39,139 bases of DNA, taken from positions 1-39,139 of the forward strand of contig JAAYIT010000182.1 of NCBI GenBank assembly GCA_012523295.1, written 5' to 3'. Below, in pieces: positions 1-39,139 of this stretch. The notes beneath the pieces are model-generated. The model saw only the letters and a list, made by a program, of their open reading frames with translations. It was not told the DNA's origin and did not search any database. Numbering within the stretch: the first letter of the stretch is position 1; each line of letters starts with the position of its first letter. A program made the position numbers and the translations under genes. Origin of the DNA: Porphyromonadaceae bacterium. Its GTDB lineage: Bacteria > Bacteroidota > Bacteroidia > Bacteroidales > Paludibacteraceae.

Positions 1-36
1 CAATCCCTCTTTGAACAGCAGGGCTTGCTATTTTGA
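1..36 (+). CDS. Possible C-terminal fragment of an IS transposase truncated by the window edge (reads ...QSLFEQQGLLF-stop)
   Basis: Open frame from base 1 to TGA at 34-36, followed about 70 nt later by an IS-like terminal sequence (103-121) that recurs at 5291-5309. Too short for homology assignment. Confidence 0.25.
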   Translation, partial: QSLFEQQGLLF

Positions 37-102
37 AACAAAAACAAAAGTTCAATACAACGCTTGAATTGACATATTAAACTAAAATAAATAGGTTATT
101 CG

Positions 103-121
103 ATTTTTATCGGACAACAAT
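103..121. mobile_element. Putative IS/MITE right end (ATTTTTATCGGACAACAAT)
   Basis: Exact 19-nt inverted copy of 5291-5309 (ATTGTTGTCCGATAAAAAT), which is one end of the MITE-like element at 5295-5460. Confidence 0.45.
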
Positions 122-135
122 GAAAAAATATCATT

Positions 136-1563
136 ATGAGAAAAAAAACTTTACTTACGCTTATCGCCCTTACCGTATGGGGCATAACTGCCATCAGGGC
201 GCAAGATTTTATCGTAGGCAACATCCAATACAGCATACTCAGTCCTTCTGAGAATACTGTAGAAGTTGTAAGTAAAACACCGCTTTACAGTGGTGCGATG
301 ACCATTCCTGCCACTGCAACCTTCAATGGAGTAACTTATTCCGTTGTAAAAATAGGTAATAAGGCTTTTGAGAATTGTGTTGACCTTATAAGAGTTGAAT
401 TGTCTGAAGGCATAACTACAATAGGTGATAACGCTTTTAGCACGTGCAACAATCTTATAAGCCTTACCTTGCCTGAAAGTCTTACCACAATAGGTGGTTG
501 GTTTATTATGCGCTGTACATCGCTAGCTACTCTACATTTTCCGAAAAATGTTAGTAGCCTAGGTTATTATGCATTAGAAAGCTCGCAATCGGGAGTTGGA
601 GGATTACAATCGGTAACGGTAGCAGAGGATAATCAACACTATTCGGCTGTGGACGGAGTTTTGTTTAATAAAGATAAAACTACCGTGTTGTTTTACCCAG
701 CTGCCAAACCAGGTACAAGCTATAACGTGCCAGAGGGTGTACTTACTATAGGGAATAGCGCTTTTTACTTTGCAAAAAATCTCACTGAAATCACCTTCCC
801 TGAGACGCTTAAAAAAATAGAGGCTAGCGTTTTTCAACATTCCGGCGTTAAGTCTGTCTTCGTGTCCAAAAATCTTACTGAAATTTCATCACGCTCATTT
901 TACGATTCTTGGGGATTGGAAAGTATTACGGTCGCAGAGGATAATCCCGAGTGGTCATCAGTGGACGGCGTACTTTTTAATAAGGATAAAACAACTCTTA
1001 TTCTTTATCCCAAATACAAACCGGGAACGGAGTACGAAATTCCTAGTACAGTGACAAAATTAGGTCGTTGGGCTTTTGATAACACTCAAAAATATCTTAC
1101 CTCCCTCACCATCCCGGCTGGAGTAACTGAAATTGGTGAGTATGGGGCTTTGCTCCGAACAGAACCGAGTTTTACTATTACTTGCAAGGCAATAGTGCCA
1201 CCGGTAGTGAATTATAATGTTTTTCTTAATGCTAATACCCATGGTACGCTGTATGTGCCTGTGGGTAGTTTGGCCGCCTATCAGGTTGCGGATCAGTGGG
1301 AAGACTTTGGCACTATAGAGGAAAAAGTGTTTACTGGTTTAACACCCTCTTTTGCTGGGCATGAGATAGAAATTTGTGGCGGCAAAGGGGTGATATATGT
1401 TACCTCGGTTTCTTCGCGCTTACTCGGAGGCGAGGTCGTAAAGGTGTATAATCTATCGGGAGCGTTGGTACGTACCGCTCCACTCGGAAACATCGCCAAT
1501 ATCCCGTCAGGAGCTTATGTAGTGGAAATCGGCGCACGAACAGAGAAAGTGGTGGTACAGTGA
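136..1563 (+). CDS. BspA-type leucine-rich repeat surface protein with signal peptide and T9SS-like C-terminal sorting domain
   Basis: Signal peptide MRKKTLLTLIALTVWGITAIRAQ; LRR_5-type repeats (IGNKAFENC..L..V.L.EGITTIGDNAF); C-terminus VVKVYNLSGALVRTAPLGNIANIPSGAYVVEIGARTEKVVVQ typical of Por/T9SS sorting domains. Confidence 0.85.
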   Translation: MRKKTLLTLIALTVWGITAIRAQDFIVGNIQYSILSPSENTVEVVSKTPLYSGAMTIPATATFNGVTYSVVKIGNKAFENCVDLIRVELSEGITTIGDNAFSTCNNLISLTLPESLTTIGGWFIMRCTSLATLHFPKNVSSLGYYALESSQSGVGGLQSVTVAEDNQHYSAVDGVLFNKDKTTVLFYPAAKPGTSYNVPEGVLTIGNSAFYFAKNLTEITFPETLKKIEASVFQHSGVKSVFVSKNLTEISSRSFYDSWGLESITVAEDNPEWSSVDGVLFNKDKTTLILYPKYKPGTEYEIPSTVTKLGRWAFDNTQKYLTSLTIPAGVTEIGEYGALLRTEPSFTITCKAIVPPVVNYNVFLNANTHGTLYVPVGSLAAYQVADQWEDFGTIEEKVFTGLTPSFAGHEIEICGGKGVIYVTSVSSRLLGGEVVKVYNLSGALVRTAPLGNIANIPSGAYVVEIGARTEKVVVQ

Positions 1564-1567
1564 TGCT

Positions 1568-1608
1568 AAAAACCCCTGACAGGATTGAAATAACCTGTCA
1601 GGGGTTTT
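1568..1608 (+). terminator. Rho-independent terminator
   Basis: AACCCCTGACAGG / CCTGTCAGGGGTT 13-bp stem followed by TT, directly after the BspA stop codon. Confidence 0.9.
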
Positions 1609-1689
1609 GCTATAAAGCTTAAAAGGCTTTCCTATACATTCTCGTAACTACTTATCCCCCATCAGAGTCTATTTTGTGCGTTACTCAGT

Positions 1690-3702
<2,013 letters not shown>

Positions 3703-3737
3703 TCAAAAAATAATTAAAACGATTTTACAAAAATAAA

Positions 3738-3772
3738 AAGTCCCCCTGTTTCGGGGGATTTAAGGGGTTATA
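3738..3772. repeat. C/G-rich palindromic intergenic repeat/terminator (AAAGTCCCCCTGTTTCGGGGGATTTAAGGGGTT)
   Basis: CCCCC/GGGGG inverted repeat at the 3' end of the SPT-like gene; same family as 1795-1826. Confidence 0.6.
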
Positions 3773-4952
3773 TTATCCCCAATTCTCGGGCTACTTTTGA
3801 GATTTTCTCAATGGACTCATCGATTTGCTCGAATGTGTGAGTCGCCATCAATGAATAGCGAATGAGCGTGTCCTCGGGACTTACCGCGGGTGTAACAACC
3901 GGATTTACAAAAACTCCATCGTCCATTAACTTACGTGTCAAAGTAAAAGTTTTCAAGTTGTCGCGTACATAAAGCGGAATGATTGGAGTTTCGGTTGGTC
4001 CGATTTCGAATCCGGCTTTTTCGAATCCGGCTTTGGCGCGTTTAGTATTTTCCCAAAGCTTGGTTTGTCGCCAAGGCTCTTCTTTCATCACATCTAACGC
4101 CGCTAACACACATCCGGTTGATGCGGGCGTAATGGATGCGCTGAAAATTAATGTTCGGGAAGTATGCTTGAGGTAATTGACAATATTTTCATCAGCAGCA
4201 ATAAATCCTCCGATTGTCCCGAGTGATTTACTGAATGTACCCATTATCAAATCGACATCGTCTGAAACGTCAAAATGCTCACACACCCCGGCTCCGGTTG
4301 CGCCAAAAACCCCGAGTGAGTGCGCTTCGTCAACATAAAGAGAGGCGTTGTATTTTTTAGCCAATTCCACCATTTGCGGCAGTGGAGCCACGTCGCCCTC
4401 CATACTGAAAACGCCATCGGCAACGATAAGTTTCACTTTGTTTGGTTCGCATTTCTTGAGTATTTTCTCCAAATGCTCCATATCATTGTGCTTGTATTTC
4501 AGCGTTTTCCCAAAAACAAGTCTTTTGCCTTCGATAATAGAGGCGTGATTTCTTTCGTCAAAAATCAAATAGTCATCACGTCCGACGAGGCAAGGAATTA
4601 CTCCTGAATTAACTGTAAACCCTGTGGCATAAACCAGTGCAGACTCTTTGTGCACTAATTTTGCCAGACGCTCCTCCAATTCTAAGTGAATATCAAGCGT
4701 TCCGTTCAAAAATCGTGATCCGGCACATCCGGTACCGTATTTTTCTATTGCTTTTATGGCTGCTTCTTTAAGTCGCGGGTGGTTTGTCAGGCCAAGATAG
4801 CTGTTTGAGCCAAACATTAAAACCGGTTTCCCATTTATCTGAACCACAGTATCTTGGTCAGATTCGATAGGTCGAAAATAGGGATACAATCCCAAAGCTT
4901 TTACTTTTTGCGGCTCTTGGTATTGAGCCATCAAATCACTTAAAAAACTCAT
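3768..4952 (-). CDS. spt: Serine palmitoyltransferase-like alpha-oxoamine synthase (PLP-dependent)
   Basis: MFGSNSYLGLTNHPRLKEAAIKAIEKYGTGCAGSRFLNGT, DEAHSLGVFG, GTFSKSLGTIGGF (PLP Lys). N-terminal PYFRPIESDQDTVVQINGKPVLMFGSN resembles Bacteroidetes SPTs more than KBL/BioF. Confidence 0.8.
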   Translation of the reverse strand: MSFLSDLMAQYQEPQKVKALGLYPYFRPIESDQDTVVQINGKPVLMFGSNSYLGLTNHPRLKEAAIKAIEKYGTGCAGSRFLNGTLDIHLELEERLAKLVHKESALVYATGFTVNSGVIPCLVGRDDYLIFDERNHASIIEGKRLVFGKTLKYKHNDMEHLEKILKKCEPNKVKLIVADGVFSMEGDVAPLPQMVELAKKYNASLYVDEAHSLGVFGATGAGVCEHFDVSDDVDLIMGTFSKSLGTIGGFIAADENIVNYLKHTSRTLIFSASITPASTGCVLAALDVMKEEPWRQTKLWENTKRAKAGFEKAGFEIGPTETPIIPLYVRDNLKTFTLTRKLMDDGVFVNPVVTPAVSPEDTLIRYSLMATHTFEQIDESIEKISKVARELGII

Positions 4953-5294
4953 ATTTTATTAAATTCAATTTTCAGGGTGCAAATATACAACATTTAATTG
5001 GAATTATGAGTTTCGCTTTGTGAATGACCAGTCGTTTTCATTATCTAAAGTGTAGCGTGTATTTTTCTAATTTTCTTTCAAGTACAACGCGGCTCCCCCA
5101 CCCTTTGCAAGATGCAAATCGAGAGTGGAGTCAGCATCGACTATTTTATCTTCGATTGAAAAAGCTGTTGGGGTTAAGGTCAAACCCACAACAAAAAACA
5201 ATTCACCTGCTTTCCAAAATCAAATTCATAAATACAAAATAATTAAAAACCATAAACCTTTCGTGTTCATTCTATGTTTTACGTTTATAAATTG

Positions 5295-5460
5295 TTGTCC
5301 GATAAAAATTATTAGATTTTTCTCCATCATTTAATGGAGAAGAATGACAGACTTTTACAATGATTTTGGTGTATGGAGGCTTGTTTTTCATTTCGAACAT
5401 AGTAAGTATAAAAAAAAATCGACGTAGTCAAATATAATTATTTGTAGTTTAATCGGACAA
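5295..5460. mobile_element. MITE-like element, 166 bp, ITR TTGTCCGATnAAA
   Basis: Left end TTGTCCGATAAAAATTA; right end reverse complement TTGTCCGATTAAACTAC. Internal perfect hairpin TTCTCCAT/ATGGAGAA at 5320-5341. No ORF spans it. Confidence 0.6.
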
Positions 5461-5491
5461 GAGTTACATGTATACTATAAAATATTAAATT

Positions 5492-6205
5492 ATGAAAGTA
5501 GAAATTTGGAGCGATGTTGTTTGTCCGTTTTGCTATATCGGTAAACGTCATTTTGAGAAGGCGCTCGAAATGTTTGAACAGAAAGAGAATATTGAGGTTG
5601 AGTGGAAATCATATCAGTTGGATCCGAACTATGTTTATAATCCTAATAAACCCGAAAGCTCACTTGAACATCTTGCCGAAAAAAAAGGAATTACAATTGA
5701 ACAAACCCGTCAACTCATTGAACATGTAGTAAGCATGGCAGCCAAGGTTGGGCTGAATTACAATTACGATAAAATCATTGTTGCAAACACAACCGATGCG
5801 CATAAAATTATCCAGTTGGCCAAAAGTAAAGGACTCGGCGATAGAGCAGAAGAACTTCTGTTCGAAGCCTATTTTATTCGAGGAGAGAACATTAACGAAA
5901 GAGAAACACTGGAAAAAACAGCCCTTGAAATCGGACTTACAAAAGAAGATATCACCGAAGCTTTTGAAAGTGACAAATATGCTCATGAGATTACAAAAGA
6001 CATTCAAGAAGGTCGTCAAATAGGTGTCAGAGGCGTTCCGTTTTTTGTTTTTGACAGGAAATATGCTGTCTCGGGAGCACAACCGATTGACACATTTGAG
6101 AAAACCATAGCAAAAGCGTATGAAGACTGGGAAAGTAAAAACCGGACTATTTCGACTGTAAACGGAATTGATGGAAGCACGTGTGATATAGATGGTAATT
6201 GTTGA
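5492..6205 (+). CDS. DsbA family oxidoreductase (FrnE-like, 2-hydroxychromene isomerase-like fold)
   Basis: MKVEIWSDVVCPFCYIGKRHFEKAL (CPFC motif), GVRGVPFFVFDRKYAVSGAQP cis-Pro region. Confidence 0.92.
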   Translation: MKVEIWSDVVCPFCYIGKRHFEKALEMFEQKENIEVEWKSYQLDPNYVYNPNKPESSLEHLAEKKGITIEQTRQLIEHVVSMAAKVGLNYNYDKIIVANTTDAHKIIQLAKSKGLGDRAEELLFEAYFIRGENINERETLEKTALEIGLTKEDITEAFESDKYAHEITKDIQEGRQIGVRGVPFFVFDRKYAVSGAQPIDTFEKTIAKAYEDWESKNRTISTVNGIDGSTCDIDGNC

Positions 6206-6346
6206 TTTCAATAACTCCGAAACGGGAACATAATCAGATAGGGTTTTTGTTCAGAAATTCAAGTGATTCTCGAATTCATTTATACTGTCTCGCCTTGCTT
6301 GTCGATGGGCACAAACGCGAAAATTACAAAAATTGAGGTAGAATAA

Positions 6347-6378
6347 TTTGTTGTAATAAAAAAATATCCCTATCTTTG
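6347..6378 (+). promoter_or_regulatory. Bacteroidetes-type promoter for rpmE2
   Basis: TTTG (6347-6350) - N20 - TATCTTTG (6371-6378). Confidence 0.75.
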
Positions 6379-6419
6379 CAGGCCAAATAAAAAACGAAAA
6401 TAATATAACACTATAAGAT

Positions 6420-6680
6420 ATGAAAAGCGGAATTCATCCAGAAAATTACCGTCCGGTAGCATTCAGAGATATGTCTAACGGCGAGACTTTTATTACACGT
6501 TCTACTATCAATGCCAAGGAAACTGAAGTCATTGATGGCGTGGAATATCCTTTGGTAAAGTTGGAAATTTCTAGTTCATCACACCCATTTTATACCGGAA
6601 AATCCAAATTGGTGGACACTGCTGGACGTGTGGATAAGTTTATGAACCGTTACGCTAAACGTAATGAAAAAAAGAAATAA
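6420..6680 (+). CDS. rpmE2: 50S ribosomal protein L31 type B
   Basis: [30 protein letters not shown]...[27 protein letters not shown]; lacks the zinc-binding Cys of L31A. Confidence 0.97.
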
Positions 6681-6700
6681 TTTCCAAAATAAATTTTCAG

Positions 6701-6730
6701 AAAACCCTGATTGTCATCAGGGTTTTTTGT
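6701..6730 (+). terminator. Rho-independent terminator after rpmE2
   Basis: AAAACCCTGA TTGTCA TCAGGGTTTTTTG. Confidence 0.88.
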
Positions 6731-6801
6731 TTTAAATTCTTGGCACCGTTTTTGAATTAACAGTTATAAATTTTTCAATCACACACATAAAACATATAAT
6801 C

Positions 6802-7923
6802 ATGAAACGTTTATTCAATTTAGGAGTACTGCTTTTGACAGTTTCACTTGTACTAATTTCATGTAAGAAAAAAAGTCCTGTAGATGGAAGCGATATAAAG
6901 TTAGTGGCTTCAGAAACCACCTATTTGGGAGATTTTTTCGGAAAAAACACTTCTGTATATGATCTTTACCTACTTGATGATAAATTTGAATCAAGCCCTA
7001 AAGAAAACAAAACCGGAACAGTTCTTTATTTCGACATATCAGGTCCCGCCGGAAATTCCGAAATTCAGCCCGGAGAATACCGTGCGACTACCGACAGAAA
7101 AGCCTATACATTCCAACGCGGCGAACGAGTTTTAAATAAAGACAACACCTACTCCACTTATGGCAGCTATTTTGAAATCTGGAAAAATGGTGAAATCGTT
7201 GAATACCGGATTATCACAAGTGGCACATTAATCATTGAGAAATCAGGCAATTACACTGTCAAAGGAATTATTACGACCGGCGACAATATCCCCCACCGAT
7301 TTACTTACAGAGGCGTAATTGACAAGTTCGATGCATCACCCTGGCCGGAAACATTATCAAAAGGCGAAATCGACTATAAAGGTCGTGTTGACGGTGAAAA
7401 CGCCGAAAGGAATATGTTTAACATCTATCTTGCCAGCGATGACGTAAACCTGTCAGACCTGTCAGGAGATGGAGACATTTTAGTAATTGAGCTTTATGCT
7501 CCAATAAATATTGATAATTCAATTGTAAACGGAAAGTATGTTGTTGAATTTGACACCAAAAAATCCATGACGATTATGGATGGCTTTCAGTATCAGGACG
7601 ACAACAAGAATTATCACGATGGCGGAACCTGGTATTACACTTCAAAGAAATTCCCGATTGCCGAAGGTGAAATGACTGTAGATGTAAATGGCAACAACTA
7701 CAATTTGGACATCCGGTTTGTCACTGAAACAGGAATGAAAATAGAACGAGTTATCAACCTGAATATGCAAACATACTATTCAGCATCAGCCGCCAAAAAC
7801 AAACCGGCGAAAAGGGTAAGCCGCGACTTAAACAGAAATAATATACGAAAGAAAGCTGACAGCCCCGGCACCCGCAACTTATCTAACGACCGTGTGAATA
7901 ACCAAAGAGTAATCGTAAGATAG
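6802..7923 (+). CDS. Hypothetical lipoprotein
   Basis: Signal peptide/lipobox MKRLFNLGVLLLTVSLVLISCKKK; no recognised domain. Confidence 0.75.
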   Translation: MKRLFNLGVLLLTVSLVLISCKKKSPVDGSDIKLVASETTYLGDFFGKNTSVYDLYLLDDKFESSPKENKTGTVLYFDISGPAGNSEIQPGEYRATTDRKAYTFQRGERVLNKDNTYSTYGSYFEIWKNGEIVEYRIITSGTLIIEKSGNYTVKGIITTGDNIPHRFTYRGVIDKFDASPWPETLSKGEIDYKGRVDGENAERNMFNIYLASDDVNLSDLSGDGDILVIELYAPINIDNSIVNGKYVVEFDTKKSMTIMDGFQYQDDNKNYHDGGTWYYTSKKFPIAEGEMTVDVNGNNYNLDIRFVTETGMKIERVINLNMQTYYSASAAKNKPAKRVSRDLNRNNIRKKADSPGTRNLSNDRVNNQRVIVR

Positions 7924-7946
7924 ATTTAGAATTTAATAGGAATATC

Positions 7947-7980
7947 AAAAGGAATGAACTTCGGTTTGTTCCTTTTTGTT
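7947..7980 (+). terminator. Rho-independent terminator
   Basis: AAAAGGAA...TTCCTTTTTG stem with U-rich tail. Confidence 0.7.
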
Positions 7981-8033
7981 TTTCACTCAAAAACTACTTA
8001 TAACATTTGAATTTCTTTTTTTATGATTTTCAG

Positions 8034-8066
8034 TTTCACATTTCTGATTTAAAAATTGTATCTTTG
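8034..8066 (+). promoter_or_regulatory. Bacteroidetes-type promoter for the fabG leader
   Basis: TTTC - N21 - TATCTTTG (8059-8066), placing the TSS about 45 nt upstream of the micro-ORF. Confidence 0.6.
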
Positions 8067-8119
8067 TTCTTTGAATAAACAGAAGTAAAATTCTTATTCA
8101 ACAGTAAACAAAAAATCGC

Positions 8120-8194
8120 ATGAAACAGCCATATAAGGTAAATCTCAAACCCAAGAGAATGATTAATGGCGTGTTCCATACGTCCTTAATGTAA
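8120..8194 (+). CDS. Micro-ORF / leader element, copy 1: MKQPYKVNLKPKRMINGVFHTSLM
   Basis: Start, stop and C-terminal INGxxHTS[L/I]M shared with 35897-35971 and 38886-38963; 18 nt upstream of fabG ATG. Below the ORF-track length cutoff. Confidence 0.6.
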   Translation: MKQPYKVNLKPKRMINGVFHTSLM

Positions 8195-8212
8195 AAAATT
8201 AAATATAATCTT

Positions 8213-8959
8213 ATGAAACTATTAGAAGGAAAAACCGCCATTGTAACCGGCGCTGCACGTGGAATAGGGAAAGCTATTGCACTCCAATTTGCCGCAGAAG
8301 GCTGTAATATAGCATTCACAGACTTAGTAATCGATGAAAACGGCAAAGCAACTGAAAAGGAAATTGAAGCTCATGGAGTGAAAGCCAAAGGATATGCTTC
8401 AAATGCCGCATCATTTGATGAAACACACCGGGTAGTAGAAGAAATCGTGAAAGAATTCGGGCGAGTAGATATTTTGGTAAATAATGCCGGTATCACAAAA
8501 GACGGCCTTATGATGCGTATGTCTGAACAACAATGGGATGCTGTGATAGCCGTGAATTTAAAATCCGCATTCAACTTTATTCACGCCTGCACACCGATAA
8601 TGATGAAACAAAAGGCAGGTTCAATAATCAACATGAGCTCCGTGGTAGGAGTCTCAGGCAATGCCGGACAAACAAATTACTCCGCTTCGAAAGCCGGTAT
8701 GATTGGGTTAGCGAAATCAATCGCCAAAGAGTTAGGCTCTCGTGGTGTTCGTGCCAACGCGATTGCTCCGGGCTTTATCGAAACCGAAATGACACATGCG
8801 CTTACCGATGAACAACGCGCTAAATGGGCGGAAACCATTCCACTTCGTCGCGGCGGTTCACCCGATGAGGTAGCAAAAGTATGTGTATTCCTCGCATCCG
8901 ATTTATCCAGCTACGTGAGCGGACAGGTGATAAATGTTTGTGGCGGGATGAATACGTAA
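8213..8959 (+). CDS. fabG: 3-oxoacyl-[acyl-carrier-protein] reductase
   Basis: TGAARGIGKAIA, NNAG, YSASKAG, PGFIETEMT; SDR family, 248 aa. Confidence 0.93.
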   Translation: MKLLEGKTAIVTGAARGIGKAIALQFAAEGCNIAFTDLVIDENGKATEKEIEAHGVKAKGYASNAASFDETHRVVEEIVKEFGRVDILVNNAGITKDGLMMRMSEQQWDAVIAVNLKSAFNFIHACTPIMMKQKAGSIINMSSVVGVSGNAGQTNYSASKAGMIGLAKSIAKELGSRGVRANAIAPGFIETEMTHALTDEQRAKWAETIPLRRGGSPDEVAKVCVFLASDLSSYVSGQVINVCGGMNT

Positions 8960-9037
8960 ATCAACAACCCCCTAATCCGCTAAAGGGAACATTTGATATG
9001 CTGTTTTATATAAAATTGTATTTTTTGGAAATATATT

Positions 9038-9068
9038 TTTGATTTTCAAGAAGAATTGTCTATCTTTG
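9038..9068 (+). promoter_or_regulatory. Bacteroidetes-type promoter for rpmH
   Basis: TTTG (9038-9041) - N19 - TATCTTTG (9061-9068). Confidence 0.75.
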
Positions 9069-9115
9069 CAGTCCGAAAAAAGAAAATCGAAATAACAAAA
9101 TAAAACCAAATAGAA

Positions 9116-9274
9116 ATGAAAAGGACATTCCAACCCTCAAACAGGAAAAGAAGGAACAAACACGGTTTTCGTGAAAGAATGGCCACAGCAAATGGACGCA
9201 GAGTAATAGCTGCACGCCGTGCTAAAGGAAGAGCCAAACTTACTGTTGCTGATGAAGGACGCCACAAAGGATAA
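9116..9274 (+). CDS. rpmH: 50S ribosomal protein L34
   Basis: Translated by eye: [52 protein letters not shown]; 52 aa, below the ORF-track cutoff. Confidence 0.98.
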
Positions 9275-9301
9275 TCACATCGCAATTCACTCATAGAAAT
9301 A

Positions 9302-9334
9302 AAAAAATCAGGACATGATAGTTCTGATTTTTTT
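9302..9334 (+). terminator. Rho-independent terminator after rpmH
   Basis: AAAAATCAG...CTGATTTTTTT. Confidence 0.8.
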
Positions 9335-9433
9335 GTTTTAAAAACAGGTGTTAAAAAACAAAAAAACACATTGCCTTCCAAAAACTAATTTTAACTTTGC
9401 GATTCAAAGTACTTTTTCAATCAACATAAATCA

Positions 9434-10033
9434 ATGGGAAATCAACACGAAGATTTAAAAGCCATTCGCGACATGATGGAGAAATCGACTAAATTTTTGT
9501 CGCTTAGCGGATTATCGGGTGTCTCTGCAGGTATCACCGCGTTTGTAGGTGCCGGTTTTGGGTACTATTACATGTCGAAAAAAACTCTTGAAAACACACC
9601 TTACGAAACTTCCGATTTGATTATACTCTCATTAGTTACACTTGGAGTTTTGTTCATTTCATTTGCGTTAGCAGTATTTTTTTCAAGACGTAAAGCGCAC
9701 AAAAAAAATCAACGGCTACTCAACAAAGCGACCACTTACGCGCTGTACAATATGGCTGTTCCGTTTTTAGTCGGCGGGATACTATGTACACTCATGCTGA
9801 TAAGAGGCAATTACGAGTTCATTGCCTCCATTACGCTGATTTTCTATGGGTTGGCATTAGTAAACGCTTCAAAATACACATACGAAGAAGTACATTATCT
9901 GGGCCTTACTGAAATATTTATCGGAATTTTAGCAGCTGTTTTTATAAGCAAAGGTTTACTTTTCTGGACAATAGGATTTGGCGTTTGTCACATTCTATAT
10001 GGTTTATTTTTGTACAAGAAATATGACAAATAA
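9434..10033 (+). CDS. Hypothetical multi-pass membrane protein
   Basis: Several hydrophobic helices; 4 nt upstream of the winged-helix regulator. Confidence 0.75.
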   Translation: MGNQHEDLKAIRDMMEKSTKFLSLSGLSGVSAGITAFVGAGFGYYYMSKKTLENTPYETSDLIILSLVTLGVLFISFALAVFFSRRKAHKKNQRLLNKATTYALYNMAVPFLVGGILCTLMLIRGNYEFIASITLIFYGLALVNASKYTYEEVHYLGLTEIFIGILAAVFISKGLLFWTIGFGVCHILYGLFLYKKYDK

Positions 10034-10036
10034 ACA

Positions 10037-10327
10037 ATGTCAACGATAATTTCAAAATTAAATAAAGCATTTGAAAGCAGAATCCGATTGGGAATAATGT
10101 CGGTCCTGATGGTAAATGAATCGATCGATTTTATCTCTCTGAAGGAACTGCTCGACCTCACCGATGGAAACTTAGCGAGCCATATCAAAGCGCTTGAAAA
10201 TTTTGATTTTATCGAAATAAAAAAACAATTTATAGGGAAAAAGCCCAACACCACTTATACCATAACCGAGACAGGAAGAAAAAGCTTTCAGGAACATTTA
10301 GATGCTCTGGCAAATCTCATCGGTTAA
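10037..10327 (+). CDS. Winged-helix transcriptional regulator (MarR/ArsR-like)
   Basis: RIRLGIMSVLMVNESIDFISLKELLDLTDGNLASHIKALENFDFIEIKKQFIGKKPNTTYTITETGRKSF; HTH plus wing. Confidence 0.88.
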   Translation: MSTIISKLNKAFESRIRLGIMSVLMVNESIDFISLKELLDLTDGNLASHIKALENFDFIEIKKQFIGKKPNTTYTITETGRKSFQEHLDALANLIG

Positions 10328-10398
10328 TTTTTTTTCCTTAATCACTTTGTGTTTCAAAGTACTTTTATACACACAATTTCAATTAAAAACAGAAAAAT

Positions 10399-10590
10399 AT
10401 GAAAACAAATGAAATTTTCAAAACCGTCGTTAAAGTGCTGATTGCAAGCTTATTTATGATTTTAAGCCTGATCCCCGGTACTGTTTTATACAGTTTTTTT
10501 ATTGAATATCAGAAAAAACAGGAACTCGCAAAACAGACTCCGAAAGTGGAAGTAGCTGCATATCAGGAAACGAAGCAAAGCTCGTATTGA
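10399..10590 (+). CDS. Small hypothetical membrane protein
   Basis: 63 aa with one TM helix; follows the regulator in the same orientation. Confidence 0.5.
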   Translation: MKTNEIFKTVVKVLIASLFMILSLIPGTVLYSFFIEYQKKQELAKQTPKVEVAAYQETKQSSY

Positions 10591-10773
10591 TAGTCGGAGG
10601 TTATAAAATTATTGAGGAATTTCAATAATTTACAAATTATCCAACTTTCATTTTCCAGCAATCTCACAAAATGAATTTTTCAAAGAATTAAATATTCTTT
10701 CAAAATTATTCCTGACGGACAGAAATATTAATACGCTATATATACTACTGACATACAATTATTTATAGTGAGG

Positions 10774-10922
10774 AAGTCTTAACTTTTTCTGGCAATTGAA
10801 AATTCCGATTTATCGGAGCTGACGCTTATAGCGACAATTTGTATTTTAAATCTGAATAATCAATGCCACTGAAAGCGTCAGCGCTCTATTAACTGAGAAA
10901 AATTCATAAGTCAGGAAGACTT
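10774..10922. repeat. Element A of a palindromic repeat pair flanking the ABC operon
   Basis: Terminal AAGTCTT/AAGACTT; internal CTGACGCTT (10819-10827)/AAGCGTCAG (10873-10881). Aligns end to end with 13345-13471. Confidence 0.7.
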
Positions 10923-10982
10923 AAATGTAAATCGCTAGCAAAATATCTTCAAGATTAATTTGGTCATACCCACATCTCACAC

Positions 10983-12317
10983 TTATCTGACTCTCACCCA
11001 TTTCCAAATTTCTTTCCAACTCACTTTTTTTCCATACATCAGAATTCCGGTACGGTAAATTTTCCCGGCAAACCAGGTAGAAGCAATAAAAGAGCCGATG
11101 AGAATGGCAAGTGAAAGCATAATTTGCCACATTGGGACATCGTATGGCATTCTGGCTATCATCACAACGGGTGAGGTGAACGGAATCATTGAGCCCCAAA
11201 ATGCCAGTCCACTGTCCGGGCTTTGAGATGCGTAAATACCGATGAACAGGGCAAAAACAATAGGCAAAGTTACCGGTATAGAAAATTGTTGCGTGTCAGT
11301 TTCATTATCAACAGCTGAACCGATCGCAGCAAAAAGTGATGCGTACAGCAAATAACCACCAAGAAAATATATTAAAAACAACACAACCACCTTCACAAAG
11401 TCAAAACCGGAAAGCATGGACAAAACCTGATTGACTAATTCATTCGTATCAGTCTGTGAAATTGTCGGTTGCCCCATTTGCATAGATTCTGCCATAGGCG
11501 CGGCATTAAATCCTGCTCCAAACACAGCAGTTCCGACTCCACTCAAAATCAATGTAAAAACGATCCAAATCGTAAACTGAGTCAATCCGACGAGGGCGAT
11601 TCCGATAATTTTCCCCATCATCAATTCAAAAGGCTTTACTGAAGAAATAATGACTTCCACAATCCGGCTGGTTTTCTCCTGCAACACGCCTGACATGACC
11701 TGTGAGCCATAATTCATTATAAAAATATAAATCAGAAAAGCTGATACCATCCCAACAATCAGCGCCATTTCTGCTGAGCCTTTTTTCTCGTTGCCGGAGC
11801 TGTCCCATATAATTGTTGAGATGTTGACATTTGATTTGGATTCTTCAATTTTCTCTTTCAGGTCTAAGATACTAAAAGCCGCCAACTTTTTGTCGCGCAC
11901 GTAGTTGTTAAGTTCGTTGGCAAGATACGTTTTCAGTTCGATATTAATCTGTTTTTCAGAATAAATAGTGGCAGCGTTTGGATTCTCGGCCAAATCGTCC
12001 GTGACATAGAGGACGGCGGTTAGCTCTCCGCTTCTCCCGGATTTTTTCTCCGACTGCTCTTTACGCACCTCATCAATCGGTGAGTCTGTGAAAATAAATG
12101 TGTATTGTTCATTACTTGTCAGTACGTCTTGAAGCGATTTTGTCTTGTCCACCACAACAATACTTTTTATCGTATCGTCCTTCAGAGATGTGATCCAAAG
12201 GGGCAAAACAATCATTGCCGCCATAAAAATCGGTGTAAGAAAAGTGAGTAATAAAAATGATTTTTTCATTACTCGTGAGGTATATTCACGTTGGATTATA
12301 ATTCCTATTTTGCTCAT
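10983..12317 (-). CDS. ABC-2 type transporter permease (NatB-like)
   Basis: TM N-terminus, large extracytoplasmic domain, MSGVLQEKTSRIVEVIISSVKPFELMMGKIIGIALVGLTQF typical of ABC2_membrane_3. Confidence 0.9.
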   Translation of the reverse strand: MSKIGIIIQREYTSRVMKKSFLLLTFLTPIFMAAMIVLPLWITSLKDDTIKSIVVVDKTKSLQDVLTSNEQYTFIFTDSPIDEVRKEQSEKKSGRSGELTAVLYVTDDLAENPNAATIYSEKQINIELKTYLANELNNYVRDKKLAAFSILDLKEKIEESKSNVNISTIIWDSSGNEKKGSAEMALIVGMVSAFLIYIFIMNYGSQVMSGVLQEKTSRIVEVIISSVKPFELMMGKIIGIALVGLTQFTIWIVFTLILSGVGTAVFGAGFNAAPMAESMQMGQPTISQTDTNELVNQVLSMLSGFDFVKVVVLFLIYFLGGYLLYASLFAAIGSAVDNETDTQQFSIPVTLPIVFALFIGIYASQSPDSGLAFWGSMIPFTSPVVMIARMPYDVPMWQIMLSLAILIGSFIASTWFAGKIYRTGILMYGKKVSWKEIWKWVRVR

Positions 12318-12371
12318 AAGTTGAGTTTATCTGAGTTGTTAATTGTGATTTATTGGTTTTTCTGCTGCTTT

Positions 12372-13268
12372 TTATTCACCCTTCACCGTTCTTATAAAAA
12401 TATCATTCATAGTCGGGAGAAGCTCGTCAAACGAATAAACCTGCGTTTGGTCAATGATTTCTTTCAGTAATTCATTATTGCTGTACCCGTTGATCTTTTT
12501 AAGGGTGGTTTCGAAAATTCCGTTATTCTGTTTTTGAGAGATTATTTCGCAATTCTTAATCGTTAGTGCATCCGCTGTTTTGACAAACAAACTGTCTGAC
12601 GCATGTGATGCTCGTATTTGAGCCACATTGCCCTGCAACACAATTTTGGATTTATTAACCAAAGAAATATTCTCGCAAAGTTCTTCTACGGATTCCATGT
12701 TGTGAGTAGAAAAAATTATTGTGGCTCCCTGATCTCTTAATTCTAATATTTCACGCTTTAGCAAATCTGCATTCACCGGATCAAATCCGCTGAATGGTTC
12801 GTCAAAAATCAATAAATCCGGCTTATGTAAAATGGTTGTAATGAACTGAACTTTTTGTGCCATCCCTTTGGAAAGCTCTTCTACTTTTTTGTTCCACCAG
12901 CCTTGAATTTCAAATTTCTCAAACCAATATTTCAAAGATTTCAGAGCTTCCGCTTTTCTCATCCCCTTCAATCGGGCCAAATATATTGCCAGCTCGCCTA
13001 CTTTCATTTTTTTATAGAGTCCGCGCTCTTCAGGCAGATAGCCGATATTTCGTACATCTTCGGGTTGAAGTTTTTTCCCATTTATCAATATTTCACCGCT
13101 ATCGGGAGCCGTAATGTGGTTTATGATACGAATCAGCGTGGTTTTTCCCGCTCCGTTCGGACCGAGCAACCCATAAACTGTTCCTTTTGGAATCTCCAAA
13201 CTCACTCCGTCCAAGGCCAAATGACCGGAGTACTGTTTTACCACGTTATTTATTTCAAGAAATTTCAA
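12372..13268 (-). CDS. ABC transporter ATP-binding protein (NatA-like)
   Basis: GLLGPNGAGKTTLIRII, LSKGMAQKVQFITTILHKPDLLIFDEPFSGFDPVN, DUF4162-like C-terminus. Confidence 0.93.
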   Translation of the reverse strand: MKFLEINNVVKQYSGHLALDGVSLEIPKGTVYGLLGPNGAGKTTLIRIINHITAPDSGEILINGKKLQPEDVRNIGYLPEERGLYKKMKVGELAIYLARLKGMRKAEALKSLKYWFEKFEIQGWWNKKVEELSKGMAQKVQFITTILHKPDLLIFDEPFSGFDPVNADLLKREILELRDQGATIIFSTHNMESVEELCENISLVNKSKIVLQGNVAQIRASHASDSLFVKTADALTIKNCEIISQKQNNGIFETTLKKINGYSNNELLKEIIDQTQVYSFDELLPTMNDIFIRTVKGE

Positions 13269-13344
13269 TTTAGTAATATGTTGGTTAAGTAATTAATTAT
13301 GTTGGTATGGTGTGTTGTTTTTTTAGTTTTTTTTCAATGAAATG

Positions 13345-13471
13345 GTCTTGACTTTTTCTCGCAATCGCGAACTGACGTTTGTAGCAACATATTGCATTTT
13401 TATATCACAATGGTCAATGCCGCTGAAAGCGTCAACGCTCTCTTAACTACAAAATTTTAGAAGTTCAAGAC
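13345..13471. repeat. Element B of a palindromic repeat pair flanking the ABC operon
   Basis: GTCTTGACTTTTTCTCGCAAT...CTGACGTTTGTAGCAACA...TCAATGCCGCTGAAAGCGTCAACGCTCTCTTAACT...GTTCAAGAC; collinear with element A. Confidence 0.7.
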
Positions 13472-13508
13472 GACTTCAATAAGAGAGTGTACGTGCTTTA
13501 TGCTATTT

Positions 13509-14522
13509 CTACAACCTAAAAGAAACGTTAACTCCCAAAAAATTATTCTGCGGATTGACTAAAAAAGATCCGAACATCAGCACAAAATCGTACCACATAT
13601 GCGCTGCCACGGCAGGTCCGATATTGTATCCTCGCCTTTGTACATCATTGCCTAATAAAAAGCCTGCTGCCGAAGCACTTGCAACTTGTATTAAAGTACC
13701 GACATAATCCGGTTTTTGAGCAAATGCCAAGTTTGTAAAGTGCATTCCCCCAAAGATCAAACTGGAAAAAATCAGTCCTTTTTTCTGTCCATATCGATAA
13801 TCCATAAGTGGCATGAGCGCATTTCTAAAAACATATTCTTCTGCGACTCCCGCGCCGTAACTCGCTGCTAATGAAACTCCTCCGTAAAGAGCTAAGGCTT
13901 GATTTCGATTGACAAAACGATTCATTACCATCATCTGATCCACTTGTCCGAAATAGCGATTTGGTTTTGGACCGAGAATAAAAAGCTCCGCAACAGCAAT
14001 TGCAACAAACATTCCGGTGATGGGGGTAAAAATGTTTTTGGGTTGAAATGGGGCAAGCAACAAATCGTTATAATCTATCGGATCATAGCGAAAATCAGGA
14101 TTTTGGTACTTAATAAATTCCAACCGATTTCTAAAAAAATCGACTTTATCGACATTATAAGCCTGCAGACCTAATAATAAAGGAAAATTTGAATAAGGAG
14201 ATGAGTTTACACCTGAAAGTTTTTGGCTATTTAAGAGTCCGTAAACAATTCCACCTACAGTTAATCCGGAAAAAACGATTCCTTCTCCAATTCTCTTGTC
14301 ATGAAAATGTGTTGCGCCGGGTACATAAAGCGTCCAATTTGGGTATAGTTTCGGAATGTAATCTTCCTCTTTCTCAGTTACATTTTTCTCGAAACATTTT
14401 TTGGAAATAACAGAATCAACCGCCACGGAATCATTTCCCTCAGCATCGACATCGACTATCGGGTTTTGCCCAAGCAGGACTCCAAAAGAAAGAAGCGAAA
14501 ATATCAGGAGAGAAATTTTCAT
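13509..14522 (-). CDS. CPBP family intramembrane metalloprotease
   Basis: GAGVAEEYVFRNALMP (EExxxR), IFGGMHFTN, AAHMWYDFVLM. Confidence 0.85.
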   Translation of the reverse strand: MKISLLIFSLLSFGVLLGQNPIVDVDAEGNDSVAVDSVISKKCFEKNVTEKEEDYIPKLYPNWTLYVPGATHFHDKRIGEGIVFSGLTVGGIVYGLLNSQKLSGVNSSPYSNFPLLLGLQAYNVDKVDFFRNRLEFIKYQNPDFRYDPIDYNDLLLAPFQPKNIFTPITGMFVAIAVAELFILGPKPNRYFGQVDQMMVMNRFVNRNQALALYGGVSLAASYGAGVAEEYVFRNALMPLMDYRYGQKKGLIFSSLIFGGMHFTNLAFAQKPDYVGTLIQVASASAAGFLLGNDVQRRGYNIGPAVAAHMWYDFVLMFGSFLVNPQNNFLGVNVSFRL

Positions 14523-14608
14523 AAAATTTTATCAGGTAATCAAGTAGTTAAATAGCGTTTTGGTCTTTTTATGTAATGATTTAATTGGATTTCAGTAAAT
14601 TAATAAAA

Positions 14609-15298
14609 TCAAATTCTACCTTCATCCGCAAAACTATAATAGTTGCTTTCTCCCACAATTATATGATCTAAAAATCGAACCCCGATAGCGTCACAACCAT
14701 TTTTTATCTTTTGTGTGACAGTAAAATCTTCCGAACTGGGATGGATATCTCCTGAAGGATGATTATGTGCCACTGCTATGGCATGAGCTACTTTTTCCAA
14801 CGACAACCGGAGCAAAGTCGGGACATCAACCACCGTCTGACGTATTCCGCCTTTCGTTAAATTTACCACCTCCATCACTTTATTGGCTCCATTTAAAAAG
14901 ACAGCCCAAAATTCTTCATGAATCAAATCTTCTAATTTCGGAGCGAACAATTCGAACAAATCACGACTTTTGTTAATTTTCGCTCGTTCGATGACCTCAA
15001 CCGTTCTTCGTCTTTTACCAATTTCAAGGGCAGCCATCAGGCTGATTGCTTTCGCCTCCCCAATTCCTTTGAATTTCTGCAGGTCACTTAACGACAATCG
15101 TGCCAATTCATTTAAATTATTATGATTGTCATTCAATATCCGTCTGCAAAGTTCTACGGCAGTTTCTTCTCTGTTTCCGGAGCCGATTAATATTGCCAGC
15201 AATTCAGCATCGGAGAGCGCGGAAGCACCTTTCATCATTAGCTTTTCACGAGGTCTGTCATCCTCCGCCCAATCGGTAATTTTCAATCGTTTAGCCAT
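14609..15298 (-). CDS. radC: RadC family DNA repair/JAB-MPN protein
   Basis: MAKRLKITDWAEDDRPREKLMMKGASALSDAELLAILIGSG; HNHPSGDIHPSSEDFTVT (JAMM). Start moved to 15298; the upstream part of the listed ORF translates a heptad repeat. Confidence 0.94.
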   Translation of the reverse strand: MAKRLKITDWAEDDRPREKLMMKGASALSDAELLAILIGSGNREETAVELCRRILNDNHNNLNELARLSLSDLQKFKGIGEAKAISLMAALEIGKRRRTVEVIERAKINKSRDLFELFAPKLEDLIHEEFWAVFLNGANKVMEVVNLTKGGIRQTVVDVPTLLRLSLEKVAHAIAVAHNHPSGDIHPSSEDFTVTQKIKNGCDAIGVRFLDHIIVGESNYYSFADEGRI

Positions 15299-15309
15299 AT
15301 TTTTATTAA

Positions 15310-15394
15310 GTTTGAAGCGTGAAGCACGAAGCACGAAGCACGAAGTTTGAAGCACGAAGTTTGAAGCGTGAAGTTTGAAGCTCGAAGCACGAAG
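15310..15394. repeat. Heptanucleotide tandem array, 12 units of GNNYGAA (GCACGAA / GTTTGAA / GCGTGAA / GCTCGAA)
   Basis: Direct count of 7-nt units from 15310 to 15393. Confidence 0.92.
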
Positions 15395-15401
15395 TTAATT
15401 T

Positions 15402-15433
15402 ATTCTCTCATTCTCTCACTCTCTCATTCTCTC
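15402..15433. repeat. Octanucleotide tandem array ATTCTCTC x4 (one variant unit)
   Basis: ATTCTCTC ATTCTCTC ACTCTCTC ATTCTCTC; overlaps the 3' end of the LOG gene. Confidence 0.9.
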
Positions 15434-16534
15434 ATTTCCGGCATTTTCCAAATGCTTAATCACATCCTCATTTTTATCATAAATACTCAAATCTATATTA
15501 TTCAGTTTACCACTGTCATTGAGCGACTTGAGTAAAGGGAAGATGGGATATTCTTCTGTCCAATATTTTTCGCAAAGGAAAATCATCGGACTTGCAAAAC
15601 CGTAACTTTCGTAGTGATTTTGAGCGAGATCCATAAAAATCTCCTGCATGGTTCCGGCACTTCCGGGCGAAAAAATCACTCCGCCTTTAGCAATTGCGAG
15701 CAACCCTTCTTCTCTCAAGCTGTTCTCAAAAAACTTAGCGATATGTGTAGCAAACGGTGTAGAAAGCTCATGACCATAGAGCCAGGTCGGAATTCCAAGA
15801 CTTTTATAGTCCGTTTCCGGATAGTTTTCAAGTACTATATAGGATGTTTTGAGCCAATCAGGATGTGAATAAATCGGCGCAGGTTTTAGAATTTCCACAG
15901 CATTTTTCAGATCTTCTTCCGGTTTTCCGGCAAACCAAGCTCCCAGATGAAGCGCTTCCATTGCTCCGGGTCCACCTCCGGAACACATCAAATAACCTTT
16001 CTCGGTCAAAGATTTCGAAAGTTGAGCTGTTTGATAATACAACTTGTCATCTCGGCGAAGTTTGTGTCCTCCCATGATTGCAAGCACTTTACGTTCATCG
16101 TAAGCTGAGAGGAATTCGTGTTTTGCATCATAAATGGAGTGATCGTGGAGTGAACGAGCAAGGGTTTCCTTTATGTTACGGGTTTCAGAACCACCCATTT
16201 TTTTATAATAATCATACACGACCTTATCCAATGTTTTCAGGTAAGACTCCGGTTGGTTTAAATTGTATCCGTTGTAGAGCTTTTCTTTGTTGTAAAGTCC
16301 CGATGGATAAATGCTGTAAGGTACATTTAAACGTGGAAAAATATAGTTATCCTTGAATAAATATTTTGTCAACTGATTCGACATTTTACAATCCAAAAAG
16401 AGACAATTTTTCACAGAAATGTTCATCATTCTATGTTCAACTTCGGTCAAATTCAGCTCCTGAAAAGCCAAATTCGAAAGTTTATCTCTCTTAACAACTT
16501 CAACTAATGCTTCCTGTGTTTTTATTTTACGCAT
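15416..16534 (-). CDS. LOG family protein (TIGR00730-type Rossmann fold, extended N-terminus)
   Basis: VLAIMGGHKLRRDD...YLMCSGGGPGAMEALHLGAWFAGK...GGVIFSPGSAGTMQEIFMD (PGGxGTxxE-like). Confidence 0.85.
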   Translation of the reverse strand: MRKIKTQEALVEVVKRDKLSNLAFQELNLTEVEHRMMNISVKNCLFLDCKMSNQLTKYLFKDNYIFPRLNVPYSIYPSGLYNKEKLYNGYNLNQPESYLKTLDKVVYDYYKKMGGSETRNIKETLARSLHDHSIYDAKHEFLSAYDERKVLAIMGGHKLRRDDKLYYQTAQLSKSLTEKGYLMCSGGGPGAMEALHLGAWFAGKPEEDLKNAVEILKPAPIYSHPDWLKTSYIVLENYPETDYKSLGIPTWLYGHELSTPFATHIAKFFENSLREEGLLAIAKGGVIFSPGSAGTMQEIFMDLAQNHYESYGFASPMIFLCEKYWTEEYPIFPLLKSLNDSGKLNNIDLSIYDKNEDVIKHLENAGNERMRE

Positions 16535-16571
16535 TTTTATTTAGAATCTTAGAGGGTTAGCAAATAATCAA

Positions 16572-16659
16572 TACTGACCGACTATAAATTGTCTGCAAGC
16601 CATATATGATTGTATATCAGAAACATATATTTCGCATTGATGTTTCTTTTCGGTCAGTA
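16572..16659. repeat. 88-bp inverted-repeat element (TACTGACCGA ... TCGGTCAGTA)
   Basis: Perfect 10-bp terminal inverted repeat plus internal GAAACA/TGTTTC. Confidence 0.6.
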
Positions 16660-16713
16660 ATGATAAACAGTTAGTTATCATCGGTGAATAACTTTTAAAA
16701 AATCATTACCAAA

Positions 16714-17721
16714 TTAATATCCCGATTTTCCCAACATCTCCTGATAATCGTTCATTTGCATTAGTTCCGGAAGGGTTATATTTTTATTCTTATTCATAAA
16801 TTTTTCTACTATTCGAAATCCAATCCATTCTCCTAATCTTCCGGGTGATTCTTGTGAAATTGAGGCTGTGAAAGGTGCTTCCTGCATGTATTTTCGGATT
16901 AAATGCTGATCGGAAGAGAACAAATCCTTCTGTCCGACAATCGATTTCCAAATTTCTTTTTCGTGTATTTCAGCCCATTGCCACTGCGAGACAGTATAAC
17001 CGATTATTTCGTTATGATTTCGTTCCGGCAAAAAAACTGAAAGCAAATACAATCCTTTGCCGCGATATAACATATTGTCAATCAATCGATTTTGCTTACT
17101 GTCGAATCTAAAGTTACTAAATAATATAGCCGAAATAATATCGACAGGAAGTCGCTCAGTTTCCATGTTTTGGAGCATGTAATCATATACGAAATCCTTA
17201 TACGGCTCAAAGTCCGCTCCAAGATAAAAGTCTGTTCCAACACCAAAAACAGATCGATCCTGACTCATTAGCATAGGTACACTCAATCCTGAAACATAGA
17301 AATAGAGGTCAGGCAGCACCAAGTTTGGGAAATAATGCCGAATGTAAGTAAACGCATCGGAAATTTCATTCTCTACAGAAGTAATATCCGAGTGTTTTTC
17401 CAAAACTTTTTGATTGATATCATTTACAAGCGGATAATTCAAAAAATCACTAAACAGATCTCCTATCGAATCCTTGTTTGTTATTTCAGAATTGGTCAGA
17501 TTTTCGATGAATAAAGGCAAAAACGTTGGATATTTTTGGAGCAATACTTCTACCGATTCAGCTAACTTTATCGTATCCAACTGAATCAAATCTATGTCAA
17601 AACGATTGATTTTCACCTCTACCCTATTTTTATCGGTATTAATTTGAAAACGATTTTTCTTACTGCAGGAAACAAGCAGAAAAGCCGAAATCAAAAATAA
17701 TATGGTGATATTGATTTTCAT
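16714..17721 (-). CDS. gldB: Gliding motility lipoprotein GldB-like
   Basis: Lipobox LLVSCSKK; EVKINRFDIDLIQLD, Y.TFLPLFIE, WIGFRIVEKFM typical of GldB. Confidence 0.85.
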   Translation of the reverse strand: MKINITILFLISAFLLVSCSKKNRFQINTDKNRVEVKINRFDIDLIQLDTIKLAESVEVLLQKYPTFLPLFIENLTNSEITNKDSIGDLFSDFLNYPLVNDINQKVLEKHSDITSVENEISDAFTYIRHYFPNLVLPDLYFYVSGLSVPMLMSQDRSVFGVGTDFYLGADFEPYKDFVYDYMLQNMETERLPVDIISAILFSNFRFDSKQNRLIDNMLYRGKGLYLLSVFLPERNHNEIIGYTVSQWQWAEIHEKEIWKSIVGQKDLFSSDQHLIRKYMQEAPFTASISQESPGRLGEWIGFRIVEKFMNKNKNITLPELMQMNDYQEMLGKSGY

Positions 17722-17814
17722 TTTTTAATTCTACAAAAATAGCAAATTTAACGGAAGTTTCAATTGATAAAACGGTGATCGCTGCGCTTCATTCCTAAAA
17801 TTCACATTTTTTAA

Positions 17815-17857
17815 AATGAAAAGAGAGGATTCTCTTCTGAGAACACTCTCTTTTATT
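17815..17857 (-). terminator. Terminator of the SRP RNA - tRNA-Thr transcript
   Basis: Minus strand AAAAGAGAGTGTTCTCAGAAGAGAATCCTCTCTTTTCATTTT. Confidence 0.75.
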
Positions 17858-17863
17858 GCTTTT

Positions 17864-17940
17864 TGGAGCCTCTTGTCGGATTCGAACCAACGACCCCGAG
17901 ATTACAAATCACGTGCTCTGGCCAACTGAGCTAAAGAGGC
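17864..17940 (-). tRNA. tRNA-Thr (anticodon TGT), CCA encoded
   Basis: Reverse complement GCCTCTTTAGCTCAGTTGGCCAGAGCACGTGATTTGTAATCTCGGGGTCGTTGGTTCGAATCCGACAAGAGGCTCCA; complete cloverleaf. Confidence 0.95.
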
Positions 17941-17944
17941 AAGT

Positions 17945-18041
17945 GGGTAAGCTTACCACATCGCACCGCTACGACCTTCTACCCTTGCTGCGGTCAAGCC
18001 CTGGGGGAGTTCGAAGGGAGCTGGTCGTGTAGGACTTACCC
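17945..18041 (-). ncRNA. ffs: Bacterial small SRP RNA (4.5S-like)
   Basis: GGGUAAG/CUUACCC closing stem, ACGACC/GGUCGU and CCUUC/GAAGG stems, and CCCCCAGG-loop-AGCAAGGG matching the SRP domain-IV symmetric loop (CAGG/AGCA). Confidence 0.85.
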
Positions 18042-18046
18042 GGGCA

Positions 18047-18077
18047 CAAAAGTAGTACATTTTGGTGAATTGGCAAA
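18047..18077 (-). promoter_or_regulatory. Bacteroidetes-type promoter for SRP RNA / tRNA-Thr
   Basis: Minus strand TTTG - N19 - TACTTTTG, 6 nt before the GGGUAAG 5' end. Confidence 0.82.
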
Positions 18078-18159
18078 ATTTTGAATTTTCTTTTTTCTGA
18101 ATTGTATTTAATTTAGTCTAATTCAGTAAGATTCTCTACAGCGTATTCACTAAAAAAAA

Positions 18160-18756
18160 TCAGCACCCGCACCCACAGCCGCCATCTTCACAACCACCGC
18201 CATTGTCACCGCAACCACAGCCGCCTTTATTTCCATTGTCACTGCAGCCACAACCGCCTCCACAGCCACCGCCAAACAACGCGTTAAGCTCATCTTCAGT
18301 AGCTTCACGAACTTCAAGTATTTTTCCTTTGAAGTGAAGATTTTCTCCGGCCAAAGGATGATTCAGATCAACAGTAACATGAGAATCAGTAACTTTCACT
18401 ACTTGCGCTTGTAATCTATTGCCATCGCTATCCATTAATGGAACGATGTTACCTTCGAAAATCATTTCTTCATCTAATTTTCCGTCAATTTCAAAGACAG
18501 CACGCTCCAACTCGATAACTGATTCATCATTATACGGACCATATGCATCTTCATTGGCAATTTTGAATTCAAAATTTTCACCAACTTTTAAGCCTTCTAA
18601 GTTTTTTTCAAAACTCGGAAGCATCATCCCTACACCAAAAATAAAATTTAACGGCTGCTCGCGAGTTGCTTTTTCCATTAACTCCAATTCACCATTTTCA
18701 CCATCTACGAACAATTCGTATTCAGCGTTTACCACAGAATTATTAGTAATTTTCAT
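18160..18756 (-). CDS. slyD: FKBP-type peptidyl-prolyl isomerase SlyD-like with Cys/Gly-rich metal-binding tail
   Basis: GMMLPSFEKNLEGLKVGENFEFKIANEDAYGPYND; tail GGGCGGGCGCSDNGNKGGCGCGDNGGGCEDGGCGCGC. Confidence 0.93.
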   Translation of the reverse strand: MKITNNSVVNAEYELFVDGENGELELMEKATREQPLNFIFGVGMMLPSFEKNLEGLKVGENFEFKIANEDAYGPYNDESVIELERAVFEIDGKLDEEMIFEGNIVPLMDSDGNRLQAQVVKVTDSHVTVDLNHPLAGENLHFKGKILEVREATEDELNALFGGGCGGGCGCSDNGNKGGCGCGDNGGGCEDGGCGCGC

Positions 18757-18886
18757 TTTAATTTAATTTACGATTTTAGTTTGACGATTTATGATTAGTA
18801 AATCGATTGTTTATTTGATGTTTTTTATTTGTATGATTAGCGGGCATACCGCTATTTTTTTATAAGTCACGAAATAGAATTCTATA

Positions 18887-21703
18887 TCAATACCAAGTTA
18901 CCCGATTTATAGAGCCGCGGTTTCCTTGTTTTTCCCATTTCAAGTCAGAAAGCATACTCGAATTTACCCCTATTCTGAAATTGTAAGTTTTATAGGGACC
19001 AAAGGGTACAAAATTGCCCGTCAGGGTCCAACAATGCAGATTTCTGGTCACATTGAAACTGGTATAAGTAAATTGTTTCGCTTCAAAATCGTATGAGGTC
19101 GTCCCGCTAATTTGCCATCCGGGTGTCAACTGTAAATTACCTGAAAAATTCAGGTTGTGCGTAAACCGGCGGTTATACTCCAATTTTTTCGGATCAAAAG
19201 TGGGCGCATCGCCATACCTGACCGAATAGTTAACAGAAAGGCTCCAAGGTATTGATATTTTTTCATAACCATCATCATCTGTTTCATTTTTCTCAAGTTG
19301 CTTATTGGTGCCCTGATTCTGCACGTTCAGGCTGTTATTCTGGTTCGGATTATTGGGATCATCTTCAAACACGCTGCTTTCAGCCAAATCAGCGTCATCT
19401 CCTTCTGCACCCTCATCACTCGTTTTATCTTTTCGCTTGAAAGTAGCATTGTTAAATGTATATCCCCACGACATGCTTGTTCCTAAAAATCGCGGAAATT
19501 TACCATGATTCCAACGAAGTTTATTTACCCTTCGCAGTGATTTTCCATCAGGACTCAATGCATTCATATACGGATCAAAAGCTCCACTGAGACTCAGCGT
19601 GTATGATTTTCCCAATTTTATCCTCAGTGTGGAGCTGAAATTTGACCATTTCATCGAATCCGCAATGAAATTATATCCGCTACTCAATGAAAACTGATCT
19701 ATCAGACTGACAATTTTTGTCGGTTTTGTACCGGTCGTATCTTTGTCATTTCTGAGTTTCATTTCTAAGTTATTATTCAACGTAAAAAAAACATTCCCTG
19801 ATTTTCCACGTCCCGGAGCGCCATACATTGAACCTTCGTATCTTGAATAATGAACTTCTTCCGAAATCATTCGCATTGGATCTTTCGGATCCACAAATTC
19901 CCGTATGTAAGAATCCCAGTATCCCCATTTCGGATCACCAAAATCGGGTGTGTAACCATAACCTACGCTTGGTTCTAACTTGTGACGAATCGCCTGAATT
20001 TTATCTCCAAACAATTTTCGACTTGGGATATACATGCCGTACAAAGTAGTATTGGCAGAAACGCTCATATTAAAGTCATAAACCCGCTTAAATCCTCTGT
20101 GTTTCGTCACGTCAACTTCTCTGTTTTCGCTGTCCCATTCTTTTGTAATCGAACTTAGATACCACCGTTCACGATAATTAAAAGAAGGAGATATTGTAAT
20201 GTAATTCAACAAATTAAAAGAAGCTGAAAGTGGGATATTATGTTGCATCCCGTTTCTCCAGTCGTCTGCCAATGAAGATTGAAGAATCTTATTTTCTTTT
20301 GCCGTTATGCTGTTCGAAATCGTTCCCGAGTATGACATCGATATTTTCTCATACCACTGTTCGTTCCCTACCCTGTTTTTTCTTTTCAAGGGATATATCC
20401 GGCTCATCGAAATCGCCACGTTCGGCAAAGTAATGCTGATTGTAGAGTCACGTGTCCGCTGATCAATCCCAAAATTCGCTGTAAATGAGAGTGGATTGTT
20501 CGGAAATCGTTGAGAAAACGCTATCGACGAACTTTTCGTATTCTCAGCATTCACAGACGTATAATAGCTGTTGATATTACTTCGATTATAGCCACTTGTA
20601 GAAAAATTCACACTCGCAGAAAATGTTCGGTATGGATTCACTTTAGGATCTTGTGAATGCGACCACCTGATACTCAGATTTTTTGCTTTATTGTAATCCG
20701 GCATATCTTTTTCACCTGTCACATCTTCACGATACGAAACACTAATGCCGCCTCTGAATTTATATCTTTTTAAGTAGTTAGAAATCAAGTTAACGCCCCA
20801 GGTTCCTTTCGTATAAATATCGCCTTTTAGGCTTAAATCGACATAATCATTTATCGCGAAATAATATCCGCCATTTACCAATCCATATCCTCGAGTCAGT
20901 TCCGTTTCGATTGAAGGCATTTCGAGACCGCTCGAATAACTTGTATTGAACGGGAAAAACCCAAATGGAAGCGCCAAAGGCAACGGAATATCCAACAAAA
21001 CCAAATTCGCCGGCCCAAAAACCACGTATTCGCCGGGTTTTATTTTCCCTCGAGAAAGATCAAGGTAAAAATGCGGATGATCGTGCAAATCACAGGTTGT
21101 GTATTTTCCGTCAGCAAGATGAATTTCTTCGTTATTAACAATTTTTGTTTTGTCACTGATAATATATCCCTCTCCCTGCTGCGTAACAGCTTGTTTTACA
21201 AACCCTTTCTTCGTCCTGAAATTATAAGTCATCTCATTGGAAGTATATTCCGATTCGCCATCTTTGAAGATTGGTTTTCCTACCAAGACTCCGGTACTGT
21301 CCCTCGTGGAATGCGCATATATCATTGCACTATCCATTTTTATTCTCACATAACTAGCCTGAGATAAATCCAACTCTTTGTATTTTACCTCTGTATTTCC
21401 GTATAAAAACCCTGTTCCATCACCTGTAAGCACGATTGAATCGGATGCGGTATAATTGATTTCAGCATCAAATTCGCTTTCACTCCGTTTTGGAGCGAGT
21501 TTTGTTGTGTCATTGCCAAGATTTACCGATAGAGTATCATTCGGGAGTTTCGGTATGGTTGAATCATTCACCAGCGCAGAATCTACAGAAACAGGCATAT
21601 TATTGACTTGCTGGCCGTTTGCTTGAATGGCAAATGTACAGTATATCAACAACAGAGAAAATAAAAAGTTTATATTGAGTCTCAACCTATTTGAATATCG
21701 CAT
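18887..21703 (-). CDS. lptD: LptD/OstA-like outer membrane LPS-assembly protein
   Basis: N-terminal OstA-like domain (SDSIVLTGDGTGFLYGNTEVKYKELDLSQASYVRIKMDSAMIYA), long C-terminal beta-barrel, 938 aa. Confidence 0.82.
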   Translation of the reverse strand: MRYSNRLRLNINFLFSLLLIYCTFAIQANGQQVNNMPVSVDSALVNDSTIPKLPNDTLSVNLGNDTTKLAPKRSESEFDAEINYTASDSIVLTGDGTGFLYGNTEVKYKELDLSQASYVRIKMDSAMIYAHSTRDSTGVLVGKPIFKDGESEYTSNEMTYNFRTKKGFVKQAVTQQGEGYIISDKTKIVNNEEIHLADGKYTTCDLHDHPHFYLDLSRGKIKPGEYVVFGPANLVLLDIPLPLALPFGFFPFNTSYSSGLEMPSIETELTRGYGLVNGGYYFAINDYVDLSLKGDIYTKGTWGVNLISNYLKRYKFRGGISVSYREDVTGEKDMPDYNKAKNLSIRWSHSQDPKVNPYRTFSASVNFSTSGYNRSNINSYYTSVNAENTKSSSIAFSQRFPNNPLSFTANFGIDQRTRDSTISITLPNVAISMSRIYPLKRKNRVGNEQWYEKISMSYSGTISNSITAKENKILQSSLADDWRNGMQHNIPLSASFNLLNYITISPSFNYRERWYLSSITKEWDSENREVDVTKHRGFKRVYDFNMSVSANTTLYGMYIPSRKLFGDKIQAIRHKLEPSVGYGYTPDFGDPKWGYWDSYIREFVDPKDPMRMISEEVHYSRYEGSMYGAPGRGKSGNVFFTLNNNLEMKLRNDKDTTGTKPTKIVSLIDQFSLSSGYNFIADSMKWSNFSSTLRIKLGKSYTLSLSGAFDPYMNALSPDGKSLRRVNKLRWNHGKFPRFLGTSMSWGYTFNNATFKRKDKTSDEGAEGDDADLAESSVFEDDPNNPNQNNSLNVQNQGTNKQLEKNETDDDGYEKISIPWSLSVNYSVRYGDAPTFDPKKLEYNRRFTHNLNFSGNLQLTPGWQISGTTSYDFEAKQFTYTSFNVTRNLHCWTLTGNFVPFGPYKTYNFRIGVNSSMLSDLKWEKQGNRGSINRVTWY

Positions 21704-22040
21704 TATGATATTACTCCCAACTTAAAAAGGGAGTGCAAATTTAAGCAAAAATTAGCTCTGAAAATTACTTTGATCGCAAATTTATAAATTATTTGAAATT
21801 TTACAATTTATTAAATGGGGATTAATTCTTTTTAATTTGTAATTTTGCAGATTATGTTACAGTGCTTTTTTATTATGGAGTAAAGAGATGAAAAACAAGC
21901 TTGACTTATATGCTGAATAACTACTCCTATAAATGAATCGCACTACAATCTGTCTTGGTATAAGTATAATCTATATTGAAAAGTGAAATTTTAACATCAG
22001 ACACATCGCATTATTTGAGATAGTGGTTAATTTTCTTACA

Positions 22041-23135
22041 ATGAAAATATTTACAAAACACACGCTTTTATTCGTATTCGCACTTTTTCTATCAGCAAGT
22101 TTTGCCGCGGGACAAAAGCCTTTTACCGTAGTATTAGATGCCGGTCATGGAGGACATGACTCCGGTGCAGTAGGGAAATATTCAAAAGAAAAAAACATAA
22201 ATTTAGCTGTAGTGCTCAAACTTGGCGCTTTAATTAATGCTAAATATCCCGATGTGAAAGTGGTTTACACACGAAAAACAGATGTTTTCATTCCGTTACA
22301 ACGTCGTGCTGATATTGCAAACGAAAATCATGCCGACATATTTTTCAGTATTCACACCAATGCTATCAGATCGTCAGCCACCTATGGCACTGAAACCTTT
22401 TTACTCGGTCTTGCCAAGTCAAAATCAAATCTTGAAGTGGCTATGAAAGAAAACTCGGTGATGATGTTAGAAGATGACTACAAGACAAAATATCAAGGAT
22501 TCGATCCAAATTCGATTGATTCGTACATAATGTTTGAATATATGCAGGACAGGTATTTGGACAACAGTCTCCGATTGGCTACACTGATAGAGGATCAGTT
22601 TAAAAAAGCGAAAAGATACAGTCGCGGAGTAAAGCAAGCCGGATTTTGGGTGTTACACAAATCGGCGTGCCCCAGCGTACTGGTCGAACTGGGATTTATT
22701 ACGAATGCGAACGAAGAACGATATTTAAATTCGAATGAAGGGAGGAATCAACTTGCAAACGCGATATTCAAAGCATTCGAAACGTATAAGCGCGAGCACG
22801 ACCGCAAATCGGGAATAAGCATCGTTCCGGCTGAACCGAATGTAAAAGAACAGGATATCGCAAAAAACGAGGTGATTTTTAAGATTCAACTGTTTGCGCT
22901 TGAGCGAGTTCTACAAACAAATCATTCGGCATTCAAAGGATTAAAAGATGTAACCTATTACCGAGAAGGCGGGTTTTACAAATACACGTACGGTGAATCG
23001 ACCTCTTTTGATGAGATTGAACAGACACGAAAAACCATCGAAAGCAAGTTCCCGGGAGCTTACATTATTGCTTTTAGAGGCGACAAAAAAATCCTGATAG
23101 GCGAGGCGATAGAATTGAACAAAAAGAATCCTTAG
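22041..23135 (+). CDS. N-acetylmuramoyl-L-alanine amidase (Amidase_3)
   Basis: VVLDAGHGGHDSGAVG, FSIHTNA, VLVELGFITNANEERYL. Start at 22041 preferred for the signal peptide MKIFTKHTLLFVFALFLSASFAAG. Confidence 0.93.
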   Translation: MKIFTKHTLLFVFALFLSASFAAGQKPFTVVLDAGHGGHDSGAVGKYSKEKNINLAVVLKLGALINAKYPDVKVVYTRKTDVFIPLQRRADIANENHADIFFSIHTNAIRSSATYGTETFLLGLAKSKSNLEVAMKENSVMMLEDDYKTKYQGFDPNSIDSYIMFEYMQDRYLDNSLRLATLIEDQFKKAKRYSRGVKQAGFWVLHKSACPSVLVELGFITNANEERYLNSNEGRNQLANAIFKAFETYKREHDRKSGISIVPAEPNVKEQDIAKNEVIFKIQLFALERVLQTNHSAFKGLKDVTYYREGGFYKYTYGESTSFDEIEQTRKTIESKFPGAYIIAFRGDKKILIGEAIELNKKNP

Positions 23136-23376
23136 ACATTCTGCGGCTTTGATCAATCTCAATTTTAATCTGATGATTTTTTAATTTTTTTATTATCAGA
23201 TGGCTTTTGCCTCCCGACAGCTCGCAGGGTTGGTAGTTTTTTTCAACTACATGAAGGGTTACCGTCAAATGCCGGACACAGCCCAACCACTGCACGAGAC
23301 ATTCCCTTTTTTATTTCCATCGGTTGGCGGATTACGTGTCAGTTTCACATTAAAAATTATGATTATCCGTTTTTGT

Positions 23377-23411
23377 TCCCAATCTTAAATAATGTTGTTT
23401 TTAGATTGGGA
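23377..23411. repeat. Intergenic hairpin TCCCAATCTtAAA...TTTAGATTGGGA
   Basis: Near-perfect 12-bp inverted repeat without poly-T. Confidence 0.6.
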
Positions 23412-23992
23412 CTAACCGCTTAAAGTTGGGTTGTCCCGTTGTTTAGCGACGTAAATATGGAACATTTCCGAATATCGAGATGGTTGCGGTGCAACAATTC
23501 AAAATTGCAACAAATAGGAATGATTGCGGATAATGATATCAATATTTTATATCTCGGCGCACATAAAAAAAATCACTTATTCAATAGTTTCGACCTTCCC
23601 TACTATTTAGAATGATTAAAAATAGGAAGTGTTTTGAAATATTTTTTTAATACAATTGAAACATTTGTAAATTAAGGAGATTAGGTGAATTCTTGGAAAA
23701 TAATGTATTTTTAACATCAAATTGTTAATCCACTTATAATCAACCTCATTAGAGTTTTCAAAAGCACAATCAACCTGATAATCAATTGATTAAACCTGCC
23801 CATTGAGAATCAATCAATTACAGCAAAAAATGAATTGTAAAAAAAATCGCATTTTTTTATTTGAAAAAAAAATGAGAATTTTGTAGAGCAGAAAAAGTCC
23901 AATCAAATAGGACATTATTCAAGTCTGAATATGTTTTTATTTTAAGCTCGGCTCATACAGGTCGAGTTTTTTATCCAAAATTATCTCTAACT

Positions 23993-25390
23993 ATGATGAA
24001 TAACTACGAGCAGTTGTGGGGAAGTTGTTTGAACATTATTAAGGACAACATTAACGAAGCGTCCTTTAATACGTGGTTTGCACCAATTGTACCTATTAAA
24101 TTTGAAAATAAAATTTTTGTACTTCAAGTCCCGAGTCAGTTTTTTGTGGAATACATTGAAGAGAAGTACATTGATTTACTTCGAATGACACTGACTCGAG
24201 TTGCAGGGAACGGTACAAAGTTGGAGTACCGTGTATTGATAGATAAAAACACCGGAAAAGGGACTCAGATCCCAAGTACAGCCGAACAAAAACCTCGTCA
24301 GTTTGGAAATCATACCGTAACCAACACAATAGTTTCACCTTATCAGACACTCCAACTCCCGGAGATAGATCCGCAATTGCGTCCATCTTACAATTTTGAC
24401 AGTTTGATTGAAGGCAAGAGCAACAAGCTGGCGCGTACAGCCGGAGTAAGTATCGCGAATAACCCGGGAAAAACGATTTTCAATCCACTTTTTGTATATG
24501 GAAAGTCAGGAGTTGGTAAAACACACCTAATCAACGCGATAGGTGTAATGACAAAGCAACTTTATCCTGAAAAACGGGTGCTTTATGTTTCCGCGAATAC
24601 ATTCCAAATTCAATATACCGATGCGGTAAGAAGCAATACGCAAAATGATTTTTTGAATTTCTATCAAACCATCGATGTGTTGCTCATGGATGATATTCAA
24701 GAGTTTTCAGGCAAAACAGGTACACAAAATACGTTTTTCCATATTTTCAACCACTTGCATCAAAGCGGCAAACAATTAGTACTTACCTCAGACCGTTCGC
24801 CACTTGAAATGGTGGGAATGGAACAACGACTACTCACCCGCTTCAAATGGGGGCTTTCCGCTGAAATCGAAAAACCGGATTTTGAATTAAAAAAATCCAT
24901 TCTTAACAATAAAATCTACAGGGATGGTTTAGAAATTCCGGAAAATGTGGTAGATTATATCGCTGAGAATGTGACGGATAACATTCGTGACTTAGAAGGA
25001 GTGTTAATTTCGCTGCTTGCGCACTCCACGCTCGCCAATATCCCGATTGATATTAAATTGGCTGAAAAAGTCATTGGCAGAATTGTGAACATCACCCCAA
25101 AAGTGATGACCGTAGAGCATATTCGAGATACGGTTTGCGAGTTTTACAACCTTTCGGTAGATGCGATTTCAACTCGTTCGAGAAAATTAGAAGTGGTTCA
25201 AGCACGTCAAATCGCCATGTACTTTTCAAAAATGCTGACAAAAAATTCCTTGTCAAGTATCGGACTGCATATCGGGAAGCGTGATCACGCTACTGTATTG
25301 CATGCCTGTAAAAAAGTAGAGGATTTGATAGAAACTGATAAACATTTCAGAAAAGATGTTGAAATGATTGAAGAGAGACTAAGAATATAA
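23993..25390 (+). CDS. dnaA: Chromosomal replication initiator protein DnaA
   Basis: FNPLFVYGKSGVGKTHLINAIG, LLMDDIQEFSGKTGTQ, IGLHIGKRDHATVLHACKKVEDL (domain IV signature). Confidence 0.98.
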   Translation: MMNNYEQLWGSCLNIIKDNINEASFNTWFAPIVPIKFENKIFVLQVPSQFFVEYIEEKYIDLLRMTLTRVAGNGTKLEYRVLIDKNTGKGTQIPSTAEQKPRQFGNHTVTNTIVSPYQTLQLPEIDPQLRPSYNFDSLIEGKSNKLARTAGVSIANNPGKTIFNPLFVYGKSGVGKTHLINAIGVMTKQLYPEKRVLYVSANTFQIQYTDAVRSNTQNDFLNFYQTIDVLLMDDIQEFSGKTGTQNTFFHIFNHLHQSGKQLVLTSDRSPLEMVGMEQRLLTRFKWGLSAEIEKPDFELKKSILNNKIYRDGLEIPENVVDYIAENVTDNIRDLEGVLISLLAHSTLANIPIDIKLAEKVIGRIVNITPKVMTVEHIRDTVCEFYNLSVDAISTRSRKLEVVQARQIAMYFSKMLTKNSLSSIGLHIGKRDHATVLHACKKVEDLIETDKHFRKDVEMIEERLRI

Positions 25391-25523
25391 GTAATTGCTT
25401 ACCCTGTCAGAAATCATCCGCCGTCTTGCTGCTGCCCTTTTCAGCCCAAAGACATACATTTCTCTCATCAATCGAACCGCACAAAAGACATTTTAGTCTG
25501 CAAAAATGGAGGTGAGCAGTTAC
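25391..25523. mobile_element. 133-bp terminal-inverted-repeat element, copy 1
   Basis: GTAATTGCTTACC ... GGTGAGCAGTTAC; aligns end to end with 34044-34173 including TGCTGCCCTTT..CA..C.AAGAC. Confidence 0.65.
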
Positions 25524-25759
25524 AACTTTTCACATAGAGCAACACGCTTCGGCGACTCGTAGCTGAGACGCCTAAAATTTTTTAACCAGTCCCTAAGTTA
25601 AAAATTCAATTTTAGCTTTTATTCAAAAATACAATAGCCTATGATAGAGATTAATATCGCTTAATCTCTATCTTTTTTGTGAAAATGGTATTATTTTGCT
25701 CTCATTCAAAAAAAAATTACTAATTTTACAACGTAAAAATAAAAAGCAAGAAAGACAAT

Positions 25760-26320
25760 ATGATATTCAAATTCACTATCATTTCAGACGAGGTTGACGA
25801 TTTTATAAGAATTATTGAAATTGATTCAGAAGCGACTTTTTTGGATTTGCAAAACGCGATTTTGGATTCTGTAAAATTCGAGAAAGACCAAATTACTTCG
25901 TTTTTCATATGTTCCGATGACTGGGAGAAAAAACAGGAAATCACTCTGATTGAGATGGAATCAAGCTCTGAGTTTGACAATTTAGTAATGGAACATACAC
26001 AGCTCGATGAATTGCTGGACGATGAAAAACAAAAACTCCTTTTTGTTTTCGATATGATTTCCGATCGTGCATTCTTTATGGAGCTAACTGAAATGATTCC
26101 CGGCAAAGACCTAAGTGAAGCTGTTTGCACTTCATCAATCGGAAGACCTCCGGTTCAGATGTTAGATGATTTGGAAGAAATCACACCGACTCCAGCAAAA
26201 GCCGGCCAAATCCCAAGTGATGAAAGTTTTTACGGTGACGAAGAGTTTGACATAGATGAACTGAATGATGAAGGATTCGGTGATTTGACTTTTGACAACA
26301 ATAATCCTTTTGAGGAGTAA
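25760..26320 (+). CDS. Plasmid pRiA4b ORF-3-like family protein
   Basis: MIFKFTIISDEVDDFIRIIEIDSEATFLDLQNAILDSVKFEKDQITSFFICSDDWEKKQEITLI; acidic C-terminal half. Confidence 0.75.
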   Translation: MIFKFTIISDEVDDFIRIIEIDSEATFLDLQNAILDSVKFEKDQITSFFICSDDWEKKQEITLIEMESSSEFDNLVMEHTQLDELLDDEKQKLLFVFDMISDRAFFMELTEMIPGKDLSEAVCTSSIGRPPVQMLDDLEEITPTPAKAGQIPSDESFYGDEEFDIDELNDEGFGDLTFDNNNPFEE

Positions 26321-26416
26321 GAAGAGATGACATGATAAGCCTCCACTAAAGTAGAGGTGCTGTCTCAGGAATTTTTGTTAATCATTTACAATCGTTTCTT
26401 ATTTATAAAATTTTAG

Positions 26417-26458
26417 ACAGAAAATATTTCATTATTGAAGTGTTTTCTGTTTTTGTTT
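26417..26458 (+). terminator. Rho-independent terminator
   Basis: ACAGAAAA (26417-26424) / TTTTCTGT (26443-26450) followed by TTTTGTTT. Confidence 0.75.
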
Positions 26459-26683
26459 AAGTCCGACAAACTCCTTACTCTTTGGCTACGGCTCAAGTGC
26501 TGTTAGCGAGGTGTAAGCAAAATGATAAGACGAATCGGCAAAACAGTTTTCAAAATCCACATTTTACTTCGGAAATATCGCTGTCAATTAGTTGGATTTT
26601 CTTATCTTCTATGCCTATTTTGATTCCCATGCAAGTTCTTTACACGAACGTATTTCGTCATCAGAATCAGTGATTTTATTTTC

Positions 26684-27607
26684 ATGAAAACTCTCATTGT
26701 CATACTTGGTCCTACCGGTGTTGGTAAAACGAATATCAGCCTTCGATTGGCTGAAAAATTCGGTTGTCCGATCGTTTCATCAGATTCACGTCAGTTTTAT
26801 CGCGAGCTGAAAATTGGGACAGCGGCTCCGACTGAGAATGAACTGAAAAGAGTGAAACATTATTTCATCGGGACTCATTCAATTTTTGACGAGTACAGCG
26901 CCGGACAATATGAAACAGATGCAATAAATTTGTTGGAAGAATTGTTTGAGAAACACAATGTCGTGTTGCTTGTAGGAGGTTCTATGATGTATATTGACGC
27001 CATATGCAAGGGTTTTGACAATATTCCGACTGTAGATGCGGACACCAGAGCGTATTGGCAAAAAGTATATGCTGACAAAGGTCTCGAATATATTCAAAAC
27101 GAATTAAAAAGACTGGATGAGAAGTATTATCACGAAGTGGATCTGAAAAACTGGAAACGGGTGATACATGCACTCGAAATCTGCAGTATAACGGGAAAGC
27201 CGTATTCTGAATTGCGCACAGGTGAAATTAAGAAAAGAAATTTCAATATACTGAAAATCGGATTGAACCGGCCGAGGCCTGAACTTTATGAGCGAATTAA
27301 TCTTCGTGTAGATAAAATGGTGAAAGACGGATTAATCGATGAGGCGGAGAGATTTTATCCTCACAGGCAGTTAAACACATTAAACACAGTCGGCTACAAG
27401 GAGCTTTACTCGTATTGGGATGGTGATTTTGATTTGGATTTCGCTATAAATCTAATAAAGCAAGACTCACGAAGATATGCAAAAAGACAGCTTACCTGGT
27501 TCAATCGGGATAAGGAAATCAACTGGTTTCACCCGGATAATGAGGATCAAATCATACAATTTATCACCAATAAAACAAACTCTCTTTCTTCTAAATCTGA
27601 TGTATAA
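26684..27607 (+). CDS. miaA: tRNA dimethylallyltransferase
   Basis: [54 protein letters not shown]. Confidence 0.97.
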
Positions 27608-28644
27608 TGAACATACGCAAAGACATCTCACTATTACCCTACAATACATTCGGAATCGATGTAAAAACAAAGTTTTTTGCAGAATATAATTCTGTAGAAG
27701 AACTTAAAGAACTTTTACAATCTGACGTAGTTAAAAGTAATCCGTTTTTTCACATCGGAGGAGGAAGTAATTTGTTGTTTTTGAGCAACTTTGATGGAAT
27801 TATTTTACATTCGAAGATAAACTCGATTGAGGTTGTGGAAGAGGACATGCTTTCAGTTTTGCTGCGGGTAGGATCGGGAGTGAACTGGGATAAATTTGTG
27901 GCATATTGCGTGGAGAGAAACTATTACGGTATTGAAAACTTATCTCTGATTCCCGGAGAAGTAGGCGCTTCGGCCATTCAAAATATCGGCGCGTATGGAA
28001 TGGAGGTGAAAGACACAATCAAAAAAGTAGATTTCATTGATATTGAGACACTTAAACCCAAAACATTTTCAAACAAAGAATGTAACTACAGCTACCGGAA
28101 AAGCATTTTCAAAGAAGAGCTGAAAGGGAAAGTTGTAATTACCCATGTCTATTTTTTGTTGAAAAAAGAACCTGTCTATGTGCTTGACTATGCACATTTG
28201 AAAAATGCAGTTTTGAAAAACGGTGAAATAAACCTCGCCAATGTGCGTAAAACGGTAATCGAAATCAGAGAAAGTAAATTACCCGATCCGAATGATCTTG
28301 GCAATGCCGGGAGCTTTTTCATGAATCCTATCATTCCAAAATCACATTACGAAGAACTACTTCGCTCCTACCCCGCGATGCCGCATTACCCGGTTTCTGA
28401 GACAGCGGTGAAAGTACCCGCAGGGTGGCTTATCGAGCAATGTGATCTGAAGGGCAAGCAATTTGAAAAAGTAGCGATCTATGAAAAACAAGCCTTAGTA
28501 ATTGTCAATCTGGGCGGAGCAACAGGTGAAGACATTGCAACTGTGGCTTCACTTGTACAAATGACCGTAAAAAAACGATTTGGGATAGATTTAGTGCCGG
28601 AAGTGAACTTTATAGAAAAGATATCTCCCCTTTCCGATTCTTAG
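27607..28644 (+). CDS. murB: UDP-N-acetylmuramate dehydrogenase
   Basis: NTFGIDV, IGGGSNLLF, LSLIPGEVGASAIQNIGAYGMEVKD, NAGSFFMNP. 1-nt TAATG overlap with miaA. Confidence 0.97.
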   Translation: MNIRKDISLLPYNTFGIDVKTKFFAEYNSVEELKELLQSDVVKSNPFFHIGGGSNLLFLSNFDGIILHSKINSIEVVEEDMLSVLLRVGSGVNWDKFVAYCVERNYYGIENLSLIPGEVGASAIQNIGAYGMEVKDTIKKVDFIDIETLKPKTFSNKECNYSYRKSIFKEELKGKVVITHVYFLLKKEPVYVLDYAHLKNAVLKNGEINLANVRKTVIEIRESKLPDPNDLGNAGSFFMNPIIPKSHYEELLRSYPAMPHYPVSETAVKVPAGWLIEQCDLKGKQFEKVAIYEKQALVIVNLGGATGEDIATVASLVQMTVKKRFGIDLVPEVNFIEKISPLSDS

Positions 28645-28713
28645 AGCAGCAATGTTTCCGTAAAAACGAATGTTCAACAAGAGAATTTCACAGGCAAGAT
28701 TTCATGATTTACA

Positions 28714-29226
28714 CTATCCGCCGGTGAATACAGGTCTCTTCGATAACCAAGCATTATAGTACCTCACATCGCCGGTAACTTCTTTGCCGAGCCAGTCGGG
28801 CTTTTCGTAGGATTCATTTTCGGCTTGAAGCTCTAACTCCGCAATTACTAAACCTTCATGAAGGCCGTGAAACACATCAATTTCAAAGGTTTTTCCTTTG
28901 TAAGGCACTTCATAACGAGTCTTGAAAATAATAAATTTATCACAAAGTTCAAGCAATTGCTCCGCATCTGATAGACTTATTTCCTTTTCCCACTCAAAAC
29001 GACTAAATCCATTTTCATTTGTTTTCCCTTTGATTGTAAGGTAACCTAATTCACCTTTGGCTCGTACACGCACGGTTTTATCGGGCGCGGTTAAGATGTA
29101 GCCTTGCTTGATTGTAAATTTTTTACTTGCAATTTTCTCGAAAAATTCACTTGCCGGAATGTTTTTATCTGGAATATTCACCAGAAATTTTCGCTCGATT
29201 TCGATATTTTGATTAGATTGTGTCAT
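28714..29226 (-). CDS. CYTH domain protein (triphosphate tunnel metalloenzyme-like)
   Basis: IEIERKFLV, KQGYILTAPDKTVRVRAKGELGYLTIKGK, ELELQAENESYEKPDWLGKEVTGDVRYYNAWLSKRP. Confidence 0.93.
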   Translation of the reverse strand: MTQSNQNIEIERKFLVNIPDKNIPASEFFEKIASKKFTIKQGYILTAPDKTVRVRAKGELGYLTIKGKTNENGFSRFEWEKEISLSDAEQLLELCDKFIIFKTRYEVPYKGKTFEIDVFHGLHEGLVIAELELQAENESYEKPDWLGKEVTGDVRYYNAWLSKRPVFTGG

Positions 29227-29372
29227 ATAGTTTTTAATTCAAAGAATTGATACGTTGCTATTTCGCCGCACTTGCTACAGAATGTGATTTTTATTATTTT
29301 AACCATGTGTCTTTATACTTTTAGAACGCCACGAAGCTACTCTAAATCAGAAAATTATCTTATCCGCTCCAA

Positions 29373-32264
29373 TCAAAAATAACTCTCTTTCACTTCTCGT
29401 TTGCAAATTGTCTTAAATTCACAATATTTACACAATTCTTCTTCCTTACATTGAACGAAAGGCACATCCGGATTAAAAATCTCTTCGATTGTACCGGTAA
29501 GTTTATCTACAAATTCATCTTTCCAATCAGAAAAACTTTCGACAAGTAGATGCTTGCCTTTTGACTCGTTAAAAATGAGTTTTGTTTCGAGAGCAGCATT
29601 GAATATATCTTTGACTTTAAGCACCTCCGGTACAATATTTTCCCTTCCGGTTTCCATTTCGTATAGCAAGCTATACAAGAATGTTTGCAACACGACTTTA
29701 GGTCTATCTTTATAATTTGTTTCAAACACTTTATCTAACGAACTGAAAATGAGCTTATCACCTCCTGTTTTATAATCCAAGACTCGGATTTTCCCCTCTT
29801 TCTCATCCACTCTGTCAATCGAACCTCCGATGTTTACCTCATTGACAAAGTTTTTCAGCGGAAACCTTACATTTATTTTAGCTTCCGATTGGATGTATCT
29901 AAATGGGGCGCGTGCCGCATCAATTTCCAGAATCCTGTTTATATACTTTTCTATCACATTGTAAATGAGCTGTTTCCTGCCATCCAACTCTATCTCAAAA
30001 CCCTCTTCGGGACTTTTCTTGAAAAATTCTGAGGCAAAAGCACTTATTATTGCTTCATTTATTTGTTTCGAATCTTTACGAACTTCATCCAGATCTGATT
30101 TGCTAACTGCTTTTCCAACGAACTGTTTGTAAATCAGCTCCATTGATTTATGAAATAATGTTCCGAACGGTCCGAAATCTACATTTTCCTGAACTTCTTC
30201 TTGCTCTTTTATGCCTTCTACTTTTGAAAAATAAAACCTCAAAGGGCAATCTATGTACATATTTATCGAACTTGCTGAAAGTGCTCGTTTTCTTTCACCG
30301 TCAATTGTAAACTCTCGAAGTTTGCTCAGAATTTCTTCATTTTTATCAACTTTTATTTCATTTTTCGCAAATGAATTTACCTCATATGTGACGTTTATCT
30401 CATTAAAACTCACCCCGTAATGGTAGTGAAGCTGCCGGAAATATCGACTTACTTCACCGGTCTGCATGCCTTCTACCCGATTGTCGTAAAGGAAATAAAT
30501 ATTTTTTGTGCGCTGTATCAAACGGTAAAAGTTATAGGCTGAAATCGCATCCCGATATTCAAAAGTAGGAATCTCGAAAGCACGACGCAAATCATTGGGG
30601 ATAAAGCTGTTGGAAGTAGATTTTTGTGGATAAACACCTTCATTGAATGAGCAAATAATCAGATTTTCGAAATCCAATCCGCGAGTTTCGAGTACTCCCA
30701 TCACTTGCAGTCCGTTGAGCGGCTCACCTTCAAACGGAATGGAAACTCCGCCTATCAGCTGACGAATAAGCCGGATCAGCGTATCAGGCGACATTTCAAA
30801 CTCACCGATAGTTTTCATCACCTCATTCATCCGATTGATGGCAATGTAGTACTGATACAGAAAATCGCATTCCATATGGTACTTTCCGGTTTCCTTGGAA
30901 TAATCCTGCCATGCCATATTGAGCATTTTCAGAACATCAAGCAAGTATTGGACAAATTCAGCAGGTGATTTTTTATGAGTAAAAATTGTTTTAAGAATGT
31001 GGTTTTCCCGGAAATGCGCGATATCAACGTAGATAGCATTGGATTTTATCATTTCTTGCTGAATTTTTCGCACATCAGCACGACACAACGTACTGATATA
31101 CTGGTGATTCAAGATACTTGAAACAAGCAGATGATAAAAATGTCCTTTAGAATTTACTCGCCGCTGCAGATCGAAGATACTTTCCAACAAACCTGAAACA
31201 GGCGATGCTTTCAATGGGTAGCCCATCGTAACATTCACATTTTCAATTCGCTCCGGGATTGAATGAAGAAGCGGTACGAGCAAGCTTTCTTCGGGTAAAA
31301 CGACCGCCGTTTTGATCCAGTCCTTATTCTCGGCATTCTCCGGATAAAGCTCGTTGAGCAAATTGTGCACTTCTTTTGTTTGTCCAACCGCTGATGGAAC
31401 AGAAATCAAATGGAAGTTAATCTCTTTTAACTGCTTAGTGGTGGGTTCAATTTTAAGTTTTGAAGGGAAATTGGAGCTATTTTCCTTGAAAAATGTTGAA
31501 GCTTGATTTACCGGATCACGAAGCATTTCGGACTCATAATCCCAATAGAAATCGGCTTGATCTCGCTTCATAAGTTCTGAAAATAGGATTTTTTCACTCT
31601 TATTCAGTGCATTAAATCCTATAAAAACAAAGTTTTTTCCTAAGAAATAGTCCGGCAGCTGATTATTTTCGAGCAATTCGGTTATTTCTCTAAATATCAT
31701 ACCTTCTGTCGCTGTGTTTTCACTCAGCAATTCAGTTCTAAATTGCTCGTAGAGAGGCAGCATCACTTTCCATATCGCAATAAACTCTTCTTTCGTTTTG
31801 CTTTCAACTGATGGTAAAAAATGATTCCAAAATTGCACAACTGCCTCTTGTTGTTCCTTTGTGAAATATTCTTTTGAGTAGTCAATTTCTTTCAAGGCAG
31901 TTACATTTCGGAACAAATTCGAAGCATCAATGTGAAATTTATCCACTTCATTGAAATCCGAGAGGAGCATTTCACCCCAAAACACAAAATCATCAAAACT
32001 TTCATCGGTTTTACTTATTTCTTTGTAAATCCGATACAGTCGGAAAAGCTCAGCGGTCCGATCGGCTATTTTTCGAGCAGAAGCATTGAAAAAACACTCG
32101 TTGATGGTGATTATTGCGGGTGAGAAAATCGGTTTTTCAATAAATTCCATTAGGTATTTTTGAAAAAAAAGTCCTGCTCTTCTATTTGGAAAAACAAAAA
32201 TAAACTTCCGAATATCAGCCTTATATTCGGTGTAAAATGCATAAGCGATTCGTTGTAAAAACAT
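29373..32264 (-). CDS. AddB-like PD-(D/E)XK nuclease / inactivated helicase protein
   Basis: FVFPNRRAGLFFQKYL; LSASSINMYIDCPLRFYFSKVEGI; GSIDRVDEKEGKIRVLDYKTG; CKEEELCKYCEFKTIC Cys cluster. Confidence 0.85.
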   Translation of the reverse strand: MFLQRIAYAFYTEYKADIRKFIFVFPNRRAGLFFQKYLMEFIEKPIFSPAIITINECFFNASARKIADRTAELFRLYRIYKEISKTDESFDDFVFWGEMLLSDFNEVDKFHIDASNLFRNVTALKEIDYSKEYFTKEQQEAVVQFWNHFLPSVESKTKEEFIAIWKVMLPLYEQFRTELLSENTATEGMIFREITELLENNQLPDYFLGKNFVFIGFNALNKSEKILFSELMKRDQADFYWDYESEMLRDPVNQASTFFKENSSNFPSKLKIEPTTKQLKEINFHLISVPSAVGQTKEVHNLLNELYPENAENKDWIKTAVVLPEESLLVPLLHSIPERIENVNVTMGYPLKASPVSGLLESIFDLQRRVNSKGHFYHLLVSSILNHQYISTLCRADVRKIQQEMIKSNAIYVDIAHFRENHILKTIFTHKKSPAEFVQYLLDVLKMLNMAWQDYSKETGKYHMECDFLYQYYIAINRMNEVMKTIGEFEMSPDTLIRLIRQLIGGVSIPFEGEPLNGLQVMGVLETRGLDFENLIICSFNEGVYPQKSTSNSFIPNDLRRAFEIPTFEYRDAISAYNFYRLIQRTKNIYFLYDNRVEGMQTGEVSRYFRQLHYHYGVSFNEINVTYEVNSFAKNEIKVDKNEEILSKLREFTIDGERKRALSASSINMYIDCPLRFYFSKVEGIKEQEEVQENVDFGPFGTLFHKSMELIYKQFVGKAVSKSDLDEVRKDSKQINEAIISAFASEFFKKSPEEGFEIELDGRKQLIYNVIEKYINRILEIDAARAPFRYIQSEAKINVRFPLKNFVNEVNIGGSIDRVDEKEGKIRVLDYKTGGDKLIFSSLDKVFETNYKDRPKVVLQTFLYSLLYEMETGRENIVPEVLKVKDIFNAALETKLIFNESKGKHLLVESFSDWKDEFVDKLTGTIEEIFNPDVPFVQCKEEELCKYCEFKTICKREVKESYF

Positions 32265-32664
32265 AGATAAATATACCTCTTAACCCCCTCAAAAGGGAAA
32301 TCCTGATATCAAAAATAAATTTTCTAAAAGTCGGTTTTAGCGATGCGTGGATATCCGCCCGGCTTCCTATGAAACAATTCACACTTTATTGCTTCATTTT
32401 GATTAATGTTTTCTCCGCATTAAGTCTTATTCGGTCCATGATTTGATTTTTACAAATGTGACAAACAGGAAAAATCGCAGATTATCAACTTCAATTATCC
32501 ACCTGTGATTAAACTAGGCAGCTTGGGAATGCTGTTTTTTTATTTTTGCTAATTTACTTCATTTTATTGGAATAAAAGATAATTCAAGGAAAATTTCTTA
32601 AATTTGCCGAGAATTAAAACAATCTCAGTTTACAGCAGACTTTCAATAAACTTATCTACCAATA

Positions 32665-33363
32665 ATGTTTGGAACAATCGTCAATACAGTTGCAGTAATA
32701 GCCGGAGGATCGTTAGGGATATTGCTGAAAAAGGGTATGCCTGAACGGGTTCGAGTTATCTATTTTCAAGCTGTCGGGCTATTTACACTTGCTATCGGCA
32801 TCAGTATGGTCTGGAATATGAAGCATATTCTCACAGTCGTTACAAGTATTGTTATTGGAGCTTTGATAGGCGAATGGATGAATCTGGAAAAGGGAGCCGA
32901 ACAACTAAGCGACTGGACTAAAAAGAAACTGCGCATAGGCAGCGAACGCTTTTCCGAAGGGCTGACCACCTCGTTTTTACTTTTTTGTATCGGAGCAATG
33001 ACTTTGGTAGGAGCGATTGAAGAAGGCACAACAGGCGAATCCCGACTACTCCTGACAAAATCAGTAATGGATGGATTTTCTTCCATTTTGTTAGCCTCAG
33101 CTTTTGGTGTTGGTGTGGTGTTTTCTGCAATTCCTCTTTTTTTATTTCAAGGAGGAATCACTTTAATAGCGAAAATTTTTGGAGAGTTTCTCTCAACAGA
33201 AACCATACAGGCGCTTACTGCGGTAGGAGGAGTCTTGTTGTTGGGATTAGGAATAAATATCTTGGAAATAAAAAGGCTTCGCATACTGAACATGATACCC
33301 GCGTTGGTCGTTGTAGTTTTATTGATGTGGATTACTGCGAAGTTTGGAATTCGTTTGATGTAA
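32665..33363 (+). CDS. DUF554 family membrane protein
   Basis: MFGTIVNTVAVIAGGSLGILLKKGMPERV...GIGAMTLVGAIEEG-like core; YdfK-type. Confidence 0.88.
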   Translation: MFGTIVNTVAVIAGGSLGILLKKGMPERVRVIYFQAVGLFTLAIGISMVWNMKHILTVVTSIVIGALIGEWMNLEKGAEQLSDWTKKKLRIGSERFSEGLTTSFLLFCIGAMTLVGAIEEGTTGESRLLLTKSVMDGFSSILLASAFGVGVVFSAIPLFLFQGGITLIAKIFGEFLSTETIQALTAVGGVLLLGLGINILEIKRLRILNMIPALVVVVLLMWITAKFGIRLM

Positions 33364-33385
33364 TTCTTTTATTTAACAATAGAAT

Positions 33386-33826
33386 ATGAATTGGTTGTTA
33401 CTCATACTTTGGTTTATAATCGGACTCATCTTGGCTAATGGATTGAGAGTGTGGCATATAATTGAAAGCAGCAAAAAAAAGCTGAAACGATCTCAAAATT
33501 CCGATATCGGAGAGAAAGGCTTTATAAAAGTTGCAAATTACAGGTATCTTCCATTTATGCCCATTTCTTATTTGGCAGTGTGGATTGCATGCAGTTTTTT
33601 TTACCTGAATCAGATTAATTCTGAACAAATCTATGTTGATGCACTGATAACCGGAGTTGTTTGGTGGATTCTCGTTTCAATTTCTGAAATGCTCTTTTGG
33701 GTTATCGCCAATCACAAATTTCAACTTACATGGAAAGAAATGTACAAAGATTCACAACCGTGGTCAGCAATTTCATATTACGCGGTATTGATTAGTCCGC
33801 TATTTATAGCATTGATAATAAAGTAA
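33386..33826 (+). CDS. Hypothetical membrane protein
   Basis: 146 aa, four hydrophobic segments; 22 nt after the DUF554 gene. Confidence 0.7.
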   Translation: MNWLLLILWFIIGLILANGLRVWHIIESSKKKLKRSQNSDIGEKGFIKVANYRYLPFMPISYLAVWIACSFFYLNQINSEQIYVDALITGVVWWILVSISEMLFWVIANHKFQLTWKEMYKDSQPWSAISYYAVLISPLFIALIIK

Positions 33827-33876
33827 ATAATCAAAACAACCCCGACAATTAAAAGGGATAACAGTAACAAAATGAA

Positions 33877-33910
33877 ACAGCTGCGGAAAACTTGCAGCTG
33901 CTTTTTCTTT
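33877..33910 (+). terminator. Rho-independent terminator
   Basis: CAGCTGC GGAAAACTT GCAGCTG CTTTTTCTTTT. Confidence 0.85.
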
Positions 33911-34043
33911 TAAATAAAACAGTTCTCTTTCGGATAAATCCCGGACTGCTAAAAAACTCTTATCCTATTGAAGTAAAGCAAGATAGAGATTATTTCGATC
34001 TGTATAAGTGCAAGAACTTTGCACCGGGCTATCGAAAAGCATT

Positions 34044-34173
34044 GCAACTACTTACTCTGTAAAAAATCAGCTTCTGTTGTGTTGCTGCCCTTTCAATACG
34101 AAGACCATAACTCACAATAGTTAACCCCATTTACAGACATTCATATAGAATAGCAAATGGGGTGAATAGCTGC
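34044..34173. mobile_element. 130-bp terminal-inverted-repeat element, copy 2
   Basis: GCAACTACTTACTCTG ... GGGGTGAATAGCTGC; homologous to 25391-25523. Confidence 0.6.
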
Positions 34174-34212
34174 AAAAATCCAAATTTAAAAACAAAAATA
34201 ATACGTTTCTTA

Positions 34213-35649
34213 ATGAAAAAAACCAATACAATTTTTACACTTTTACTCCTGTTGTCAACATTTCTATCATTAAACGCGCAATTAACTTCAAAGGAAAAGC
34301 TGGAACAGCACGTTTACACCCTTGCCGCCGACTCAATGTTTGGACGAAAAGCCGGGACGGAATATGCCGTAAAATCATCTGAATACATTGTAAATCAATG
34401 GAATGGAATTGGAATTAAACCGTATTTTGAGAGTGGCTTTCTGCAAAGTTTTGAAAACAACAAATATCACAATATTGTAGGGATAATCCCGGGAAATGAT
34501 TCTGTTTTGAAAAAAGAATATCTCATAATAGGGGCGCATTATGACCATATCGGAGAGAGAAACGGACAAATCTACAACGGTGCCGATGACAATGCTTCGG
34601 GTGTTGCGACACTGATAGAGCTTGGGCGAGCGTTGAAAAATGAGCAACTACAGTTGAAGCGAAGCGTGATTTTAATCGCATTTGATGCCGAAGAATTAGG
34701 ATTGTTAGGCTCAACACATTTTATTCAAAACATTGACTTCCCGATTGAAAATATCAAACTTATGATGAGCGTGGATATGGTTGGTTGGTATAAGGCAAGT
34801 GGCAAACTTATCTATGCCGGAAGCGGAACAATCAAAAACGGTAAAAACATCATTGAGAATCCGAGCTATATTCCAAACGGATTAAATGTAGTAACAAAAA
34901 GTTTTGAGAAAAGCATTTTTACAGCTACAGACACGCAACCATTCGCAGAAAAAGGGATTCCAACTCTTGCTGTAACTACCGGTACAGAATCACCTTACCA
35001 CAAACCGGAAGACGATGCGCACTTAATTGATTATGATGGATTAGTATTGATAAATGAACATTTGAAAAACATTTTAAAGGTATTTTCAGCCGATACAGAC
35101 GTTGTCGCTTCCGGAAAAATTGCTAAAAAGCATCGTCCGATGCAACTTTTCTCTTTCGCTGTCACAGGACAAATCGGATCAAATTATCATTACTACACAG
35201 AAGGCGCACTGAATGGAAAATCAATGACTTCTTCCGGAGTCGGGCTTACTACACAAATGAATTTTCGAAGTTTTGCAATTCGACCAGAAGTTTTTTACGA
35301 GCGAATCAACGCGAAGTTTCCCGGAGGAAATATCTATACAGACAACGTAACCATTCCATTAAGCATCGTACTTCAAAGTAGAAATCGTAGTTCCGGTGCA
35401 GATTTATTTTTTGGAGGATATTATTCTTACAGGTTTTCGGGAAAGCAGGGTGAAAATAATCTTGATTTTGAAAACACATTCAAAAGAAATGAATTTGGGT
35501 TGACTTACGGGTTTGGAGTGTTTTTGAGCCCTTTTAAAATCGGTTTTACAAATCGAACTGCTTTAACGAGTTTTACAAAATTCCCGAACTCGGACAACGC
35601 TTACATTAAAAACAGAGCGAAGTATTTATCAATTGCTTATATTTTTTAG
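34213..35649 (+). CDS. M28 family zinc aminopeptidase with C-terminal beta-barrel-like extension
   Basis: Signal peptide MKKTNTIFTLLLLLSTFLSLNAQ (start at 34213); GAHYDHIG, NGADDNASGVA, FDAEELGLLGS, YHKPEDDAHLID; barrel-like C-terminus ending YLSIAYIF. Confidence 0.88.
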   Translation: MKKTNTIFTLLLLLSTFLSLNAQLTSKEKLEQHVYTLAADSMFGRKAGTEYAVKSSEYIVNQWNGIGIKPYFESGFLQSFENNKYHNIVGIIPGNDSVLKKEYLIIGAHYDHIGERNGQIYNGADDNASGVATLIELGRALKNEQLQLKRSVILIAFDAEELGLLGSTHFIQNIDFPIENIKLMMSVDMVGWYKASGKLIYAGSGTIKNGKNIIENPSYIPNGLNVVTKSFEKSIFTATDTQPFAEKGIPTLAVTTGTESPYHKPEDDAHLIDYDGLVLINEHLKNILKVFSADTDVVASGKIAKKHRPMQLFSFAVTGQIGSNYHYYTEGALNGKSMTSSGVGLTTQMNFRSFAIRPEVFYERINAKFPGGNIYTDNVTIPLSIVLQSRNRSSGADLFFGGYYSYRFSGKQGENNLDFENTFKRNEFGLTYGFGVFLSPFKIGFTNRTALTSFTKFPNSDNAYIKNRAKYLSIAYIF

Positions 35650-35865
35650 CTATAATAAAGCGGCTATATTTTGGCTAAAATAATCTTTGAAGAGAGCTTG
35701 CAGGCGCTGTTTTAGACCCTTCTCTGACAAACTGAAGTTCTTTAAAAGAAAATACTGATTGCATATCAATTTTACTGATACTCATTAGTTTTTTCTATAC
35801 TTCATATAATTTCCCAATAGAGTAAATTTGAAACAATAGGACTGATTGTTTGTTTTAGAACAAAG

Positions 35866-35873
35866 TAATTTTG
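35866..35873 (+). promoter_or_regulatory. Putative -7 box (TAATTTTG) for the pirin leader
   Basis: Matches TAnnTTTG; the -33 element is weak. Confidence 0.4.
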
Positions 35874-35896
35874 ATAAAACAACAATAAATAATCAG

Positions 35897-35971
35897 ATGA
35901 AACAGCCATTTAAGACAAGTCTTAAACCCAAGGAAATGATTAATGGCGTGTTCCATACGTCCTTAATGTAA
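35897..35971 (+). CDS. Micro-ORF / leader element, copy 2: MKQPFKTSLKPKEMINGVFHTSLM
   Basis: Same 25-codon frame as copy 1; last 37 nt identical from ATGATTAATGGCGTG to the stop; 19 nt upstream of the pirin ATG. Confidence 0.6.
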   Translation: MKQPFKTSLKPKEMINGVFHTSLM

Positions 35972-35990
35972 AAAAATAAATTATAACCGT

Positions 35991-36869
35991 ATGAAAACAA
36001 AAAAAGTAGAGCTTGTAGCAGCACCTCGCGAACCGCACTGGGTGGGCGATGGATTCAGAGTACATAATTTTATTCCGAGCGGTTATCACTTAGAAATGCA
36101 GCGGATGAATCCATTTATTTTATTGGATTACAATTCAAAATACACATTCCCGCCTTCCGAAAAACCAAAGGGTGTCGGCACACATCCGCACCGGGGCTTC
36201 GAGACTGTAACTATAGCATACAAAGGGAAAGTAGAGCATCACGACAGCAGTGGAGGCGGCGGAATAATCGGAGAAGGTGATGTACAATGGATGACTGCTG
36301 CAAGCGGAATTTTACACAAAGAATTTCACGAAAGTGAATGGAGCAAAAAAGGCGGTGAATTCCAAATGGTGCAACTCTGGGTAAATCTCCCCGCGAAAGA
36401 CAAAATGTCGCCTCCAAAATACCAGGCCATCACAAAAGATGAGATGGGAATTGTAGTTTTAGAAGAAAATGCAGGAACAGTAGAAGTTATAGCAGGTGAA
36501 TACAACGGAACAAGAGGGAAAGCATCAACATTTACGCCAATACATTTGATGAACGCAAAACTAAATAAGGGCGGAAAAGCCTCCTTTAGTTTTCATGCAA
36601 ATTACAACACGGCACTGCTTGTTTTGGAAGGAAGTATAACCGTAAATGAGGCGGAAGCAGCTCCTACAAATCACTTCGTCTTATTTGAGAATGAAGGAGA
36701 ATCATTCACAGTAGAAGCAGACGAAGACGCTTTGGTGTTAATAATGAGCGGAGAGCCACTCAACGAACCTATTGCCGCGCACGGACCATTTGTAATGAAC
36801 ACAAAGGCTGAAATTTTACAAGCCTTTGAAGATTACAACAAAGGAAAATTCGGCTACTTAGCTGATTAA
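35991..36869 (+). CDS. Pirin family protein (bicupin)
   Basis: NPFILLDYNSKYTFPPSEKPKGVGTHPHRGFETVTIAYKGKVEHHDSSGGGGIIGEGDVQWMTAASGILHKE. Confidence 0.96.
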   Translation: MKTKKVELVAAPREPHWVGDGFRVHNFIPSGYHLEMQRMNPFILLDYNSKYTFPPSEKPKGVGTHPHRGFETVTIAYKGKVEHHDSSGGGGIIGEGDVQWMTAASGILHKEFHESEWSKKGGEFQMVQLWVNLPAKDKMSPPKYQAITKDEMGIVVLEENAGTVEVIAGEYNGTRGKASTFTPIHLMNAKLNKGGKASFSFHANYNTALLVLEGSITVNEAEAAPTNHFVLFENEGESFTVEADEDALVLIMSGEPLNEPIAAHGPFVMNTKAEILQAFEDYNKGKFGYLAD

Positions 36870-36960
36870 AAAATAATTTATATTCCACAGAGTCGACTTT
36901 ACATGTTTTGACTCGGAATTTGAATCACGGGTAAGTTGAGAAGGGTTTAACATATACTTG

Positions 36961-36999
36961 AAGGCTGAATTTAGTTATGCTGAATTCAGCCTTCCTTTT
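36961..36999 (+). terminator. Rho-independent terminator after the pirin gene
   Basis: AAGGCTGAATT...AATTCAGCCTTCCTTTT. Confidence 0.78.
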
Positions 37000-37206
37000 A
37001 ATGACAAAAACCAATTAAAGTAAAGAATCCATACAACCGAGAAAACTCTTCACTTAAACACACTGTGACGAGGCATAAATTTGAGTAAAAATTCAATATT
37101 TTTTCAGCTTATTCAGTTATCTTGACTAATTTCTTAATCGTCACGAAACATTTTCACATTATAATATGTTTATAATATTTGCATTATCTTCTATTAAAAT
37201 AAACTT

Positions 37207-38739
37207 ATGAACAAAAGAAAAGTATTTGAGCAAAGATTAAAAGATTTAAAAGAAAAAGAAGAATTAGCTGTTCAGAAGCAACACTTAAAGCTTAAACTCA
37301 CTGCACGTGAGCGACTAAACATTCTTTTTGATGAAGGAAGTTTTTTTGAATTAAATACATTTATCGAACCGGCAAAAGCGATTAAAAAAACACAAAATTC
37401 TTTTGGTGATGGAGTTGTTGTTGGTCGTGGTTTGATTCAAGGGAGAAGCGTATTTGCTTATGCTCAAGACTTTACGGTAATGGGCGGTTCGCTTGGGTAT
37501 GCTCACGGAATGAAAATAGCCAAAGTTCAGGAAATGGCTCTCAAATTCGGTGCGCCCTGTGTGGGATTAATCGACAGCGGCGGAGCACGTATCCAAGAAG
37601 GTATCAACAGCCTTTCGGCGTATGCGCGTATTTTCAAAAACAATGTTAGATCATCGGGGATAATTCCGCAAATCAGTGTCATTTTAGGTCCTGCTGCCGG
37701 GGGAGCAGTCTATTCTCCCGCTATTACCGATTTTATAATAATGACCAACGACACTTCTTATATGTTTGTCACCGGTCCGGATGTGGTAAAAGAAGTTCTG
37801 AATCAAGATATTACTATGGATGATCTTGGTGGCGGAAATGTACATGCCGAAAAAAGTGGCGTTGCTCACTTCGTATTTGAAGATGAAGAGCATGCGATAT
37901 TGCAAGTAAGAAAACTTCTCTCTTACATCCCGCTCAATAATTTTGATCCGCTTCCAATTTCTTATGATGTTGAATTCAACCAAGAACGCCAGGATTATTT
38001 AAATAATATTGTACCTGATGACCCAAACCGTCCATACGATATGAAAGAAATTATCAATATCTTGATTGACAGCAACACTTTCTTAGAGGTGCATGAAAAA
38101 TATGCCCAGAATATTATTGTCGGCTTTGGGCGTCTTGATGGTAAGACAATCGGGATTGTGGCCAACCAGCCAAAAGTTATGGCAGGAACGCTCGACAACA
38201 ATGCAAGTATCAAAGGGGCGCGATTTGTTCGATTTTGTGATAGTTTTAACATACCTTTGCTTGTGTTAGAAGATGTCCCCGGCTTTATGCCCGGAGAAGA
38301 GCAGGAGCATACCGGGATTATCCGAAACGGCGCAAAACTTCTCTATGCGTTTTGTGAATCGACCGTACCCAGAATTACAATTATCACCAGAAAGGCTTAT
38401 GGAGGCGCTTTTGTGGTCATGAACAGCCTCGGAATCGGCGGTGATTTTAATTTCGCTTGGCCAACCGCGGAAATTGCAGTAATGGGTCCTGCAGGAGCCA
38501 TAAAAATCGTAAACAGAGCTGAACTGGCGGCTGCTGAAGACAAAGCGGCTTTAGAAAAAGAATTAATCGAAAAATACAAAGATGAAATTGCCAACCCGTT
38601 CAAAGCTGAAGAGCTTGGAATGATTGATGACGTAATCAAACCTTCTGAAACACGACAAGTTTTGATCACGGCATTTGATATTTTATCAAACAAACAATAT
38701 TCTCAACCCGAAAGGAAACATGGAAATATTCCATTATAA
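37207..38739 (+). CDS. Acyl-CoA carboxylase carboxyltransferase subunit (propionyl-CoA carboxylase beta / MmdA-like)
   Basis: KLKLTARERLNILFDEGSFFELN, GLIDSGGARIQEGI, GPAAGGAVYSPAITDFIIM, VPGFMPGEEQEHTGIIRNGAKLLYAFCESTVPRITIITRKAYGGAF. Confidence 0.95.
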   Translation: MNKRKVFEQRLKDLKEKEELAVQKQHLKLKLTARERLNILFDEGSFFELNTFIEPAKAIKKTQNSFGDGVVVGRGLIQGRSVFAYAQDFTVMGGSLGYAHGMKIAKVQEMALKFGAPCVGLIDSGGARIQEGINSLSAYARIFKNNVRSSGIIPQISVILGPAAGGAVYSPAITDFIIMTNDTSYMFVTGPDVVKEVLNQDITMDDLGGGNVHAEKSGVAHFVFEDEEHAILQVRKLLSYIPLNNFDPLPISYDVEFNQERQDYLNNIVPDDPNRPYDMKEIINILIDSNTFLEVHEKYAQNIIVGFGRLDGKTIGIVANQPKVMAGTLDNNASIKGARFVRFCDSFNIPLLVLEDVPGFMPGEEQEHTGIIRNGAKLLYAFCESTVPRITIITRKAYGGAFVVMNSLGIGGDFNFAWPTAEIAVMGPAGAIKIVNRAELAAAEDKAALEKELIEKYKDEIANPFKAEELGMIDDVIKPSETRQVLITAFDILSNKQYSQPERKHGNIPL

Positions 38740-38756
38740 ATAATTTCTTCAACACG

Positions 38757-38795
38757 CTTGACTTCGCGCATAGAGCGTATTCAAGAGTAATTTTT
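38757..38795 (+). terminator. Probable terminator after the carboxyltransferase gene
   Basis: CTTGA...TCAAG stem with inner CGC/GCG, followed by AGTAATTTTTT. Confidence 0.45.
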
Positions 38796-38885
38796 TACAG
38801 GTAAAAGATTTATAAAAAAACGATGTTTTTTTTCGACAGAGCCCAAACCGCTCTCTTTCAGGGAGTTGTGTAGTACATTTATAAT

Positions 38886-38963
38886 ATGAAACAGCCATTA
38901 GAAACAAATTTTCACTCAAACCATATGAAGATAAATGGCAAGTTGCATACGTCCATAATGTAA
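38886..38963 (+). CDS. Micro-ORF / leader element, copy 3: MKQPLETNFHSNHMKINGKLHTSIM
   Basis: 26 codons including stop; diverged middle; conserved ATGAAACAGCCA start and GGC..TT.CATACGTCC.TAATGTAAAAAA end. Confidence 0.5.
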   Translation: MKQPLETNFHSNHMKINGKLHTSIM

Positions 38964-39082
38964 AAAATTTGACTTTCGCAAGTTGTTACAGTCTGCTGTA
39001 AAGCTGCTTTTGAAAAAGATATGCTGATTATCAGAGGAATTAAGCAAGCTGGGGCTTTGCCCCAAACCCCACTTCATTTTTT

Positions 39083-39121
39083 GTCTTGACACAAAAAACG
39101 AAGCAAAAAAAGTCAAGACTT
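39083..39121. repeat. GTCTTGAC/GTCAAGAC inverted repeat (AAGTCTTGACTTTTT-type end)
   Basis: GTCTTGAC (39083-39090) / GTCAAGAC (39112-39119). Minus strand AAGTCTTGACTTTTTTTGC resembles the left ends of 10774-10922 and 13345-13471. Confidence 0.7.
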
Positions 39122-39139
39122 CGCCCGCCTCACTCAAAA

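What the first reader, a model, noticed from the sequence alone, without database searches (positions are those of the whole stretch)
8120..8194. New micro-ORF/leader family, copy 1: MKQPYKVNLKPKRMINGVFHTSLM upstream of fabG
A 25-codon frame with its own ATG and TAA lies between a Bacteroidetes-type promoter (TATCTTTG at 8059-8066) and the fabG ATG, with 18 nt between the stop and fabG. The same element occurs twice more in the window (35897-35971, 38886-38963), each time with start, stop and C-terminal INGxxHTS[L/I]M preserved. It is too short for ordinary annotation. Candidate roles: a conserved leader peptide (attenuation or translational coupling), a family of free small proteins, or a dispersed regulatory cassette that carries a ribosome-loading A-rich tail. 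I know of no described family with this sequence, but I could not search.
Basis: partly seen in the sequence, partly recalled or inferred. Interest (0 to 1): 0.85.

Follow-up and report, generated by a model that had tools for sequence, protein, structure and literature searches.

The report
Tiny mobile element at gene starts
What looked like a new 24-residue leader peptide is a 93-base mobile DNA repeat, present in about 180 copies in this one bacterial genome, that inserts at the first codon of genes and leaves each gene with a fresh start codon, probably using the RNA-guided machinery of an IS110-type insertion sequence.

Summary
The three window copies are real but belong to a dispersed repeat: at least 179 copies in this 4.0 Mb genome, none found in 357 other genomes of the family, one in a single other public record. 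The unit is about 93 bp, ATG-AAACAGCC...AATCGT-ATG. It sits at TATGAA(A), chiefly start codons: 75 of 97 resolvable arrays end on the ATG of an ORF of at least 60 codons, and none splits a gene internally. Six same-genus fabG orthologs lack it and start at the right-hand ATG. So the old start codon now opens a 24-codon pass-through ORF, and the gene restarts on a restored ATG. The peptide sequence shows no selection, but openness does: 92% intact directly before genes, 69% elsewhere. IS110-family elements here and in a related genus use the same ATGAAA site, end in the same CGTATGAAA and carry matching guide-like sequences; one sits exactly at a lipoprotein start codon. Best reading: a non-autonomous element moved by IS110-type (bridge-RNA) recombination. 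Start-codon insertion is shown; the IS110 link is inferred; translational coupling is a hypothesis. The 'conserved leader peptide' reading is not supported.

The parts
8120..8212 (+). Element copy 1 (type A, 93 nt), from the left ATG to the base before the fabG ATG
   Evidence: Profile match 1-98; flanking ATG on both sides
8120..8194 (+). Pass-through ORF of copy 1, MKQPYKVNLKPKRMINGVFHTSLM, stop TAA
8165..8182 (+). Conserved centre AATGGCGTGTTCCATACG; near reverse complement of the element's joined right and left ends
8195..8212 (+). A-rich tail and right terminus, ...ATATAATCTT (consensus ATATAATCGT), directly before the fabG ATG
8059..8066 (+). TATCTTTG promoter-like box, probably the native fabG promoter
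   Evidence: a similar box lies before the start in most same-genus orthologs
8213..8959 (+). fabG-like short-chain dehydrogenase; its native start is the right-hand ATG
   Evidence: Pfam adh_short_C2; orthologs start here
35897..35990 (+). Element copy 2 (type A, 94 nt) with ORF 35897-35971
35991..36869 (+). Pirin-family gene starting at the restored ATG
   Evidence: Pfam Pirin and Pirin_C
38886..38969 (+). Element copy 3 (type B), right end lost; ORF 38886-38963; followed by another repeat

Best explanation
A miniature non-autonomous mobile element of about 93 bp inserts in one orientation at TATGAA(A), most often at start codons. Shown: the host ATG is present on both sides; the left ATG, served by the gene's own promoter and 5' leader, now opens a 24-codon ORF inside the element; the element's A-rich tail ends in CGT followed by the gene's original ATG, so the gene keeps an intact start. 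Inferred: the element is moved in trans by an IS110-family recombinase with its guide RNA, because IS110 copies here and in a related genus share its target, right terminus and orientation. Hypothesis: the frame is kept open because ribosomes translating it melt the stem that would hide the restored AUG, stop about 18 nt before it and hand over to the gene (translational coupling). The peptide itself is dispensable.
For: Copy number and tandem arrays at about 93 nt spacing. Restricted distribution. fabG orthologs without it start at the right-hand ATG. 75 of 97 arrays end on a gene start, none splits a gene internally; starts enriched over other noncoding TATGAAA sites, odds ratio 6.8; T at -1 in 78% against 43% of ordinary starts. 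Right flank follows the host (ATGAAT, ATGAGA, ATGCAA, GTG, CTG), left stays AAACAG. A CCCACATG repeat follows TATGAAA in 9 of 9 copies; its G009 relative is a complete IS110 element inserted at a lipoprotein start codon, right end GCGTATGAAA. G000 IS110 copies end TTTTCGTATGAAA, and their noncoding region holds GCATGAAAC and CGCGTATGAAA guide-like stretches. Neutral replacement rate but depleted stops; frame open in 68 of 74 gene-proximal copies against 42 of 61 others. Consensus fold z -3.5 with the host AUG in a stem.
Against: The element's left end is only partly like that of the IS110 copies (5 of the 10 bases after ATGAAA) and no guide sequence for it was found. The IS copies that abut the elements are cut at contig ends, so their guides and right ends are unread. 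The G000 IS110 guide-like stretch has C, not T, before ATGAAA. About a fifth of arrays are not before a clear gene. No expression or transposition data. Two of the compensated copies (C21, C296) lack the right ATG, so the right stem is not only about translation.
Confidence: 0.66

Rival explanations
1. A conserved functional leader peptide, or a regulon of attenuators: the peptide MKQP...INGVFHTSLM or its stalling controls many genes.
For: Frame retained in most copies, including diverged and type B ones; stop codons depleted; copies stand before genes.
Against: Replacement rate neutral. One genome of 358 in the family has it. Downstream genes have no common theme: dehydrogenase, pirin, protease, TonB receptor, PhoH, carboxylase, TrkA. 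Congeners run fabG without it. The outside copy is out of frame.
Confidence: 0.07
2. A REP-like or IS200/IS605-type (Y1 transposase) miniature element; the start-codon position follows from the target TATGAAA and from selection against other sites.
For: Six Y1 transposase genes in the genome; the element is palindromic, short and strand-specific; the centre pairs with both ends.
Against: The exchange point lies before AAA: right flank varies with the host, left is fixed, the reverse of a cut 3' of the target. The Y1 loci do not carry the element's ends (the one copy near L142 is 1.5 kb away).
Confidence: 0.14
3. Open frames are only a relic of young source copies, not of selection at gene starts, so no translational coupling exists.
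For: The most conserved segments are the ends and the centre, as expected for mobility alone. Copies away from genes are often damaged in other ways too. Copy age was not controlled.
Against: Openness differs between copies next to genes (68 of 74) and upstream copies within gene-linked arrays (14 of 20), and stops are depleted while replacements are not.
Confidence: 0.3

Closest known systems
IS900 of Mycobacterium avium subsp. paratuberculosis (IS110 family), titled by Doran et al. 1997 as targeting translation initiation signals (cited in PMC8141618)
   Same: IS110-family element with one orientation and a target that includes ATG of start signals (motif CATGNNNNNNTCTCCTT in PMC8141618)
   Different: IS900 is a 1.45 kb autonomous element with 17 or so copies; here the unit is 93 bp, carries no transposase, is present about 180 times, and restores the host start codon behind a pass-through ORF
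IS621 and other IS110 bridge-RNA elements (PMC11208160); IS1111/IS110 seekRNA elements (PMC11187229)
   Same: Shared core between target and donor, strand-specific insertion at a short fixed target, guide-like top-strand sequences in the noncoding region, minimal donors usable in trans
   Different: Those are autonomous; no natural miniature derivative of this kind came up in the papers searched. The element's own guide, if any, is unknown
Rickettsia palindromic elements (described in PMC10969869)
   Same: Short palindromic repeats that carry an open frame and sit in translated positions without killing the host gene
   Different: RPEs insert in frame inside ORFs and add residues to proteins; this one sits at the start codon and ends translation before the gene restarts
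QMITE2 of Coxiella burnetii, a target of IS1111 (PMC5896051)
   Same: A short repeat family that serves as insertion site for an element of the IS1111/IS110 group
   Different: QMITE2 has 7-11 nt variable direct repeats and lies mostly 3' of genes; here the repeat and the IS share one target and one right terminus

Membership tests
Non-autonomous IS110-family element | Same target site and orientation as a resident IS110 element | tested here: met
   TATGAAA precedes all 9 IS copies and most elements; G009 IS110 at a start codon
Non-autonomous IS110-family element | Right end matches that of the resident IS110 | tested here: met
   TCGTATGAAA in both; known for two IS copies only
Non-autonomous IS110-family element | Left end matches that of the resident IS110 | tested here: inconclusive
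   ATGAAACAGCCAT against ATGAAACCACCAT: 5 of the 10 bases after ATGAAA agree
Non-autonomous IS110-family element | Core exchange without long target duplication | tested here: met
   Right flank is host-derived from ATG on, left is element-derived after ATG
Non-autonomous IS110-family element | Recognised by the guide RNA and moved by the recombinase | not testable with these tools
   Guide-like stretches seen; no assay
REP / IS200-IS605 derivative | Insertion 3' of an unchanged target with a fixed right end | tested here: not met
   Right end follows the host, left is fixed
REP / IS200-IS605 derivative | Shares ends with a resident Y1 element | tested here: not met
   No element ends at the six Y1 loci
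Conserved leader peptide | Purifying selection on residues | tested here: not met
   Synonymous share 19.7% observed, 21.2% expected
Known RNA family | Match in Rfam 15 at gathering threshold | tested here: not met
   Only an SRP RNA and a tRNA in the window

The most novel reading that the evidence does not exclude
The element is a self-guiding miniature: its central segment, complementary to its own joined ends and co-changing with the right end even in copies without a start codon, acts as a guide (RNA or single strand) that an IS110-type recombinase uses in trans, and selection has made the unit translationally transparent so that it can occupy start codons.
Probability: 0.13. Interest if true: 0.88.

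Novelty: new variant of a known kind. Interest (0 to 1): 0.66.

Why it matters
If right, RNA-guided IS110 recombination has given rise to a tiny passenger family that colonises start codons at about 180 sites without destroying the genes, by giving each gene a new start and a short pass-through frame. It would be a natural case of minimal donors moved in trans, and a natural experiment on how genes of Bacteroidales, whose starts rely on A-rich leaders, tolerate an inserted leader. It is also a warning for small-protein and leader-peptide annotation: an intact, repeated, start-to-stop frame before many genes can be a mobile element.

Tried and rejected
Conserved peptide: neutral replacement rate. 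Old family-wide leader: absent from 357 family genomes. Viral origin: no hit in viral contigs. Known RNA family: none. Y1 loci as parents: no matching ends. H1 hardly varies and gives no covariation evidence either way; the inner hairpin is weakly supported. An IS110 autonomous parent with the element's exact left end was looked for and not found. Two literature queries failed on syntax; the others found no description of such an element, but the library is partial.

Full report
Observation. The frame at 8120-8194 and its two sister copies are as described. The repeat is longer than the ORF: aligned copies share ATGAAACAGCC at the left, a very conserved centre AATGGCGTGTTCCATACG, an A-rich tail, and the right terminus TAAYCGT followed at once by an ATG.

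Abundance and distribution. In the genome that holds the window (4.0 Mb, 417 contigs) a strict pattern finds 61 copies, a relaxed one 117, and the 3' motif with up to three mismatches 179. A profile search of 409 kb of fetched stretches gives 140 copies in 110 arrays: 81 single, 28 double, 1 triple, period about 93 nt. Seven congeners and 350 further genomes of the family have none. A scan of GTDB representatives gives one other record, a contig labelled as a Bacillota MAG but by its genes more like Bacteroidales (my judgement, not tested). It carries a single type B copy, leader out of frame, before a secreted-protein gene; G000 has only 71-72% identical stretches for that gene, so it is a different organism. 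Viral contigs: none.

It is an insertion at start codons. Six congeneric fabG orthologs (89-94% identical proteins) begin exactly at the right-hand ATG and have no element; most have a TATCTTTG-like box some 27-40 nt upstream. The window box at 8059-8066 is therefore probably the native promoter, and the leader ATG at 8120 stands about where fabG used to start. Of 97 arrays with a resolvable right end, 75 end on the ATG of an ORF of at least 60 codons. None splits a gene internally; one lies at the very 3' end of a gene, at TATCTGAAATAG. Background TATGAAA sites in the same stretches are mostly inside genes (67 sense, 33 antisense), with 34 intergenic and 22 at or near starts. Start codons are enriched over other noncoding sites, odds ratio 6.8. 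The stretches were chosen because they hold elements, so this compares site classes and is not an occupancy rate; five further arrays are followed by an IS and were left out of that test. The -1 base is T in 78% of copies against 43% of ordinary starts.

Exchange point. Where the host gene starts ATGAAT, ATGAGA, ATGCAA or ATGATA, the right side shows those bases while the left side nearly always stays ATGAAACAG. One copy has CTG on both sides and one has GTG on the right only. The strands were therefore exchanged within or just before ATG, and AAACAG belongs to the element. A Y1 transposase cutting 3' of TATGAAA would leave the reverse pattern.

Link to IS110. A second repeat beginning CCCACATG directly follows TATGAAA in nine of nine copies, seven of them at element right ends and one inside what reads as a polysaccharide gene. 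Its relative in G009 is a complete element with a DEDD/IS110 transposase. That element sits at the start codon of a lipoprotein-like gene: TTATTATGAAA before its left end and GCGTATGAAAACACAAAAT at its right end. G000 has its own IS110 copies at C222 and C371, left end ATGAAACCACCATG, right end TTTTCGTATGAAA. The element's right end is AATCGTATGAAA. The noncoding regions of the two IS110 align well and differ at guide-like positions: GAGCATGAAAC versus GATTATGAAAC, and CACGCGTATGAAA versus CACGTGTATGAAA. The G009 stretch matches its actual insertion site over ATTATGAAA. Bridge-RNA work shows that left guides pair with the bottom strand, that the core is shared, and that a 22-bp donor suffices with the RNA in trans (PMC11208160); mini-IS with short ends also move (PMC11187229). 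Start-signal targeting is on record for IS900 of the same family (PMC8141618, citing Doran 1997). The link stays inferred: the left end is only partly similar, and the IS copies that abut the elements are cut at contig ends.

The frame. Over 106 gapless type A copies, changes from consensus are 115 synonymous, 463 nonsynonymous and 6 stops: 20%, 79% and 1%, against 21%, 75% and 4% expected from the observed mutation spectrum. The peptide is not conserved as a peptide, but stops are about fourfold depleted. The frame is open in 68 of 74 copies directly before a gene, 24 of 35 last copies not before a gene, and 14 of 20 upstream copies of gene-linked arrays; gene-proximal against all others p 7e-4. 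Copies are related by descent and their age was not controlled, so this is suggestive only.

Structure. The consensus folds as H1 (left end with centre) and H3 (CATACGA with TCGTATG, which hides the host AUG), z -3.5; window copies z -1.95, -2.86 and -0.79. Copy 1 has CTT for CGT, which weakens H3 there. The centre is a near reverse complement of the joined right and left ends. H3 shows six doubly changed but still paired cells; no shuffle of 5000 reaches six; they stem from about four events. Two of these copies (C21, C296) have lost the right ATG, so the pairing is probably kept for mobility or structure and not only for translation. H1 hardly varies and is untested.

Downstream genes. Ten sampled genes share no theme: short-chain dehydrogenase, pirin, S41 protease, FGE-sulfatase domain, PspC, PhoH, Wzz-like, carboxyl transferase, TonB receptor, TrkA. 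This argues against a regulon.

Conclusion. Shown: a repeat of about 93 bp that occupies TATGAA(A), mostly start codons, and restores them. Inferred: it is mobile through IS110-type recombination. Hypothesis: translation of its frame is coupled to the host gene. Not supported: a conserved leader-peptide family.

Noticed in passing
C208, C93, C230, C310 copies (L083, L038, L086, L092): A second miniature element of about 160 bp with ends TGATTATCCG...CGGATAATCA has inserted into the A-rich tails of several copies.
   Followed up: partly
window 38970-39139; also C60 and C130: A repeat beginning TTGACTTTCGCAAGTT replaces the right end of element copy 3 and runs to the contig end; the same repeat follows element copies on two other contigs.
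   Followed up: partly
L146, L163, L164 (IS110 transposase ORFs): The transposase frame breaks at a run of nine A (GGTAAAAAAAAAG) at the same place in copies from two genera, which could be programmed frameshifting or slippage.
   Followed up: no
L130 (JAAZMP010000109.1): Contig filed under a Bacillota MAG reads like Bacteroidales and carries the only copy of the element outside this genome; possible misbinning.
   Followed up: partly
window 10844-10926 and 13398-13480; 25393-25440 and 34046-34093: Two further short intergenic repeat pairs, 83 nt and 48 nt, 75% alike, unexplained.
   Followed up: no
window 15308-15396: Tandem array of 7/14/28-nt units (TGAAGCACGAAGTT) at the start of a minus-strand ORF.
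   Followed up: no
window 17867-18048, - strand: Bacteroidales small SRP RNA directly followed by a tRNA gene.
   Followed up: no
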